64,000 nucleotides of DNA from Chloroflexota bacterium (GTDB lineage Bacteria > Chloroflexota > Dehalococcoidia > Lucifugimonadales > Lucifugimonadaceae). This document shows positions 1 to 64,000 of the stretch, in pieces. Location of the stretch: the NCBI GenBank assembly GCA_013204555.1, contig JABMNO010000015.1:1-64000 (forward strand). Direction: 5' to 3'. The notes below the pieces were generated by a model that was not told the origin of the DNA, did no database searches, and saw only the letters and a program-made list of their open reading frames with translations. The position numbers were made by a program, and so were the translations under genes. Within the stretch, counting starts at the first letter, position 1. Each line of letters starts with the position of its first letter.

Positions 1-265
1 CCACTAGTTTGCTCGGCCGGAAGGTATTTGCCGGTCACCATCTACGCCGCGGAATACCCGGCACCCACTGGAAGAAAAATCTCTGCCGGCGCGTATCGCC
101 CCGGAAAGTCGAAGAACCCCCGCGTCAGCGGGAGCAGCTTCGCGACCCAATAACGCGGGCGAGGCACCGCGGCACACCCCCGCCTCAACCACCGGTCCAG
201 CGACTGATATCCAACCACGCCAACCGTCAACTCAACGCGCCCGTCGCGACCGCGGTGTTGTGGGG

Positions 266-290
266 GGCAATTCGTGAATTGCCGCTACGG
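266..290. repeat. Palindromic intergenic repeat, copy 1
   Basis: Arms GGCAATTC (266-273) and GAATTGCC (276-283) flank GT, and are followed by GCTACGG. The same tail GCTACGG follows another palindrome at 49977-49992. The arms differ between copies while the flanking G-run and ACGG tail are kept, as in a family of small mobile or REP-like palindromes. Confidence 0.6.
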
Positions 291-375
291 TTTCATTCGG
301 TGCGTAGCGACGCATGGCATGCGCCCCCACAGATGCGAGGGTCACGATCATTCCGTATCGCCACGCTCACACGTA

Positions 376-397
376 GGGGCACGTTGCAACGTGCCCC
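376..397. repeat. 22-bp perfect palindrome, copy 2
   Basis: GGGGCACGTTG is followed directly by its exact reverse complement, and preceded by GTA. An identical 22-bp element lies at 1701-1722, so the two copies bracket the hydroxyacid dehydrogenase gene. Confidence 0.75.
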
Positions 398-427
398 ACG
401 GAATCGTCAAATCAACCTCTGCTGGTC

Positions 428-1429
428 TTAAATAGGCAACACTACGGATGTTGGCTCTTCCCCACGGGCAACCCGAGAAACGTTCGCAATCGCGAACTCC
501 GTGCTCGTGTACATGGACTCAATAGCCCTCGATGCCAGGTGCGGCGTGATGATCACGTTGTCCATCTCAAACAGCGGGTTATCTACGGGAGTTGGCTCCT
601 GCTCAAGCACGTCCAAGCCAGCTCCGGCAATCTCGCCAGCACGCAGCGCCTCAATCAGCGCGGCCTCATCGACCACCGGACCTCGGCATGCGTTGATGAG
701 CATCGCAGTCTTCTTCATGAGGCCAAACTCACGAGTACTCATCATGCCCTTCGTAGTTGGCTCCAACGGCACGTGAAGAGTGACTACGTCTGAGACGGCG
801 AGCAACTCATCGAACGGGAGCTTGGTCGCGTTCAACTGCTCCGTAATCTCGTTCTCGAAATCTATGACGTCGTAGTAAACAATCTCGCAGTCCCAGCCCC
901 GCAGACGCTTCGCCACCGCCTGACCAATGCGGCCAAGCCCCACGATGCCCACGGTCTTCTCTTCCAGCGTGTGGTAATCCTCCGCTTCGCCGGGCATCAC
1001 GGCCTCGCCCAGCCACTTGCCCGCCCGCGCCGTGCGTATCTGGTGCTCCAGCCGTCGGTAGGCTGCGACCATCAGCGTGATGGTGTGCTCTGCCACCGCC
1101 ACACGGTTTCCACCACCGTTGTTGGCAACCTTCACACCAAGCTCATAAACGGCGGGCTTATCTATCCAGTCCGTACCAGCAGAAGTGGTCTGAACCAACT
1201 GCAGGTTGGGCAACTTGGACATCATCTCGGTGGTTAACGCTCGCACGCCAGCGGGGATGATCGCAACAGCGTCCTGGCACTGAGCAACTACCTCGTCAGC
1301 CGACTGTGTTGAGTCGACAAAAACAACTTCAACATCGTTGCCAGATTCCGCTGCGAGTTCCTTGAATCGCACCACTGATGCGTCGGTTTTTTTGTCCGGT
1401 GTCCCAAGAACCACTACTTGCTTTGCCAC
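428..1429 (-). CDS. D-2-hydroxyacid dehydrogenase (NAD-binding)
   Basis: 333-residue member of the D-isomer-specific 2-hydroxyacid dehydrogenase family, a soluble NAD(P)-dependent reductase of 2-oxo acids. The Rossmann motif GLGRIGQAVAKRL is present, as are the catalytic Arg (INACRGPVVDEAAL), Glu (LDVLEQEP) and His (ITPHLAS). The start is GTG at 1429, preceded by GGAGACAG at good spacing. There is no C-terminal ACT domain, so it is not classical serine-pathway SerA with feedback control. It is divergent from thrB across a palindrome-bearing gap. A second, unrelated-looking paralogue lies at 44662-45723. The substrate cannot be told from sequence. Confidence 0.88.
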   Translation of the reverse strand: MAKQVVVLGTPDKKTDASVVRFKELAAESGNDVEVVFVDSTQSADEVVAQCQDAVAIIPAGVRALTTEMMSKLPNLQLVQTTSAGTDWIDKPAVYELGVKVANNGGGNRVAVAEHTITLMVAAYRRLEHQIRTARAGKWLGEAVMPGEAEDYHTLEEKTVGIVGLGRIGQAVAKRLRGWDCEIVYYDVIDFENEITEQLNATKLPFDELLAVSDVVTLHVPLEPTTKGMMSTREFGLMKKTAMLINACRGPVVDEAALIEALRAGEIAGAGLDVLEQEPTPVDNPLFEMDNVIITPHLASRAIESMYTSTEFAIANVSRVARGEEPTSVVLPI

Positions 1430-1749
1430 TATCTGTCTCCATTGCCTGACCGTTTTTGTGGGGCCATCTGCCTCGGGTGGGCGACGTGCCCTCTCCCGAG
1501 TTGATCAATAAATAAACCTGCGTAACCGAGATTCCCGTGTGGGCCGGGATTATACTTCTCTGGTTGCGCGGGCGGAGACGCAATCTCAATTTCCATCTTG
1601 ATTTCAGCAGGTCAATCACAAATACGACATCCCCGGCCGGGCCAAACACACCCGCGCTCTAACCCCTGATACATTCCCGACACCTATTCATATGCAGGTA
1701 GGGGCACGTTGCAACGTGCCCCTGCGGAATAACCAAACACCCAACACCA
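1430..1749. other. Divergent intergenic region
   Basis: This gap separates the minus-strand hydroxyacid dehydrogenase from the plus-strand thrB operon and should hold both promoters. I could not pick out convincing -35/-10 pairs. It contains the second copy of the 22-bp palindrome (1701-1722), only about 27 bases upstream of the thrB start. Confidence 0.5.
1701..1722. repeat. 22-bp perfect palindrome, copy 3
   Basis: Identical to 376-397, again preceded by GTA; here flanking GCAGG/TGCGG bases extend the imperfect symmetry. It sits in what would be the leader of the thrB transcript, where it could fold into a hairpin; any regulatory role is inference. Confidence 0.75.
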
Positions 1750-2700
1750 ATGAACGAAATACAAAAAGTAACCGTGCGCGTCCCCGCCACCACCGCAAAC
1801 ATCGGTCCGGGGTTCGATTGCTTGGGCCTCGCGCTTGATATCTGGAGCGAACTCACCGTGGAGCGAGGTCCGTTCAGCGTCACCATGAACGGCGAGGGAG
1901 CGATCGCCGCCTCAATGCCGCTCGACCGAAGCAACCTGGTGGTGATCGCCACAGAAGCCGCGTTCAATGCAGCCGGAAAACCCATCCCTGAACTCACCTA
2001 CCGCTCTGGAAACGGAATCCCGTACTCCCGCGGCCTGGGCAGCAGCTCCGCAGCAATAGTCGCCGGTCTCCTCGCCGGAGCCAAATTGGCGGGCGTTGAA
2101 TTCGAACAGGAACAGTTGATCAAGCTCGCCGCAGACCTCGACGGTCACCCCGATAACGTTGCTCCAGCCATCCTCGGCGGCATGTGCGTTGGGATTCAGA
2201 CCGAGCTTGATGCAGAACTCGATCTCGACCCGAAGCCTGGCCGATGGATCACCAACCAGATCAAACTCCCGGATGATCTACAGGCTGTCATATTCGTCCC
2301 GGACCTTGAGGGTCCCACGCGTGAGGCTCGCGCGCTGCTCGCCCCTGAAGTCTCCCGCGCCGATGCCATCTTTAACGCCGGACGCACGGCACTGATCGTC
2401 AGCGCGTTCGCAAACGGCAGGCTTGATCTCCTCAGGTACGCCACTGAAGACCGGCTACACCAGCCAGCCCGCAGCAAGGTCTACCCCGCCATGAACCGAC
2501 TGATCGAGTCGTCATATGCGGGTGGGGCGCACGCTGCATTCCTATCTGGCGCCGGACCGTCAGTCGTCGCGCTGGCAACCACGCGTGAAATGACCGTGAT
2601 CTATGAGATGCACGAGGCGGCGCGACAGCACAACCTGCCCGGCAAGGCGATAGTTGCGAAACCAGCCGCAACCGGCGCATACGTGGCCAACGCAGAATGA
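1750..2700 (+). CDS. thrB: Homoserine kinase
   Basis: 316-residue GHMP-family kinase that phosphorylates homoserine with ATP in threonine biosynthesis. The N-terminal PATTANIGPGFDCLGLALD and the ATP-binding GLGSSSA loop (about residues 95-101) are diagnostic, and the C-terminal GAGPSVVAL motif is present. Length is normal for ThrB. It starts with ATG at 1750 and its stop overlaps the aspartokinase start by four bases (ATGA), so the two are translationally coupled. The pairing puts the first committed kinase of the aspartate pathway and the threonine branch in one operon. Confidence 0.95.
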   Translation: MNEIQKVTVRVPATTANIGPGFDCLGLALDIWSELTVERGPFSVTMNGEGAIAASMPLDRSNLVVIATEAAFNAAGKPIPELTYRSGNGIPYSRGLGSSSAAIVAGLLAGAKLAGVEFEQEQLIKLAADLDGHPDNVAPAILGGMCVGIQTELDAELDLDPKPGRWITNQIKLPDDLQAVIFVPDLEGPTREARALLAPEVSRADAIFNAGRTALIVSAFANGRLDLLRYATEDRLHQPARSKVYPAMNRLIESSYAGGAHAAFLSGAGPSVVALATTREMTVIYEMHEAARQHNLPGKAIVAKPAATGAYVANAE

Positions 2701-4442
2701 CTGCCGCACCTCGCAATATCATCGTCCAGAAGTACGGCGGAAGCTCCGTCGCCGACGCCGAAAAGATTCGCGCCGTCGCAGACCGTATCTGTAAAACCCG
2801 TGCGACTGGCGCTGATGTAGTGGTAACAGTCTCTGCGATGGGTGATGCCACAGATGAACTGATCGCCCTCGCAAACGCCGTGGTCGGCGATCAGGGGCCA
2901 CCTGATCCGCGCGAGATGGACACACTGCTATCAACAGGAGAACTTGTCTCTGCGTCGCTAATGGCGATGGCTATCAGGGCGCGCGGCCATGACGTAATCA
3001 GCCTCAGCGGCATCCAGGCCGGAATCAAGACCGACTCACGCCACGGCTCCGCCAGAATCGCAAATATCGACCCCACCCGCATCATCCGCGAGTTGGACGC
3101 CGGAAGAGTGGTCGTGGTCGCAGGCTTTCAGGGTCTCGCTGACACTCAAGACGTAACAACGCTGGGACGCGGAGCATCCGACACCACAGCTGTGGCGTTG
3201 GCCGCTCGCCTTGGTGCTGCGCGCTGCGAGATATATACCGATGTGGACGGCATTTACACCACGGACCCTCGCATAGTTCCCGAGGCGAGGAAACTGGCCG
3301 AGATCGACTACGGCGACATGCTTGAGATGGCCAGCCTCGGCGCCAAGATGAATCCGCGCTCGATAGAGCTCGGAGCCGTCTACGGCGTGCCGATACTCGT
3401 TGCGTCGACGTTTGAAGACTTGCCCGGCACGCTGATTCACGGTGAGAGCCTCAGGGGTTCCACCACCATGGAGATTCGCAACGCAGTCACCGCTGTGGAA
3501 GTGGAACGTGATGTCGCTGAAGTGTCGCTTCGGACCAATGAATCTCGCCCCGGCACTTCTGCGGCGTTGTTCGAAAGGGTCGCTGAGCGCGGCGTCAACG
3601 TAGACGTGATCCTCGCTAACGACGCACCCGGTGGCGACGCGTCTGACATCACCTTCACGGTGGCCTCGAAGGATCTGGCGAGTGCAATTTCGGCTGCGAG
3701 CGAAGCACCTAACGCCACCGTAGAAAGCCGCTCTGATCTGGCAAAGGTCAGCATCGTAGGCACCGGCATGCAAAACAGTCCTGGCTACGCAGCCCGCATG
3801 TTCCGAACGCTCTCCAGCCACGGCGTGAACATCCACCTGATGGCGACGGCCGAAGTCCACATCACCTGCATCGTCGACGCATCTGCCGTCGATGAAGGGG
3901 CGGCCGCCCTGGCTCGGGAGTTCGAGGCGCCGATTATCGAGTCTGTGCCGCCACCAATGGAAGCGTTCAAATACCCGGTCACGGGGCTTGCGATCGCACG
4001 GAGCGCCGCCAGGATCACCGTGCGGGGAGTTATCGACCGGCCCGGTGTCGCTGCTGGAATTTTCGAGCCACTGGCCGAAGCAGGCATCTCCGTTGACGTT
4101 CTAGTCCAGACAGCGGCCAGCGACGGACGAACCGACATGGCTTTCACCGTTGAGGAAGATGAGGCGGCACGAGCGAAACAGACGGTAGAAGCCGTGACCG
4201 ACGTCGAATTCACTGAGGTGCTTGTTGACGCCGCTATGTCCAAGGTGAGCGTGGTTGGCGCTGGCCTTCAGAGCACGCCCGGGCAGGCGGCGAAGATGTT
4301 CCGCACCATGGCAAACTCGGGCGTCAATATCCGCTCCATCACAACCGCCGACATCCGCATCACGTGCCTGGTGGATTCTGACGATGTCCCGGTGTCTGCG
4401 CGTGCACTACATGCAGCGTTCAATCTCGCGGATCCTCGATAG
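2697..4442 (+). CDS. lysC: Aspartate kinase with four ACT domains
   Basis: Catalyses ATP-dependent phosphorylation of aspartate, the entry step to Lys, Thr and Met. The kinase domain (about residues 8-250) has KYGGSS (12-17) and ASDTTAVALA. At 581 residues it is far longer than the usual ~400: two regulatory ACT pairs follow, at about 262-345 plus 349-415 and again at about 427-510 plus 515-581. The repeats are visibly homologous (KVSIVGTGMQNSPGYAARMF and KVSVVGAGLQSTPGQAAKMF). A tandem four-ACT layout is known from cyanobacterial aspartokinases such as Synechocystis; here it probably gives combined Lys/Thr feedback, which is inference. ATGA overlap with thrB; the next gene starts six bases after the stop. 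Confidence 0.95.
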   Translation: MTAAPRNIIVQKYGGSSVADAEKIRAVADRICKTRATGADVVVTVSAMGDATDELIALANAVVGDQGPPDPREMDTLLSTGELVSASLMAMAIRARGHDVISLSGIQAGIKTDSRHGSARIANIDPTRIIRELDAGRVVVVAGFQGLADTQDVTTLGRGASDTTAVALAARLGAARCEIYTDVDGIYTTDPRIVPEARKLAEIDYGDMLEMASLGAKMNPRSIELGAVYGVPILVASTFEDLPGTLIHGESLRGSTTMEIRNAVTAVEVERDVAEVSLRTNESRPGTSAALFERVAERGVNVDVILANDAPGGDASDITFTVASKDLASAISAASEAPNATVESRSDLAKVSIVGTGMQNSPGYAARMFRTLSSHGVNIHLMATAEVHITCIVDASAVDEGAAALAREFEAPIIESVPPPMEAFKYPVTGLAIARSAARITVRGVIDRPGVAAGIFEPLAEAGISVDVLVQTAASDGRTDMAFTVEEDEAARAKQTVEAVTDVEFTEVLVDAAMSKVSVVGAGLQSTPGQAAKMFRTMANSGVNIRSITTADIRITCLVDSDDVPVSARALHAAFNLADPR

Positions 4443-4448
4443 CAACTC

Positions 4449-5183
4449 ATGAGCGAGCCCTTTCTTTGCGTGGTAATTCCCGCGTTCAACGAGGAGAAGT
4501 TGATCGGCGACGCCATCGCCCAGCTGTCAGACCATCTCTCAACAAAAACTTACTCATGGGAGATCATCGTCTCCGATGACGGCAGTTCTGACCGCACGGC
4601 GGAGATCGTGACCGACGCCGCTGAGCGCGACAACCGTGTCCGCCTGGTTCAGATACCGCACCGGGGCAAAGGCGCCGCAATGCAGGCTGGCATGCTGGCC
4701 TCAAACGCGGCGTGGCGCTTCATGTGTGATGCAGACCTCTCAATGCCCGCTGATCAGATCGACCGTTTCTTCGTCAACGACGAACCCGCTTACGACATTG
4801 GCGTTGGCTCACGTGAGGCTCCCGGCTCGCGACGCATAAACGAGCCGTGGCGACGTCATTTCATTGGCCGCATCTACAACTATGCAGCCCGGATGTTCGC
4901 CGTCCGCGGGCTGGACGACACGCAATGCGGATTCAAGATGTATCGCGGCGCGCTTGCAGACAGTATCTTTGGTGGACAGACACTTCCGGGGTTTGGCTTT
5001 GATGTGGAAGTTCTCTTCCTTGCTCAGAAGCAAGATGCAAATATGGAAGAGATCGCCATCGACTGGTACTACCGCCAGGAGAGCAAAGTCAGTCTCATTG
5101 GCGGTGCGCTTGGATTCATTGATATATTCCGTGTGCGCCTGAACAACTCTCGCGGCGTCTATCGCGATACGGCCTCAAAATGA
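4449..5183 (+). CDS. GT2 glycosyltransferase, ALG5 (dolichyl-P-glucose synthase)-like
   Basis: 244-residue GT-A fold family 2 glycosyltransferase. VVIPAFNEE near the N terminus, SDDGSSDRT and the metal-binding DADLSMP are in the order expected for the family. The HRGKGAAMQAGM segment and the QCGFKMYRG motif resemble polyprenyl-phosphate glucosyltransferases of the ALG5/DPG type. There is no C-terminal membrane domain. It is tightly packed after lysC and overlaps the CoA-binding gene by four bases. Likely product: a lipid-linked hexose used for envelope glycosylation; sugar and lipid are inferred. Confidence 0.82.
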   Translation: MSEPFLCVVIPAFNEEKLIGDAIAQLSDHLSTKTYSWEIIVSDDGSSDRTAEIVTDAAERDNRVRLVQIPHRGKGAAMQAGMLASNAAWRFMCDADLSMPADQIDRFFVNDEPAYDIGVGSREAPGSRRINEPWRRHFIGRIYNYAARMFAVRGLDDTQCGFKMYRGALADSIFGGQTLPGFGFDVEVLFLAQKQDANMEEIAIDWYYRQESKVSLIGGALGFIDIFRVRLNNSRGVYRDTASK

Positions 5184-5632
5184 ACATGATGCAATCTTCT
5201 GAATCAGAAACGATTGATCGCGTACTTGGCTACGTCCGGTCGATCGCCGTCATCGGTCTATCTTCTGATCCTGTTCGGCCCAGTTACACCGTGACCTCAT
5301 ACATGGTGAGCCAGGGAATGAAAATTGTCCCGGTGAATCCACATGAGACAGAAGTGTTCGGAGTAGCCGCTGTCGATTCGCTGAACGATATCGAGGGCGA
5401 AATTGACGTTGTAAACGTCTTCCGAAGACCGGCCGCCGCACCACAAGTCGCCAGATTGGCTGTAGAGAAGGGCGCCCGCGCTCTGTGGATGCAACCCGGT
5501 GCCGAGAACGATCTTGCGGCTGAGATTGCACGCGAAGCTGGACTGGACGTAGTCAGCGGCCCATGCCTCATGGTGCAACACAAACTATGGTCCTACCGAC
5601 AACGGGCAGCACAGCATCCCAACGAGGCCTGA
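5180..5632 (+). CDS. CoA-binding domain protein (YccU-like)
   Basis: 150-residue single-domain protein of the CoA_binding_2 type, a Rossmann-like fold. AVIGLSSDPVRPSYTV is the nucleotide-binding loop, and the VNVFRRP and GARALWMQPGAEN segments match the family. Such proteins bind CoA; no reaction is established for stand-alone versions. The gene overlaps the upstream glycosyltransferase by an ATGA and the downstream one overlaps it, so it belongs to the same operon although its link to glycosylation is unknown. Confidence 0.85.
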   Translation: MNMMQSSESETIDRVLGYVRSIAVIGLSSDPVRPSYTVTSYMVSQGMKIVPVNPHETEVFGVAAVDSLNDIEGEIDVVNVFRRPAAAPQVARLAVEKGARALWMQPGAENDLAAEIAREAGLDVVSGPCLMVQHKLWSYRQRAAQHPNEA

Positions 5633-6378
5633 ATATTACTGACGCACCGCGTGAGCAATTGGCGGAAGTCCCGCTGGTCGCCGTTGTTGTGCCCACATAC
5701 AACGAGGCCGAGAATCTTCCCGTCCTGATCCAACAACTCGGCGAACTCAACATCGCTCGCATGGGATTTGTAATCGTTGATGACAAATCACCGGACGGAA
5801 CAGGGAAGATCGCCGACCGACTTGCGTCTGAATTTGACGGCTACTTCCAGGTACTTCACCGCCCCCGGAAGCTTGGACTTGGGAGCGCGTACGTCGCCGG
5901 CTTCAAACTTGCCCTGGATGCCGGGGCAGAATTCATCATCGAAATGGACGCCGACCTCTCGCACCCCACTGATCAGGTACCTGAACTGCTCAACAAACTC
6001 CGAGAGTTTGATGTCGTGGTGGGCACTCGATACTCGCCCGGAGGGGACGTAGATCCGTCTTGGAATCTTGGCAGGAGATTACTCAGCAGGCTGGGAAACG
6101 TTGGGATACGCACACTGGTTGGCGTGCACGTTAGTGATGCGACATCTGGTTTCAAAGCCTTCAGGCGTTCGGCGCTCGAAAAGGTCGATCTCAATGACTT
6201 CCAGACGACTGGCTTTGCGTTCCAGGCGGAGATGACACTGGCCTGTCAGAGGGCCGGTCTTGAGATCGGCGAGCACCCATATACGTTCGGAACGAGGTCT
6301 GCGGGCCAATCCAAGATGAGTGCTGGCATCGTTTATGAGGCTATAGTCCGACTACTCCCGCTGCGATTCCGGCGGTAG
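5563..6378 (+). CDS. Polyprenol monophosphomannose synthase-like GT2
   Basis: Family 2 glycosyltransferase like the catalytic domain of dolichol-phosphate mannose synthase (DPM1/Ppm1). It has VVVPTYNEAENLPVL, VDDKSPDGT, the acidic MDADLSHP and the DATSGFKAFRR segment of that subgroup. It ends at ...LLPLRFRR with no GtrA-like membrane tail. Homology begins only near residue 35, and the ATG at 5563 would overlap the preceding gene by 70 bases; ATG 5587 or TTG 5659 are alternative starts. With the ALG5-like gene two genes upstream it suggests lipid-linked mannose and glucose donors for extracytoplasmic glycosylation. Confidence 0.85.
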   Translation: MPHGATQTMVLPTTGSTASQRGLNITDAPREQLAEVPLVAVVVPTYNEAENLPVLIQQLGELNIARMGFVIVDDKSPDGTGKIADRLASEFDGYFQVLHRPRKLGLGSAYVAGFKLALDAGAEFIIEMDADLSHPTDQVPELLNKLREFDVVVGTRYSPGGDVDPSWNLGRRLLSRLGNVGIRTLVGVHVSDATSGFKAFRRSALEKVDLNDFQTTGFAFQAEMTLACQRAGLEIGEHPYTFGTRSAGQSKMSAGIVYEAIVRLLPLRFRR

Positions 6379-6536
6379 TAACAACAAGAGCGCTCTAGTT
6401 GGAAACTTCCGAAACCAGTTACGTTTCCGTGTAAAGCGCGTAGAAAACCGCTTGAAGAAGTAGCGCGACGGTTCTTACGATGCGCACGACGCTATTCAAT
6501 ACGTCGTGAATGTCATGAGAATTATCGAGCAGACAG

Positions 6537-7367
6537 ATGCAGCAACCTATCAACGACTACCAGTCTCCAACCGAGATGATGACGCAGGCGGCCGTGGCCC
6601 ACGCGCTGAACGGCCAATGGTCAGACGCGACTCAGGCCAATCGAAAACTTATCGCGCTCAATCCGTTGGATGTTGAGGCGCACAACCGTCTTGGCAAAGC
6701 CCTCGCGGCCTCTGGAAACATCCAGGATGCGATTGCGGCATACAGCCGGGTTATAGAACTCGATCCGTATAACAAGATCGCCCAGCGCTATCTGACCCGA
6801 CTGGAGGCTGCCGGTAAAGATGGCAATCTCACTGAGATATCGGGCGCCGCCATAGAGATGGCACGCGTATCGGGCAGCACGACCGGCTCCGCCATCGTCA
6901 CGCGGCTCGTACGAACAGCCGGTCCCGATGTCACCGGCGGTTCAGCGGTTGGCGATCAACTCAAGTTGGAGCCGTCACCCGCTGGCATCAGAGTTTCGAC
7001 GACGAACGGAAAGTACCTCGGCGTGGTGAATCCGAAACTGAGCGTGCGATTGGCAAGACTCGTCATGAAAGGCAGCCGGTACGACGCATTCGTGGCGCAC
7101 GTTACCGATGACGACTTCCGGGTCAACATTGTCGAATCGTTCAAGCACCCATCGATGATGAACGTGATTTCGTTCCCCGCGCAGTATGTCGAGCACGATG
7201 AGCCGATCACGGAGATCGACCGCTACGACCTCAGTGAGGCGGGCGCGGTCACAGGACTCCAGGACGGCTCGCAGTTGATGGAAGTTGAAGACGACGAGTC
7301 TGTCGCATCTGCCGACGGCCGGACGATGTCAATGCTGTCCGGTTCAATGGACTCGCCTGATCTGTAG
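6537..7367 (+). CDS. TPR protein with HIRAN-like C-terminal region
   Basis: 276 residues, predicted cytosolic with no signal peptide. Residues about 15-83 form two tetratricopeptide repeats (NPLDVEAHNRLGKALAASGN, then DAIAAYSRVIELDPYN). A linker follows, then a compact domain around GIRVSTTNGKYLGVVNPKLS and KGSRYDAFVAHV that resembles a HIRAN-like small beta domain; this resemblance is my reading of the pattern, not a database match. The C terminus is acidic (VEDDESVAS). It follows the glycosyltransferase operon after 158 bases, so probably has its own promoter. Function unknown; TPRs suggest protein binding. Confidence 0.75.
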   Translation: MQQPINDYQSPTEMMTQAAVAHALNGQWSDATQANRKLIALNPLDVEAHNRLGKALAASGNIQDAIAAYSRVIELDPYNKIAQRYLTRLEAAGKDGNLTEISGAAIEMARVSGSTTGSAIVTRLVRTAGPDVTGGSAVGDQLKLEPSPAGIRVSTTNGKYLGVVNPKLSVRLARLVMKGSRYDAFVAHVTDDDFRVNIVESFKHPSMMNVISFPAQYVEHDEPITEIDRYDLSEAGAVTGLQDGSQLMEVEDDESVASADGRTMSMLSGSMDSPDL

Positions 7368-7376
7368 GCCCACCGC

Positions 7377-8723
7377 CTAGCCGTATCCGGCCCGCTCCAG
7401 CACTCGTCCCACGGCGTCAACGAAGCCATCAACCTGATCGTCCGTTATCGCGACTGAAATATTGCCCGCGCACTGCGGAGATAGCGCGTACCCTTCGTTC
7501 AACAGACCAAGGTACATATGGTCTGCCAGCGTCTTGTCCGCTGATTTCAGCGACCGGTAATCAACGATCTGCTCGTTTGTGAACTGCAAGCTGAACAGAG
7601 ACTCAACACCCGTGACGCCCATTGGCGCTTCACGGTCTGATATCAGGCTACGGAGCTTTGTTCGAAGGTCCTCACCCTTTGAACCAATCTGCTGAAAAAC
7701 TTCAGGGGTGAGGCTTTTCAGGGTTGCGATTCCGGCTGCAGCCGTCATTGGATTGCCGTTGAACGTCCCGGCATGCTTCACACGTGGCCCCGTTGCGGGA
7801 TCAAATAGCTCCATGATTTCGTTCTTGCCGCCGAACGCACCAACTGGAAGTCCGCCGCCAATGATCTTGCCCATGGCTGTCATATCCGGCGTGATGCCAA
7901 AATACTGCTGGGAACCGCCCGACGACACCCGGAGTGAGATCACTTCGTCAAATATCAGGACGATTCCAAGTTCGGTGGTGACATCACGCAGCGTCTGCAA
8001 AAATTCCGGGTTCGCTGGCAGCATCCCGAGTCGCCCGGAAACCGGCTCAATTATCACCGCTGCAATATCGTCCGCGTTCGCCCGAATAATCGCCTCAGCA
8101 GCTTCTGAATTGTTGTACGGCACGACGATGGTCGTATCCAGAACCCGGTCTGAGATGCCTTCGTAGTCGTGTAACGCGTTAGGCTCCAGCTCGTCACCCA
8201 CGTCGTCAAACGAAGGATTTACGCTGACAGCGACATCTTCGTGGGCGCCGTGATACCCGCCCTCGCTCTTCACAATCTTCTGCCTACCCGTAAAGGCCCT
8301 CGCTGCCCGGATGGCATTCAACGTGCCCTCTGTGCCTGAGTTGACGAACCGGACTTTCTCCACTGACGGGATTCGCTCGCAGATGAGTTCTGCCCACTCA
8401 ATCACCAGTTCTGATGGAGCCGGGTAAGAGAGCCCTCGGTCCACCTGTGCTTCCACGGCTTCGATCACCGCAGGGTGCCTGTGGCCAAGTATCAGCGTCG
8501 TCATGTTGCTGATGAAGTCGACGCGCTCATTGCCATCAACATCCGTCATGGTCGAACCCTGGCCCCGAGCGATGTACACCGGAAACGGTTTCCACCAGAT
8601 TGAATTACGAGAATCGCCGCCGGGCAGAGACTTCTTCGCGCGTTCGTTCAACTTGGCAGAGGCCGGATTCGCCTCTGCGTAACGCTGTATTTCCTGATCA
8701 AGGGCAGTGGTAGCGGTAGTCAT
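7377..8723 (-). CDS. Class III aminotransferase, glutamate-1-semialdehyde aminomutase-like
   Basis: PLP-dependent fold-type I enzyme, about 448 residues. The cofactor-binding FVNSGTEGTLNAIRAAR, the IIEPVSGR and FDEVIS segments and the Schiff-base lysine in MGKIIGGGLPVGAFGGK are all there. These match glutamate-1-semialdehyde 2,1-aminomutase and its many relatives. No tetrapyrrole genes are nearby, so the true substrate is open and I give no symbol. The start is ATG 8723 after GAGAGAAA; the frame stays open upstream to 8873 but that would run into the sirtuin gene and adds no family sequence. Confidence 0.85.
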   Translation of the reverse strand: MTTATTALDQEIQRYAEANPASAKLNERAKKSLPGGDSRNSIWWKPFPVYIARGQGSTMTDVDGNERVDFISNMTTLILGHRHPAVIEAVEAQVDRGLSYPAPSELVIEWAELICERIPSVEKVRFVNSGTEGTLNAIRAARAFTGRQKIVKSEGGYHGAHEDVAVSVNPSFDDVGDELEPNALHDYEGISDRVLDTTIVVPYNNSEAAEAIIRANADDIAAVIIEPVSGRLGMLPANPEFLQTLRDVTTELGIVLIFDEVISLRVSSGGSQQYFGITPDMTAMGKIIGGGLPVGAFGGKNEIMELFDPATGPRVKHAGTFNGNPMTAAAGIATLKSLTPEVFQQIGSKGEDLRTKLRSLISDREAPMGVTGVESLFSLQFTNEQIVDYRSLKSADKTLADHMYLGLLNEGYALSPQCAGNISVAITDDQVDGFVDAVGRVLERAGYG

Positions 8724-8820
8724 ATTTTTTCTCTCACGTGAATTGACCGTCGCAGGGAACGCACATATTACTCTTGCCACAGTCACGCTGTAATCGCGAA
8801 CATCTGGCGTAATGCGTTGT

Positions 8821-9594
8821 TCAGATCGAGAGAGATTCAACCAGGCCAAGCAAGGCACTTGCCGCAGTGCCACGGATTACGACGTCACAAGACCGCGTTA
8901 GCGGTGTCTCCGATGAGTTGATCTCGATCAACGTCGCTCCGTTAGCTTTGGCTATTCGAGGCAAACCTCCGGCCGGCTTCACACTTGTTGACGTGCCAAT
9001 CACAATCACGCAATCGGCCCTGTCTGACTCGATCTGAGCCGCTTTCAGCGTTGCCTGCGGTATCGGCTCACCAAAAAGAACAGAGTCGAACTTCACACGC
9101 CCGCCGCATTCGACACACGGAGGAGGCGGTGAGTTGATAAAGAGTGTTTCGCGGGGAGTGCGATCTCCGCAATCGACACACCGCATCTTGTAGCGACTCC
9201 CGTGGATTTCGATGACGTTCACGCTGCCAGCATCCTGATGCAGCCCATCAATGTTCTGGGTAACCACCGACTTCAGAATGCCGCTCAACTCCATCTGCGC
9301 CAAAGCAAAATGACCCTCATTTGGCTTCGCCTGATTAAGCGCCTCACGTAGCTCCGCCACCCACGGCTCAACCCGCCGCACGCGTTCGCTGGACCAAAAC
9401 GCGTCCGGGTCTTCTAACCACTCGCCATATGAGTTCGCTGACGGCTGTCCGTGGCGGCTCCAGATCCCGTTCGGTCCACGGAATGTGGGGATACCGCTCT
9501 CCACAGACATCCCCGCGCCGGTCATGGCGACCACGTGCTTACTGTCGCGAATCAACTCAACCGCTGCGGAAACCGCATCCAGTGCGATTTTCAT
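8821..9594 (-). CDS. cobB: NAD-dependent protein deacylase (sirtuin)
   Basis: 257-residue Sir2-family enzyme that removes acyl groups from lysines using NAD. It has the NAD-binding MTGAGMSVESGIPTFRG, catalytic TQNIDGLHQDAG with EIHGS, and a structural zinc site (CVDCGD then CVECGG), followed by GTSTSVKPAGGLP. ATG at 9594 overlaps the recF stop by four bases, so the two are co-translated. In the bacterial family these act on metabolic enzymes such as acetyl-CoA synthetase; targets here are unknown. Confidence 0.93.
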   Translation of the reverse strand: MKIALDAVSAAVELIRDSKHVVAMTGAGMSVESGIPTFRGPNGIWSRHGQPSANSYGEWLEDPDAFWSSERVRRVEPWVAELREALNQAKPNEGHFALAQMELSGILKSVVTQNIDGLHQDAGSVNVIEIHGSRYKMRCVDCGDRTPRETLFINSPPPPCVECGGRVKFDSVLFGEPIPQATLKAAQIESDRADCVIVIGTSTSVKPAGGLPRIAKANGATLIEINSSETPLTRSCDVVIRGTAASALLGLVESLSI

Positions 9595-10916
9595 CTGGGA
9601 GTGAGCTTTCCGTCCTCGACTTGAAACTGGCTCGCTTCTTCCAGGAATCCCGCCTCAACCATCGCGAAATCGGTTGTTGTCACAAGTACCTGCTCGTACT
9701 CTTGCGCCGCCTCCAACACGAGTCGTCGTCGCCGAATATCTAGCTCCGAAAGCACATCGTCTAGCGCGAGCACGGGACTTCGCCCGGTCACATTGGAAAC
9801 GAGCATCCCTTCTGCGAGTTTGAGTGCGAGGGCGATTGTTCGAGCCTGACCACGTGATGAGAACGAGCCGGCGTCGCGCTCATGAAGCGAGATCGCCAAC
9901 TCATCCCTGTGCGGTCCGATAACGGATACAGCGCGCGCAATCTCACGATCTCTGACCACGGCCAAACTCTGCGTCAGAGTGTCATTGATCTCAGACGCCC
10001 TCATCTGGGGTGGCCTTTCGCCAGGTCCCAGTTCCGGAAGATATTCCAAACCAAGGCCGTCATCGCCATCGGCCAGGCGGGCGTGTGACTGAGCGGCGAG
10101 CGGCGTGAGTTGGTCAATCGCTATAGACCTCCGCTCGATGATTCCTGCGCCTTCTTCACAGAGGCGTTCGTCCCAGAAATGCAGTTCATCCATCCCAGCC
10201 CGACGTTCACGAATGAGACGAAGCATGTTGTTCCGCTGCGTCGTGACCTTCTGGTATCGCTGCAACGCCTTGAGATAGGCGGGATCTACTTGCGATATAA
10301 GTATGTCCAGATACCGCCGACGCACCGACGGCCCGCCGGTGACGAGTTCGATATCTTCCACCGCGAACGCCACGACGTTGAAGACTCCCACGAACTCACT
10401 GCCAGTACGTTTGATGCCATTCGACCGCAGCGATTTCTGAACAGACGCAACTCCCTGGGCCGTCTCATCCCCTGCCGCTTTAATCGCGGGGATGACTTCG
10501 AAATCGATTTGAACCTTGATCGTCTGCTCAGATTCACGAGCCACCCCAAGAATTTGGGAGTGCCCTCCTGATTTCAGCATTTCCCACCCAACCAGTTGAC
10601 GGTCCTGTGAGGCGCGCGGCGATTTGGCCACCGAAAGCATGTAGATGGCCTCAAGCAGATTGGACTTGCCCTGGCCATTAAGCCCCTGAATTACGATCAA
10701 TCCAGGCATCAGGTCAGCTTTGGCAGAGTTGAAGTTTCTAAAGTTGGAGAGCGTGAGTTGAGAAAGACGGATTCGAGGTCTCCGAGAATGGTCATCCGAG
10801 ATCGAGGGACTCGGAGTATAAGTCCAGTTGGGTATGAAATACTCAGCCGCGGTCGCTGCGGGGCACAATTTCGCACATCGGTAACTGGTCATATAAATAT
10901 CCAAGATCCCGGCCAC
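9591..10916 (-). CDS. recF: DNA replication/repair protein RecF
   Basis: SMC-like ATPase that binds gapped DNA and helps load RecA. LSQLTLSNFRNF, Walker A GLNGQGKSNLLEAI, a signature around SSRGQARTIALALKLAEG and Walker B VLALDDVLSELD are present. The family normally begins almost at LSQLTL, but no ATG, GTG or TTG lies within about 34 codons upstream of it. The best-supported start is GTG 10916 (after GGGAG), with ATG 10892 and TTG 10868 as alternatives, so the protein carries an N-terminal extension of at least ~34 residues. No dnaA/dnaN/gyrB neighbours; it is coupled to the sirtuin gene instead. Confidence 0.93.
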   Translation of the reverse strand: MAGILDIYMTSYRCAKLCPAATAAEYFIPNWTYTPSPSISDDHSRRPRIRLSQLTLSNFRNFNSAKADLMPGLIVIQGLNGQGKSNLLEAIYMLSVAKSPRASQDRQLVGWEMLKSGGHSQILGVARESEQTIKVQIDFEVIPAIKAAGDETAQGVASVQKSLRSNGIKRTGSEFVGVFNVVAFAVEDIELVTGGPSVRRRYLDILISQVDPAYLKALQRYQKVTTQRNNMLRLIRERRAGMDELHFWDERLCEEGAGIIERRSIAIDQLTPLAAQSHARLADGDDGLGLEYLPELGPGERPPQMRASEINDTLTQSLAVVRDREIARAVSVIGPHRDELAISLHERDAGSFSSRGQARTIALALKLAEGMLVSNVTGRSPVLALDDVLSELDIRRRRLVLEAAQEYEQVLVTTTDFAMVEAGFLEEASQFQVEDGKLTPR

Positions 10917-10986
10917 GATTTCACTCCCGCGTACACTTATCGAGTAACCGTTGACCCAAAACCCGAACCAGTGAGCAAATCTTCCG

Positions 10987-11499
10987 TTGAACCTGAAAGA
11001 TTGGATACGCGACGTTCCGGACTACCCAAGACCGGGGATATTGTTCCGCGATATAACCCCCCTTCTGTCACATCCACCGGCATTCCGATGGGCGATTGAA
11101 AAACTCTCAGCGCCGTTCGCCACGCAAAAGATTGATGCAATAGCGGGAATAGACGCTCGCGGCTTCATTTTTGGAGCGCCCGTCGCTTATGTGCTTGGCG
11201 TGCCTTTCGTTCCTGTACGCAAACAGGACAAGCTTCCGCCGGAGACCATTGGCGTCGATTACGATCTGGAATATGGCAGCTCTCGGCTTGAGGCACGCGT
11301 GAACGCGCTTGAGGCGGGAATGAACGTGCTGGTGGTGGATGATCTCCTCGCCACGGGGGGATCCGCCGCTGCTACCGGGAAGCTGATCAGCGACCTCCAT
11401 GCCAACGTGATCGGGTACTCGTTCGTGATTGAGCTGGCATTCCTGGACGGGCGTGCAGCGCTCGGCCACGATGCGATCGAAGCTCTCGTCCAGTACTGA
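10987..11499 (+). CDS. apt: Adenine phosphoribosyltransferase
   Basis: 170-residue purine-salvage enzyme making AMP from adenine and PRPP. The N-terminal IRDVPDYPRPGILFRDITPLL and the PRPP loop VLVVDDLLATGGSAAATG are diagnostic, as is GIDARGFIFG. The start is TTG at 10987; no in-frame ATG or GTG lies upstream at a sensible distance. It is divergent from recF. The stop codon shares one base with the start of the next gene (TGATG), indicating coupling. Confidence 0.94.
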   Translation: MNLKDWIRDVPDYPRPGILFRDITPLLSHPPAFRWAIEKLSAPFATQKIDAIAGIDARGFIFGAPVAYVLGVPFVPVRKQDKLPPETIGVDYDLEYGSSRLEARVNALEAGMNVLVVDDLLATGGSAAATGKLISDLHANVIGYSFVIELAFLDGRAALGHDAIEALVQY

Positions 11500-12260
11500 T
11501 GGCGAAACGTGACACCGTCACCCTCGACCTCTGGCTGACCTTGATCGTCGACGTCCCGTCGACCTCGACGAGATCCGAAAACAGGACCTCACTCCGGGTC
11601 GAGCGAATGAGCGATGCGATGGCACAGGCGGGACATCCCGTAACGGCTGAGCAGATCAACGAGGCGTTCGCCGCAACCAGAGGAGATATGGACCACGCCC
11701 ACAGCAATGGCGTGGACCGCACGTTCGACCTGTGGATTCGGCAGGTCGTGGATCATATGCACCCTCGGCTATTCGATCAGCTTTCTGACAAGGACGCAGA
11801 CCGAATTGTTGCCGCGGCGGATGAGCCGTTCATCGAATCTCCGCCCTCGGTGCATGCGTCCGCCCTCGATATCCTGAAGTACCTCAAGGCTGAGGGCCTC
11901 AAGGTCGCGTTGATCTCAAACACGGGCTTCACGTCAGCGAACATGTACCGACGCTGGTTTGCTGAACTTGGCTGGTTGGACTATTTCGATATGACTACGT
12001 TCTCGAATGAGGCATGCGTTGCGAAGCCAACAGTCAGCATCTTTCATATGACGCTGGATGAGCTAAACAGCGAACCGGGCAACGCTATTCACGTTGGTGA
12101 CCAACTGCGATCCGATGTCATGGGCGCCCACCACGTGGGAATGTCCACGGTGTGGATAAAAGGCTATGACAGCAGCAATCCGACAATTGCGCCCGACTAC
12201 TCTGTAGACGATCTCTCGGAGCTGCCCACGGTCATTGATCAGTGGCGCAACGCCGACTAA
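11499..12260 (+). CDS. HAD-superfamily hydrolase
   Basis: 253-residue haloacid dehalogenase-like protein. Motif I is LDLWLTL (nucleophile Asp, but Trp instead of the second Asp of most phosphatases, as in dehalogenase-like members), motif II is ISNTG, motif III the Lys of AKPTVSIF, and motif IV HVGDQLRSDVMGA. A helical cap lies between motifs I and II. The start overlaps the apt stop, so a role in nucleotide salvage is possible but unproven. It converges on the DUF1461 gene with a four-base overlap. Confidence 0.82.
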   Translation: MAKRDTVTLDLWLTLIVDVPSTSTRSENRTSLRVERMSDAMAQAGHPVTAEQINEAFAATRGDMDHAHSNGVDRTFDLWIRQVVDHMHPRLFDQLSDKDADRIVAAADEPFIESPPSVHASALDILKYLKAEGLKVALISNTGFTSANMYRRWFAELGWLDYFDMTTFSNEACVAKPTVSIFHMTLDELNSEPGNAIHVGDQLRSDVMGAHHVGMSTVWIKGYDSSNPTIAPDYSVDDLSELPTVIDQWRNAD

Positions 12261-13009
12261 ACAGTCTCGCCCGTTGGCGTCCTGTTATCGGCCCGCCTTG
12301 CGAATCCCCAGACGACACCAAATAAGACCGCAAACTCAATAACCGTCATCCCCGCGATCATCAACGTGGCATCCAGGAAGAATCCCTCCGGGAATATTCT
12401 GAGCAGATAGCTATTGACCGGGTCCAGTAACCACAGATCATTGGCGAAGCTGATCACGTGGAACTGTGTGAATACCGCGTCGAAGCTGATTGCCGTCGCT
12501 ATGCCTACCGCGGCCACAACGATCAGCGTGCCGATTCCCGACGCAATCATCATTCGGCGCAACAGTCCAGTGAACTGCCAACCTCTCGTCCAAGCTCCTG
12601 TGATCAGGAAGAACAGCAGCAACACAATCGCGCCGCGCTCAACGTTGTTCACAAGCAACATCAAGTCTTTGACGTCCTTCATGTGCAGGATCTCACGTTG
12701 CTTGTAAAGGGGAGTGTCGCCGTTGCCAAAGTTGACCAGGGTTGCCAGAAACTCTTCATCATTGTTGAAGTAGTCAACAATGTCATCAGATGCTCGACGA
12801 AGCTCTTCTCTCGGAAGACCAGTTCGGCGTTCGATGTTGTAGCGGTTGAAGTCGTACTCGTAGAGCCAGGAAGAGTTGGTAATCACCCGAACATTCCCTG
12901 TAATCAAAAACAGGGGAAGAGCGATACCCGCGAGAATTGCGCCCGCTGCCCAGAGCACTGTGATATCTCGCAATCTGGCTCTCAGTGCCATAATCGTGTT
13001 CGGCGTCAT
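12257..13009 (-). CDS. DUF1461 / TIGR01906 membrane protein (Lit-like)
   Basis: About 250 residues with four to five hydrophobic segments. The extracytoplasmic part starts with TNSSWLYEYDFNRYNIERRTGL and contains LHMKDVKDLM and FTQFHVISFANDLWLLDP, the hallmark blocks of DUF1461. From memory of the literature, Lit (lipoprotein intramolecular transacylase) of Firmicutes belongs to this family and uses conserved histidines; the His in LHMK and in FHVISF could be the equivalents. Whether this protein modifies lipoprotein N termini is inference. ATG 13009 follows AGAGG; GTG 13051 would add 14 residues. Divergent from mazG. Confidence 0.8.
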   Translation of the reverse strand: MTPNTIMALRARLRDITVLWAAGAILAGIALPLFLITGNVRVITNSSWLYEYDFNRYNIERRTGLPREELRRASDDIVDYFNNDEEFLATLVNFGNGDTPLYKQREILHMKDVKDLMLLVNNVERGAIVLLLFFLITGAWTRGWQFTGLLRRMMIASGIGTLIVVAAVGIATAISFDAVFTQFHVISFANDLWLLDPVNSYLLRIFPEGFFLDATLMIAGMTVIEFAVLFGVVWGFARRADNRTPTGETV

Positions 13010-13086
13010 TGACGCGGTTGCCTCTTTATGTTCGATTTTCGAATACTCCACCTAACAAAAAAACATCACAATCAGAGGGTATATGA

Positions 13087-13860
13087 ATGGCCGAAACCCA
13101 ACAGCCGTCCCGAAAGTTTGACGACCTCGTCGATGTCGTCCAAACGTTGTTGGGGCCCGGGGGCTGCCCATGGGATCGCGAGCAAACGCACTCCTCACTC
13201 CGAAAATACCTTCTTGAGGAGACATACGAGCTAATAGAAGCGGTCGATTCAGATGATTTGAAGGGGATGGCCGAGGAGCTTGGCGACCTCCTGGTACACG
13301 TCCTGTTTCACGCCGAGATGGCAAAAGCCGCGGGCGAGTTTGAGTTAGGCGATATCGTCCACTCCGCCTCAAACAAGATGATTGGCCGACACCCTCACGT
13401 TTTCGGCGATACTGAAGCCGCCACCGCCGACGACGTGCTCCAGAACTGGGATCAGCTCAAGAGAGAAGAGAAGGGCGGCCAGCGCCGAATCGCAGACGCC
13501 GTGCCGAAGTCAATGCCAGCGCTCTCATACGCATCAGAACTTCAGAACCGTGTTGAACGGGCGAAGGTCGAATGGCGGGAGCACAGCGACGGATATATCC
13601 CATCAGAACTCGCAGAATCAGTGACCGCGTCCAGCGAACAATCTGACCAGGAACAGGCAGTAGGCGAATACCTCTTCGAAACCATCGCTGACCTGCAAAA
13701 ACTTGGCGTTGATCCCGAGACGGCGTTGAAGCGATACGCGCTCCAGTTCCGTGATCGCCTGGAAACAGCAGAAAACGCAGCGGGGACTACACCCATCGCA
13801 GAACTATCGAACGATGAGAGGCAGCGGGTCTGGAGAGAGTCTGGCCAAACGCCCGATTAA
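13087..13860 (+). CDS. mazG: Nucleoside triphosphate pyrophosphohydrolase MazG
   Basis: 257-residue two-domain MazG that hydrolyses nucleoside triphosphates to monophosphates and pyrophosphate. LRKYLLEETYELIEAVDSDD and MAEELGDLLVHVLFHAEMA carry the Mg-binding acidic cluster of the N-terminal domain, preceded by the GGCPWDREQTHSSL signature. The C-terminal half has the second helical domain (VGEYLFETIADLQKLGVDPE). AGAGGG lies upstream of the ATG. The 3' end overlaps that of a convergent tiny desulforedoxin-like gene by four bases. Confidence 0.93.
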   Translation: MAETQQPSRKFDDLVDVVQTLLGPGGCPWDREQTHSSLRKYLLEETYELIEAVDSDDLKGMAEELGDLLVHVLFHAEMAKAAGEFELGDIVHSASNKMIGRHPHVFGDTEAATADDVLQNWDQLKREEKGGQRRIADAVPKSMPALSYASELQNRVERAKVEWREHSDGYIPSELAESVTASSEQSDQEQAVGEYLFETIADLQKLGVDPETALKRYALQFRDRLETAENAAGTTPIAELSNDERQRVWRESGQTPD

Positions 13861-14000
13861 TCTGAAGACGGCAGCTTGCGGGGGGCCTGAATCTCCATGG
13901 CCTTGTCGTGGCAGGTCAATTCGCCTTCGCCTGCTTTTGTGCAGAGAATGGTCGTGCCACATTCGCTGCATTCGTATCGTTTGCCAAGTTGGTTAGCCAT
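13857..14000 (-). CDS. 47-residue desulforedoxin-like metal-binding protein
   Basis: A tiny gene read from ATG 14000. The product begins MANQLGKRYECSECG and has cysteines at 11, 14, 20 and 30, with His31 after Cys30. Desulforedoxin-type FeS4 domains use CxxC and a C-terminal vicinal Cys pair; here that pair is Cys-His. The spacing and the ...APRKLPSSD tail suggest a single small iron or zinc site. GGGAG lies about seven bases before the start. It follows a related 39-residue gene by 12 bases, so the two form a mini operon. Role unknown; electron transfer or oxidative-stress functions are typical of the fold. Confidence 0.72.
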   Translation of the reverse strand: MANQLGKRYECSECGTTILCTKAGEGELTCHDKAMEIQAPRKLPSSD

Positions 14001-14012
14001 CAGGATCTCCCG

Positions 14013-14132
14013 CTACTTCGGATCAACGGGCTGGCCGTCGCACGTAATTGAGGCATCGCCGCCTTTGGTAACGATGAACTCTGCGCTGCAAACGCTGCAT
14101 ACAAACCTGTTCCCGGTACTGACCTCCGCCAT
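14013..14132 (-). CDS. 39-residue desulforedoxin-like protein
   Basis: Read from ATG 14132 after GAGGCAGAGG. The product starts MAEVSTGNRFVCSVCS, with cysteines at 12, 15 and 31. It aligns end to end with the 47-residue neighbour (CSVC...VTKGGDASITCDG against CSEC...CTKAGEGELTCHD), so they look like duplicates. The position of the fourth metal ligand is Asp32 here and His31 in the neighbour. The frame is open upstream to 14210, but that part shows no family sequence. First gene of the pair; divergent from rsmI. Confidence 0.66.
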   Translation of the reverse strand: MAEVSTGNRFVCSVCSAEFIVTKGGDASITCDGQPVDPK

Positions 14133-14232
14133 GCGTTCGCCTCTGCCTCCAACTGATGTGACGTCTATTAAACCTGCGGAATAGTACAGGAACCAGGGAC
14201 CTCGAAGCACGGTACAGGGGCCGACCGACTCC

Positions 14233-14238
14233 TATAAT
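14233..14238 (+). promoter_or_regulatory. Putative -10 element of rsmI, leaderless
   Basis: A perfect TATAAT ends six bases before the rsmI ATG (14245). If transcription starts the usual ~7 bases downstream, the mRNA would begin at or next to the A of the start codon, giving a leaderless transcript. There is no Shine-Dalgarno sequence before this ATG. A matching -35 was not found. Confidence 0.5.
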
Positions 14239-14244
14239 CGAAAG

Positions 14245-15066
14245 ATGAGCACTCTTTACGTTGTAGCAACGCCAATTGGAAACCTTGGTGATCTGTCACC
14301 TCGCGCCGCCGACATATTTTCCACCGTCCCCACAGTGGTCGCAGAAGATACACGCGTCAGCCGAAAACTCCTGAACTACATTGGTGCAAATCCACAACTG
14401 CTGAGTCATCACGCCCACTCGGACGAATCATCAGTCGCGAAGGTGCTTGACGCCATGGAGAAAGGGGACGTGGCGCTCGTCACGGATGCCGGGTCGCCAG
14501 CGATCAGTGATCCCGGTAGCTCACTTGTGCGCGCCGCGGTCGAGCGCGGTCATGACGTGATCACTATCCCCGGCCCATCCTCAGTCATTGCCGCACTCTC
14601 CGTGAGCGGATTCGAAGCTGACAACTTCTCGTTTGGTGGATTCGTTCCCCGAAATGGCGGCGAGCGGGAAGCGGCGCTGGAGGAGTTACGAGGGAGGGGC
14701 GAAACCGCAGTGGTTTTCGAGGCACCGCACCGGCTTTATGACACGCTCAGTGATATCGATCGAATCTTCGGCGACCGCAGGCTTTCTATCTCCAGAGAAC
14801 TCACAAAGCTGTACGAGGAGACTTTCCGCGGTACTGCAATTGAGGCACGCACCTACTTCGAATTACCTCGCGGCGAATTCGTGATCGTGATTGAGGGTGC
14901 ACCTCAAGCGGCGATCGCGATTACCGATGAATACATCGTTGAGTCCATCCGCGCTGAACGTGAGCGAGGGCTCAAGGGGCGAGCGCTGGTCGCAGCAGTA
15001 ATCGAACTCACCGGGGAGCGCAAAAGCAGAGTGTATCGGCTTGAGTTGGAGTCAAGAGATAAATGA
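14245..15066 (+). CDS. rsmI: 16S rRNA (cytidine-1402-2'-O)-methyltransferase
   Basis: 273-residue SAM-dependent enzyme of the tetrapyrrole-methylase fold that 2'-O-methylates C1402 in the ribosomal decoding centre. LYVVATPIGNLGDLSPRA at the N terminus, VAEDTRVSRKLL, the TDAGSPAISDPGSSLVRAA loop and FEAPHRLYDTL are diagnostic. Length is normal. It probably has its own promoter directly upstream. Gene order rsmI-metG is common in bacteria. Confidence 0.95.
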   Translation: MSTLYVVATPIGNLGDLSPRAADIFSTVPTVVAEDTRVSRKLLNYIGANPQLLSHHAHSDESSVAKVLDAMEKGDVALVTDAGSPAISDPGSSLVRAAVERGHDVITIPGPSSVIAALSVSGFEADNFSFGGFVPRNGGEREAALEELRGRGETAVVFEAPHRLYDTLSDIDRIFGDRRLSISRELTKLYEETFRGTAIEARTYFELPRGEFVIVIEGAPQAAIAITDEYIVESIRAERERGLKGRALVAAVIELTGERKSRVYRLELESRDK

Positions 15067-15186
15067 CCCGTAAAAAATAGCCCCCTGTGCTAGACTCAAA
15101 CCAGACTGAATCCGCACTGTGGGCTTGCGCGAAATCGAGTTCCAAATCACTCGTATCGGCATGCCAGAGATGAACCCCCACCGATC

Positions 15187-16887
15187 TTGACAGAATCAAT
15201 TCTCGTCGCAGTTGCGTGGCCATATGCAAATGGCGAACCGCACCTCGGCCACATCGCCGGCACCTTCCTCCCAGCCGACATATTTGCGCGCTACCATCGG
15301 TTGCGAGGTAATCGCGTCCTGATGGTGTCCGGCAGCGATATGCATGGCACCCCTACAGCGCTCACTGCAGAACGTGAGGGTGTGAAGCCGGAAGTGGTCG
15401 CAACCCGGTACCACGAACTATTCGTCGATACGATCAATCGATTCCGCGTTGAGTTCGATCTGTACACACACACTGCCACGCCTAATCATGCTGAGGTTGC
15501 TCAGGCCGTTTTCACAAACATCCAGAAGAACGGATACCTGTACGAAAAGACCGAGTCGATGCCGTATTGCCTGGAGGAACAGCGGTTCCTCTCTGATCGG
15601 TTTGTTGAAGGTACCTGCCCCATTTGTAGCTTCCAAAAGGCCGGGGGAGATCAGTGCGATGACTGTGGAAACACTCTTGATGCCGTGGACCTGATCGATA
15701 TTCGCTGCGTCGCTGATGGCTCAGTGCCACAGTTCCGCGAAACAGATCACTATGTGTTCAAACTTTCAGCGTTTTCGGATCAGTTGAGTGAGTGGATCGA
15801 ATCTAAAGAGTTCTTCCGCCCGCAGGTCCGCAACATGAGCCTGAGCATGATTCGAGACGGACTCCCGGACCGGGCGATCACCCGCGATATTGGATGGGGA
15901 GTCCCTCTCCCGTCCCAGGTTGAAGGCTACGAGCAGAAGCGGATCTACGTCTGGTTTGAAGCCGTTATTGGTTACCTCTCAGCGTCCATTGAGTGGGCTA
16001 AGAAATCTGGCGATGAAGATGCGTGGAAGGTCTGGTGGCATGACCCTGATGCCAAATCTTTCTACTTCATCGGCAAGGACAACACCCCGTTTCACGCGAT
16101 CTTCTGGCCCGCTATGATCATGGCGGGCGCAGGTGACCAAGCGCTCAACCTGCCATATGACGTACCAGCGAACGAATACTTGAACTACGAAGGCGGAGCG
16201 TTTTCCAAAAGCCGCCAGTGGGGCATCAGCGCGGGGGACGCGCTTGATAGGTACGACTCAGACGCGCTGCGGTACTACATGGCCGCAACGATGCCGGAAA
16301 CCTCTGATAGCGATTTCAACTGGCGATCGTTCCTGGCTCGCAACAATGATGAGCTCGTCGCCACTCTCGGCAACTTTGTTCATCGCGTCCTGAGCATGAC
16401 GCAACGAAACTTCGATGGTGTGGTAGCTGAACGCGGAGACCAGGACGAAGCTGATCAGGAGGCGCTGGACGCGTGCGCCTCAGCGATGATTGATGTTGCG
16501 ACGCAAATTGAAGAGCGACATTTCAGAGAGGGCCTCAGGCTCATCATGGCGCTGGCCCAGACAGGTAACCGATATCTGGACACACAGGCGCCCTGGAAGA
16601 CGGCCAAAACCGATATGGTCCGCACCGGCACCACGCTCTCTATCGGCATTGAGATGGCGAGCACGCTCCGAACCTTGATGCACCCCTATCTCCCAGATGG
16701 AGCTGAGAAACTGCATCGCTCACTGGCCGGTGCGGGACAATTGAATGAGATTGGCTGGACAAATCCCACACCAAGTGCTGGGACCCAGTTGCCCAAGCCT
16801 TTACCAATCTTCAAAAAGCTGGACGATGAAATGGTTGATGAAGAGTTGGCAAGACACGAAACCCCTGAAGGGTCGCAGGCCAGCTAA
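15187..16887 (+). CDS. metG: Methionyl-tRNA synthetase
   Basis: 566-residue class I aminoacyl-tRNA synthetase charging tRNA-Met. The HIGH motif appears as HLGH in WPYANGEPHLGHIAGTF and the KMSKS loop as FSKSR. A zinc knuckle with CPIC and CDDC pairs follows the catalytic insert. There is no C-terminal tRNA-binding EMAP/Trbp111 domain, as in short MetRS forms. The start is TTG at 15187; no closer in-frame ATG precedes the conserved N terminus. The stop TAA shares a base with the start of the prenyl synthase. Confidence 0.95.
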   Translation: MTESILVAVAWPYANGEPHLGHIAGTFLPADIFARYHRLRGNRVLMVSGSDMHGTPTALTAEREGVKPEVVATRYHELFVDTINRFRVEFDLYTHTATPNHAEVAQAVFTNIQKNGYLYEKTESMPYCLEEQRFLSDRFVEGTCPICSFQKAGGDQCDDCGNTLDAVDLIDIRCVADGSVPQFRETDHYVFKLSAFSDQLSEWIESKEFFRPQVRNMSLSMIRDGLPDRAITRDIGWGVPLPSQVEGYEQKRIYVWFEAVIGYLSASIEWAKKSGDEDAWKVWWHDPDAKSFYFIGKDNTPFHAIFWPAMIMAGAGDQALNLPYDVPANEYLNYEGGAFSKSRQWGISAGDALDRYDSDALRYYMAATMPETSDSDFNWRSFLARNNDELVATLGNFVHRVLSMTQRNFDGVVAERGDQDEADQEALDACASAMIDVATQIEERHFREGLRLIMALAQTGNRYLDTQAPWKTAKTDMVRTGTTLSIGIEMASTLRTLMHPYLPDGAEKLHRSLAGAGQLNEIGWTNPTPSAGTQLPKPLPIFKKLDDEMVDEELARHETPEGSQAS

Positions 16888-17897
16888 TGCTTACAAAAGG
16901 CGATATCGAAACTTCCGTGTACGGCTCAGTTGAGGTTGAACTTGAACGTGTAATTGCCTCGCTGATGGCTGTTGCAGATCGAGAAGACGCCGAAAACATC
17001 GATTCTGACGCAGTCCTGCAGGAGCGGCTGGAACACATACTGGCTGCACCCGGTAAGCGTGTTCGTCCTGCTATCACTCTCCTGACCTCAAAACTGTGGG
17101 GAGCCAATCCCACTGAAGATCAGGTCACCATGGCGGCCGCCGTGGAACTGCTGCATATTGCCACTCTTGTCCACGACGACATGGTGGACCGTGCCGATCT
17201 CAGGCGCGGCCGCGCAACCCCAAGCAATCTCTGGGGCGGCAGGGTCGCCGTCCTGCTGGGTGACTACCTTTTTGCCGCATCCGCAATGTTTGTTTGCGAC
17301 ACTGGAAATGTCCGAGTAATCAAACGGTTCGCCGAAACGATAATGGAACTCGCTAAAGGGGAACTGACCGAGCTGATTGGCGTTGGAGATTTGCCGTTTA
17401 GCCGTGATGCTTACTACAAGCGGATCTACAACAAGACCGCATCACTATTCACCACCGCCGCCGAGAGCGGAGCCATTCTCTGTGGCGCATCACCCGCAGA
17501 CGAAGCGCGCATGCACCAATACGGATACTCCCTGGGAATGGCCTACCAGGTCATGGATGATGTTTTGGATTTCACTTCCACATCTGAAGAGCTTGGCAAG
17601 CCCGCCTGCAACGACCTTCGGCAAGGCATCCTGACACTCCCGTCTATCATCCTGCTCGAACGCTCCCCTGAGAACAATCCAGTCACGCGGCTTCTCAATG
17701 GCTCGACGGATGATCGTGAGATTCACCTTGAGCAGGCCGTGAACCAGATGAGGGCTACCGGAATATTCGACGAGTGCATCGCCGTGGCAGACGACTTCGT
17801 TCGCAAAGCTACGGAGTCGCTACAGGGCTTTGAAGACTCAGAAGCAAGGACATCGCTCCACACGCTGGCAACCTTCGCCAGTAACCGGCTCAATTAG
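16887..17897 (+). CDS. Polyprenyl diphosphate synthase
   Basis: 336-residue trans-isoprenyl diphosphate synthase that elongates allylic diphosphates with IPP, making the side chain of a quinone. Both aspartate-rich motifs are complete: DDMVD (97-101) and DDVLD (224-228). GKRVRPAITLL near residue 55 binds substrate. Chain length cannot be set with certainty, but heptaprenyl to nonaprenyl products are typical of this type. It is coupled to metG by TAATG. With the oxidase operon downstream it fits a respiring cell. Confidence 0.9.
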   Translation: MLTKGDIETSVYGSVEVELERVIASLMAVADREDAENIDSDAVLQERLEHILAAPGKRVRPAITLLTSKLWGANPTEDQVTMAAAVELLHIATLVHDDMVDRADLRRGRATPSNLWGGRVAVLLGDYLFAASAMFVCDTGNVRVIKRFAETIMELAKGELTELIGVGDLPFSRDAYYKRIYNKTASLFTTAAESGAILCGASPADEARMHQYGYSLGMAYQVMDDVLDFTSTSEELGKPACNDLRQGILTLPSIILLERSPENNPVTRLLNGSTDDREIHLEQAVNQMRATGIFDECIAVADDFVRKATESLQGFEDSEARTSLHTLATFASNRLN

Positions 17898-17970
17898 TCG
17901 TAGCTACTGTCCACGGCCCTCGCCGGAATGTGAATCTCCACAATCCCGCCCGCCGTCGCGCTCGCCCACA

Positions 17971-17988
17971 TCCGGGACCCAGGCACGC
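17971..17988 (-). repeat. Truncated copy of REP-like element
   Basis: Read on the minus strand this gives GCGTGCCTGGGTCCCGGA, identical over 18 bases to 37986-38003. The second arm present in the other copy is missing here, so this looks like half of the element. It lies in a 280-base gene-free gap after the prenyl synthase; the neighbouring GAGATCCCGGATCG...GGATGAC stretch (18065-18100) may be a decayed further copy. Confidence 0.5.
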
Positions 17989-18177
17989 AACCACGACATC
18001 ACGATGTAATTCCGCCGAAGGTTGAGGTGGCCGCGGTTGATCACGCGTGGCCGTAGGCGTTGCTGAGATCCCGGATCGCCTACCGGCGTCCAGGATGACA
18101 TATTGGCAGTTACCCAAAGCGGTAGCGATGGAAAGTTAGCGGCAAGACCAGGTGAAGAATCGGGCACCCCTGCCGCG

Positions 18178-19653
18178 CTATTCCTCCTGCTCTGGCCAAA
18201 CCTGGCGACCCGCCACATAAGTCGCAATTACCTCGATCTCCCCAACGTGGTCGGGGTCCGTGGCAAGAGGGTCGTCGCTTAGCACGACAAAGTCCGCTTG
18301 CCCGCCCGGCAATAACGTCCGCTGCCTCCCATCCCCGTCCTTCGTCACCAACCGGAGAGCATCTGCGATATCGATTGCCTGGCCGCCACTAACGAGGCGG
18401 CCCGTTCTGGATCGTCGTGTCACGGCCGCCTGGATAGCGGTGAGCGGTTCGGCGGGTCCATATGGAGCGTCGCTGCCGTATGCGACCGGTACGTTGGCAT
18501 CGAGCCAGCGTCGCATTGGGTACGGATCATCGGCGTTGCCAGCCGCGGCTCCGCCTGCGATATACCGATCACCACGAGACCAAACAAAACCCGGCTGAGT
18601 GACCACGGTCACTCCCGACCGTTTCACCGCGCTGACCGTGTCCAAACTCGCTTCAGACGCATGTTCGATGCTAAGAGGGAGTCCGGGATGTTCTGCGCGC
18701 AATACGTCCGCCAGACGGCCCGCTAGCACCACCGCCTCAGCCTCAACAGCATGGATTGCGATACCCGGCGCTCCAAGCGCGTGCTCGGCAACAACCAGTC
18801 TGTGAAGATCGCCGAATTCGTGGCTGAGCCTGCCTCCCGACCGGGTGAGCATCACTTTCGTGTAGCCAGCCAACAGCGCTTGTTCTTCCCCGAGCTCGCT
18901 GCGATCAATCCCCGTAGCCGCCATAGCTCGCAGACGGGGTGCGCCCATCATCAATCTTGATGCGGTGACGAATGAATCGAGCCGAGCCACATCGTTTCTA
19001 TGACCCGCGTCCGTGGCTGATGTCACTCCGAATGAGGCTAACTGCCGGAGGCTGCTTGTAATCGCCGTTACCTGTTGGCTCTCTGTCTTCCGTGGCAACC
19101 GGGCAGATATGTATTCGCCCATCTCCAGCAACAAACCTGAGGGTTCTCCCGTCGCTACGATACGGTCGATTGTTCCGCCGTCCGGCTCATCCGATGATGC
19201 GATGATGCCCAGTAGCGCGAGCCCTCTGCCATTAGCTACGTGAGCATGCCCTGAGCTATGGGTGAGCAGGAGCGGCTGATCCGTAGTGACGCGGTCAAGA
19301 TCGGCTGCAAAGGGGTGTCGCCCTTCAGCAAGCAACAGATCGTCATACCCCACGCCAACCAGCCAATCGGAGTTAGTATCGGACTCCGCTCCGCTCAGCA
19401 GTGCGATTAGCCCGTCAATCGAATCGACATGAGCAGGTCCGCAGTCCACCGCTGATTCCCATGCCGCCATCGCCAGCAGATGGCAGTGGTTATCGACGAA
19501 ACCCGGCAGAACGGTGGCGCCTTGCAAGTCAATAATGTAATCGGCGGCGCCCGGACTTTGAATCAGGCCATCTTGAACCAGAAGGAGTTCAACCGTCGGC
19601 GTATCAAGATCAAGTGTGAGGACGTTGGCGTTCTCAAATTGGACTGCTGTCAC
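18178..19653 (-). CDS. Amidohydrolase family 3 protein (YtcJ-like)
   Basis: 491-residue metal-dependent hydrolase with a TIM-barrel core. The first metal site is in VLPGFVDNHCHLLA (HxH), further histidines come in AIHAVEAEAV and LSIEHASEAS, and the final aspartate in AYGSDAPYGP. The C-terminal beta-sandwich ends in GGQADFVVLSDDPL, typical of the family. GTG start at 19653. Members hydrolyse diverse amides or formyl groups, so substrate is unknown. No signal peptide. Divergent from the DUF2332 gene by 44 bases. Confidence 0.85.
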   Translation of the reverse strand: MTAVQFENANVLTLDLDTPTVELLLVQDGLIQSPGAADYIIDLQGATVLPGFVDNHCHLLAMAAWESAVDCGPAHVDSIDGLIALLSGAESDTNSDWLVGVGYDDLLLAEGRHPFAADLDRVTTDQPLLLTHSSGHAHVANGRGLALLGIIASSDEPDGGTIDRIVATGEPSGLLLEMGEYISARLPRKTESQQVTAITSSLRQLASFGVTSATDAGHRNDVARLDSFVTASRLMMGAPRLRAMAATGIDRSELGEEQALLAGYTKVMLTRSGGRLSHEFGDLHRLVVAEHALGAPGIAIHAVEAEAVVLAGRLADVLRAEHPGLPLSIEHASEASLDTVSAVKRSGVTVVTQPGFVWSRGDRYIAGGAAAGNADDPYPMRRWLDANVPVAYGSDAPYGPAEPLTAIQAAVTRRSRTGRLVSGGQAIDIADALRLVTKDGDGRQRTLLPGGQADFVVLSDDPLATDPDHVGEIEVIATYVAGRQVWPEQEE

Positions 19654-19697
19654 CAGATGACCTGCCTCAACACAGGCCGGCCGTCGGTACGATGTGA

Positions 19698-20753
19698 GTG
19701 AACATGCAACAAGAACTCTCCAAGCTTGCCCGGCAATTCAAGGCCTTTGCCCGCGTCGAAAGCCAGGCGATGTCGCCTTTCTACTCCGCACTATCCGAAC
19801 GGATCTGGCAGGAAGATGATGTGCTCGCCGTAGCGTCGAATGTTGCGCCGGGGCAACCACCGCCCAACATGCTATTCGCTGCTGTCCTCTTTCTCCTCAA
19901 CCGGGGCGCCAACCCTGATTTGCTTGCTAAGTATCCGCCGAACTGGTCGAACGATGACTCGGATGCAACATACGCGAAGTTCCGTGGATTCCTACTTGAT
20001 AACTCTGCGGAGGTCATCCCAATTCTCCAATCCCGGCGCGTGCAATCCAACGTGGTGCGACGCGCCGCTGTTCTGGCCCTTGGCATGCATCAGGTGCGAA
20101 ATGCAGTTGGCGATGGGCCTCTGGTCAACATCGAGATTGGCTGCAGTCTGGGCCTAACTCTGCTCTGGCAACGATTTCACTACGATTACGGCGCAGGTCG
20201 CTCATTTGGAGACTCCAACTCGCCCGTTAAAGTCGTAACCGAGATGACGGGCGAGACGTTGCCGGTCGATTTCGACCGATTACCATCGGTGGACCGGAGC
20301 ATCGGCATTGAGTTCGAGCCAATCAATCCCAATGATCCAGACGCCATTGAGTGGCTGGAAGCACTGATCTGGCGAGACCACCAGGACAACCTGCAACTCT
20401 CGCGTGCCGCCGCAAAGATGCTTCGAGCCGAACCGCCGGAAATCTACGGCGGAGACGCTGCGATTGTGCTTCCTGAGGTCATAGCGACACTTCCGCCTGA
20501 AACTTCTCTCTGCGTCTATCACAGCCACACGTGGAACCAGATGAACCAGGTAACCCGGGATCGAATCGATCAGCATCTAATTGGCGAGTCAATGAACAGG
20601 CGGGTTGTCCGACTCTCGTTTGAGGGCGCACAGGAGTATTCCGCACTTCAACTGATCCGCTATGAACATGGCAAGCAGTTGGAGCCAGATCGGCTGGCGA
20701 ACTGCGAGGCGCACGGCCGCCGAATCCAATACGTAATGGGCGGCGAAGCGTGA
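19698..20753 (+). CDS. DUF2332 family protein
   Basis: 351 residues matching DUF2332: an N-terminal ARQFKAFARVESQAMSPFYSAL block, PPNMLFAAVLFLLNRG, then a section like a degenerate methyltransferase (VNIEIGCSLGLTLLW) and a C-terminal LCVYHSHTWNQM block. The family has no established reaction. GTG 19698 or ATG 19704 are equally possible starts. The end overlaps the endonuclease III gene by four bases, so the two are coupled, which hints at a DNA-linked role only by association. Confidence 0.8.
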   Translation: MNMQQELSKLARQFKAFARVESQAMSPFYSALSERIWQEDDVLAVASNVAPGQPPPNMLFAAVLFLLNRGANPDLLAKYPPNWSNDDSDATYAKFRGFLLDNSAEVIPILQSRRVQSNVVRRAAVLALGMHQVRNAVGDGPLVNIEIGCSLGLTLLWQRFHYDYGAGRSFGDSNSPVKVVTEMTGETLPVDFDRLPSVDRSIGIEFEPINPNDPDAIEWLEALIWRDHQDNLQLSRAAAKMLRAEPPEIYGGDAAIVLPEVIATLPPETSLCVYHSHTWNQMNQVTRDRIDQHLIGESMNRRVVRLSFEGAQEYSALQLIRYEHGKQLEPDRLANCEAHGRRIQYVMGGEA

Positions 20754-21484
20754 AAACGAAGCGGCGACATACCCCGCGCGTCCCACCAGAACTGGTCCTT
20801 GACCGGCTTGAGCAGGCATACGGCTACGAAGAGTGGTCCCCCCGGATGACAGCGCTGGACGAGCTTCTGTTCACCGTACTGACGCAGCACACATCAGACT
20901 CCAACGCTGAAGTCGCCTTCACTGCGATGCGCAAACGATATCCAACGTGGGGGGTGGTTCTTGAGGCGGACACGAAAGAGTTGGCTAACACGATCCGTAG
21001 TGGAGGGCTCGCCAACCAGAAGGCACCCCGGCTACAACTGATTCTCATGGAGATACTGCGGCGTAAAGGTGAGTTCAATATCGAATTCCTTGGCGATCTG
21101 CCGCTGGAAGAGGCCAGGACGTGGCTGACCACGCTGCCCGGAGTCGGGCCTAAGACCGCTGCCGTCACCCTTGCGTTCTCGTTGGGAATGCCGGCGATGC
21201 CCGTTGATACCCACATATATCGTGTTGGCAAACGCATTGGCCTCATCAGCATGACAACGAATGTGGATGACGCTCACGTCATCATGGAGGCGCAGGTTCC
21301 AAAAGAGCGTGTGTACTCTTATCACGTTCAGCTAATCGCCCACGGTCGCCAAACGTGCAAGGCCATACGCCCTCTGTGTGATCGATGTGCGCTACAGGAT
21401 CTATGCCCGTCGGCTCCGACTTTCGCAGCGGCCTTTGAGAAGCCGAAATTCAAGAGGCCAATACGAAGTGGCAAACCACTGTAG
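20750..21484 (+). CDS. nth: Endonuclease III (base-excision glycosylase)
   Basis: 244-residue HhH-GPD DNA glycosylase/AP lyase. The helix-hairpin-helix with catalytic lysine is LPGVGPKTAAVTL, the catalytic aspartate lies in MPVDTHIYRVGKRIGL, and the four cysteines C-x6-C-x2-C-x5-C near the C terminus bind a 4Fe-4S cluster (CKAIRPLCDRCALQDLC). GTG start overlapping the DUF2332 stop. About 30 residues longer than E. coli Nth through a basic tail (KFKRPIRSGK). Confidence 0.92.
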   Translation: MKTKRRHTPRVPPELVLDRLEQAYGYEEWSPRMTALDELLFTVLTQHTSDSNAEVAFTAMRKRYPTWGVVLEADTKELANTIRSGGLANQKAPRLQLILMEILRRKGEFNIEFLGDLPLEEARTWLTTLPGVGPKTAAVTLAFSLGMPAMPVDTHIYRVGKRIGLISMTTNVDDAHVIMEAQVPKERVYSYHVQLIAHGRQTCKAIRPLCDRCALQDLCPSAPTFAAAFEKPKFKRPIRSGKPL

Positions 21485-21552
21485 GCGATATGGGGTGTCG
21501 AACCATGCGTCTGGGCTGGTATTCTGAACTAGTCGCGTCCTGCGACCACCTT

Positions 21553-21629
21553 GCCCCGTTAGTGTAGCGGCCTAACACGTCACCCTTTCAAGGTGAAGAT
21601 CACCGGTTCAAATCCGGTACGGGGTACCA
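21553..21629 (+). tRNA. tRNA-Glu (anticodon TTC)
   Basis: Folds into a full cloverleaf. The acceptor arm GCCCCGT pairs with ACGGGGT (G1-U72 wobble), D stem GTGT/ACAC, anticodon stem TCACC/GGTGA with loop CTTTCAA (anticodon TTC), a five-base variable loop, and T arm ACCGG-TTCAAAT-CCGGT. CCA is encoded (21627-21629). Confidence 0.97.
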
Positions 21630-21672
21630 ATTTCACTTAATGGGCGAAATGCTCACGCCACTGGCGAACTTC

Positions 21673-21704
21673 AACGCCAAACACAGATTGTTCCAGTTGG
21701 CGTT
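21673..21704. other. Hairpin downstream of tRNA-Glu
   Basis: AACGCCAA and TTGGCGTT form an eight-base-pair stem around a 16-base loop, 44 bases after the tRNA. No T tract follows, so it may be a weak terminator or a processing hairpin. Confidence 0.35.
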
Positions 21705-21793
21705 TACCTGAAATTTACCTACTCATAACCCTTTTGTTACCTGACTTGATCCGCGTGGGACGGAGCATTTTCGGCGCAGGTAATTGACTTGCA

Positions 21794-22267
21794 GTGCTAG
21801 AAGCAATTCCCGTGACAGGCTGGCTAATGGTCGCCTTCGCTCCTTCTTTCGTCAGTCTCAATATCCTTGTGATTGAGAAAGACCGCGACCTTTGCCACAC
21901 GTTTGAGCAAGTGCTTTCACATGATGGGCACACGATCAGAATCGCCACTGACCTTGATGGCGCATCTCGGGAGTTGGAACAGTCCACATTTGATTTACTG
22001 TTCCTGAATATCAGTAGCGTCATCGCCGTACCGGCCGAGCTAATTTCGGTCCTGGCTCGACATTCCGGCCGCCATCCGGAAGTCGTGCTCGTCGGTGAAT
22101 TCATTGGCCGACCAGATGGAGCGTTGCTTCACAGCTATGGCTCAACCGTTTCGCTGGCAACGCCTTTCGGCTCTATCGAGCTACGCAGCGCAGTAGCGCG
22201 GGCCTATGGGCCGCGGTACCTGGAAAACATGAAGAAAAAACGCACCAATGAACCGGCGGCGGATTAG
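21794..22267 (+). CDS. Degenerate response-regulator receiver protein
   Basis: 157 residues: a short N-terminal leader, then a receiver-like domain from about residue 22 (LNILVIEKDRDLCHTFEQVL). The phosphoacceptor position, normally Asp at the end of beta-3, is Asn72 (FDLLFLNISS), and the conserved Lys near beta-5 is replaced in LATPFGSIEL. It should therefore not be phosphorylated in the usual way. No output domain; the tail is basic (KKKRTNEP). GTG 21794 is the outer start, ATG 21827 an alternative. No histidine kinase lies nearby. Confidence 0.72.
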   Translation: MLEAIPVTGWLMVAFAPSFVSLNILVIEKDRDLCHTFEQVLSHDGHTIRIATDLDGASRELEQSTFDLLFLNISSVIAVPAELISVLARHSGRHPEVVLVGEFIGRPDGALLHSYGSTVSLATPFGSIELRSAVARAYGPRYLENMKKKRTNEPAAD

Positions 22268-22268
22268 C

Positions 22269-23360
22269 TCAACCGCCTATCTGGTACATCTCGATCTTTT
22301 TCCTGGGACGCTCGTCCCCCGTGTTGAGGGTCGCCGTCCGCTCAGCTGAGTAGCGATCGGTTCGATCCTGCCACGTCGATGAAATCAGGCCAACCAGTTC
22401 CTCGTCTGATGCTCCTGCCCGCATAGGGCCCCGCAGATCAGTCCCGCCTGCTGCGAAGAGACAAGTCACAAGATTGCCATCGGTGGTCAGTCGGGCACGG
22501 GTGCAATCGCCGCAGAATGGCTCCGTGACGGACGTGATCACCCCAATCTCACCATCGCCATCGACGTATCTCCAGCGCCTGGCCACTTCTCCAGGGTAAT
22601 TCGGCTCAATCGGCTCCGGTGGCAACTCTGCGCTGATGGCATCAATCACTTCTCTGGAAGGAACTACTTTCTCCATGTTCCAGCCGTTGAGATTCCCAAC
22701 ATCCATGAACTCAATAAACCGGACGATATGGCCCGAACCCTTGAAATGCCTCGCTAGCTCAACAAGCGTGTGATCGTTGACACCCTTCTCAACCACCGCG
22801 TTGATCTTGATCGGGCTCAAGCCCGCCTTCTCAGCCGCTGCGATCCCTTTGAGGACCGGCTCAGTGTCAAAGTTGCGACCATTCATCTTCCTGAACACCT
22901 CGTCGTCCAGGCTGTCGAGGCTGACAGTTATGCGCTGGAGTCCAGCTTCAACAAGCTGATTAGCGAACTTTTCCAACAGATAGCCGTTGGTGGTGAGTGT
23001 CAGGTCTTCCACATCTGGAATCGAACTCAGCATTCCAATCAACTGCGGAAGATCGGCTCGGATCAGGGGCTCGCCGCCGGTAAGGCGGATTTTGCTCACG
23101 CCCAGACTCGTGATCAGACTCGTAATTCTGGTGATCTCTTCAAAGGTGAGAATATCCGCCCGCGGCAGGAACTCGTACCGCTCGCCGTAGATCTCGGCTG
23201 GCATGCAATAGGGGCAGCGAAAGTTACACCTGTCCGTAACGGAGATGCGGAGGTCGCGCAACGGCCGCTGGTACTGATCTACCGGGTGCGAGGGTCGATT
23301 GAGTTCTGATGCAGCCAAAAAGCCCGTTCCAATGTCGCGGTGGTGTGGGATATAGCCCAC
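22269..23360 (-). CDS. moaA: GTP 3',8-cyclase (molybdenum cofactor biosynthesis)
   Basis: Radical-SAM enzyme converting GTP to 3',8-cyclo-GTP. The N-terminal cluster motif CNFRCPYC follows LRISVTDR; the second, C-terminal cluster is in FCGDCTRARLTTDGNLVTCLF; and the protein ends in the catalytic GG. The start is uncertain: GTG 23360 and TTG 23318 give 363 and 349 residues, while a longer frame up to 23447 would run 47 bases into rdgB. moeA is at 29642-30961, so cofactor genes are scattered. It converges on the pseudo-receiver gene. Confidence 0.93.
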   Translation of the reverse strand: MGYIPHHRDIGTGFLAASELNRPSHPVDQYQRPLRDLRISVTDRCNFRCPYCMPAEIYGERYEFLPRADILTFEEITRITSLITSLGVSKIRLTGGEPLIRADLPQLIGMLSSIPDVEDLTLTTNGYLLEKFANQLVEAGLQRITVSLDSLDDEVFRKMNGRNFDTEPVLKGIAAAEKAGLSPIKINAVVEKGVNDHTLVELARHFKGSGHIVRFIEFMDVGNLNGWNMEKVVPSREVIDAISAELPPEPIEPNYPGEVARRWRYVDGDGEIGVITSVTEPFCGDCTRARLTTDGNLVTCLFAAGGTDLRGPMRAGASDEELVGLISSTWQDRTDRYSAERTATLNTGDERPRKKIEMYQIGG

Positions 23361-23400
23361 ATGAACAAGTTTAGTCGCTCTCACACTGAGTTGGCAGCGG

Positions 23401-24015
23401 CTAATTTCCCCACTGGCGGAGAATCTCTGCGAGTTTCCTGGCGGCAATACCCCTGTGACTCAGCGCGTCTTTCTCTTCAGGCGTCAGTTCAGCCATCGTT
23501 CTGTGATGTTGCGGCACGTAAAAAAGCGGGTCATACCCAAACCCGTTTACCCCCCGGCGCTCAAATCCGATTTCGCCTTCGCACGTCCCCTCAGCGGTGA
23601 CCGTATCCATCGTGGCCGGGTCTGTGAGTGCAATCACGATTCGATATCTGGCAGATCGACTTCCGACCTCGGTATTCGCCAGCTTCGCTAGAAGCAGATC
23701 GTTATTTGCCTCGTCATCGCCATGCACCCCTGCATATCTCGCGGAGTAGACGCCTGGTGCTCCTCCAAGTGCGTCAACCTCAAGACCAGAGTCATCGGCG
23801 AGCGTGAGAACGCCAGTCGCGGCTGCATAGTCCCTCGATTTGCTACACGCATTGAGCTCGAACGTATCGCCGGTCTCTTCCGCGTCGAAGTCCACACCAA
23901 GATCATCCAGTGCAGTCAATTTGAATGGAACGCCTCCAAGCAGCCGCTTGAACTCGCGAAGTTTCCCCCTATTACGTGTTGCGATTGCAAGAAGTGGAAG
24001 AGATTTGCCCGACAC
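23401..24015 (-). CDS. rdgB: XTP/dITP diphosphatase (RdgB/HAM1)
   Basis: 204-residue house-cleaning pyrophosphatase for non-canonical purine nucleotides. LAIATRNRGKLREFKRLL, the acidic LTLADDSGLEVDALGGAPGVYSAR and GFGYDPLF are the family hallmarks; SHRGIAARKL closes the active site. GTG start at 24015. Upstream of moaA on the same strand and likely in one transcript. Divergent from the oxidase operon. Confidence 0.95.
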   Translation of the reverse strand: MSGKSLPLLAIATRNRGKLREFKRLLGGVPFKLTALDDLGVDFDAEETGDTFELNACSKSRDYAAATGVLTLADDSGLEVDALGGAPGVYSARYAGVHGDDEANNDLLLAKLANTEVGSRSARYRIVIALTDPATMDTVTAEGTCEGEIGFERRGVNGFGYDPLFYVPQHHRTMAELTPEEKDALSHRGIAARKLAEILRQWGN

Positions 24016-24062
24016 AGAATTGCCGCCGTTCGTAATTGGCTATCAAGCCACACATTAATCTG

Positions 24063-24092
24063 TTGCGTCGTCTGAAAGGGCGATGATATGCT
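24063..24092 (+). promoter_or_regulatory. Possible promoter of the cytochrome oxidase operon
   Basis: TTGCGT (24063-24068) and TATGCT (24087-24092) are 18 bases apart, resembling a sigma-70 promoter with partial matches. The coxB start is about 120 bases downstream, leaving a leader of roughly 115 bases. This is a pattern match only. Confidence 0.35.
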
Positions 24093-24213
24093 GCGGCCCG
24101 GTTTGTTACAAAAAGCACTAACGGCCCCCGCTGTTGCTGAGGCCGCGACAAAATGCGACCCACAGGCAATATCCGGGGTCGCTCTGGGTAGACGGAGCCG
24201 TACCTCTCCAACA

Positions 24214-25689
24214 ATGCGATTATCCCGTTCCTCGCTTCTGCGTCTGCGTCCCGCGTTAATCCTGGCAATACTTGCACCGGCCCTTTTCACGGCCTGTGTT
24301 GTTGACGGTAATCAATCGCCGTTTAATGCCGCCGGGCCGGTCGCCGAAGACCAGAAGAACATATTCATCTTCATCTTCGTTATTGCGGTTGTTGTATTCG
24401 TCCTTGTCGAATCCGCCCTCCTGTACTCGATCGTTCGTTTCAGGCAGAAGGGCACGGCAGCCAAGCTTCCAAACCAGACTCACGGCAACACACGGCTGGA
24501 GATTGGCTGGACATTGGCGCCAGTCCTCATTCTCGCTGCGATTGCAATTCCTACCATCTCCTTGATTTTCGATCAGGACAAAGGCCCCGTACGCGGGCAA
24601 GTTCCCGATAACCCACTTGCTATCGATGCTATTGGCCACCAATGGTGGTTCGAGTTCACATATCCCGGCGAAGATGTTGTTACCGCCAATGAACTCCACA
24701 TTCCCGTTGACCGTGCAGTGGAGGTAAATCTGATCTCAGATGATGTAATCCACAGCTTCTGGGTCCCTCAGTTGGCTGGCAAGGTCGACATGATTCCGGG
24801 TCGGGCAAACCGACTGTTCATTCAGGCCGACGAGGCTGGTACCTTTCTGGGTCAGTGCGCAGAGTTCTGTGGTGAAGCACACGCCAATATGCGGTTCCGA
24901 GTTATCGCCGAGTCAGCTGACGACTATCAGGCGTGGCTGGATGGAATGCGCCGACCGCCAGCATCCCCTGAACCCGGATCTCCCGCGGCGGCTGGCCAAA
25001 CTGTATTTGCGCAGAACTGCAGCACTTGCCACACCGCCAATAGTTACCGGCCAGAAGTGGCGCGGGCGGAACGAGACGCTCAGCTTGGCCGACAATCTGC
25101 CTTCAAATTGGACCCGGAGAACTCCCGAATTATCTCTGCTCCAAACCTGACCAACCTTGCTTTGCGCTCTCACTTTGCCGCTGGCATTATCGAGCTAAAT
25201 GAGGCGAATCTGCGGAAGTGGATCAACGATCCTAACGACATTAAACAGGGCAACCGCATGTCCAAACAGGCTGCTATCTATAACGATCCTGCTTCCGCTC
25301 TCTCCAGTGAAGAAGTAGACCAACTGGTTGCGTACTTGATGATGCTCACGCCAGTCGCAGCAGACGCCGTGCCTGAAGCCATGGAGGAGACTGGCGGTGA
25401 AGTCTCCTCTGAAAATGGTGAGCAGTTGTTCCTCAATACCGGATGTTCCGGCTGCCACAGTACAGGGACCAATACTATTGTCGGTCCTGGACTCGGCGGC
25501 CTATCTGACAGGGCTGGATCAACCGTTGAAAGCCTCTCCGCAGAGGACTACGTCGCTCAATCCATAGTTTCACCCAGCGCATACATTGTTGGCGGGGCGC
25601 CAGTTAGCGCAATGCCAGGGACCTTTGGGGCTCAGTTGAGCGCTGGTGAGATTGATGACCTCGTAGCGTACTTGCTGTCACTGGAATGA
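24214..25689 (+). CDS. coxB: Cytochrome c oxidase subunit II with two cytochrome c domains
   Basis: 491 residues: an N-terminal lipoprotein-type signal (ALFTAC), two membrane helices, then the periplasmic CuA domain. CuA ligands are Cys215, Cys219, His223 and Met226 in CAEFCGEAHANM, with the upstream His in DDVIHSFW. Two C-terminal heme-binding sites follow, CSTCH at 269-273 and CSGCH at 411-415, each within its own cytochrome c-like domain. caa3 oxidases usually carry one such domain; two suggests a longer internal electron wire. ATG 24214 is chosen because it precedes the signal peptide; the open frame extends to 24088. First gene of the operon. Confidence 0.92.
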   Translation: MRLSRSSLLRLRPALILAILAPALFTACVVDGNQSPFNAAGPVAEDQKNIFIFIFVIAVVVFVLVESALLYSIVRFRQKGTAAKLPNQTHGNTRLEIGWTLAPVLILAAIAIPTISLIFDQDKGPVRGQVPDNPLAIDAIGHQWWFEFTYPGEDVVTANELHIPVDRAVEVNLISDDVIHSFWVPQLAGKVDMIPGRANRLFIQADEAGTFLGQCAEFCGEAHANMRFRVIAESADDYQAWLDGMRRPPASPEPGSPAAAGQTVFAQNCSTCHTANSYRPEVARAERDAQLGRQSAFKLDPENSRIISAPNLTNLALRSHFAAGIIELNEANLRKWINDPNDIKQGNRMSKQAAIYNDPASALSSEEVDQLVAYLMMLTPVAADAVPEAMEETGGEVSSENGEQLFLNTGCSGCHSTGTNTIVGPGLGGLSDRAGSTVESLSAEDYVAQSIVSPSAYIVGGAPVSAMPGTFGAQLSAGEIDDLVAYLLSLE

Positions 25690-25779
25690 CGATAATTAGA
25701 AACGATTCGGTTCAAGGAGTATCACTCGCACTCCGATTGACCACATCTCAGATGCTGGTCAGTTGGTGGGAGAATTAAG

Positions 25780-27708
25780 TTGGCTCAGGAAGCAGTAATT
25801 TCAACATTCCCGAACCCATTTCCGCGCCCCAAATCTGACACGGGAATCTGGAGCTGGATAACGACGGTCGATCACAAGCGGATCGGCACAATGTACGGCA
25901 TCAGCGCGTTCATGTTCTTCCTTGTCGGTGGCACTGAAGCCCTCATCATGCGGCTTCAGTTGGCACGTGCCGACAGTGATCTGGTCTCCCCAGAGGTCTA
26001 CAACCAGCTCTTTACGATGCATGGCACCACGATGATCTTCCTGGTCGTCATGCCACTTAGCGCCGCGTTCTTCAACTGGTTGGTCCCATTGATGATCGGT
26101 GCTCGTGACGTTGCGTTCCCACGGCTGAACGCCTTCAGTTACTGGACTTTCCTGGCTGGCGGCCTGTTGATCAACCTCTCATTCGCGTTCAACTCGGCTC
26201 CCAACGCCGGCTGGTTCGGTTACGCCAACCTGACTGAGGGCGCTTATGCGCTTGGGAACAACACAACGTTCTGGGTGATTGGTCTGCAGGTACTTGGAAT
26301 CGCGTCACTGGCTGCGGCCTTCAACTTCCTGGTGACAATAATCAACCTGCGCGCTCCCGGCATGAGCTTCATGAAAATGCCGGTCTTCATATGGATGGCA
26401 CTTATTGTGCAGATCCTGCTGGTTTTGGCATTCCCGGTCATCACCGTTGCGCTAATCGAACTCCAGTTCGATCGGTTGTATTTGACCAACTTCTTCAACC
26501 CGGATGCTGGTGGCGAGCCCGTCTACTGGCAGCACATGTTCTGGCTGTTCGGTCACCCTGAGGTGTACATCCTGATTCTGCCAGCCATGGGAATTGTTTC
26601 TGAAGTGCTCCCGGTTTTCTCCCGGAAGCCACTATTCGGCTACCCCTTCGTGGTCTTCGCTGGCGCGGCGATCGCCTTCATGGGCTTCTTCGTCTGGTCA
26701 CACCACATGTTCACCACCGGTTTAGGGCCGGCCGCTACATCAGCATTCGCACTTTCCACTATGGCGATTGCAGTCCCGACAGGCATCAAGATATTTAACT
26801 GGATTGGAACCATCTGGGGCGGGCAGATAAAGCTCAACTCTGCGATGCTGTTTTCCATTGGATTCGTGGCCCTGTTCATCGTTGGAGGTTTGTCAGGTGT
26901 ATCCCACGCCTCGCCGCCAACCGATGCGCAGCAGCAAGACACGTATTACATCGTTGCCCACTTCCACTATGTTCTGTTTGGCGGTTCACTCTTCGGTCTC
27001 TTCTCCGGTGTGTACTACTGGTGGCCCAAGTTCACCGGGAAGTTCTTGAGCGAAAAGCTTGGGAAGATTCACTTCTGGCTTATGTTCGTGGGCATGAACT
27101 TGACCTTCTTCCCGATGCACTGGCTCGGTCTGGACGGCATGCCGCGACGGATCTTCACCTATGGCGGAGATTCCGGTTGGGAACGAACCAACGAGTGGAT
27201 TACCGTTGGCGCATTCATCATCGCCCTCTCTATTCTGGTATTCATGATCAACTACGTGAAAACATGGCGCGCCGGCACGGTAGCTGGGGCCGATCCATGG
27301 GACGCCCGCACTCTCGAGTGGTCAATCCCATCACCCGTTCCGGTCTACAACTTCGTCAAAATTCCTCAGGTTGATGCGCTTGACGACTGGTGGGTCAAAA
27401 AGTACCCGGAAACCGTCCTTCACCAGGAATCACACGATACTGACTCGGGGCAACTTGCGCCCGCTGGAGCAGAAGATGTGCTGCCGATGCAAGCCAGAGT
27501 CAGCCCGGAGGAACTTCTGGGTGAAGACCATGGTATTCACCTCCCAGACAAGTCTTACTACCCCTTGATCGCAGCTTTGGGCCTCGCGTTTTTTGGTGGC
27601 TCGCTGATGAGCGCCTGGTGGCTCACCCTGATTGCCGGTCTCATCATGTTGTATGGAGTGATGGGATGGATTTTTGAACCCGTAAACGACCCGGAGGACC
27701 ATCACTAG
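25780..27708 (+). CDS. coxA: Cytochrome c oxidase subunit I
   Basis: 642-residue catalytic subunit of a heme-copper oxidase reducing oxygen and pumping protons. Low-spin heme His is in FTMHGTTMIF; the CuB site has HPEVY (His-Tyr cross-link) and SHHMF; the heme a3/a pair is VAHFHYVL. The GHPEVY glutamate and the Lys in FSRKPLFGY indicate an A-type enzyme with D and K channels. Around 12 helices plus about 100 C-terminal residues with a soluble loop and two more hydrophobic stretches (SYYPLIAALGLAFFGGSL onward). TTG start preceded by GGGAGAATTAAG. Confidence 0.96.
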   Translation: MAQEAVISTFPNPFPRPKSDTGIWSWITTVDHKRIGTMYGISAFMFFLVGGTEALIMRLQLARADSDLVSPEVYNQLFTMHGTTMIFLVVMPLSAAFFNWLVPLMIGARDVAFPRLNAFSYWTFLAGGLLINLSFAFNSAPNAGWFGYANLTEGAYALGNNTTFWVIGLQVLGIASLAAAFNFLVTIINLRAPGMSFMKMPVFIWMALIVQILLVLAFPVITVALIELQFDRLYLTNFFNPDAGGEPVYWQHMFWLFGHPEVYILILPAMGIVSEVLPVFSRKPLFGYPFVVFAGAAIAFMGFFVWSHHMFTTGLGPAATSAFALSTMAIAVPTGIKIFNWIGTIWGGQIKLNSAMLFSIGFVALFIVGGLSGVSHASPPTDAQQQDTYYIVAHFHYVLFGGSLFGLFSGVYYWWPKFTGKFLSEKLGKIHFWLMFVGMNLTFFPMHWLGLDGMPRRIFTYGGDSGWERTNEWITVGAFIIALSILVFMINYVKTWRAGTVAGADPWDARTLEWSIPSPVPVYNFVKIPQVDALDDWWVKKYPETVLHQESHDTDSGQLAPAGAEDVLPMQARVSPEELLGEDHGIHLPDKSYYPLIAALGLAFFGGSLMSAWWLTLIAGLIMLYGVMGWIFEPVNDPEDHH

Positions 27709-27749
27709 GACCAGTAGACCGCCTGTGGCGGGTCCTTACGGAAATACAA

Positions 27750-28583
27750 GTGGCACAAGCAGCAATAACAGCAGAACACCACGGCTCGGATCACCACGAG
27801 GAGACTACGACTGGCCTCGGCCATCGCAAGCTCCTGATGTGGTCGTTCCTTGGGTCCGAGTGCATGTTCTTCGGATCCCTGATCGCTACCTACCTCGTCT
27901 ATCGGAACCAGAGCAAAGTTGGTCCCTGGCCGGACGAGATTATCGATGTCCCTCTGACGACGATAAGCACGTTCGTCCTCCTTATGAGTTCCCTCGCTAT
28001 GGTTCTTGCGTTGAACTACACGCAGCGCAACCGACCCAACTTGGCCCGGTTCTGGATCCTCATGACAGCGGCGCTGGGCTCAGGATTCCTGGGCTTCCAG
28101 GCATTTGAGTTCACCGAGTTCTTCCATGAAGGTCTTACCCCCCGGATAAACCTGTTCGGAACCACGTTCTTCGTTCTCACAGGGTTCCACGGGGCGCACG
28201 TTACCGTTGGCGTTCTCTGGTTACTGATGATGTCCGGCACCACAACGCCAAAGGGCTTGCACGGGATAACCCTTCTGGGATTACTTCTGGCTTTCTATAC
28301 CGGGCTAGCAGGCGTGCTGGGAATGATTGATGTCATTCCACAGATTGAGGGGACTCCGGGCGTAATTATCTTCATTGTTGGCGTGATCGCCACTCTCGGC
28401 ATTGGTGTGTGGCACTTCAGCCTCAAAACAGAGATGGCCGTAGATCATCAGGCGGAAAACCTGGAGATCACCGGCCTCTACTGGCACTTCGTTGATATCG
28501 TTTGGATTGTGATCTTCACGGTCGTCTACCTGGTCTCCGCCAATGATGGCGAAGCTCTGGCAGAAGGCCTCCTACACGGATAG
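27750..28583 (+). CDS. coxC: Cytochrome c oxidase subunit III
   Basis: 277-residue integral membrane subunit. MWSFLGSECMFFGSLIATYL, the GFHGAHVTVGVLW helix and YWHFVDIVWIVIF are the family landmarks. About 82 residues separate the last two blocks, where most relatives have only a short loop; the extra stretch contains two more hydrophobic segments (GITLLGLLLAFYTGLAGVLG and PGVIIFIVGVIATLGIGVW). GTG start at 27750, 41 bases after coxA. Same operon. Confidence 0.93.
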   Translation: MAQAAITAEHHGSDHHEETTTGLGHRKLLMWSFLGSECMFFGSLIATYLVYRNQSKVGPWPDEIIDVPLTTISTFVLLMSSLAMVLALNYTQRNRPNLARFWILMTAALGSGFLGFQAFEFTEFFHEGLTPRINLFGTTFFVLTGFHGAHVTVGVLWLLMMSGTTTPKGLHGITLLGLLLAFYTGLAGVLGMIDVIPQIEGTPGVIIFIVGVIATLGIGVWHFSLKTEMAVDHQAENLEITGLYWHFVDIVWIVIFTVVYLVSANDGEALAEGLLHG

Positions 28584-28601
28584 GTCAGGACGTCAGGTAA
28601 G

Positions 28602-29069
28602 TTGACTACAGAACAACCAGAATCAGAACAGCAGCGCCCGGGTAATTTCCTGAAGCGTTTGTTCTGGCATGGAGACCACCGCTACCTCCTGATCCCAACC
28701 ACGTACGCGCAGGAAGCTAACCCTGAGGGCGAAGGCCCGTTTGGGAAAGCTCCCAAAACGTGGAAAACGAAATGGTGGGACTGGACAGGCGGGGACCACG
28801 CCTCCGTTTTCTTCTACGTAGTTGTTGGTGTCATCCTCAGCATTATGACGTTGGCGGAGTACTGGATCTTCACCACGGACCTTGAGCAGGTCTGGCTCAA
28901 CTCCAGCCTGTTTGCACTATCGGCGATCAAGTTTTTCATGGTCGTGGCATTCTTCATGCATCTCAAATTCGATAATAAGTGGTTTACGTACCTGTTCGCT
29001 TCAGGATTCATTCTGGCGATGGCGATATTTATGTCGATTCTGGCCCTCACCGATAAGTTGAACGGCTAG
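28602..29069 (+). CDS. Cytochrome c oxidase subunit IV
   Basis: 155 residues, TTG start after TCAGGTAAG. An N-terminal soluble part of about 65 residues is followed by three membrane helices: HASVFFYVVVGVILSIMTLA, SLFALSAIKFFMVVAFFMHL and TYLFASGFILAMAIFMSILA. The KFFMVVAFFMHLKFD block is characteristic of prokaryotic caa3-type subunit IV, which stabilises the CuB site during assembly. Last gene of the operon; a strong terminator follows 31 bases after the stop. Confidence 0.88.
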   Translation: MTTEQPESEQQRPGNFLKRLFWHGDHRYLLIPTTYAQEANPEGEGPFGKAPKTWKTKWWDWTGGDHASVFFYVVVGVILSIMTLAEYWIFTTDLEQVWLNSSLFALSAIKFFMVVAFFMHLKFDNKWFTYLFASGFILAMAIFMSILALTDKLNG

Positions 29070-29100
29070 CCCCAGCAGGTCCCACACAAAAGAGCAACAA

Positions 29101-29128
29101 AAAAGCGGATCGCAATGATCCGCTTTTT
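29101..29128. terminator. Bidirectional rho-independent terminator
   Basis: AAAAGCGGATC and GATCCGCTTTT form an 11-base-pair stem around GCAAT, with A- and T-runs on either side so that it can end transcription in both directions. It lies between the oxidase operon and the convergent minus-strand group starting at pheS. Confidence 0.93.
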
Positions 29129-29147
29129 CTTTGGGCCGTATCCAGAT

Positions 29148-29639
29148 CTACTTCTTCACGGCGCTAATCATGTAATCGTTATCGGTATCCAGCAACCGGG
29201 TCAGAAGGTCCTCAGACAGATCCTTCATGTAGATGATGCTGGCCCAGGCCGTCGAAAGCTGATCTGCAATCTCCTGGATTGTGAGCGGCTTGTTACCTGT
29301 GGCGACCATCAGTCGGAAGACTGCCTCGGTCAGTGGCGTGCCAGGGAGCAGGTAATCGGCGCGCTGAGAGCAATCGGTGGTGATCTGCTTCATCAGGTAC
29401 TTCAGGTCCCCTGCAAGCTCTGGCTGCTCCTCAATCACACTCTGGCACTGCCAGCAGCAGCGACCCAGCACCACAAAAGCCGCGGAACGGCCTGAGGCTT
29501 CAAGAGCCTTGAAGTCAATCTGATATTTGCGAGGAGGCCCAGTGGGCTTCGTCTCTTGTTCCAGGCCTGTCTCACCGGTGGTCATATGTTGAGTTATCTC
29601 CGTTTGCGATTCGATGTAGTGGCCATCCACGCACACCAT
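29148..29639 (-). CDS. Hypothetical protein with RCCWQC motif
   Basis: 163 residues; I do not recognise the family. After a hydrophilic N terminus comes YQIDFKALEASGRSAAFVVLGRCCWQCQ, with three Cys in a C-C-x2-C arrangement and a fourth at about residue 90 (TTDCSQRADY), which could bind metal. The C-terminal half reads like a winged-helix fold (EAVFRLMVATGNKPLTIQEIADQLS then MKDLSEDLLTRLLDTDNDY). No signal peptide or membrane segment. ATG 29639 begins two bases after the moeA stop; ATG 29585 is another option with GGAG upstream. Last gene before the bidirectional terminator. Confidence 0.65.
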   Translation of the reverse strand: MVCVDGHYIESQTEITQHMTTGETGLEQETKPTGPPRKYQIDFKALEASGRSAAFVVLGRCCWQCQSVIEEQPELAGDLKYLMKQITTDCSQRADYLLPGTPLTEAVFRLMVATGNKPLTIQEIADQLSTAWASIIYMKDLSEDLLTRLLDTDNDYMISAVKK

Positions 29640-29641
29640 AG

Positions 29642-30961
29642 TCAGATATATTCATCCGGCCAGTCAAGCATCTGAACTGCCACTACCTCTCCCGGCTCCT
29701 TGCGAGCAACGTTATCCGGGCAGATTGCCAATCCGTTTGCGCGAGCCATTGAGGTCAACACATTGGAGTTCTGGCTCCCTGTGCTTTTGGCCCTGTACTG
29801 TCCATCTTCATCGCGATAGACGATCACCCGGGCGTAAACGCGCCGACCATCGTAATTCTCAATCGCGTCATCAAGCGTAGCCCTAATTTCCGGTTTGTCG
29901 AGAACTTGCATCCCAAGCATGAGTCGGATTGCAGGTCTGGCGAACTGCTCAAACGCCACCATCGTGCTTACGGGATTACCGGGTAGGCCCAAATGAGGAA
30001 CTTTCCGGCCATCGCCAGTGGTCAACGCACCAAAAGCCAGCGGCTTGGCTGGCCGCATACGGACCGACCACAGGGCGATCTCTCCTCGTTGGTCAAGAAC
30101 GTCTTTGACCACGTCGTAATCACCCTTCGACACTCCCGCCGAGGTAATCACCATATCAGCGCCATCCAGCGCCTCATTGAGGGCGATGTTCAGCGACTCG
30201 ATGGTGTCCCGGGCGATACCAATAATTCGAGTTATCCCACCGTATTTGTTGACGCCGGCAGCAATGCTGAATGTGTTGCTGTTGTAAACGAATCCCGGCC
30301 GATGCTGTTGCCCGGGCTCCAACAACTCATCCCCTGTGGCAACGATGGAGACCACTGGCCTGCGGACCACGCTGACTTCACCCAGGCCAAGTGATGCAGC
30401 CACCCCGATCTCGGCCGGGCCAAGCGTGGCCCCCTTCGCAAGTACCACCTCACCGGAACGAACGTCTTCGCCCGGAGGTCTCACGTTCTCACCGACTCTG
30501 GCGTCCAGACGAATGCCTATCGCCGAACGATCTGAGCGCTCAAGCTCATCGGTGTCTTCAAATGCCACCACTGCGTCTGCGCCGTCCGGTATTGGAGCGC
30601 CTGTCATGATTCGAATCGCTGTGTCCGGATCAACTGGCCGGTCCGGCAGTTCACCGGCAGCGACCTTACCTGTCACAGTAAGTTCAACCGGCGAGTCTAA
30701 CGACGCACCACCAACATCGGCAGAACGAACGGCGAACCCATCCATTGCAGAGTTGGCGAGCGAGGGGATATCGAACCCCGCGATCAGATCCTCCGCCAGA
30801 ACCTGGCCCTGTGCGTCCAGCAGCGGCTTTCTCTCAGTTTCAAGAATCTGGAAATACGAGAGGATGCGCTCAAGTGCCTCTTCCACGCTGAGCATCTCGG
30901 CGTCATAGTGGTGTCGGTGGGGTTTGGCCTCAATGTGGCCGTGTTCGTGTGAATTGCTCAT
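29642..30961 (-). CDS. moeA: Molybdopterin molybdenumtransferase
   Basis: About 439 residues. MoeA inserts molybdate into adenylated molybdopterin. Present are VLAEDLIAGFDIPSLANSAMDGFAVRS, IMTGAPIPDGADAVV, the VSIVATGDELLEPG segment, TSAGVSKGDYDVVKDVL and LGLPGNPVSTMVAFEQFARP, i.e. all four MoeA domains. The N terminus is His-rich (SHEHGHIEAKPHRHHYD), perhaps a metal-binding tail. ATG 30961 is seven bases after the pheT stop; a longer frame to 30991 would overlap pheT. Works downstream of MoaA (22269-23360). Confidence 0.93.
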   Translation of the reverse strand: MSNSHEHGHIEAKPHRHHYDAEMLSVEEALERILSYFQILETERKPLLDAQGQVLAEDLIAGFDIPSLANSAMDGFAVRSADVGGASLDSPVELTVTGKVAAGELPDRPVDPDTAIRIMTGAPIPDGADAVVAFEDTDELERSDRSAIGIRLDARVGENVRPPGEDVRSGEVVLAKGATLGPAEIGVAASLGLGEVSVVRRPVVSIVATGDELLEPGQQHRPGFVYNSNTFSIAAGVNKYGGITRIIGIARDTIESLNIALNEALDGADMVITSAGVSKGDYDVVKDVLDQRGEIALWSVRMRPAKPLAFGALTTGDGRKVPHLGLPGNPVSTMVAFEQFARPAIRLMLGMQVLDKPEIRATLDDAIENYDGRRVYARVIVYRDEDGQYRAKSTGSQNSNVLTSMARANGLAICPDNVARKEPGEVVAVQMLDWPDEYI

Positions 30962-30968
30962 ACCATGA

Positions 30969-33374
30969 TTACGATCTGAGCTCTGCGCCAAGCTCTTGGC
31001 CGAGTATTTTCAGAATCGCCGCCTCGGCCTTCTCGATCTCTTTTGCCGTGAGTGTCTTGGTATCTGACTGATAGTGCACTCGGACTGCTAACGACTTTTT
31101 GCCGACCGGCACGCCCTTGCCAGAATAGACGTCCACAACATCGATCTGCTGGGAAAGTCTGTTCTTCGCGATTACATCTCGGATCGCCCCGGCAGAAACA
31201 CCGGTATCGACCAGCAATGCAAGGTCTCGTACAGAAGACGGATACCGGGTGAATGGTTGGTATGCCCGCGGGGCGTTGGATTCACCGATCGCCTCGCCGA
31301 GGGCGCTCAAGTCGATTTCAAACGCGGCCAGCGGTGTACGGTCACAGTCGACCGCCTCAAGAACCGCACGGGTGGCCTCTCCGACCACGCCAACAGACTT
31401 GCCGTTTACCGTAATTGCAGCGCACCGGCCCGGTGCAAAAGCGGGATCATCCGTAACTTCAAACCCGCCTTCGATCCCAAGATCTTCGAGGACCGCTTCG
31501 ACCGCGCCTTTTGCATCATAGAAGTCGGATGCACCCGTATCTGAAACCCAACTGTCGTTATCGCGCGGCCCATTGAACGCGCCCACGACCATCTGTCGCT
31601 CCTCCGGAAGGCCCTCACCGCTGTAAAGATATGCTGCTCCCACCTCGAACAATGCAATCGCCCCGCGCCATGTCCTGGCATTGCGTGCGGCTGCACGGAA
31701 TACGGAGGCCCGTATCGTAGTGCGCATGTAAGGCTGATCCTGCGCCATGGGGTTCTCAAGGCGGAGCGGTGAGTACTCCGTCGGCGCGCCCACGGCCGTC
31801 ATCGCACTATCGCTTTCGGTCGGATAGCTGATGATCTCCTGTAGGCCGTGGTTCGCAAGTGAGGCCCGGACCTTCTCTCGAAGATCTCGCTCCAGTGACG
31901 GCTCCCAGGTTGGCACTCGCCCTGAAAGCGTGGTCATAGGCACCTCGTCGTATCCAACGATGCGGCTGATCTCCTCGCAAACGTCTTCCGGAATGGCGAT
32001 GTCAGGCCGCCAGTATGGTGGCCGAACCTCATAGCTGGAGCCAACTCGCTCAACTTCCATGCCGAGACCCTCAAGAGTGGCGATGACCTGCATTTCCGGG
32101 TACTCAACGCCCATCACTTTGAGAAGCTTCTCATCTGTCAGCGTGACTACCGCATCATCTTTCTCGGGGTAGGCGTCCAGGATGCCCTGTGCCGCGGTGC
32201 CTCCCGCGACCTCAAGGATCAGCTTTGTGGCGCGCCGCAGCGCTACTTCAGACAGGCCTGGCCGCAGGCCCTTCTCGAAACGAAGCGTCGCCTCTGTCTT
32301 CATCCCCAGCTTCCTGGCGGTTATCCGATTATTGGTGCCATTGAATGTGGCGGACTCAAGCAAGACATTGACCGTTGAATCTGAAATTTCGGAGTTGGCG
32401 CCGCCCATGACGCCCGCAAGTCCAATCGACTTCTCAGGGTCGGCGATCACGAGAGTGTCAGGCGCAAGTTCCCGTTGCACACCGTCCAGTGTCGTCAGTT
32501 GCTCCCCGGCGTAAGAGCGGCGCACTACGATCGCGTGATTTTCCACCGCGTCCAGATCGAACGCGTGCAGCGGCTGGCCGTACTCGAACATCACGTAGTT
32601 GGTGACATCCACGACGTTAGAAATCGATGCTTGACCCTGTGCCGCCAGCCGTTTGACCAGCCATTCCGGTGATGGGCCAAGCGTCAGATTCTGCAGCACA
32701 GTGGCGGTATACCTGGCGCAGAGGTCCGGGTCATCAATGCGAATAGTGGCTAGCGAATCAACTGGGGGACCATCTTCGGGGTAGGAGATATCTGGTTCAC
32801 GGATTGCCGTTCCGCCGATAGCGGCGAGTTCTCGGGCCACACCCAGCACGCCAAGGCAATCGGGGCGGTTCGGCGTAAGTTCAAGATCGAATATCGCATC
32901 TCCAAGGTAATCCATCAGCGGGGTGCCAACACTCGCATCATCTGGCAAAACGAGGATGCCTTCGTGCTCATCGGAGATACCAAGCTCTTTTTCTGAGCAG
33001 ACCATTCCGTTGGAGACAACGCCGCGAATCTTGGATCGCTTCAGTTTCGTCGCTCCGCCCCTGTACGGGTCGTTGAGCATGGCGCCAATCCCGGCGTATG
33101 CGATGTTCTGGCCTACTGCGACGTTTGGCGCACCGCAGACAACCTCTGCAGGCCCATCTTCACCGCCGTATTCAACCGTCACCAACCGGAGCCTGTCGGC
33201 GTCGGGGTGGGGGTTCACGGCCTGAACATGACCTACGACAACCGGTCCCCACTCAGCACCGATCTGGTCGATCGACCCAACCTCGGTCCCCGCCATGGTG
33301 AGGCGATGAGCCACCTCATGAAGCGGCTCGTTGATATCGACATATTCCTTCAGCCAGGAAACTGGTGCTTTCAT
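30969..33374 (-). CDS. pheT: Phenylalanyl-tRNA synthetase beta subunit
   Basis: 801-residue beta subunit of the (alpha-beta)2 synthetase. It has the N-terminal EMAP-type tRNA-binding domain (GHVQAVNPHPDADRLRLVTVE), the B3/B4 editing region (NVVDVTNYVMFEYGQPLHAFD), the B5 DNA-binding-like domain and a C-terminal anticodon-binding FDX-ACB domain (PFTRYPSSVRDLALLVDTG). Length is normal. It follows pheS by 37 bases. Confidence 0.96.
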   Translation of the reverse strand: MKAPVSWLKEYVDINEPLHEVAHRLTMAGTEVGSIDQIGAEWGPVVVGHVQAVNPHPDADRLRLVTVEYGGEDGPAEVVCGAPNVAVGQNIAYAGIGAMLNDPYRGGATKLKRSKIRGVVSNGMVCSEKELGISDEHEGILVLPDDASVGTPLMDYLGDAIFDLELTPNRPDCLGVLGVARELAAIGGTAIREPDISYPEDGPPVDSLATIRIDDPDLCARYTATVLQNLTLGPSPEWLVKRLAAQGQASISNVVDVTNYVMFEYGQPLHAFDLDAVENHAIVVRRSYAGEQLTTLDGVQRELAPDTLVIADPEKSIGLAGVMGGANSEISDSTVNVLLESATFNGTNNRITARKLGMKTEATLRFEKGLRPGLSEVALRRATKLILEVAGGTAAQGILDAYPEKDDAVVTLTDEKLLKVMGVEYPEMQVIATLEGLGMEVERVGSSYEVRPPYWRPDIAIPEDVCEEISRIVGYDEVPMTTLSGRVPTWEPSLERDLREKVRASLANHGLQEIISYPTESDSAMTAVGAPTEYSPLRLENPMAQDQPYMRTTIRASVFRAAARNARTWRGAIALFEVGAAYLYSGEGLPEERQMVVGAFNGPRDNDSWVSDTGASDFYDAKGAVEAVLEDLGIEGGFEVTDDPAFAPGRCAAITVNGKSVGVVGEATRAVLEAVDCDRTPLAAFEIDLSALGEAIGESNAPRAYQPFTRYPSSVRDLALLVDTGVSAGAIRDVIAKNRLSQQIDVVDVYSGKGVPVGKKSLAVRVHYQSDTKTLTAKEIEKAEAAILKILGQELGAELRS

Positions 33375-33411
33375 GCGGACTCTCGGTGACTAATAAGGCG
33401 AGTGGAGGAGA

Positions 33412-34485
33412 TCAAAACTGCGAAAGGAATCGGAGGTCGCCCGCGGCGAACTGCCTGACATCGTCTATTCCGTGGCGAAGCATCGCGATGCGTTCAACGC
33501 CCATTCCGAACGCGAATCCTGTGTAGACCTCAGGATCGTAACCAACATTCCGAAGCACGCTTGGGTGGACCATTCCTGCCCCCATGATCTCGATCCATCC
33601 CGTGCCTTTGCAGAGCGAACAGCCCTGTCCATTGCACTTGAAACAGTCGATTGCCATCTCGGCGCCCGGCTCAACGAACGGGAAGAAATCAACCCTGAAC
33701 CTGACCTTTCGATCCGGTCCAAAGATCCTGCGAGCGAACTCGAACAGCGTGCCCTTCATGTCGGCGAACGTGATGCCCTTGTCAACGGCAAGACCTTCAA
33801 GCTGGAAGAAGTGCCACTCGTGTGTGGCGTCAGTAGCCTCGTAGCGGAAACATCGTCCCGGAATGACGACTCGAATCGGTGGATCAGCTTTCTCCATGAT
33901 CCGTGCCTGCATCGGTGAGGTATGGGTGCGGAGAAGCATGTCACTGCGCCCCTCACCATCCGGTGATTCAAGCCAAAACGTGTCCCATGAGTCCCTTGCC
34001 GGGTGCTCGGCCGGAATGTTGAGTGCGTCGAAGTTATATCGCTCCCACTCAACCTCCGGGCCTTCAGCAACCTGGAAGCCCATGGCGCCAAAAGCGTCAG
34101 TCAACTCACGAATAGTCTGCGTTGTGGGGTGGAGACCGCCACGCCGACGTCGGCGGCCAGGAAGCGTTACGTCGAGAGCATCGGCGACCGAACCAGCCGC
34201 TCCACGTAACTCCTGCGTTTTCTCGGCAAGAGCTTCTTCAAGTGAGGCGCGCAACAGATTAGCTGACGCCCCAACCGCCTTCCGATCATCTGCCGGCAGG
34301 GAAGAGATACTTCTCAGCACGTTGGTTAGATCTGATTTTCTGCCCAGATATGAGACGCGCCACTCATCAAGGACTGCCTCGCTACCCGCGACTGTAAGAG
34401 CGGCGAGCGCGGCTACCTTGATCTCCTCCACCGAAAGTGGAGAGTTAGCGGTATCTGCACCTGACGATTCCGTACCTGAAGACAA
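33412..34485 (-). CDS. pheS: Phenylalanyl-tRNA synthetase alpha subunit
   Basis: Catalytic class II subunit, about 357 residues. An N-terminal coiled-coil arm (EEALAEKTQELRGAAGSV) precedes motif 1 (PTTQTIRELTDAFGAMGF), motif 2 (GRCFRYEATDATHEWHFFQLEG) and motif 3 (GFAFGMGVERIAMLRHGI). TTG 34485 has GGAGA six bases upstream and is preferred over TTG 34530, which would add 15 residues without family similarity. No T-box or attenuator was seen upstream. First gene of the pheS-pheT-moeA run. Confidence 0.94.
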   Translation of the reverse strand: MSSGTESSGADTANSPLSVEEIKVAALAALTVAGSEAVLDEWRVSYLGRKSDLTNVLRSISSLPADDRKAVGASANLLRASLEEALAEKTQELRGAAGSVADALDVTLPGRRRRRGGLHPTTQTIRELTDAFGAMGFQVAEGPEVEWERYNFDALNIPAEHPARDSWDTFWLESPDGEGRSDMLLRTHTSPMQARIMEKADPPIRVVIPGRCFRYEATDATHEWHFFQLEGLAVDKGITFADMKGTLFEFARRIFGPDRKVRFRVDFFPFVEPGAEMAIDCFKCNGQGCSLCKGTGWIEIMGAGMVHPSVLRNVGYDPEVYTGFAFGMGVERIAMLRHGIDDVRQFAAGDLRFLSQF

Positions 34486-34556
34486 GATTCTCCAAACATA
34501 GTTGAGTGCGTAAATTGGAACGGCACCCAATTATATGTTGGATAACCAACGCCCAC

Positions 34557-35705
34557 TTAGACCCGGAAGCGCTTCCAGTCTCGTTCGAACCGTTCCTTGG
34601 ACCTCATGCCACGCGCTGTCGGAGCAGTGAGATGCACATCTGGCTTGCCTTCAGTCAGGAAGTTGCCAATCACAGATGCCGAAGTCTCGCCACCAAATCC
34701 AATGAAGCAGTAGCCATCGCCAGGGAACTCAACTGGTGAGGATTGGTTGATTGCCGCCGCTATGTTGTGGCCCACAGTCTCTCCCTCAGCCGACGCGAAT
34801 ACCCCGGCCTTAGGCACGCCTTTCCCGTTGGACATTGGAACCGCGTTCACATCACCAATTGCGAAGACATCCTTTTCAGCAGTCTCAAGAGTCTTCGGAT
34901 TCACCTTCACCCAGCCTGAAGGGCCAATGAGCGAGGTATCTCTGACAATCGATGCGGGGATGTGGTGAGGGATGGTCACCGCCACGTCCACTTCAGCCGT
35001 TGAACCATCGGAGTAGACAACTTCACGACCATCGGAACGAACACTGGAGACGCTGACTTCTGACTTCAGCTGAATACCTTTCCGATCAAATGCCCGCAAT
35101 ATCATGGCCATCGCGTCGGGACCAGCAACCGGCATCGGTCCCGGCTCAGGAGTCGAGACGGTGATCTCAATATCCTGACGAATACCGCTCTGCCGGAAGA
35201 ACCAGTCAAGAATCATTGAAGTTTCAAACGGTGCCGGTGGGCACTTGTAGGGCGTTGATGCGACGCCAATTGAGACATGTCCTCGCCTCATTCGGCTGAG
35301 CCGACGACGCAATCGACGCGCAGATGCGATGTCGTAGAAAGAATATGCGTCCGCCGCGCCAGGAGTTCGGTCCCAGTCGTACTCGGCCCCCGCGGCGATA
35401 ACAAGGTAGTCGTAGTCGATTGCACCGTCACCGGTCCGCAGCGCGTGGTTGCTGAAATCGATCTCATCAACATGGGCGTTAACAACGTTGATCCCGCGGT
35501 TGCCCAACACGCCGAGCGAGCGGGTGGTCCTGCGAGGGTCACGTTGGCCCGCGATCAACATGGGATTCATCCCGCAAAGATTTACCTCGCGTCGCCGATC
35601 TACCAGGGTAACTGCGTGACCAGCTCCCAAAAGTGTGCGGGCTTTGATGGCCGCCGCCGCCCCACCAAAACCACCGCCAATCACAACAACGTTTTTGCCT
35701 GCCAT
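34557..35705 (-). CDS. Sulfide:quinone oxidoreductase-like flavoprotein
   Basis: 382-residue FAD/NAD(P)-binding oxidoreductase. The N-terminal dinucleotide motif is VVVIGGGFGGAAAAIKAR and the second is FAIGDVNAVPMSNGKGVPKAG. STPYKCPPAPFETSMILDW matches sulfide:quinone oxidoreductase and flavocytochrome c sulfide dehydrogenase; the Cys in YKCPPAP and that in LCGMNP may be the redox cysteines. I see no clear membrane anchor. Sulfide oxidation is plausible but the family also holds enzymes of other activities. ATG 35705 after GGCGGGAAA. Confidence 0.78.
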   Translation of the reverse strand: MAGKNVVVIGGGFGGAAAAIKARTLLGAGHAVTLVDRRREVNLCGMNPMLIAGQRDPRRTTRSLGVLGNRGINVVNAHVDEIDFSNHALRTGDGAIDYDYLVIAAGAEYDWDRTPGAADAYSFYDIASARRLRRRLSRMRRGHVSIGVASTPYKCPPAPFETSMILDWFFRQSGIRQDIEITVSTPEPGPMPVAGPDAMAMILRAFDRKGIQLKSEVSVSSVRSDGREVVYSDGSTAEVDVAVTIPHHIPASIVRDTSLIGPSGWVKVNPKTLETAEKDVFAIGDVNAVPMSNGKGVPKAGVFASAEGETVGHNIAAAINQSSPVEFPGDGYCFIGFGGETSASVIGNFLTEGKPDVHLTAPTARGMRSKERFERDWKRFRV

Positions 35706-35844
35706 TATTTTCCCGCCTCCTGCTGTGGCATGATTCCGTCCAATGATGACGTGTTCGCGCTAGTTGTGTGTGAGATTGTCATACTATTGGCTTGTTAATC
35801 TTCAACCCTCGACCTAACACCCGGTACCTCCAGGCAGAGAATTT

Positions 35845-36879
35845 ATGCCCAATAACAGTGACCTACCGCTGATCCCCACTAGCGTGGTTGGCAGCCATGG
35901 ACTCCCAGGCTGGATGTATTCGGCCCTTGAACAGACCGAACTGGGCGTATTTGGCGCTACCGACGAGCGCGAAATGTACGACGACGCAGTGAAACTTGCA
36001 ATACAAGATCAAGAAAGTGCTGGCATTGACCTGATCACCGACGGTGAAATGCGCAGGTGGAAATTCGTCCAGAGCTTCTATTCGCGGATGAGCGGCCTCA
36101 CCTTGCAAGATCCGCTCAGGAAACTGGGGCCAGAGGGGTACGACTCCGTTCCGCGCTACGTCGCAGAAGAGAGAATCACCGTCCCGGAAGGCCTCGGCAT
36201 CGTCAGTGAGTTCAACTACGCGCAGAAGCAAGCCAGCCACGCCCTCAAAGCTACCTGCCCCGGCCCGGTCACCATGTCCATCCACATCCGTGAACGACCA
36301 AGCGCTTACAAGAACAGACTCGAGCTGGCCAACGAGTTTGTTGGGCCTATCAACGCTGAGTTGAAAGCTCTGGTAAAAGCCGGAGCCAAATACATACAGA
36401 TTGACGAGCCATCCCACTCGATCATTGGCGGAACCATCGACGACTACGTCGATCTATTCAACAGGACTGTCGAAGGCGTGGATGCACGCATTGGGCTACA
36501 CGTCTGTTTCGGCAACCTAGCAAGCCGGCCTCGTTTCGAGCGTGGGTACGCGGATCTGTTCCCAAAGATCATGGACGTGACAGCAGATGAGTTAGTCCTT
36601 GAATTCGCCAACCGCGAACTTCGTGACCTGGACGTCTGTGCGCAGATCACCGAGGGCAAGGACGTTGTGGCCGGCGTTGTGGACGTAAAGTCATTCCACA
36701 TTGAGTCTGCGGAAGAAGTAGCGGGCAAGATCAACAAGGTGCTCGAATACTCGCCCGCGGAAAAAGTGGGCGTAGTCCCGGACTGTGGATTCTTCACCGT
36801 CCCCCGCTGGCTAACCGTGCGCAAGCTGCAGGCACTAAGCGGCGGCGCAAAGATCGTCCGCAAAGAGCTCGCGGGGTAA
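35845..36879 (+). CDS. Core MetE-like methyltransferase (no N-terminal domain)
   Basis: 344 residues, corresponding to the C-terminal catalytic barrel of cobalamin-independent methionine synthase. The zinc ligands of MetE are all here: His219 and Cys221 (LHVCFGN), Glu253 (LVLEFANRE) and Cys314 (VPDCGFF). The folate-binding N-terminal half is absent. Short MetE proteins are known as folate-independent methionine synthases that take methyl groups from corrinoid proteins (the Mes families, including in Dehalococcoides), but many paralogues have other or unknown roles, so the substrate stays open. Next to an APH-fold kinase 19 bases downstream. Confidence 0.85.
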   Translation: MPNNSDLPLIPTSVVGSHGLPGWMYSALEQTELGVFGATDEREMYDDAVKLAIQDQESAGIDLITDGEMRRWKFVQSFYSRMSGLTLQDPLRKLGPEGYDSVPRYVAEERITVPEGLGIVSEFNYAQKQASHALKATCPGPVTMSIHIRERPSAYKNRLELANEFVGPINAELKALVKAGAKYIQIDEPSHSIIGGTIDDYVDLFNRTVEGVDARIGLHVCFGNLASRPRFERGYADLFPKIMDVTADELVLEFANRELRDLDVCAQITEGKDVVAGVVDVKSFHIESAEEVAGKINKVLEYSPAEKVGVVPDCGFFTVPRWLTVRKLQALSGGAKIVRKELAG

Positions 36880-36898
36880 CGCCAACGAGTCTGCATCC

Positions 36899-37831
36899 GT
36901 GATCAAGCCCACAGTCGATATCGACTGGCTGACCGAACTTCTCCGCGATCAATTCGGTCAGTCGCCAGCAAACCTCGCAGCGATCGAATCCGGGTTGATC
37001 GCCAGTGTTTTTTCGTTCGAAATCGACGGTAAGGGCTTTGTCATTCGCATCGCCACGGCTCAACATGCCGAGTCGCTCAAGAAAGACCAATTTATTGCCG
37101 GGATGCTATCGCCGACGGCCATCCCGGTACCGATCGTCCTCCACACGGGCACGATGGATGATCTCCACTTCGCGATCGCCCCAAAGCTTCCCGGCGTGCA
37201 ACTCGACCAGCTGCCCCGGCAGGAGTACTTGAATCTCGTCCCGGCGATGATCGAAAACCTGGATGACATTCGCCTGGTCGACGTCAACAGCACCCAGAAA
37301 TACGGCTACTTCGACGGCGAGGGCGTCGGTCCGTCCGAAAGTTGGCCGGAATATCTTCTCGGCATCAAGGATGAACAGCCAGAGGGAACCTACTACGGCA
37401 AATGGCACCATCTGTTCAATGAGACGTTCATGGACCGAGAGTTTTTCGATCACGTCCACAACAGAATGGCCGCACTCATGGAGTTTTGCCCCTCAGATCG
37501 GTATCTGGTCCATTCTGACTACGGCTGGGATAACGTTCTCGCACAGGATGGCAAGATCACTGCCGTCCTGGACTGGGCAAATGCATTGCTTGGCGACTTC
37601 CTCTATGACGTCGCGTGGATGGATATCTACTCGCCTGAGTTGGACCTCCGTACCCAATTCAAAGAGCACTTCCGGCTGCATGGCGTTCAGGTCGACAACT
37701 ACGAGCAGCGGATTCTCGCCTACCAGTTGCACATCAGCCTTGAGTCACAGATGTTTTGCAGCATGATGGACGGCCTGGATAACTACAAGTGGATCTGCGA
37801 CCGTACGAATTACCTGCTGGAACGGGGCTAA
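36899..37831 (+). CDS. APH-fold small-molecule kinase
   Basis: 310-residue phosphotransferase of the aminoglycoside/choline kinase fold. The Brenner-type catalytic motif is LVHSDYGWDNVLAQDG, followed by the metal-binding AVLDWANALLGDFLYDVAW. The N-terminal lobe has FVIRIATAQHAES, where a conserved Lys is normally expected. Family members phosphorylate choline, homoserine, sugars or antibiotics; there is nothing here pointing to resistance. GTG start 19 bases after the MetE-like gene, so probably co-transcribed with it. Confidence 0.8.
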   Translation: MIKPTVDIDWLTELLRDQFGQSPANLAAIESGLIASVFSFEIDGKGFVIRIATAQHAESLKKDQFIAGMLSPTAIPVPIVLHTGTMDDLHFAIAPKLPGVQLDQLPRQEYLNLVPAMIENLDDIRLVDVNSTQKYGYFDGEGVGPSESWPEYLLGIKDEQPEGTYYGKWHHLFNETFMDREFFDHVHNRMAALMEFCPSDRYLVHSDYGWDNVLAQDGKITAVLDWANALLGDFLYDVAWMDIYSPELDLRTQFKEHFRLHGVQVDNYEQRILAYQLHISLESQMFCSMMDGLDNYKWICDRTNYLLERG

Positions 37832-37985
37832 TTCCACATGTCCTCTTGCCCGCCAATCACCGCCATGTCATCCGGGATCTCAGTGTCGCCTACAGCCATG
37901 AAGGATCAGCCGCTGGTACTCAACTGGCGTTGGGCCGCATCTCGTGGGCCAGCATGGATCACGTAATGAGGTGTTTCTGGTGTGG

Positions 37986-38037
37986 GCGTGCCTGGGTCCC
38001 GGACATCTCTGCAAAACCTCCGATTCCGGGATGACGG
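37986..38037 (+). repeat. REP-like element with inverted arms
   Basis: GCGTGCCTGGGTCCCGGA opens the element; TCCCGGA (37997-38003) pairs with TCCGGGA (38025-38031) across 21 bases and GATGACGG follows. The first 18 bases recur inverted at 17971-17988. Elements of this look are frequent in intergenic DNA of many bacterial genomes. It lies in the 296-base gap between the kinase and the secernin-like gene, which otherwise holds nothing I recognise. Confidence 0.5.
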
Positions 38038-38127
38038 TGTGAGCACAGGTGGACCGTGCAAAAATGGGGGGGACCCGCTACGTTCTTGCTTCAGGCTCAT
38101 CCCATTCAGTGCAAAGGCTGACTTCAG

Positions 38128-39435
38128 ATGAATAGTTTCACGCCTGACAACATTGGCAGTTGCGACACGATGGTGTCCGTTGGCTCGGCCTCTGCGCGCT
38201 CAAACACTGTGTTTGGCAAGAACTCTGATCGGCCCGCAGACGAAACCCAGCCGCTGGAGCTTCATCCACGTCAGGACCATCCCGCCGACGCCGATGCTGG
38301 ATGCCAGTTCGTTAGCGTGCCTCAAGCGGCCACTACTTATCGTCACGTTGGAAGCCGACCTTACTGGTGCCACGGCTACGAGCACGGATTCAACGAGCAC
38401 CAGGTAATCATCGGCAATGAAGCTTTTCCGACGAAGGCTTTGCCTGCTGCAGAACCACGGCTCATCGGCATGGAGTTGGTACGGCTCGGCCTCGAGCGTG
38501 GAGCAACTGCCGCCGAAGCGATCGAGGTCATCACATCGCTGACGGAGCAGTACGGCCAGGGCAAATTCGAAAACGACGCAGGCGTGCGTACCTACGACAA
38601 CCTGTTCATCGTGGCCGACCCTAACGAGGCATACATCGTTGAAACCGTCGAGCACGATTGGGCGGTGAAACGTATTGAGGACGTCGCCTCAATCAGCAAC
38701 GTCGGCAGCATCCGCTCCAACTGGAGTTCAATCTCGCGTCCCAACGCGGCGCTAAACGGCGGCACGCCCGTTGACTGGGGCAATGAAGTCGCAGATTGGG
38801 ATGGATCAGAAAGCGGAACGAACCGGCAGTGCAGATCTTCAGCATTGCTCAATGACCGGTCCGGCACTGTCGATGTCAAAACGATGATCTCAGTGCTATC
38901 CGACCATCTGCTGGACGAGAGTCCTGCGACACAACCCGATCCCTACCCCGGCGATCAGCGCGGCATATGCACCCACACAGCGCCGGGTGGCGCGCCATCC
39001 ACCACCGCTGCCAGCGTAGTCGCAGACCTGTGCAGTGATGGCTCACGATTGCCGATCTACTGGTGCAATCTCTATTCGCCCTGCATGGGCCTCTACTTCC
39101 CGGTGCTCATGGAGGGCCAACTCCCGCCCGCGCTCGCTATCGGCGGCAAGATACCTTCCAGCGACTCGCCGTGGTGGACCTTCCACGAGCTAACCCAGAG
39201 CGGATTGGCTCAGGGACGCAATCGCGTTGAGGAGATTCGTGCAGCATGGGCCCCTCTCCAGGCTGATCTGTTTGGGTTGGCGGATGGGCTTGCGATCGAG
39301 GCCGCTGGGCTTGTCGCCAGTGGCCAACATGCCCAGGCTAGCGAACAGCTAACAACGTTCATGGCTGAGTCTGTGGACCGTATGATGGCCATCGCCCGTA
39401 ATCTCTCCACGACCACAGCCGTCACTGCACGTTGA
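38128..39435 (+). CDS. Secernin-like / C69 family peptidase
   Basis: 435-residue N-terminal nucleophile hydrolase. The predicted catalytic Cys12 is in IGSCDTMVSVG; the first 11 residues would be a short propeptide removed by self-cleavage. NTVFGKNSDRP and DNLFIVADPNEAYIVETV match the secernin/dipeptidase C69 group, and THTAPGGAPSTTAASVVADL is the conserved middle block. No signal peptide. Overlaps the IMPase-like gene (TTG start inside the last codons), so the two are coupled. Confidence 0.83.
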   Translation: MNSFTPDNIGSCDTMVSVGSASARSNTVFGKNSDRPADETQPLELHPRQDHPADADAGCQFVSVPQAATTYRHVGSRPYWCHGYEHGFNEHQVIIGNEAFPTKALPAAEPRLIGMELVRLGLERGATAAEAIEVITSLTEQYGQGKFENDAGVRTYDNLFIVADPNEAYIVETVEHDWAVKRIEDVASISNVGSIRSNWSSISRPNAALNGGTPVDWGNEVADWDGSESGTNRQCRSSALLNDRSGTVDVKTMISVLSDHLLDESPATQPDPYPGDQRGICTHTAPGGAPSTTAASVVADLCSDGSRLPIYWCNLYSPCMGLYFPVLMEGQLPPALAIGGKIPSSDSPWWTFHELTQSGLAQGRNRVEEIRAAWAPLQADLFGLADGLAIEAAGLVASGQHAQASEQLTTFMAESVDRMMAIARNLSTTTAVTAR

Positions 39436-40247
39436 GCGAACCACTATCGTTCGATCTGGCAGAGGCGCTGAAGGTCGCATTCGCGGCCGCTGACAGCGCC
39501 ACTCAGGCGCTAGAAGCGAGGTTCCGGCCTGAGGATGCGGGCGCACTGAACGTCAGGTCGAAATCGCACGGAGCGCTGGTCACGGATGCAGATATGGCGT
39601 CGGACAAAGCCATCACGGAAGTGATCCGCAATTCGACCGTAGGGGGGGCGATCTACTCCGAAGAAAGCAATGCGCCAGATGACAGTACCGATCTCACGTG
39701 GCTCATCGACCCGCTTTGCGGCACAACTCCGTACAGCACAGGCCTCGCTCAGTGGGGCATCAACATCGCCCTTGAGCGAGGAAGTGAACTTGAGTTCGGC
39801 GTGGTCACACTCCCTCCGTCACGGGAACTTCTGACAGGTGTGAAGGGGCGCGGAGCTTCCCGCAATGGTCGACCGCTCGTGGCAAGCGAACCACCCGGTG
39901 ATCTCGCGGACATCGCTATTGCAGTCGAACTGGATGGTGGCCCTGCCCGCGCTGCGCTGGCCTCTACGCTCGAATGGACCGCCCAACTCGGCCAGGTGTA
40001 CTCGTTCGTCTCAGCCGCGTTCCCGCTCGGCCAGATCCTGCTCGGACGCCTCCACGGCGCCGTGTATCACCAGATCGACGTCGTACACTTCGCCGCCGCT
40101 GCCGCAGTCGCCTACGAGCTTGGCATCAAAGTCACGGACGGAAATGGCGACCCAATTGACTGGGCCGCCAGATCAGATCTGGATCGACTAGTATTCGCCT
40201 GGCCCCGAACGCACGCCGCTCTTCTTGAATTGATGGCCGAAGACTAG
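39432..40247 (+). CDS. Inositol monophosphatase-fold protein with altered metal site
   Basis: 271 residues of the IMPase family, with DADMASDKAI, YSEES (Glu77/78) and LIDPLCGTTPYSTG. The usual motif is DPLDGT; here the second metal-ligand Asp is Cys96, and the encoding codon is a clear TGC. The C-terminal HQIDVVHFAAAAAVAYE keeps the last Asp. The overall fold and length are normal, so it is not decayed, but catalysis may be lost or changed. TTG start, overlapping the upstream peptidase gene. Confidence 0.8.
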   Translation: MSEPLSFDLAEALKVAFAAADSATQALEARFRPEDAGALNVRSKSHGALVTDADMASDKAITEVIRNSTVGGAIYSEESNAPDDSTDLTWLIDPLCGTTPYSTGLAQWGINIALERGSELEFGVVTLPPSRELLTGVKGRGASRNGRPLVASEPPGDLADIAIAVELDGGPARAALASTLEWTAQLGQVYSFVSAAFPLGQILLGRLHGAVYHQIDVVHFAAAAAVAYELGIKVTDGNGDPIDWAARSDLDRLVFAWPRTHAALLELMAED

Positions 40248-40367
40248 ATACTGCCTTCGTTGGAACAATCGACTGTTTTGGCTCTCCGTCAACGCATAGC
40301 CATATTGGCATCGTTGCATGAATACTTGTTTGCCCCTAACATCGCGTACGCCCTAGGGATGACGCTG

Positions 40368-40396
40368 ATACCACCCCGATAGACGTCAAGTGGTAT
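40368..40396. promoter_or_regulatory. Inverted repeat upstream of the propeller lipoprotein
   Basis: ATACCAC (40368-40374) and GTGGTAT (40390-40396) are seven-base arms 15 bases apart, about 34 bases before the start of the large lipoprotein. The block AGGGATGACGC occurs both just before it (40355-40365) and across the ribosome binding region (40418-40428). It could be an operator or an RNA hairpin; no regulator is adjacent. Confidence 0.35.
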
Positions 40397-40429
40397 GCGT
40401 GTTTGAAACTTCGGCAAGGGATGACGCCG

Positions 40430-43400
40430 ATGCATACACGGAGAGCCTTACTCTGGAAAGCGGCCGGTCTGGGTCTGCTCGTTTCGGTTGCCTGTTCCGG
40501 TGGCGAAGGTGCCATCGCTCCCACAACAGTCCCGAATCCCGGTGATGCTGCGCTATTGGCTCCTGCCAAAGCCGAATTGGAATCCACGCTTGGCCAATTG
40601 CCCCTCCACTTTGAGGTCAATGTGGGGCAGACCGATCATCAGATCGAATTCCTGTCCCGAGTCCGCGGATACAGCCTGTTCCTGGCTTCGGGTGAAGCGA
40701 CTCTGGTTATGAAACGGTCGAGCCCCGACCATGTGGATCCCGCACGCAACGCCGACACAGCCGCATCGTCACAACCCGGGGCGAGCCTCACCAACGAGGC
40801 GCCTGCCTTGCTTCGCATGCGACCTCTGGGAGCTTCCGCTGAATCTCAAGCGGAGGGGCTTGAGCCTTTGCCGGGCATCAGCAACTACTTCATGGGTAGC
40901 GACCCCGAACAGTGGCAGACCAACATCCCGACGTACGCCAGTGTCAAATATCGGGACGTGTATCCGGGAGTCGATCTGATTTACTATGGCGATCAAGGCC
41001 GACTTGAATTCGACTTCGTTGTCGATCCAGGTAGGAACCCCTCCACCATCAATCTGGCTTTCGATGGCGCCGACGAAGCCCGGATCGATTCGGAGGGAGA
41101 CCTGGTGCTCGGGGTCCACGGTGAGACCCTGCGCCTCAGCGCGCCATCGATCTACCAGGAGATCGACGGCGTCCGACGCGTAGTTCCCGGCGGCTACGAT
41201 TTGAGTACTCCCCCAAATATTGACGGGACTGTTGAGGTTGGCTTCTCTGTTGATGACTACGATTCTGGGCGGCCCTTAATTATCGACCCCGTACTGGAGT
41301 ACTCAAGCTACATTGGCTGGTCAGGTGTTGATGCCGCCAGTGATATCACCCTGGACGCTGCCGGCAATATTTATCTGACTGGGAGCGCTGACTCAGTCGC
41401 GAGTTCGACTGTCACCTTCCTTGGTGTGTCCGCGGGAATAGACGGCTTCATCGCCAAACTGAACCCTGACGGCTCGACCATGATTTATACGACATTTTTT
41501 GGCGGGAGTGGCATCGATGGCCCCGCGGCCATCGCCCTGGACAGTTCCGGCGGCGTCATTGTGGGCGGGTACACCACCTCAACCGACTTTCCGGCCACCA
41601 ACGAGTCTTTCCAGATCGACTTTGCCGGCAACACTGACGGCTTCGTGCTCAACCTCCATTCAAGCGGCGGGACCCTGAGCTATGCGACTTACCTTGGCGG
41701 CAGTGACCAGGACGTGATCTCGGACATCGCGGTCGCGGGGTCAGGGGATGTATATGTAGTCGGGAAAACCTCGTCGGCTAATTTTCCAGTGCTGAATTCG
41801 ATTCAAGCCACGCTCAAGGGAAGTAAAGACGCGTTCATCACCTTCCTCGATCTCGATAGCTCGAATGCCAATGTCATTTGCTACCTCGGATCCCCCAAAA
41901 ACGACTGCGCGGATCTCATTGCGTCCACCTATCTGGGCGGCAGCAATGTCGACGATGGTCACGGGATCGCGCTATCCGGTAATTCCGGCCAGGCGTACGT
42001 GACTGGGCAGACGTGCTCGAATAACTTCCCCGGCACTGCCGGCGGATTCGACGCCTCCGCCAACGGTGGATGCGATGGCTTTGTTGCCGGCGTATTGATG
42101 GGTTCGTCCTCCGGTATTTTGATCTATTCAACCTATCTTGGCGGCACCAGCTTTGATCTTGCGCGGAGCATCATCCAATCCCCCGCAGGAGGGTATTTCA
42201 TCACAGGGGAGACGCTCTCCAACGACTTTCCCGTCAAGTCGGCGGCACAGGCCCAGCACGGCGATAGTGACGGCCAGTACGACGTCTTCGTGACCCACCT
42301 TTTCACCTCAACGTCCAACACTGCGGACGACTGCACAATCTCCGGGCTGGACTACCAAGATTGCAATGACTTGCGATCATCCACGTATCTGGGAGGCAGC
42401 GAGGATGATTACGGCCCGTCTATCGCCACCGACTCGACCGGGATCGCATATGTCACCGGGCAGACCTGCTCCCCTAATTTTCCGCTGGCAAGTCCCCTCG
42501 CGCAGAACTCTGGCCAGGGCATCAATGTCGGCGCCGATTGTGATGCCTTCGTCACCAAGCTAACTCCAAACGGCTCCGGGCTGGCGTATTCCACGTACCT
42601 TGGCGGTAGCTCCTCCGATAGCGGCAACGGAATCTTTGTGGACGGCTTCGGCGTTGTTTACGTAGCCGGCGGAACCTCCTCTGGCAACTTCCCCGAAGTA
42701 AATCCGCTTCAGGCTTCCGGCGGGGGGCAAGACGCCTTTGTGGCCAAAATAACAGTACCGTGCACCGATGGCGGTGGAGCGTACGCGTACACCATCCCCA
42801 ACGTGATCGATACCGTAAATGACTGTTTGATAGGTACCCTCCCAGCAATGTTTGTCACAGGGCAAGCAGTGAGTACCGACGATTCACAACTCTATGTGGC
42901 GGATTTACAGACCGCCTCCTTCATCGACCTTGCAACTAACCAGGTTGATGACTTGATGCCGGCAGGCGTTACTCAATTCCAGAGCGCCGCGGTTAGCCCT
43001 GACGGAACAAGGCTCTATGTAACCGATCACGATGATGCTGACCCCAGCGAGGTCCATGTGTTCGATACGCATACAAAACAGTTCATCGAGTCAATCCCGT
43101 ATGGAGCGGGTGATGCAAGCGGTAGTGTCTCGGGCTCGGGGATCGTCGTTCATCCAAATGGAGAAAAACTGTACGTGGTGGGCAACCACGCCGGCACTCA
43201 CGTTTTCTCGATCAATCTTGGGACCAAGCAAGTCACAAACATCGACTACACCGTTACTAATTCGTTCAAGTTATGGGATGCTGCTATCACACCGGACGGC
43301 AAGTGGCTTTACGTCGCCCAGAGTTCCGATAATGACACGGTAGCTGTAATCGACGCCACCACCGATACCTGGGTTGAGGACATCGCGGTGGAGGATGCCA

Positions 43401-44626
43401 GGTATGTGGCGATCACACCGAATAAGGTGCCAGGCCATGAGTACCTTGTTTACGTCACCGCTGAGACCTTCGAAAACCCTGATCTCACCGTGATTGACAC
43501 CGACGACAATGCCATTGTGCATGTGGAACCTGACGCCGGGGGGGGCAACGTAGAAGTGACGCCGGATGCGACGAAGGTCTACGTGATTACCGAGTTCGTC
43601 AAGGTAATCGATGTGGCCACGAACCAATGGGTCAAAAACGTGCCTGGCCCACCCACCGCAAGCATGATCGGTTCATTCATTGGGCCTCAAGATCGAGATG
43701 CTGATGGGATTATTGACCAAGTGGACATCGACCCGATCGCTGCCTCTGATGCATTTGGAGATGGGACCAGCTCCGGTACGGTCATCGACCGGGCCGACCA
43801 GAACGTGACCGTCTGGGATGCGTTCGGTAACGGGCTTTACGCTAACGCGCGCGGAGGCACTCAAACAGCCCAGATCAATGCGTGCGGCCTGGATATCTAT
43901 CTCGATCAGAACGACGCCATCAAGATCCAATGCGGCTCGTTAAAATTGGAGGTCACCAACGGCGCGGTAGAAGTTCGCCTGGACGCCGACACGCTGGTCG
44001 CACTTTCTGGTGGTAGCGAGGTCAAAATCTCGGAAACCGCATCCGGCGAGTATCTGGTCGAAAACCGTGGGCGCCGACCGTTGATGATCACCGATGGCGT
44101 TGGAGCCACCATTGACACCATCGCTGAGGCGAATTCCTGGACCACGAACGGCACCGTCAGGCAGACGCTGTCTGGTGTTTTGACTCTCCAATCCGTGGAA
44201 TCGACAAGTTCGTTCGCCCAAATTGCTCCTCGCCTCACCCTCATGCCCACAGATGGCGGTACTCCGGTCGTGGTAATTCCTAATCCTGATGGAAGCTTCG
44301 AATTTGCGAGTCTCTTGCCGTGGAGCTATGAGATCTCCGTGTCGGCGGCTGGGTTCATGGTGGCAGCGAAGGTCGAATTCCCCGTGGGCGGATCTCCTGT
44401 CGTCTTGCCGAACGTACAACTGCGTGCGGGACTCGTCGACCGCGATGATGGGATTACCATTCGCGACCTCAGCGCGATCACAGCATCGTTTGGCCAGGCA
44501 GTTGTTGCAAGAACGGATGGACTTGGACGCATTGTCGATCTCAACGCCGATGGAGTTGTCGATATTCTCGACGTCTCAGCAGCGGCCTCAAACTTTGGCT
44601 CGGCAAGTCCGATGGTTTGGCCATAG
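40430..44626 (+). CDS. Large lipoprotein: SBBP propeller, YVTN propeller, dockerin-like tail
   Basis: 1398-residue surface protein. MHTRRALLWKAAG...LLVSVACSGG is a lipoprotein signal with a lipobox Cys. A first domain (LHFEVNVGQTDHQIEFLSR ... YPGVDLIYYG) typically precedes SBBP repeats, which follow as blocks of STYLGGSxxD...ATGxTxSxxFP type (eight or so, to about residue 790). A second propeller of YVTN type (LYVADLQTASFIDL, TPDGKWLYVAQSSDNDTVAV) comes next, then a FecR-like stretch, a carboxypeptidase-regulatory-like domain and a C-terminal dockerin-like pair (DGITIRDLSAITASFGQ and DLNADGVVDILDVSAAASNFG). ATG 40430 follows AGGG and fits the signal peptide; 40403 and 40421 are alternatives. 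Function unknown, probably adhesion or a cell-surface scaffold. Confidence 0.85.
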   Translation: MHTRRALLWKAAGLGLLVSVACSGGEGAIAPTTVPNPGDAALLAPAKAELESTLGQLPLHFEVNVGQTDHQIEFLSRVRGYSLFLASGEATLVMKRSSPDHVDPARNADTAASSQPGASLTNEAPALLRMRPLGASAESQAEGLEPLPGISNYFMGSDPEQWQTNIPTYASVKYRDVYPGVDLIYYGDQGRLEFDFVVDPGRNPSTINLAFDGADEARIDSEGDLVLGVHGETLRLSAPSIYQEIDGVRRVVPGGYDLSTPPNIDGTVEVGFSVDDYDSGRPLIIDPVLEYSSYIGWSGVDAASDITLDAAGNIYLTGSADSVASSTVTFLGVSAGIDGFIAKLNPDGSTMIYTTFFGGSGIDGPAAIALDSSGGVIVGGYTTSTDFPATNESFQIDFAGNTDGFVLNLHSSGGTLSYATYLGGSDQDVISDIAVAGSGDVYVVGKTSSANFPVLNSIQATLKGSKDAFITFLDLDSSNANVICYLGSPKNDCADLIASTYLGGSNVDDGHGIALSGNSGQAYVTGQTCSNNFPGTAGGFDASANGGCDGFVAGVLMGSSSGILIYSTYLGGTSFDLARSIIQSPAGGYFITGETLSNDFPVKSAAQAQHGDSDGQYDVFVTHLFTSTSNTADDCTISGLDYQDCNDLRSSTYLGGSEDDYGPSIATDSTGIAYVTGQTCSPNFPLASPLAQNSGQGINVGADCDAFVTKLTPNGSGLAYSTYLGGSSSDSGNGIFVDGFGVVYVAGGTSSGNFPEVNPLQASGGGQDAFVAKITVPCTDGGGAYAYTIPNVIDTVNDCLIGTLPAMFVTGQAVSTDDSQLYVADLQTASFIDLATNQVDDLMPAGVTQFQSAAVSPDGTRLYVTDHDDADPSEVHVFDTHTKQFIESIPYGAGDASGSVSGSGIVVHPNGEKLYVVGNHAGTHVFSINLGTKQVTNIDYTVTNSFKLWDAAITPDGKWLYVAQSSDNDTVAVIDATTDTWVEDIAVEDARYVAITPNKVPGHEYLVYVTAETFENPDLTVIDTDDNAIVHVEPDAGGGNVEVTPDATKVYVITEFVKVIDVATNQWVKNVPGPPTASMIGSFIGPQDRDADGIIDQVDIDPIAASDAFGDGTSSGTVIDRADQNVTVWDAFGNGLYANARGGTQTAQINACGLDIYLDQNDAIKIQCGSLKLEVTNGAVEVRLDADTLVALSGGSEVKISETASGEYLVENRGRRPLMITDGVGATIDTIAEANSWTTNGTVRQTLSGVLTLQSVESTSSFAQIAPRLTLMPTDGGTPVVVIPNPDGSFEFASLLPWSYEISVSAAGFMVAAKVEFPVGGSPVVLPNVQLRAGLVDRDDGITIRDLSAITASFGQAVVARTDGLGRIVDLNADGVVDILDVSAAASNFGSASPMVWP

Positions 44627-44661
44627 GCGCCCGTAGCCGTGCTCCTGCAACAACTCCAGAC

Positions 44662-45723
44662 TTAAACGTCCAGCGCCGTCGAGAAGTCTGGCACGCCTTC
44701 CCATCTGCCCGCGTTCCCACTGGCTCGCATCACAGCTATGGTCTTTATGACCTCAGGGTTGGCGAGACCATGCGGCCGTTCACCGCTAAGCACCCGCACA
44801 ACGTTCTCCGCCTGACGCCTACCTGATTCCGAAACGAATGTTGGCGACCAACCGGCGAGGTGTGGTGTGATGATGATGTTGTCGAGTGAGAGGAGCGGAT
44901 CTTCCGGATCCACCGGCTCAACTTCAGTCACATCGATTCCAGCGGAGGCGATGACCCGGTCGCGAAGTGCAGCGTGAAGGGCGACGCCATCGACGGTCTG
45001 GCCTCTTGAGCAGTTGATCAGTATGGCGCTGTGCTTCATCTTGCCAAGCGTGTCGGCATTGATGATGTGGTGCGTCTCTTTCGTGTGCGGCGTGTGGACC
45101 GTAATGAAGTCTGACTCATCGAGCAGTTCGTCAAGGCCAACTAGCTGAACGCCGTAAAGATCGGCTGCGGTCTGTGGCACATAGGGGTCGTACGCTATGA
45201 TCCTGGCGGGGCCAAAGCCCCGTATTCGCGTTGCGAAGGCCCGGCCAATGTTGCCGAAGCCAATGATGCCGGCTGTGTGGCCCGCCACCCTTTGCACGCT
45301 GACCTGGTACTGGCCCATGAGCGGCTTGTCATCCGTCCAGGCGCCCCGCTTTACTGCGGCGGCAGTTTCAGGAATCTTGCGCAGCAGAGTTAGCAACAGG
45401 CCGACCGCGTGGTCAGCGACTTCAGTCGTATTCACGCCGGGTGTGTTGCAAGCCAGGACCCCAAGTTCGGTCGCTGCATCCATGTCGATCGAGTCAACTC
45501 CAACACCCATCCTGCTGACGACCTTCAGTTTCGGGCATGCCTCAAGGACTTCTCTGTCAGTCAGCGGCCATACGCTGATCAGCGCGCCATCACAATCCTT
45601 GATCGTGTCGATGTATTCGGCAGTAGTCGAAAAAGGGCCTCGAACTACCTCCATCCCTGCATCTGTGATCACGCTAGCCGGAGCGTAATCGGTGCCCGTG
45701 GTAATAGCGATCTTGTACGGCAT
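44662..45723 (-). CDS. Phosphoglycerate dehydrogenase-like 2-hydroxyacid dehydrogenase
   Basis: 353-residue D-isomer 2-hydroxyacid dehydrogenase. VVSRMGVGVDSIDMDAATELGV, Rossmann GIIGFGNIGRAFATRIRGFG, catalytic Arg in INCSRGQTVDGVAL, Glu in VTEVEPVDPEDPL and His in ITPHLAGWSP. No ACT or ASB domain. It is distinct from the 428-1429 paralogue. Together with the enolase-type and alcohol dehydrogenase genes at the right end it suggests hydroxy-acid catabolism, but no gene next to it fixes a substrate. The 3' end faces the large lipoprotein gene. Confidence 0.88.
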   Translation of the reverse strand: MPYKIAITTGTDYAPASVITDAGMEVVRGPFSTTAEYIDTIKDCDGALISVWPLTDREVLEACPKLKVVSRMGVGVDSIDMDAATELGVLACNTPGVNTTEVADHAVGLLLTLLRKIPETAAAVKRGAWTDDKPLMGQYQVSVQRVAGHTAGIIGFGNIGRAFATRIRGFGPARIIAYDPYVPQTAADLYGVQLVGLDELLDESDFITVHTPHTKETHHIINADTLGKMKHSAILINCSRGQTVDGVALHAALRDRVIASAGIDVTEVEPVDPEDPLLSLDNIIITPHLAGWSPTFVSESGRRQAENVVRVLSGERPHGLANPEVIKTIAVMRASGNAGRWEGVPDFSTALDV

Positions 45724-46171
45724 TCTTGTGGCCCCTGCTGATAAATCTTTGAATTGCAGCGGTCAGTATCGCATTCTCCGAATTTGTTTCCAATTCAGAG
45801 ATGAGTCTGAACAGCGTTTTGTGGTGAGAGCGTTCAGGTTGCCGGAGTTTGGGGTTTTTCTATGTCAGAGAATAGTTTGTTGCATGCCTGATTGAGTCGT
45901 TTGGCGGCTTCATTGTCGCTGCTGGCGTGTGCCAGTTCGTCCAGTTGTTCGAAGCTCACTCCCGGTTTGAGGAACAGTCCTGCGTTTGGCCGTGATCTAA
46001 GCTTTCTACAGACTCACCTGCGCGTCGAAATACGCCTATTCCTTCAAACTCATGTGTCATTGGGCAGAACACCGGATTGACCAACAGCGTTTACGAACTT
46101 AACATGCTCAAGGCGTGTTATGAGTGCACGCAATATTAAGTTTCTGATACCCATTTGTGGAGACGCCAACT
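45724..46171. other. Gene-poor gap before the DUF1800 operon
   Basis: 448 bases between divergent genes. A 41-codon minus-strand frame (45834-45959, GTG start; alanine- and glutamate-rich, with FEQLDELAHASSDNEAAKRL) has coding-like composition and might be a remnant, but nothing confirms it. The last 100 bases are AT-richer and should contain the promoter of the DUF1800 operon. Confidence 0.4.
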
Positions 46172-47572
46172 TTGACTACCGTATCTAACCGGCAATCTAC
46201 CGATGTTGCGCTCATGGCGCATCTGCTACGAAGGGCGGGCTTCGGCGCGACCCGTAATGAGATCGACGAGTACCTGAAAAAAGGGTATGAAGCGGTTGTT
46301 GAGGAGCTTCTTTACCCTGATCATGGTGAGATGGAAGATCAGGATCTGGTCGACCGATATTTCATCGCTTCCGTAGAAGCGCGATCTGCTGGTCACGCTG
46401 ATCCACAGTGGGCGTGGAGGCTCGCAACCAGCCCTAAGCCGCTGGAAGAAAAGATTTCACTGTTCTGGCACGGACTGATGGCGGTTGGCGGAGTCAAGCT
46501 CGACCACGGTCTGGAAATGCTGACCGAAATTGAGTTGTTCAGACAGTTTGGACTGGGACGATTCGAGGATCTGTTGCTGGAAATCTCCCGCAACCCGGGC
46601 ATGATGTACTGGCTGGACAACCAGAACAGTCACAAAGGCGCCCCGAACGAGAACTACGGTCGTGAACTCCTAGAGTTGTTCGCAATGGGCATCGACGAAA
46701 GTGGCGAAGGCGCCTACACCGAAGATGATGTGAAGGCGGCCGCACGAGCGTTTACCGGTTGGGCATCGAAGGTAACGCCGCCACCATTCTTCCTGGGACC
46801 GTTTCCGATGGAGTTCCAATTCGATCCGGAAGATCATGATGATTCCGAGAAAACGTTCCTGGGCCAGACGGGCAACTGGAATGGCGATGATATTGTCCGC
46901 ATGATTTGCGGGCACCGGGCGGCCGCTCACTTTGTGGCACTGAGACTCTACGACTACTTCGTATCGGATACTCCGAACGAGGCTGAGATTGAGCGTCTGA
47001 CCGATGTGTTCCAGGCAAATGATGGCGAGATCCGCTCCGTATTGCGAGAGATATTCAACTCGGATCACTTCAAGTCTGAAGAAGTTCGGTTCAAGAAGAT
47101 GAAGAGCCCGTCAGACCTCGTGTTTGGCACCACGAGGCTTGTGGATCGTTTCGAAATCCCAGAGTCAGACTCTGGAAACCTGGCCAACAACACGATGTTT
47201 ATGGGCCAGCACCTTATGAATCCCCCAAGTGTGGAAGGCTGGCACGAGGGTGAAGAGTGGGTGGATAGCGGCGCGCTGATTGAACGCATCAACTTTGCTT
47301 CAACCGAGGTCTCAAGGCTTGACGCTCGAGGTGTGCAGGAGATGCTAGAACGCGTTCAGAGCGCTGGGGATGAGCTCAACTCAGAGGCGTTCGTGGATGC
47401 TTGTCTGGATGGATTGGGCGCTATTGACGCCTCGGCCCGAACCAAGTCAATTCTTATTGACCACGCCGATCGCTACGGAACACCCTGGGAGCGCGAGGCT
47501 CCTGACGCTATCGAGCGGACAATTGAGATGTTCCAACTGATCGTTTCAACACCCGACTACCAGTACTGCTAA
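46172..47572 (+). CDS. DUF1800 family protein
   Basis: 466 residues of DUF1800. AHLLRRAGFGATRNEIDEYL at the N terminus, the EKISLFWHGLMAVGG segment, NYGRELLELFAMGID and the GHRAAAHFVALRLYDYFVSD block are typical. The family is usually encoded next to DUF1501, as here, and has no proven activity. TTG 46172 has GGAG nine bases upstream; GTG 46157 would add five residues. There is no signal peptide in either version, so the product looks cytosolic. First gene of a three-gene operon. Confidence 0.85.
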   Translation: MTTVSNRQSTDVALMAHLLRRAGFGATRNEIDEYLKKGYEAVVEELLYPDHGEMEDQDLVDRYFIASVEARSAGHADPQWAWRLATSPKPLEEKISLFWHGLMAVGGVKLDHGLEMLTEIELFRQFGLGRFEDLLLEISRNPGMMYWLDNQNSHKGAPNENYGRELLELFAMGIDESGEGAYTEDDVKAAARAFTGWASKVTPPPFFLGPFPMEFQFDPEDHDDSEKTFLGQTGNWNGDDIVRMICGHRAAAHFVALRLYDYFVSDTPNEAEIERLTDVFQANDGEIRSVLREIFNSDHFKSEEVRFKKMKSPSDLVFGTTRLVDRFEIPESDSGNLANNTMFMGQHLMNPPSVEGWHEGEEWVDSGALIERINFASTEVSRLDARGVQEMLERVQSAGDELNSEAFVDACLDGLGAIDASARTKSILIDHADRYGTPWEREAPDAIERTIEMFQLIVSTPDYQYC

Positions 47573-47614
47573 GAACCAACACCTTTGCGCAGTAGCGCAG
47601 GAGATTTTTTTCGA

Positions 47615-48772
47615 ATGACGAGTAACGGACACAACGGATCAAACGGCAGCAAGCGGAAGAACCTGGTGGTGGTTCAGCTTTCTGGTGGGAACGACTACCT
47701 CAACACATTAGTCCCGTATCAGGATGGCCTCTACTACGACTACCGGCCCAACATGGGACTGAAGGGCGAGTCGATAATTCCAATTGACGACCGTATTGGC
47801 TTCAATGCTCACATGGCTCCATTCAAGCGGCTGTATGACAAGGGGATGATGGCCGTCATCATGGGCATCGGATACCCGGAGCCCAACCGGTCGCACTTCC
47901 GCTCGATGGACATCTGGCACACCGCTGAGCCAACCACAAGCTCAGCAGAAGGCTGGCTTGGCAAAGTCACAAAGGCGCTTGACCCAGAGGGCAAAAACCC
48001 GGTCACAGCGGTGAACTTTGGACGTGGCCTGCCCCGGGCACTCGCATTCCCCGGAGTTCCAGTTGCATCAGTGGGTGCGCTGGACTCTTATGGCCTCTAC
48101 ACAGGCCTGGCGGGTGCAGGAAACCGCGACGCTCTTCTTGACACAGTGAGCCGCATCTACCAGCCAATGTCTGCTGAGGGATTCCCGTCACAGCGTCTAC
48201 TGGACACCGGACGAGGCGCGCTTGATGGCGCCGATCTATTGCGACAGGCTCCCAGTCATTACACATCGACCGTCGAGTACCCGGAAGACAACCCCATTGC
48301 GCAGAGCCTCAAGGGCGTGGCGCAGGTCACATCGGCAAATCTCGGCACGAAGATATTCTACACCGCGCACGGCAGCTTTGACACGCATACAAACGAGCTG
48401 GTGAACCACGCACTGCTGTGGGATCAGGTCTCGGAAGCTGTCGAATGTTTCTGGGCAGACATGGAAGAGCAAGGTGAGGCTGAAGACACGGTAATGTGGA
48501 TCTTCACCGAGTTTGGCCGTCGTGTTGCCGACAACGGCACCGGTACGGACCACGGCTCCGGTGGTGGTGCATTCCTGATCGGTCCGTCCGTGAAGGGTGG
48601 GCTCTACGGCGAGTACCCGGACCTGAGCCCAACGGCGCAGCTTGAAGGTGATATCCAGTACAACACGGACTATCGGGACGGCTACGCAACTATCCTTGAA
48701 AGTTTCATGGACCTGGATTCCGAACCAATTTTGAACAGCAAGTTCAGCCAGCTTGACCTTCTCGCGGTATAG
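47615..48772 (+). CDS. DUF1501 family protein
   Basis: 385 residues of DUF1501, a sulfatase/alkaline phosphatase-like fold. KNLVVVQLSGGNDYLNTLVPYQD, GIGYPEPNRSHFRSMDIWHTAEP, the HGSFDTHTNELVNHALLWDQ block and MWIFTEFGRRVADNGTGTDHGSGGGAFLIG give the usual Asp/His metal-site set. Most members begin with a Tat signal; here the N terminus is MTSNGHNGSNGSKRKN with no Tat motif or hydrophobic stretch. ATG 47615 follows GGAG; TTG 47585 would add ten residues and still no signal. Confidence 0.85.
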   Translation: MTSNGHNGSNGSKRKNLVVVQLSGGNDYLNTLVPYQDGLYYDYRPNMGLKGESIIPIDDRIGFNAHMAPFKRLYDKGMMAVIMGIGYPEPNRSHFRSMDIWHTAEPTTSSAEGWLGKVTKALDPEGKNPVTAVNFGRGLPRALAFPGVPVASVGALDSYGLYTGLAGAGNRDALLDTVSRIYQPMSAEGFPSQRLLDTGRGALDGADLLRQAPSHYTSTVEYPEDNPIAQSLKGVAQVTSANLGTKIFYTAHGSFDTHTNELVNHALLWDQVSEAVECFWADMEEQGEAEDTVMWIFTEFGRRVADNGTGTDHGSGGGAFLIGPSVKGGLYGEYPDLSPTAQLEGDIQYNTDYRDGYATILESFMDLDSEPILNSKFSQLDLLAV

Positions 48773-48785
48773 GTTGACTGAATCA

Positions 48786-49760
48786 ATGGCACCAGAAAAC
48801 TTCTCCTACCAGGACACAATCGGCATCGCATCGTTCCTTGGTCGCGGGTTCATGAACCCGGTCGACGTTCGGCTTGATAGCACCGGCATGATGTTCGTCC
48901 TAAGCCGCTCAAACGCGGGCAACAAAAACGTTCGCATCAGCGCTGTCACGTTAGATTCCGAGTTCCAGTACGAGTTTGCGAACTGGGGCACAGAACCCGG
49001 CCAAACGACCATGCCTACGGCGATCGCATTCGACAGCCAGGACCGGGTCTACGTACCAGACGAGCATATGAACAACATCTCGGTGTTCGAACGCGATGGC
49101 ACCTTCGTCAAGCGATGGGGTGAACTCGGTTCGGAACCTGGACAGTTCAATCGACCGTCTGGTCTTGTAATCGACTCCGAAGATAACGTGCTTGTAATGG
49201 ACCATCTAAACGCCCGAGTCCAGAAATTGTCACCAGATGGCGACTACATCTCATCGTTTGGATCAGAAGGCAACGGTCCCGGCGAGTTCAACTTCGCATG
49301 GGGCATCTCTCTTGATTCCGACGATGGAATCTGGATAGCCGACTGGCGTAACGACCGCGTCCAGCGGTTTACGGCCAACGGCGAGTTCGTCTCCACTATT
49401 GGCTCAACCGGCACCGGCGATGGCGAGTTTGATCGCCCATCCGGTGTACACGTCGACGATAGCGGCCAGGTCTACATCGCCGACTGGCGCAACAACCGCG
49501 TCCAGGTCTTCAACAACGATGGCGGCCACATCGAAACGCTCACTGGTGACGCCACGTTATCGAAGTGGTGCCAGGAGTTCGTAGACGTGAACCCGGAGCA
49601 AGCAGGATGGCGCGAGAACGCAGGTCTGTTTGAAGAAGAAAAGCGATTCTGGCGCCCATCCGCCATCGAGACCAACTCAGATGGCCTCGTGCTAATCGCA
49701 GACGCCTGCCGCCACCGCATCCAGATCTACAGCAAGGTTCCAGAGCCTGCCCTGACTTAA
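48786..49760 (+). CDS. NHL-repeat beta-propeller protein
   Basis: 324 residues made almost entirely of NHL repeats, probably a six-bladed propeller. Typical blades read FNRPSGLVIDSEDNVLVMDH and FDRPSGVHVDDSGQVYIADW, with WRNDRVQRF and WRNNRVQVF closing strands. An insertion near residue 265 (WCQEFVDVNPEQAGWREN) breaks the last blade. No signal peptide. ATG 48786 lies 13 bases after the DUF1501 stop, so this is the third gene of the operon. Propellers of this type bind protein, RNA or small ligands; partner unknown. Confidence 0.85.
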   Translation: MAPENFSYQDTIGIASFLGRGFMNPVDVRLDSTGMMFVLSRSNAGNKNVRISAVTLDSEFQYEFANWGTEPGQTTMPTAIAFDSQDRVYVPDEHMNNISVFERDGTFVKRWGELGSEPGQFNRPSGLVIDSEDNVLVMDHLNARVQKLSPDGDYISSFGSEGNGPGEFNFAWGISLDSDDGIWIADWRNDRVQRFTANGEFVSTIGSTGTGDGEFDRPSGVHVDDSGQVYIADWRNNRVQVFNNDGGHIETLTGDATLSKWCQEFVDVNPEQAGWRENAGLFEEEKRFWRPSAIETNSDGLVLIADACRHRIQIYSKVPEPALT

Positions 49761-49976
49761 GCACCGCTTTGGGTGCTGATAGCGAGGGATCCTGAGACCA
49801 CTGTGGACCAGGGTGGCCGATGAGGTCCGCAGTGCCTCTGTCCACTCGCGTCGCTCTGATGAGGGAGACTCCGCGGCTGACGTGAGCATCTCATCTTCAG
49901 GTCGCGAAGAATCGATGTATGGTGATTAGACGCCCGCGTTCCCCACGTCGCGCTGTGGGTTGCTTCGTCGGGGCAG

Positions 49977-49998
49977 GCGATTCATGAATCGCGGCTAC
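49977..49998. repeat. Palindromic intergenic repeat, copy 4
   Basis: GCGATTCATGAATCGC (49977-49992) is a perfect 16-base palindrome preceded by GGGGCAG and followed by GCTACGG-like GGCTACGG. Same flanks as copy 1 near 266 but with different arm sequence. It lies in the gap before the F420-type nitroreductase, which otherwise holds no gene. Confidence 0.6.
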
Positions 49999-50042
49999 GG
50001 GTTCAGTTCTGAATGGACGAAACCCAAGACAGGGAGATAACT

Positions 50043-50480
50043 ATGAGTGAATACATTCCTAGCCCAACGGATTGGGTGGCTGAGCAGGTAGCCCTGTATG
50101 AAGGCAGCGGCGGCACCAAAGGGCTGACCCTCAAAGATACCGGCCTGCCAGTCATCATCGTGACCAACCGTGGCGGTAAAACAGGGGCAACCCGGAAGAC
50201 GCCGCTGATGCGCGTAGTGGATGGAGACAACTACATCCTCGTTGCGTCGCAGGGTGGAGCACCGAAACATCCCGTCTGGTATCACAACCTGAAAGCGGAT
50301 CCCAACGTTGAGATTCGTGATGCTGAAAACGTATTTTCGATGCAGGTTCGAGAAGTAGCAGACGCCGCTGAGAAACAGCGGCTCTGGAAGATCGCAGTCG
50401 CCGCGTACCCTCCTTATCAGGACTACCAGGAAAAAACCGATCGCGTGATTCCTATCTTCGTAGCAGAAGCCACCGGCTAA
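50043..50480 (+). CDS. Deazaflavin (F420)-dependent nitroreductase family protein
   Basis: 145 residues of the DDN/FDOR-A split-barrel family. LPVIIVTNRGGKTGATRKTPLMRVVDGDNYILVASQGG and HPVWYHNLKADPNVEIRD are the signature blocks for F420 binding and membrane-linked reductions. ATG 50043 has GGGAG at good spacing; the frame runs ten codons further upstream without such a signal. Short and single-domain, as usual. It implies F420 in this organism, an inference from one gene. Confidence 0.87.
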   Translation: MSEYIPSPTDWVAEQVALYEGSGGTKGLTLKDTGLPVIIVTNRGGKTGATRKTPLMRVVDGDNYILVASQGGAPKHPVWYHNLKADPNVEIRDAENVFSMQVREVADAAEKQRLWKIAVAAYPPYQDYQEKTDRVIPIFVAEATG

Positions 50481-50772
50481 ACGCAGGCAGGTGGCGGGCC
50501 AGACCGCTCCTGCTGAGATAGCGAATCCGCAGTGCCTAAGAGAGATATTGAAGGCACTGACAACGTACTCCGACCAGGGGGAATCCGGACTCGGCTAATC
50601 AGGATTTGCTTCGTGCTGGACTCGTTCAGGTCATCCTGAGATCCTCGAAGGTCCCCCAGAACAGGCACCGCTGAATCCCTCCTGACCAAATCCAAAGAAA
50701 TCCTGTGGGACGCCGCCGCATCAGGCACGTAACTTGGGTGCAGACAAAGCACGCCGCCGTTGGAGAATATTG
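50481..50772. other. Intergenic gap with REP fragment
   Basis: No gene seen. TCAGGTCATCCTGAGATCCTCGAAGG-like sequence near 50628-50653 resembles a widespread REP-type element. The last bases (GGAGAATATTG) form the ribosome binding site of the YHYH lipoprotein. Confidence 0.4.
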
Positions 50773-51975
50773 ATGCCGCAACGATTCCCAAAGCATTTCA
50801 GACTGGTTCCGTTGACCGTCTTCGCGATACTCCTGATCGCATTCACCGCCTGTACCGAGGTGGCTGCCGACCCTCTTGGGGCAACGCCTCTGACGGAAGC
50901 GACCACCCCTGCGAGCGCTGCCCTGCAACCCAAAGCAACGGCAATCGCCACAACGGCAGTTCCGACTACAACACCGACTCCAGAGCCGAACGACGCTCCG
51001 GCAGTTGAGGGTGTGACCCCAGGCCCCGGCGATACAGTGGAACCAGCCGCAGATACGCTCCCACTTCTCCTGACCGAAGCGTGGTCAGACGTATGGCTTT
51101 GCGCCGACGAAGACGTCGCTGTCGAAGACCTCACGGTCAACACCACTCTCAACTGCTCGGTGGGCGTCGAGGTCCAGGGCGACACCCTCGTAATCAACGC
51201 ATCCGGCATTCCAAATCACGATTTCGAATCAACGTTGGGCTGCTGTGCCGCTGAAATCGACAATCGCTGGGTGATTCCGCTCGATCCTCAGCCCGATTCC
51301 GATGGTGAACTTACGATGGCGCCTGAGCGTGGGCCAGTGGCGTTCACCGTGTCTGGTGTGGCGATCTACGGCCCGGAGGAAGGGCCCGGCGGTGACGCTG
51401 TTGCCCTTGAGCACGGCCTGTTTGAAGAAGACCGCCAACCAATCGACCTCGGAGTGTGCGGCGGTCACGCTGGACCCGGCGGTCAGTATCACTACCACTT
51501 CGACGCCAACTGCATCCACTGGCATTCAGATGGCGACGAGGAAATCACGGATTACGAGCCCTCCGACCTCATTGCGAACGGCGAGGCTGAGCTGATCGGC
51601 TTCGCGTTCGATGGATACCCGATCTACGGCACATACGAGCAGGACGTAGACGGCACAATTGTCGAAGTGACATCCTCCTACCGCCTGATCGAGGGAGCGA
51701 ATGGCTACGGCGGAATCGACGACTACGAGTACGTAGATGGCCTTGGTGATCTGGACACCTGCAACGGCCACATCGGATCGACCCCGCAGGCGCCTGATGG
51801 CATCTACCACTACCACTCCACCCTGACCAACGGGAATGGCGACCTCGGGTTCCCGTACTTCCTGCTGTGCTACTACGGCGAAATAGATGATGCCAGCATT
51901 CCAGTCGTGAACGCAGGGCCACTTGGCGGAGGCCGGTTCCCAGGAGGCGGACCGCCCCCGCCGCGCCCAAGGTAA
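50773..51975 (+). CDS. YHYH domain lipoprotein
   Basis: About 400 residues. The N terminus is a lipoprotein signal (VPLTVFAILLIAFTAC); a Thr/Pro-rich linker (ATTAVPTTTPTPEPND) follows. The YHYH domain begins near residue 95 and contains GQYHYHFDANCIHWHSDGDEE and GIYHYHSTL, His-rich blocks that look like a metal site, plus several Cys that may form disulfides (GCCAAE, VCGGH). The C terminus is Gly/Pro-rich (GGRFPGGGPPPPRPR). YHYH proteins are common in marine bacteria and have no assigned role. ATG 50773 has GGAGA upstream. Confidence 0.85.
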   Translation: MPQRFPKHFRLVPLTVFAILLIAFTACTEVAADPLGATPLTEATTPASAALQPKATAIATTAVPTTTPTPEPNDAPAVEGVTPGPGDTVEPAADTLPLLLTEAWSDVWLCADEDVAVEDLTVNTTLNCSVGVEVQGDTLVINASGIPNHDFESTLGCCAAEIDNRWVIPLDPQPDSDGELTMAPERGPVAFTVSGVAIYGPEEGPGGDAVALEHGLFEEDRQPIDLGVCGGHAGPGGQYHYHFDANCIHWHSDGDEEITDYEPSDLIANGEAELIGFAFDGYPIYGTYEQDVDGTIVEVTSSYRLIEGANGYGGIDDYEYVDGLGDLDTCNGHIGSTPQAPDGIYHYHSTLTNGNGDLGFPYFLLCYYGEIDDASIPVVNAGPLGGGRFPGGGPPPPRPR

Positions 51976-52081
51976 CTGCCCCCTGGTAGCCGCCGGGTCT
52001 GGTCCTCCTGAGCCCGGCTGAAGGCCCCGGCCCCCTGGGAGATCGGCATCACGCGTCACATCGCGCCGCATGCAACCATTG

Positions 52082-52097
52082 GAGGGGCAAGCCCCTC
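52082..52097. repeat. Short palindrome GAGGGGC-AA-GCCCCTC
   Basis: Seven-base perfect arms around AA, followed by AGCTACC. Nearby GCTGCAACATGCCCCACGCTCAC (52120-52142) resembles half of the 376-397 element. The 260-base gap otherwise holds no gene; thus a second cluster of the palindrome family. Confidence 0.5.
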
Positions 52098-52235
52098 AGC
52101 TACCAGTTGGGATGATCCGCGCTGCAACATGCCCCACGCTCACGCCCGGTTCGCGCTACAATCCCGGCGTCAACTCTGAACCACACCTCCCATACAGCCC
52201 CGTTAGCTCCTACGGCCTCATGAAAGGCGAATCGC

Positions 52236-53876
52236 ATGACTATCGACGTCGCAACCGGCATCGCACGAATCCTTAAGGCTGAGAACACGGAATGGGTCTC
52301 AACATTCCCGGTAAGCAAGGTCAACAACGCCTTCGGTAGAGAAGGCCTCAAGCTCCTGATGATGCGAGATGACCGCTACGCAGTCGGCGTTGCGGATGCG
52401 TTCTCCAGGATCAACAACGGCGACCGAATCGGCGTCTGCACCTTCTCCGGGGGCGTCAACGGCGCCGGCGCGCAGGTTGCATACTCAGGAATCGCCCAGG
52501 CCTTTGAGGATGGCTCGCCCGTCCTCTGCATCGTCGATGCCGTGCCCGCTGGCGGCGGAGAGAGCACCCACTGGGACCAGAACGCGGCCATGAGCAGCGT
52601 ATCGAAGTGGTACGGATATATCGATAAGCCGGAACGCACGCCAGAGTTCATGCGCCGCGCCTTCACCATGCTCCGCTCAGGCCGCCCCGGTCCCGTAGTG
52701 CTGGGCGTCCCGAACGCCGCCGCCACTTATGATGAAACCGTGGACCTGTACAGATCGCCGAAGGGTTGGAAGAGCCTCCCGGATCCTGACGACGTCGAAG
52801 GCGCTATCGCCGCACTGAACGCAGCCAAGAAGCCCGTGCTGTTCGTTGGTGAGGGCGTGCTCTATGCTGGCGCAACAGACGAACTTCGCTCTTTCGCAGA
52901 GCAGGCGAATCTTCCCGTGATCACTACGCTCAAAGGCAAGAGCGCATTCCCGGAAAATCACCCGCTATCAGTAGGCGTCCGCGGCGATCACGTAGTTAAA
53001 TTCATGGAAGAGGCTGACCTGGTATTCGCCATTGGCGCCAGCATCTCTCCTGGCCGGTTCGGACACGGCGTTCCCGACGCAACGAACAAAACCATCATCC
53101 AGTGCAACATCGACGAATACGACGTGAACCGTATCTACGAGACGTCGCACGCAATCATCGGCGACGCAAAAGCCACCCTTACGGCGCTCAACGCCAAGCT
53201 CGATGGCGGCTCCAGCAACCGAGATGACGTAACCGCATCTGTGAAGTCGATCAAAGACGATGGCATGGCGCAGTACCGGGAGAAGATGGTCTCAGACGAG
53301 AAGCCAATCAACCCCTACCGTGTCTACGGCGATCTGATGAAGGCGCTCGATCGAAACAACTCATTCGTGACGCACGAGTCTGGCAACACTCGTGACCAGC
53401 TCAGCACCGCCTTCGAAACGCTGATCCCACGCGGCTTCCTCGGCTGGGGCAACGTATCCACGCTCGGCTACAGCTTCCCCGCGGCCACCGCAGCCAAGCT
53501 CGCCCACCCGGACCGCCAGTCTGTCGCCGTCATCGGTGACGCCGCCCTGAGCTACATGCTGGGCAACCTTGAGGTACTAAACCGCCTGAAGCTGGGCGTC
53601 ACCATCGTCCACATCAACAATGGCGGCTTCTCAGGCTACGGCCCAGGCTTCTGGGGCGAAGGCCACGACCCATTCACATTCGATGTTCTGGGCCACGAAG
53701 ACATCAACATGACAGAAGCAATTAGCAACATAGGCTGGAATACCGAGCGGGTAACAGAACCCTCAGAAGTGATTCCGGCCCTGGAGCGAGCCTTCGCAGC
53801 CAATAAGGCGAACCAGCCTGCCTACATAGAAATCATAGCCAGCCAGTACCCCATCTACGGAGACTGGGCCGGCTAA
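52236..53876 (+). CDS. Thiamine-diphosphate enzyme, acetolactate synthase-like
   Basis: 546 residues with the three-domain layout of ThDP-dependent 2-oxo acid enzymes. The N-terminal pyrimidine domain has RDDRYAVGVADAFSR, aligning with RHEQGAAHMADGYAR of acetolactate synthases; the catalytic Glu is therefore Asp46. A central domain follows, then the cofactor domain VAVIGDAALSYMLGNLEVL...HINNGGF, with GDA in place of GDG. ATG 52236. Stand-alone: no small regulatory subunit (ilvN) and no branched-chain genes nearby, so I do not call it IlvB. Substrate unknown. Confidence 0.82.
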   Translation: MTIDVATGIARILKAENTEWVSTFPVSKVNNAFGREGLKLLMMRDDRYAVGVADAFSRINNGDRIGVCTFSGGVNGAGAQVAYSGIAQAFEDGSPVLCIVDAVPAGGGESTHWDQNAAMSSVSKWYGYIDKPERTPEFMRRAFTMLRSGRPGPVVLGVPNAAATYDETVDLYRSPKGWKSLPDPDDVEGAIAALNAAKKPVLFVGEGVLYAGATDELRSFAEQANLPVITTLKGKSAFPENHPLSVGVRGDHVVKFMEEADLVFAIGASISPGRFGHGVPDATNKTIIQCNIDEYDVNRIYETSHAIIGDAKATLTALNAKLDGGSSNRDDVTASVKSIKDDGMAQYREKMVSDEKPINPYRVYGDLMKALDRNNSFVTHESGNTRDQLSTAFETLIPRGFLGWGNVSTLGYSFPAATAAKLAHPDRQSVAVIGDAALSYMLGNLEVLNRLKLGVTIVHINNGGFSGYGPGFWGEGHDPFTFDVLGHEDINMTEAISNIGWNTERVTEPSEVIPALERAFAANKANQPAYIEIIASQYPIYGDWAG

Positions 53877-54409
53877 CGGCCCCGGATGCACAATAACGCG
53901 AGATCGTACTGGTAGATGTACGTCCAGCCGTAGGGCTCTTGGTGTGAGAGGTGGACGGCGTACCATCCGCTCTTTTCGTAGAACTTGCGGGCGTATGTGT
54001 TGGATTCCAGGCAGCCGAGCATCGTGTTCCGGTAGCCGCGTGACTTGATGTGGTCGGACGCTGCGGTCATTAGCAATTGTCCAATGCCGCCGCCTCGCCG
54101 GTCCGGGTCTACGTGCATGCCGTTGAGGTGAGCGAAACTTCCAAACTCACCATTTCCCGTTGGCCCGTCGACAGACACCATTCCGATAATGGCGCCGTTC
54201 TCGCGCGCCACGAACGCGGTCTGGTCTTTCTCCTCGTCGCGAATATATTCTGCCCACTTCTCCAGATACTCGCCAATCTCGCGCGTTGCCACCCACTCGG
54301 GTCGTGCGAACTCTCCGAACGAGATTGTGTGCGAGCGAAACTGGAGATTCGCTACGGCGTCGATATCGGCCTCACCCGCGGGGGTGACCGTGATGTCTGA
54401 GTTGCTCAT
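53873..54409 (-). CDS. GNAT family N-acetyltransferase
   Basis: 178 residues. Acetyl-CoA binding is shown by MHVDPDRRGGGIGQLLMTAA (the R/Q-x-x-G-x-G loop), with ESNTYARKFYEKSGW as motif B. MSNSDITVTPAGEADIDAVANL is a normal GNAT N terminus. The frame runs open to 54616 but the extra 69 residues show no family sequence. ATG 54409 overlaps the stop of a tiny membrane ORF by four bases, implying coupled translation. Substrate unknown. Confidence 0.85.
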   Translation of the reverse strand: MSNSDITVTPAGEADIDAVANLQFRSHTISFGEFARPEWVATREIGEYLEKWAEYIRDEEKDQTAFVARENGAIIGMVSVDGPTGNGEFGSFAHLNGMHVDPDRRGGGIGQLLMTAASDHIKSRGYRNTMLGCLESNTYARKFYEKSGWYAVHLSHQEPYGWTYIYQYDLALLCIRGR

Positions 54410-54528
54410 GCTCTCCGCAATTCTGGAATCGTCAAGAAGACCGCCAGGGTAATAGCTTCTGCCACAAGTCCGCCAAAGAGTAGCGGAAACCAGTTGTTCA
54501 CCGCCACCGCAAGGAATCCCGCCAACAT
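54406..54528 (-). CDS. Possible 40-residue membrane protein coupled to GNAT gene
   Basis: Starts at ATG 54528 after CTGGAAGTG and ends with a TGA overlapping the GNAT ATG. The product is MLAGFLAVAVNNWFPLLFGG... then LVAEAITLAVFLTIPELRRA, two hydrophobic stretches with a basic end. It could be a real small membrane protein or the last piece of a decayed transporter, since it follows the frameshifted MFS gene on the same strand. The exact ATGA overlap argues for translation. Confidence 0.45.
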   Translation of the reverse strand: MLAGFLAVAVNNWFPLLFGGLVAEAITLAVFLTIPELRRA

Positions 54529-54612
54529 CACTTCCAGCGAAAGTCACGCGCTTCGAATACGTCGAGGGATCCGAGACGGCGAAATCAGCCTGTTCGACCC
54601 AAACCGGCCATG

Positions 54613-55858
54613 TCAAAGCTTCCTGACAGACAGCGATGCCAACATCACGGCAACGGTCAGAGTAGTGCTGGCAATTGCCGCGCCTATCAATGCAAACTCA
54701 ATCGACACGAAGGCCGCAACAAGACCGCCCAACATTACGCCGGCGGGGTCCAGATAGTTCACGAACCGGTGAATCCCGCTCACGCGGCTACGCATTTGGT
54801 CCTCGGTCAACTGCTGGACTGACACAGTGATCAGGTTGTCTGTGAGCGCTCCCGCAACGCCCATTAGGAAGATGAGGATGACCGTCAGAACGTACGAGTC
54901 GGATTGGCTGAAGATCACCATTCCAACGTCCCACACCGCGATCAGTCCAAAAATCACCGGACCACGTCGCCCTACCGATCCCAATGCGCCGATCAGCGAT
55001 CCTACGATGAATCCTGCTCCGAGAGCCGCCATCATGACGGCGAACCCGGTGCTTCCCACGTCCAGGACGGCGCGCGCGTAGAGTGGGAATCATTGGGAAC
55101 AAGGCGGCGCCGAAAAGCATCCGGGAGGCAAGCAACAGCAGCGGAGCGATGCCGGGCGTTCTGCGGGTGTGGCGGAATCCATCCCGTATGTCGGCGAATA
55201 GGTTTTGATGCTTTTCAGGCTCCTCGGTAGATCGTGCTTCGGCCTTTCGTGGCAGTGGCACTCTGAGGATGAACACCACGCCAATCCCGAGCGCAATAGC
55301 GGCGGCATAGAACGTGGAGTTGATGCCGAGGCCTGCTATCAACACGCCCACAAGCAGCGGGGCGATGATCTCACCTGTGTAGTTCGCCAGTTCGTTCATC
55401 GATGTGGCGGCCAGTAGTCGCGGTTTGCCGACAAGGTCGACGATTAGAGCGCCACTTGCGGGGCTGCCGATGCTATCCACGAGGCCCACCGTCAGCGCCC
55501 CAAGCAGTATGTGCCACGGCTCAATGGCATCGCTCATTACCAGTAGAGCGATGACCAACCCCATCGCGAACCATGCCACGCGAGAGCCGATCACGATATT
55601 GCGTCGGTTCCAGCGATCACCCAGCGCTCCGCCAACCAGCGTAAGCAGCACGGGTGCGGCAGACATACCGCCAACCAATCCGACCCATGCAACGGAGTCC
55701 GTGAGCTCCAGCACCAGCCAAACGGCACCGAGGAACCAGATGTTGAGGCCGATGTCTGCGAAGGTGCCAGCAATCCAGAAGTTGCGGTAACCGCGCTGAC
55801 CCAGGACCGACAGTGCCGCCGGCCTTTTGAAACGAGAATTTGGGACGCGTGATCCCAC
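54613..55858 (-). pseudogene. Frameshifted MFS transporter
   Basis: The N-terminal part (from GTG 55858) reads as a major facilitator protein, with LGDRWNRRNIVIGSR between helices 2 and 3, through FGAALFPMIPTL near 55085. There the frame turns into Arg-rich nonsense while a second frame continues the transporter (AVLDVGSTGFAVMMAALGAGF ... VMLASLSVRKL) to a stop at 54613. Together they make about 410 residues and 12 helices. A one- or two-base change near CTCTACGCGCG would restore it, so it is either a recent pseudogene or a sequencing error. Confidence 0.8.
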
Positions 55859-56125
55859 GGAGTCTTCCAGAGGGATTCAAATGCGACAGTCGGCCATGGC
55901 GCGCTAATCGCAAGTAAAAGAGGAAGTCGACGCCCCGTTATTGCGTGGCTGGCGGTTGGCGTCGAAATTCAGTGGTGCTTAGTTTATCGCGACCCTACAT
56001 GTGCCTGTGGATGCGCTGGCGCGGGTATCGGGAACAAATATCAGTAAGACATCGTTAGTACGATGTGAGCTGCATTCAATCCGCCTCTCACATCTGACGA
56101 AGTCAGTTGAATTTGGAGTTTACGA

Positions 56126-57484
56126 ATGAACCTGAGACGCCACATCCCAGGCACGCTTCTGGCGATTGCTGCCTTCGCGATTATTGCGTGCGGCACGGGC
56201 ACACAGTCGATGGTCGTTGATCGCGACACATCATCTGACGGAGCGGTACCAAGCGAATTTGCACCTGCGCCAATTGAGTCGGTTGAGATCGAAATGTCTG
56301 ATGGAGTGCCCGTCGAATACACGGCACTGGTGACCGCGGTTCAGCCCAACAGCTGCGCCGTGTTTGATCATGTTCAGACTCGCTACGATCCTCACGTCCC
56401 TGAGGTGGAGATCAGCGCGGTCAACGAGATCACTGGCGGGGCAGACGCTGCATGCGATCAGGCGATAAGCACGTTTGTGCAGGAAGTAGATTTGGGTGTT
56501 GATTTCGAGCCGGGTAGCACGTACACGGTGAAGACCGACGACAAAGAGTTCACCTTCACCGCCACCGGTCCCAGTCCGATCTTCAGCTTCGATGGCTTCA
56601 AGAATTCACTTGAGCGCATCACCTGGGCAACCACGGAGGGAGATTCGCTCAATCAGAGGTTCTCTCCGGTCCCTACCAGGGTCCTGAACGTCTTGAATGA
56701 GGCGGTCTGGGTCTACGAATTCCCGACGGTCAATGAAGCCATGGATATGGCCCTGGACGTGCCAAACAACGAGCAGTTGATCTGGGAACCGACGCCGAAT
56801 TACTTCAGGATCGCCAATCTGTTCATCATTTATCCGGGGCATGATGGGGAAGTCATCAACGCGCTATTCGATGTATCGAGGCGGGTTTGGGGGGACCTCG
56901 ATCAACAGGCCGTGGACAGGATTGAGGTAGGTACGGTCGAGGTTGATCCGCCCGGTGAGGTTCCCACGCCAGTTACCGGTGTTCTGGACGACAGCGCGGA
57001 TGTGCCAGACGAACTCAACCTGCTGACATGTGATGGAGTCCTGGGTACTCCGCCACCAAACTTCACGCTTGAGACGCGATCCTTCACGGATACTGCGGCA
57101 GCGGATAACCCGCAGTTGGCGAGCATGTGCCTGGCGTCCTATGAAAGTGCGGGAGGCCGAGGTGAGGCGCTAACGGTGGGCCTCATGACGTTCCTGGCGA
57201 ACGGATCAGCGAACGACCATTTCAGTGTGATCACGGATGATCTGGTCTCCGGTGGATTTGAGCCGTATTTTGTGGGTGGCGATCAAGATGACCAGCGGCA
57301 TGCGTCGCTCGACATCAACGAAGGCGGGATTGGGAGTATGGCGGTGATGCTTGACCACCGCGCCCTGGTTTCCATCTTCAGTACTCCGCCGTCTGAGGGT
57401 GATCCAATCTGGAGTGCAGACGTGATGTTGGAGATTTCTGCATTGATACTGGAGCGCACGCCTCATGATCTCAGGGCCAACTAG
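56126..57484 (+). CDS. Hypothetical lipoprotein
   Basis: 452 residues, not recognised. LRRHIPGTLLAIAAFAIIAC is a clear lipoprotein signal. The remainder has no repeats or transmembrane segments. About residues 50-150 look like a beta-sandwich (VEYTALVTAVQPNSCAVFDH ... DFEPGSTYTVKTDDKEFTFT), followed by a region of about 130 residues (FDGFKNSLERITWATTEGDS) and a C-terminal domain with paired Cys (LTCDGVLG ... ASMCLASYES). The 267-base gap upstream has no gene. Separated from the next gene by 21 bases, so probably co-transcribed with it. Confidence 0.7.
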   Translation: MNLRRHIPGTLLAIAAFAIIACGTGTQSMVVDRDTSSDGAVPSEFAPAPIESVEIEMSDGVPVEYTALVTAVQPNSCAVFDHVQTRYDPHVPEVEISAVNEITGGADAACDQAISTFVQEVDLGVDFEPGSTYTVKTDDKEFTFTATGPSPIFSFDGFKNSLERITWATTEGDSLNQRFSPVPTRVLNVLNEAVWVYEFPTVNEAMDMALDVPNNEQLIWEPTPNYFRIANLFIIYPGHDGEVINALFDVSRRVWGDLDQQAVDRIEVGTVEVDPPGEVPTPVTGVLDDSADVPDELNLLTCDGVLGTPPPNFTLETRSFTDTAAADNPQLASMCLASYESAGGRGEALTVGLMTFLANGSANDHFSVITDDLVSGGFEPYFVGGDQDDQRHASLDINEGGIGSMAVMLDHRALVSIFSTPPSEGDPIWSADVMLEISALILERTPHDLRAN

Positions 57485-57505
57485 CCTGTTATTGGGAATG
57501 ATCAA

Positions 57506-58300
57506 ATGACGATGGAGCGTCGGCCGTCGATGCAATCGACTCGCATCTACTTGCTCGGGTATTTGATGTGGACGCTGGGCGTGGGCTCAGCGCTTCACCC
57601 GCTGCTGTATGACCCAGGCAATAGTCACTACTGCTCATATGGACTCACTGGGTGGCCCACGTCGATGTGGGTTGTGGGGGCGCTTGGGTTGGTCGCATTC
57701 CCACTGCTACTGGCAATCACTCGCGGCATCCTGGGGCCGTCGTCAGGTCTATCGCACTCGGCACTCGCTCTGAGGATTGGGGCGGCGCACCTCGTGCTGG
57801 TGGTCGTGGGAACGGTTCTTGCCATTATGGTTGGCACCAGAACAGTCAGTGATCACGACTCGCTCGAACTGGCTCCACTCATCCTGACGCCAATCTTGTT
57901 CGTGGTGCTCAGCATGAGTCGGACTGGTTCTGATGGGATGCGGAGATCGCTCTTGCGTATCGCCCCCGGTGCGGCGTTTTTGATCATCATGCCGCTGATC
58001 ATAGTGGGTTGGCGAATCGACATAGTTGGGGGAGGAGGGTCGAACCTTTTCTACGATGATGATGGTCACCTCTTCAGAACGGACTGGTTTCGGGATGGAT
58101 CACTGGTGCTCTACTTCATCTGGATGGTGACTTTGCTGTTTGGGGTGGGTACCGGTGTGATTTCACGTCTGGTGAAGTCCGGGAATGAGGTTGCGGGGCA
58201 GATAAGCCTGATGGGCACGTCTATGTTGCTAGTGACCGTGCCAACGGCGTTGATGTTGGTTAGCTGGTTGATTGCGCACGCTCTGTATTGCGGGGGGTAG
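57506..58300 (+). CDS. Hypothetical integral membrane protein
   Basis: 264 residues with six to seven predicted membrane helices (IYLLGYLMWTLGVGSALHPLL, SMWVVGALGLVAFPLLLAI, HLVLVVVGTVLAIMVG, GAAFLIIMPLIIVGW, LVLYFIWMVTLLFGVGTGVI, TSMLLVTVPTALMLVSWLIA). A soluble loop with FYDDDGHLFRTDWFRDG lies near residue 190. I do not recognise the family. It ends with a Cys (LYCGG). ATG 57506, with a second in-frame ATG at 57512. Confidence 0.65.
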   Translation: MTMERRPSMQSTRIYLLGYLMWTLGVGSALHPLLYDPGNSHYCSYGLTGWPTSMWVVGALGLVAFPLLLAITRGILGPSSGLSHSALALRIGAAHLVLVVVGTVLAIMVGTRTVSDHDSLELAPLILTPILFVVLSMSRTGSDGMRRSLLRIAPGAAFLIIMPLIIVGWRIDIVGGGGSNLFYDDDGHLFRTDWFRDGSLVLYFIWMVTLLFGVGTGVISRLVKSGNEVAGQISLMGTSMLLVTVPTALMLVSWLIAHALYCGG

Positions 58301-58344
58301 GCTCATCGGCCCATGGGTAGATGGAAAGCGGCACGCAACGCAAA

Positions 58345-58382
58345 CGCCCCACCATCTGCATGTTGATCCAGATGGTGGGGCG
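58345..58382. other. 14-bp perfect stem between convergent genes
   Basis: CGCCCCACCATCTG and CAGATGGTGGGGCG pair perfectly around a ten-base loop, midway between the convergent membrane-protein and chemoreceptor genes. There is no T-run on either side, so it is not a classical intrinsic terminator, though it could stop polymerase or protect 3' ends. Confidence 0.7.
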
Positions 58383-58421
58383 ACAGGGGTCGATCGATTT
58401 AGTCGCCGATTCCCACGGCTA

Positions 58422-60416
58422 CTATGTGGCTGGCGTCAGCGCCTCTCCCCCTCCGTCTGAATTCAGGCGGAATTGTGCGACGACTTCTGCCAGTTGCCCG
58501 GCCATGCCCGAAAGTTTCGATGACGAGTCTACGACCTGCTGAACCTGTGCACTGACCTCCTCCGTGGAGGCGGAAACCTCCTCGGCGGCAGCGCTGTTTT
58601 GCTCTGTCACTGAAGCGATCTCATCAACCGCGTTCGTGACTTCCACGCTGCTCGCTGACATCTGCTGAGTAGCAGCGGTGTTTTGCTGCACAATCTCGTT
58701 GACGTTGTTTATCGTGGAGACCATCTCGCTTGCAGATGCAGAAACCTCTTCCGCTGCGGCTGATATCTGATGAATCTGCTCTGTAACTTGATCAGCCGCT
58801 TTCTGGATCTCCTCAAGAGACGTGCCCGATTCAAGCGCCAGTTCTGAACCCCTGGCAACTTGCTCTGCACCTTTGCTGACGGCATTTACGGAAGCGTCAA
58901 CTCCAGTCTGGACACCTTCGATCAGAGACTCGATCTCTTTTGTTGCATCCGTGACACGTTCGGCGAGCGATCTCACTTCATCCGCCACGACTGCGAATCC
59001 TCGACCCTGCTCACCTGCCCGCGCCGCCTCGATTGCGGCGTTTAGCGCCAGCAGATTCGTCTGGGCAGCGATATCGTCGATAACTGCGACGATCTTTCCG
59101 ATCTCAGCGGACTGGGCGCCCAGATCCTGGATCTGTCGGGACGCTTCATTCACGGCGGTGGAAATCGTCTCCATACCAGCGACTGTTTGCTGCACAGTCT
59201 CAAGTCCTCGCAGGGCAGCCTGGTTGGCTGCCAGTGCTCCTTCGGTCGCCGATTGAGCTGTTGAGGCTACCTCGTCTGAGGCAATGGAAACCTGTTTTAC
59301 GATCTCTGCTGCCTTCTCTGCGCTTAGCGCCTGCTCCTGGCTGCCCCGGGCGATCTGATCTATTGCAGTTGCCAGTTGCCCAACAGTTTCATTCGCGCCT
59401 TCAACACTCCGGGACTGTTCGGCTGCACCGGATGCAACACCCTGTGTAGCACTTGCGATGCCGTTCGTTCCTTCACCAGCCTGATTTGCAGCCGTCGCCA
59501 ATTCATGGCTGGCGCTGGCCATTCCAGTTGCTGCGCCATTCACTTTGGTAATTGTCTCTCGGAGGCTGGTCACCATTTTGGTATTGGCGGCGCCAAGAGC
59601 CACCAGTTGTTTGCCCATTGAATTGAATGCGCTTGCCATCTGGCCGACTTCATCATTTGATTTGACATCAATAGTCTCGATCTGCACCTCGATAGTACGA
59701 GTGAGATCTCCGGCAGCCACCATCTCCGTTACAGAAACTAGATCAGGCAGCGCCCGCGTCGCCAGATCGTTCGCTGCTCTGGCAACTGCCACTACACCGG
59801 CTGAAATGGTCCGTGCTATCCAGTATCCCAGCGCGAGAGCGATGATAACGCCGATTACAGCGAAGATGATCTGCATCGTCATGGCTGAGGATTTCGCGTC
59901 ATTAGCCGAGCCTATGGCAGAAGCCATCTTGTCGACCGCCGCGATTTCCATGGCATCGAGGTCTTCGAGCATAGCTCCACCGGATTGGTCCCATAGCTCC
60001 ATACCAGCATTGCCGCCATCCCAGTCACCGCTCACGTATATGGCAGCCATGGACTCGCCGTCCGCAACAAACTTACTATGATTGGCGTGGAATGCGTCCA
60101 GATCAGCCTCTTGTTCAGCGTTGAGGAGAGGACGAAGACTCCTCATCTCGGCCATAATGTTTTCGCCCACGGCCCTGGCCTCGTCAAGCGCTTCTGTGTT
60201 GTGCGTAAGCGAGTAGTCAGTCAAAAATTGCCACTGGTTGATGACCAGAGCTTTGATCTCCATTACGTGATCGGCATGCTCAGCGCCCGCTTCAATCCCC
60301 TGGGCTCCCCTGAAAATACTTCCCATTCCAACCAGTCCGATGGCGAACACCACAATCAGCATCGCCGCCACGACCAAGAAACCACCGATCAGTTTAGTTT
60401 TAATCGTTAGTTTCAT
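58422..60416 (-). CDS. Methyl-accepting chemotaxis protein
   Basis: 664-residue chemoreceptor. Membrane helix 1 is at about 10-33 and helix 2 at about 181-201, enclosing a helical ligand domain of some 145 residues; a HAMP domain follows (about 202-270). The cytoplasmic coiled coil has the hairpin tip [20 protein letters not shown] and [18 protein letters not shown]. There is no CheR-binding pentapeptide at the C terminus. No other chemotaxis or flagellar genes are in the window. ATG 60416 after GGGGGATTAGAAG. Confidence 0.93.
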
Positions 60417-60961
60417 CTTCTAATCCCCCGTCTTCCTAAATCCGTAAAGTCCACGAATATCGGCTATTGGGTTGGGCCGAACACACACTGACTACCGCTC
60501 CAGCCCCACAACGTGCGGAGCAAAAAAGGCAGACCCGATACTTCACGCATCTGGAGTAAACCTATCTGAGTGGAGTCACCAGGCAACCGATCACGACCCT
60601 TCCGTCTTTGGCGCCTGTGTTGGACAGACATTTGTCTGTTACTGCCCCCGTGGCGACCGGCGAGTAAACTCAGCCCATCCGCAAGTTGAGGAACCGGCAG
60701 ACCGAGATCACAGCCTGGTCCGCATAAGGAGAAGTCTCAATGCCAGTTACACGCTGGCACAGAGCCTTATTGCCCACACGGGCGCGGGAACGCGCTCCAG
60801 GTATATGGGTAAACGATGCCGTTCTGGAAGGAACTTAATTTCATTTACCGGTATTCACTTTGCTCGACGCGACTCAATCGGACAGCGTCGACGCCTTAAG
60901 TCGCTGATGCTCGCCCTATGCTCTGGGTCTCATTGGGGCGAGAAAGTTATTCAGCCGGGTT
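60417..60961. other. Gene-free gap upstream of the chemoreceptor
   Basis: 545 bases between two minus-strand genes. The plus-strand frame across it has no family resemblance. I looked for a c-di-GMP (GEMM) riboswitch upstream of the chemoreceptor and did not find its conserved core. It contains GACAGACATTTGTCTGT (60624-60640), a near-perfect palindrome, but no promoter I can defend. Confidence 0.45.
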
Positions 60962-61999
60962 CTAGCCGTTGCCAACAAGAATTCGGAAGACGTCTTTGTT
61001 GGGCTGAAGCATGCGTTCGAAGCCGTCCGGAATACCTCGCTCAAGAGGGACTTTCGCGCTGATCAGTGGCTTAACGTTCACCTTGCCGCTGGCGATGAGA
61101 TTGACCGCTCGATGGTAGTCACCTACGCCTGCGGCTGATGATCCCATTACCGTCTTCTCACCGCCAACCGTCCTGCTGAGCAGTATCTCCTGCGGCGTTG
61201 AAGCGAATCCGACGATCACAGCCCTGCCGCCGCGTCGCACCCACTGAACAGCGTTCAATGCGGTGCGATCCGCGCCCGCAGTCTCAATGATTACGTCGGG
61301 GCCATAGCCGTTGGTAAGGCCGGGCAACACCTCCGCCGGGTCCACATCACCAACATTCAGAGTCTCCGCCGCGCCAAGTTTTGAGGCCAGTTCCAGTGAC
61401 TGCGCCCGGGTGTCGATCGCGATAACCCTCGCGCCGGCAGCCTGAAGTACCTGCAGGGTTGCAAGCCCAACCACACCGCAGCCGATCACCACGGCGGTAT
61501 CGCCCACGTGGACATCTGAATTCATTACGGCGTGGACAGCCACGCTGGTTGGTTCTGAGAGCGGTGCTTCCTCGTTAGACATAGATTCAGGCAGTTTGAT
61601 GCACAGGCTCTCAGGCCAGACACCGAACTCGGCAAGGCCACCGTTGTCGCTGAACCCAAAATTGCGCCCATTCTCGCAGAGGGTCGAGCGCCCCTTTCGG
61701 CAAAAGAAGCATGTGCCGCACGTGCGGACATTTTCGACTGCCACGCGATCGCCGACCTGCAGGGTGCTGACGCCCTCGCCAAGTTCCGCCACAACTCCTG
61801 CCGCCTCATGCCCCTGGATCCTGGGACCCCCACCGCGAGCAAACAGGCCGAAAGGATCATGCTGCCACACCTCGATATCGGTCTGGCAGATGCTGGAGTA
61901 GGTCATTCGCAGCAAAACTTCACCTGGCGCTGGAGTCGGGTCCGGGTAGTCGGTCTCGTAGCGAAGGTCGTTCTTGCCGTGGAGTACGAGGGCTTTCAT
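60962..61999 (-). CDS. Zinc-dependent alcohol dehydrogenase
   Basis: 345-residue medium-chain dehydrogenase. Catalytic zinc ligands: Cys in SSICQTDIEVW and the GHEAAG block; structural zinc in the CGTCFFCRKGRSTLC lobe. The NAD-binding loop is VVIGCGVVGLATLQVLQAAGA. Resembles sorbitol/threonine dehydrogenase-like enzymes. It precedes an enolase-superfamily gene on the same strand (84 bases apart), consistent with oxidising a polyol or hydroxy acid in the same pathway. ATG 61999. Confidence 0.88.
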   Translation of the reverse strand: MKALVLHGKNDLRYETDYPDPTPAPGEVLLRMTYSSICQTDIEVWQHDPFGLFARGGGPRIQGHEAAGVVAELGEGVSTLQVGDRVAVENVRTCGTCFFCRKGRSTLCENGRNFGFSDNGGLAEFGVWPESLCIKLPESMSNEEAPLSEPTSVAVHAVMNSDVHVGDTAVVIGCGVVGLATLQVLQAAGARVIAIDTRAQSLELASKLGAAETLNVGDVDPAEVLPGLTNGYGPDVIIETAGADRTALNAVQWVRRGGRAVIVGFASTPQEILLSRTVGGEKTVMGSSAAGVGDYHRAVNLIASGKVNVKPLISAKVPLERGIPDGFERMLQPNKDVFRILVGNG

Positions 62000-62082
62000 A
62001 TGTGCGTGAGTTTCTTTCTGCGGTCTGGTACGCGTTTGGTTGTATTTTCGTGCCCAGTTGGGAGCATTTTCTTTCTGGGCGG

Positions 62083-63276
62083 TTAGCTCTTGCGGACCAC
62101 GAACTGTTCAAGCTCGTCAGCCTGAACTGATATGCCAAGCCCCGGCCGATCAGAGATCGAAATCACACCGTCTGCGTAGACCCATCCGGTGTCGACTGAA
62201 TCGCCCGTCTTATCTGTGAGCCCGGCCTGATACTCCTGCAAGTGCGTCGGCTTGCAGACGGATGAGACGGTAAAAGTGGCCGCCTGGAAAATGGCGCTTC
62301 CGCTGCCCATATGTATCGTGGCATCCAGTCCAGCGTTCCAGGCCTGATCTAACTGTCTGAGGCCGTCTGAGATGCCAGTGCGACCGATATCAGGCTGGTA
62401 GACGTCAAGAGCACGATCACCGCTCACCCAGTCATGGAACTGGTACGAGGTGCGGAAGTGTTCGCCCAGTGCGAGTGGAGCGCCCGGCTCCTGCCACAGC
62501 GCTCGGTGACCATCCAGGTCTTCAGATTGCAGCGGGCACTCAAGGAATATCGCGCCCATATCTCCAAACGCCTGTTTGGCTGCCGGGCCATTGTCGCCCC
62601 GGAGCATCCACAGGACATCAACCATCCACTTCTCAATGCCGGGAACTCCGGCTTTCAATGCCTCGAGCTCCTTGAGACCGTCGTTCACATCGCCATTCAG
62701 GAATATTTTGGCGCCAGTCAGGCCGCCATCTACCCACTCGTTTCCATAATCGATCCGCTCTTCAATCGTGGCGCGCCGGATACCCGATAAGTACGCGGGT
62801 ATAGTTTTACGAACATCTCGACCAAGCATGGCGTGGACCGGGGTTTTTTCGCGATTGCCAATGGCGTCCCAAACGGCAATATCCAGACCGGCGAGGGCAT
62901 CCAACCAGAATCCTGAGTGGTAACCGCGGCCACGCTGGGCGTCATAGAGAAAATCCCAGAGTTGCATCGGTGTGCCAAATTCATGGCCCGCAACCATCTC
63001 CGGGACAAGATTGTCCAGGATCAAACAGTAGACCTCAGGCCCAATCGTGCAATTGGGTTCACCCCAGCCCTGCGAACCATCAGCCAGGGTCACCCTGGTG
63101 ACCGCAACTTCCACTTGTGACGCGTAAACCGTTTGCCAGCCTGGATGGAACTCAAACCTTCCGGTTTCCACGCTGTCAGCATCGCGCTTGTAATCTTCCC
63201 AGTAACCGCCGTCAAACTTGAGATGCCAGGATTCGATCTTTTTGATTTGGAAACTGGTGTCGATAGTCGTTTTCAT
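62083..63276 (-). CDS. Enolase-superfamily (mandelate racemase-like) protein
   Basis: 397 residues. The N-terminal capping domain spans to about residue 125 (VTRVTLADGSQGWGEP), followed by the barrel. Metal-ligand strands: WMVDVLWML (Asp), FLECPL (Glu), and ALGEHFRT (Glu); the base-bearing strand is GGLTGAKIFLNG, with one Lys where mandelate-racemase relatives have KxK, and IHMGSGS supplies a His. Such proteins dehydrate or racemise sugar acids. ATG 63276 has the strong AGAGGAGAT ribosome site; the frame extends 32 codons upstream without family sequence. Confidence 0.85.
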   Translation of the reverse strand: MKTTIDTSFQIKKIESWHLKFDGGYWEDYKRDADSVETGRFEFHPGWQTVYASQVEVAVTRVTLADGSQGWGEPNCTIGPEVYCLILDNLVPEMVAGHEFGTPMQLWDFLYDAQRGRGYHSGFWLDALAGLDIAVWDAIGNREKTPVHAMLGRDVRKTIPAYLSGIRRATIEERIDYGNEWVDGGLTGAKIFLNGDVNDGLKELEALKAGVPGIEKWMVDVLWMLRGDNGPAAKQAFGDMGAIFLECPLQSEDLDGHRALWQEPGAPLALGEHFRTSYQFHDWVSGDRALDVYQPDIGRTGISDGLRQLDQAWNAGLDATIHMGSGSAIFQAATFTVSSVCKPTHLQEYQAGLTDKTGDSVDTGWVYADGVISISDRPGLGISVQADELEQFVVRKS

Positions 63277-63304
63277 ATCTCCTCTAAAGATGTGGACCCG
63301 GCAA

Positions 63305-63310
63305 ATTATA
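63305..63310 (-). promoter_or_regulatory. Putative -10 box for the minus-strand enolase-type gene
   Basis: Reads TATAAT on the minus strand, 28 bases before the ATG at 63276, leaving a leader of about 20 bases that holds AGAGGAGAT. No good -35 was seen at 16-18 bases, suggesting an activator-dependent promoter. Confidence 0.45.
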
Positions 63311-63398
63311 GTGTGATTCTCTAATTGCCCCGAAAACACGGGAACAGGGAGTAACATTCCGGCTCGGCACAACTAACGCCTCGTTCCCGGAGTTTTGA

Positions 63399-64000
63399 AT
63401 GAAGATCACATCACACGAAATCCTGATCGTCGATAATCCGCTCGGGCGCCCGTTCATGTCTGGCGGTACGGTTCCCAGCTCTGCGCTGCGACACGTCATC
63501 CTCAAGCTCCATACAGACGATGGCATTGAAGGATTGGGATGGTCGTTCTCCCACTCTCCGGTAATGATTCCGGCACTCGCCAGCGCAATTGATGATGCAG
63601 CGAACCACATCAAGGGCTACGACCCCATGCTGCGCGACCAGATTCGCAAAGAGCTCCATCGCGTAATTCGGTGGAGTGGACCCGGGTTGAGCGATGTGGT
63701 GCAGGCGACGATTAACTTCGCTCTCTGGGATATCGCTGGCAAATCGCTTAACCAACCAGTCTGGAAACTTCTGGGTGCCCATACGTCCGAGTCGGTACCG
63801 ACGTATGCATCGGGCTCACTGTGGCGTGACTTCTCGCTGGATGAGTTGGCGGAGACTGCTGGATCACTCAAAGAACAGGGCTTCACCGGGATGAAGTTCC
63901 GGTGCGGGGCAGAGGCCAGCGCTGAGGCAGAGTCAGAGCGCGCCCGCGTGGTGCGTGATGCCGTGGGTGACGAAATCAAGATTATGGTCGACATCAACGA
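63399..64000 (+). CDS. Enolase-superfamily protein, cut at the window end
   Basis: Starts at ATG 63399 after GGAG and runs open to the end of the window, giving the first 200 residues. The capping domain is MKITSHEILIVDNPLGRPF ... LKLHTDDGIEGLGWSFS, then the barrel. Lys166-x-Arg168 in GMKFRCG is the base strand of the mandelate racemase type, and Asp198-x-Asn200 (MVDIN) is the first metal ligand strand. It diverges from a related gene across 122 bases. The 3' part is outside the window. Confidence 0.88.
   Translation, partial: MKITSHEILIVDNPLGRPFMSGGTVPSSALRHVILKLHTDDGIEGLGWSFSHSPVMIPALASAIDDAANHIKGYDPMLRDQIRKELHRVIRWSGPGLSDVVQATINFALWDIAGKSLNQPVWKLLGAHTSESVPTYASGSLWRDFSLDELAETAGSLKEQGFTGMKFRCGAEASAEAESERARVVRDAVGDEIKIMVDIN

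Follow-up and report, generated by a model that had tools for sequence, protein, structure and literature searches.

The locus raises the question of what members of two protein families usually thought of as exported are doing without leaders, and next to a gene for an NHL β-propeller. In the window, by which we mean the whole 64,000-nucleotide stretch analysed, the cassette occupies positions 46157–49760 of the + strand. It consists of a DUF1800 gene (46157–47572; Pfam PF08811, E 1.3e-102), a DUF1501 gene (47585–48772; PF07394, E 8.9e-24) and an NHL β-propeller gene (48753–49760; PF01436, E 1.2e-34). The DUF1800 and DUF1501 products score well above the curated family cut-offs (344.6 bits vs 26.1 and 84.8 bits vs 27, respectively). 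The NHL product falls below the cut-off of the ScyF-type NHL family NF035926 (164 bits vs 350), and its profile matches the TRIM71 and Thin NHL propellers of known structure. The probable start codons are TTG 46172, ATG 47615 and ATG 48786; the TTG has GGAGA upstream and gives an N-terminus resembling those of the paralogues, and the ATG at 47615 places the start of the first strand of the DUF1501 model at residue 16. A terminator-like hairpin between the DUF1800 and DUF1501 genes was at chance level for the region, and three promoter-like sites were found compared with a mean of 2.2 in shuffled sequence.

No Tat motif or hydrophobic leader was found from any in-frame start of the three window genes, using inspection by eye and a simple motif and hydrophobicity test on every possible start. 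The absence of leaders reported in the earlier note therefore holds. Read back to the previous stop, the DUF1800 frame opens at 46148 and the DUF1501 frame at 47573, and the three frames extend only 3, 4 and 6 codons above their first start codons (46157, 47585 and 48753), so that a missed upstream start with a Tat signal is excluded for the window copy. The other copies in the same genome, likewise read back to a stop and judged by eye, gave the same result. Nor can the missing leaders be put down to loss of the Tat pathway, since the genome keeps TatC.

The expectation that DUF1501 proteins normally carry a Tat signal was borne out in a sister group of 29 DUF1501 proteins without NHL partners (loci L102–L130), 28 of which have a Tat motif, compared with an RR motif in only 1 of 80 NHL-type DUF1501 loci. 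That single case (L078) reads RRDFL with no hydrophobic stretch; it sits inside the NHL-type clade of the DUF1501 tree, and so is probably not an ancestral remnant. Among the relatives' partner proteins, leaders were flagged in 4 of 75 DUF1800 frames and 2 of 72 NHL frames. The RR flagged in L049 is part of the start of the domain; for L094, L063, L080 and the NHL frame of L034, an extended frame places the motif ahead of the domain; and the DUF1800 frame of L034 has a hydrophobic stretch upstream, yet also an internal ATG matching its relatives. By eye, we judged the flagged leaders to be extended frames. On the sequences compared, leader absence is a trait of the whole DUF1501 clade and not a quirk of one copy.

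The earlier note had suggested searching gene neighbourhoods for DUF1800-DUF1501-NHL triples, and these proved to recur. Seven DUF1501/DUF1800 pairs were found in the window's own genome, the window's included, and all seven have an NHL gene. The pair genes lie close together on one strand in the window and at the six other loci, with the NHL gene between them in one locus, and the seven copies have diverged from each other. Among 80 named loci, which are best matches mostly from Chloroflexota, the full triple stands side by side in 69; three different gene orders occur, as do two arrangements that include extra genes. Recurrence at 7/7 and 69/80 loci excludes chance. Wider flanks gave the same picture, with an NHL gene adjoining leaderless DUF1501 at 7/7 further loci and absent from 12/12 exported-type loci (three of these 12 genes are also in the set of 29). 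The NHL partner thus goes together with leader loss, which leads to a direct hypothesis about the propeller's job. Three loci (L046, L053 and L058) have a leaderless DUF1501 gene with neither partner within ~5 kb.

Genes within cassettes are closely spaced, with a median gap of 60 bases and fewer than 100 bases in 131 of the 158 gaps. The immediate neighbours are another matter: flanking-gene strands are near 50:50, and no family has more than three members on either side among the 128 of 160 neighbours scanned (65 upstream and 63 downstream; left out were 4 of >900 residues and 28 others, mostly of <130 residues). No fourth partner gene thus recurs among the immediate neighbours scanned, and the unit is these three genes. 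The same survey bears on the large propeller lipoprotein (40403–44626) to whose proximity the earlier note had drawn attention. Nothing among the neighbours surveyed supports a link; an opposite-strand 2-hydroxyacid dehydrogenase gene (44662–45723) lies between it and the cassette, and because immediate cassette neighbours do not recur either, its nearness looks incidental.

In the DUF1501 tree, the NHL-type sequences form one side of a single branch (SH-aLRT 99). Distances among the three proteins over 70 triples were correlated (r 0.80, 0.71 and 0.75; 0/5000 permutations as high), a correlation that includes shared species history. Together with the tight spacing, this co-divergence is consistent with a putative three-protein complex. 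The proteins are under purifying selection: dN/dS was 0.021–0.111 in the 10 computable comparisons of 12, and 0.047 for the window DUF1501, the one window gene for which it could be computed. The best reading of these data is that the NHL-type cassette split once from exported DUF1800-DUF1501 pairs and then multiplied; since the tree is unrooted, we infer the direction of change. Could the NHL protein nevertheless be a mere neighbour, the working unit being the DUF1800-DUF1501 pair, now cytoplasmic? NHL repeats are common, and DUF1800-NHL co-divergence among the seven own-genome paralogues was weak (r 0.29; 798/5040 permutations as high). We consider a bystander role very improbable, because the NHL gene stays beside the pair across three gene orders, and was not found beside exported-type pairs, and because in L028, L042 and L064 a single DUF1501 gene is surrounded by additional DUF1800 and NHL genes (within the stretch examined; a second DUF1501 may lie beyond).

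Where the proteins reside is suggested by their composition as well as their N-termini. Cysteine per protein is higher in NHL-type than in exported-type DUF1501 (1.26 vs 0.37, p 2e-6) and DUF1800 (3.46 vs 0.60, p 4e-10), and borderline hydrophobic segments number at most one per family. The intracellular part of the proposed intracellular complex thus gains support from these features and from the absence of leaders, and the complex itself stays putative. Export without a cleaved leader, through non-classical secretion or with another protein as carrier, is improbable. The sister group is of the Tat-exported type, and Tat can carry partners that have no leader of their own; but all three window proteins lack a leader, so none can be the carrier. 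No fourth gene recurs immediately beside the cassettes, and the cysteine content exceeds that of the exported-type group.

A structural model gave a first indication of what the DUF1501 protein might do. The AlphaFold2 model (pLDDT 87.7, pTM 0.87) is predicted to have the α/β core of the alkaline phosphatase superfamily, NPP-like in form. The best match was Xac NPP (7mw8_C; Z 19.0, rmsd 3.0 over 240 residues), and the matches listed, which include other superfamily members, had Z 16.3–19.0 over 227–276 residues, with 9–14% identity to NPP/ENPP proteins among them. By sequence, no solved relative was found at E up to 1, and profile comparison with Phosphodiest-family proteins of relatives found nothing (E 0.55), leaving no match on which to align the active site. 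Candidate positions come from conservation in 84 of 115 DUF1501 sequences (63 NHL-type and 21 exported-type). Asp27 (47693–47695, + strand, as for all codons here) is a candidate active-site residue, invariant in 63/63 NHL-type and 21/21 exported-type sequences, and Ser93-His94 (47891–47896), present in 84/84, mark a candidate nucleophile position. The candidate metal ligands, likewise in 84/84, are Asp256 and His258 of an Asp-x-His motif (48380–48388), Glu299 of an EFGRR motif (48509–48511) and Asp312-His313 (48548–48553). Residues around Ser93-His94 are typical of the NHL-type clade: R92 (61/63 vs 5/21 in the exported type), R96 (63/63 vs 9/21), D99 (62/63 vs 9/21) and H102 (62/63 vs 5/21).

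What we take to be the metal-binding Asp-His pair of the superfamily, and of NPP/ENPP, seems to be Glu-Phe in DUF1501 (within EFGRR), so that the site may be altered. This substitution, along with the lack of a Phosphodiest profile match or solved sequence relative, would fit a cytoplasmic but non-enzymatic complex, in which DUF1501 would serve as a scaffold or binding protein with an alkaline-phosphatase fold, and the three proteins together as a structural or sensing module. We regard such a module as rather unlikely because D27, S93, D256, H258, E299, D312 and H313 are invariant in 84/84 sequences, which would be needless in a pure scaffold.

Our preferred reading, to which we assign a probability of roughly 55%, is a cytoplasmic three-protein assembly encoded by the three genes as one operon-like unit. 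DUF1501 would be its hydrolase-like subunit, with a phospho- or sulfo-ester as the probable substrate, and would be accompanied as usual by the helical DUF1800; the propeller would bind this pair and present or select the substrate. The unit would have arisen by a single split from Tat-exported pairs, most simply by losing the leader and gaining the propeller, and then multiplied within genomes, the seven paralogues here being perhaps tuned to different substrates. Seven diverged copies in a single genome suggest that these bacteria have a noticeable share of biochemistry still to be read. Neither the DUF1501 nor the DUF1800 family has an assigned function. A soluble, signal-free triple in which the partner is always the same may be easier to express and assay than the exported forms.

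No account of the DUF1800-DUF1501-NHL triple was found in the portions available of the literature on DUF1501, DUF1800, related families and SAR202 NHL proteins, in keeping with the earlier note's impression that such a complex is undescribed; in the accessible text of one 2015 paper DUF1501 is said to lack any characterization (PMC4452313). Besides the NPP/ENPP proteins, two known systems invite comparison. An exported DUF1800-DUF1501 pair is described, in the part of the source available, beside bacterial chitin synthase genes (PMC5122149). Exported pairs resemble the window cassette in their two families (both in 28/29 of loci L102–L130) and in the invariant DUF1501 residues, but have a Tat leader (28/29) and no NHL gene found nearby, whereas the window cassette has no leader and an adjoining NHL gene.

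The second is the planctomycete PSCyt2 (DUF1549)-PSD1 (DUF1553)-DUF1501 module. The window DUF1800 model (AlphaFold2 pLDDT 93.2, pTM 0.93) has no fold match in the PDB (best Foldseek E 0.55; 0/630 chains with Z of at least 2), which does not in itself prove a new fold. Pfam matched it to neither PSCyt2 (PF07583) nor PSD1 (PF07587) and, beyond its own family, only weakly to PSD2 (E 0.027). A relation to PSCyt2-PSD1 is visible by profile-profile comparison only (hhalign probability 87.6, E 3.5e-6, 243 columns), and DUF1800 is thus a probable remote homologue of these proteins. If this is confirmed, two sets of uncharacterised domains, DUF1800 and DUF1549/DUF1553, would merge into one question. 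The module resembles the window cassette in placing DUF1501 beside a probable remote DUF1800 homologue and, in L181, beside a WD40 propeller gene. DUF1501 is often annotated among the neighbours of WD40 genes in Planctomycetes, according to the part of the source available (PMC5587647). The module differs in the Tat-type leader of its DUF1501 (L178–L181), in its cytochrome domain PSCyt1 (L177, L178 and L179), in having WD40 rather than NHL as its propeller (one locus seen), and in size and domain make-up. Tentatively, as a possibility that we hold short of probable, the triple could be a new intracellular machine, with DUF1501 as hydrolase core, DUF1800 as partner and the NHL propeller as exchangeable substrate adaptor, kept by Chloroflexota in several diverged copies; it would form the cytoplasmic branch of a superfamily that also includes exported DUF1800-DUF1501 pairs and planctomycete PSCyt2-PSD1-DUF1501 modules with WD40 neighbours.

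A PSD1 search of 148 genomes of the window's own class gave no match, and its controls gave none either; the PSD1 family is present in the Poribacteria genomes that carry L095 and L098. Among plasmid records, the window DUF1501 had no relative at 60% identity or above and 19 below it, and an exported-type DUF1501 query returned 52 records.

The cassette consists of three adjoining forward-strand genes, encoding DUF1800 (46157-47572; Pfam E 1.3e-102), DUF1501 (47585-48772; E 8.9e-24) and an NHL propeller protein (48753-49760; E 1.2e-34). Their probable starts, judged from paralogues and the bases upstream, are TTG at 46172, ATG at 47615 and ATG at 48786, respectively. The claim of an earlier note that the three products have neither a Tat (twin-arginine) motif nor a hydrophobic leader was borne out for all in-frame starts, each frame having been read back to the stop before it. 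Nor do these frames contain a missed upstream start that would supply a Tat signal: they extend just 3, 4 and 6 codons upstream of the earliest start codon (DUF1800, DUF1501 and NHL, respectively). The stretch from the DUF1800 stop to the DUF1501 start has a short hairpin, rich in G+C and trailed by a T run (47584-47609), at a GGAG that is possibly the ribosome-binding site; in this region, sites resembling terminators occur at chance frequency. Separate from the cassette, the window also encodes a lipoprotein-like protein of 1407 residues that carries DUF7948 and SBBP propeller repeats (40403-44626). Downstream of the cassette is a gene for a protein whose N-terminus is lipoprotein-like and which has a YHYH domain (50734-51975).

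The source genome, with 3.73 Mb in 82 contigs and a completeness of about 93%, contains seven DUF1501 and seven DUF1800 matches, which form seven pairs; an NHL gene is present at each of the six other loci, making all seven full triples, in three gene orders. The paralogues share 45–54% (DUF1501), 40–44% (DUF1800) and 35–43% (NHL) identity with the window copies. No leader was seen by eye in the 21 cassette proteins, and an automatic test flagged none among the usable frames (6 DUF1501, 7 DUF1800, 7 NHL). TatC is kept in this genome.

The arrangement recurs in relatives. From at least 585 DUF1501 relatives in the named genome collection, the best 80 loci were retained, several coming from one genome; all three genes were side by side at 69 of these 80, in the order DUF1800-DUF1501-NHL (46 loci), DUF1501-DUF1800-NHL (13), DUF1800-NHL-DUF1501 (7) or with extra DUF1800 and NHL genes (3). 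Eight of the 11 loci without a full triple lay within 1 kb of an end of the analysed stretch, and L046, L053 and L058 had DUF1501 alone despite about 5 kb on each side. The record titles of 76 of the best 80 read Chloroflexi, Chloroflexota, Dehalococcoidia or SAR202; the remaining four are titled Proteobacteria (L072), Poribacteria (L095, L098) and, far from Chloroflexota, Mycobacterium sp. SM1 (L027), whose triple is complete with a 59% identical DUF1501. In L028, L042 and L064, extra DUF1800 and NHL genes surround a single DUF1501 within the stretch analysed, an arrangement hinting at pairing between DUF1800 and NHL.

Several observations favour one unit of three genes. The median gap within cassettes was 60 bases, with 131 of 158 gaps below 100 and three above 500, and the strands of flanking genes were about equally divided (upstream 43 to 38, downstream 43 to 36); among the 128 of 160 flanking genes scanned, no family recurred more than three times in the 65 upstream or the 63 downstream genes. 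Across 70 triples, distance matrices correlated at 0.80 (DUF1501-DUF1800), 0.71 (DUF1501-NHL) and 0.75 (DUF1800-NHL), values reached in none of 5000 permutations. Among the seven own paralogues the first two correlations were 0.67 (15 of 5040 permutations as high) and 0.53 (95 of 5040), and that for DUF1800-NHL, 0.29 (798 of 5040), was indistinguishable from chance. The genes are under selection: dN/dS between close relatives, computable for 10 of 12 comparisons, was 0.021–0.111.

A sister group, of exported type, was drawn from the top 30 PF07394 matches of the class, picked by score and not at random. It comprised 29 DUF1501 proteins that matched the window-family profile at lower score; L101 did not match that profile. 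As the earlier note had supposed for DUF1501 in general, 28 of these 29 carried a Tat motif ahead of the domain, the exception (L122) having a leader-like stretch; the same test found the motif at one of the best 80 NHL-type loci. That one, L078 (4956-6122), has an N-terminal RRDFL motif and no hydrophobic stretch, and falls inside the NHL-type clade. A DUF1800 gene was present at 28 of the 29 exported-type loci (missing in L108), and none had an NHL match in its short flanks. With wider flanks, NHL was matched at 0 of 12 exported-type loci (three already among the 29; upstream flank short in L148 and L149), of which 11 showed a twin-arginine motif and the twelfth (L147) a lipoprotein-like stretch, and all seven NHL-type loci had NHL and no leader. 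L132, which topped the class survey with PF07394, was matched by none of the profiles in this set; it sits near the end of a contig amid long, overlapping frames, and the contig may be mis-binned or chimeric. In 400 genomes of the phylum, scored for at most four candidates each, 122 had a DUF1501 match at E 1e-60 or better; 15 genomes reached at least 500 bits, and the next near-full-length match scored 396. In a quick, unrooted DUF1501 tree of 127 rows, made without bootstrap and with some long exported-type branches, a single branch (SH-aLRT 99) separated the 86 NHL-type rows from all others; three exported-type genes were entered twice, and row labels followed the search or score through which each row was included, not the leader.

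Composition gives evidence for a cytoplasmic location beyond leader absence. NHL-type proteins had more cysteines per protein than exported-type ones, both in DUF1501 (1.26 vs 0.37; 86 and 41 rows; Mann-Whitney p 2e-6) and in DUF1800 (3.46 vs 0.60; 82 and 20 rows; p 4e-10), the p-values being optimistic because the sequences are related. Measured over 19 residues, hydrophobicity reached 1.6 in 1 of 86 DUF1501, 1 of 82 DUF1800 and 1 of 76 NHL proteins (maximum 1.70).

The predicted DUF1501 fold (pLDDT 87.7, pTM 0.87) matches the alkaline phosphatase superfamily; sulfatases and proteins related to them made up most of the Foldseek matches listed, and nucleotide pyrophosphatases/phosphodiesterases gave the best structural alignments (Z 19.0 over 240 residues). 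Conservation, counted on 84 of 115 DUF1501 sequences (63 NHL-type, 21 exported-type), was invariant at D27, S93, H94, D256, H258, E299, R302, R303, N307, D312 and H313; R92, R96, D99 and H102, flanking the candidate nucleophile, are nearly fixed in the NHL-type group only. Assignment of metals to the conserved residues is something we infer, because a profile comparison of DUF1501 with the Phosphodiest proteins of relatives gave no match. Alkaline-phosphatase-fold proteins look numerous in the source genome, where Phosphodiest gave fifteen match stretches, some perhaps pieces of one gene. The DUF1800 model (pLDDT 93.2, pTM 0.93) found no match among solved structures. For the third protein, the profile hit NHL propellers whose structures are known, TRIM71 best.

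Most likely, leaderless DUF1501 and DUF1800 would form a soluble core hydrolysing a phospho- or sulfo-ester, with the propeller recruiting or positioning the substrate or holding the pair together; the propeller would most simply have been gained when export was lost. The DUF1800-DUF1501 pair is already known (PMC5122149), as is a DUF1501-WD40 neighbourhood in Planctomycetes, where DUF1501 is reported to be often annotated near WD40 genes (PMC5587647). No description of the signal-free NHL triple was found in the parts of the open-licence literature searched.

A weak PSD2 match in DUF1800 (E 0.027) pointed to planctomycete-type proteins in two Poribacteria genomes containing both kinds of module; these are metagenome-assembled, so mis-binning is possible. 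Profile alignment of DUF1800 with PSCyt2-PSD1 gave probability 87.6 (E 3.5e-6, 243 columns, same order), and a weaker result with the seven own DUF1800 only (42.2, E 2.6e-4, 89 columns); control probabilities were at most 0.9 (thirty column-shuffled), 0.2 (reversed) and 0.4 (DUF1800 vs DUF1501). A redox suggestion for PSD1/PSC2 proteins is cited in PMC2754498. The Poribacteria genomes gave nine PSD1 matches, and eight stretches were retrieved. In the four examined for DUF1501 (L178-L181), the PSCyt2-PSD1 protein adjoins a DUF1501 with a Tat-type leader, unlike the leaderless cassette DUF1501, and in L181 a WD40 propeller gene adjoins too. Together, these findings suggest that a DUF1800-like partner with DUF1501, sometimes with a propeller, is an older and wider pattern than the present cassette.
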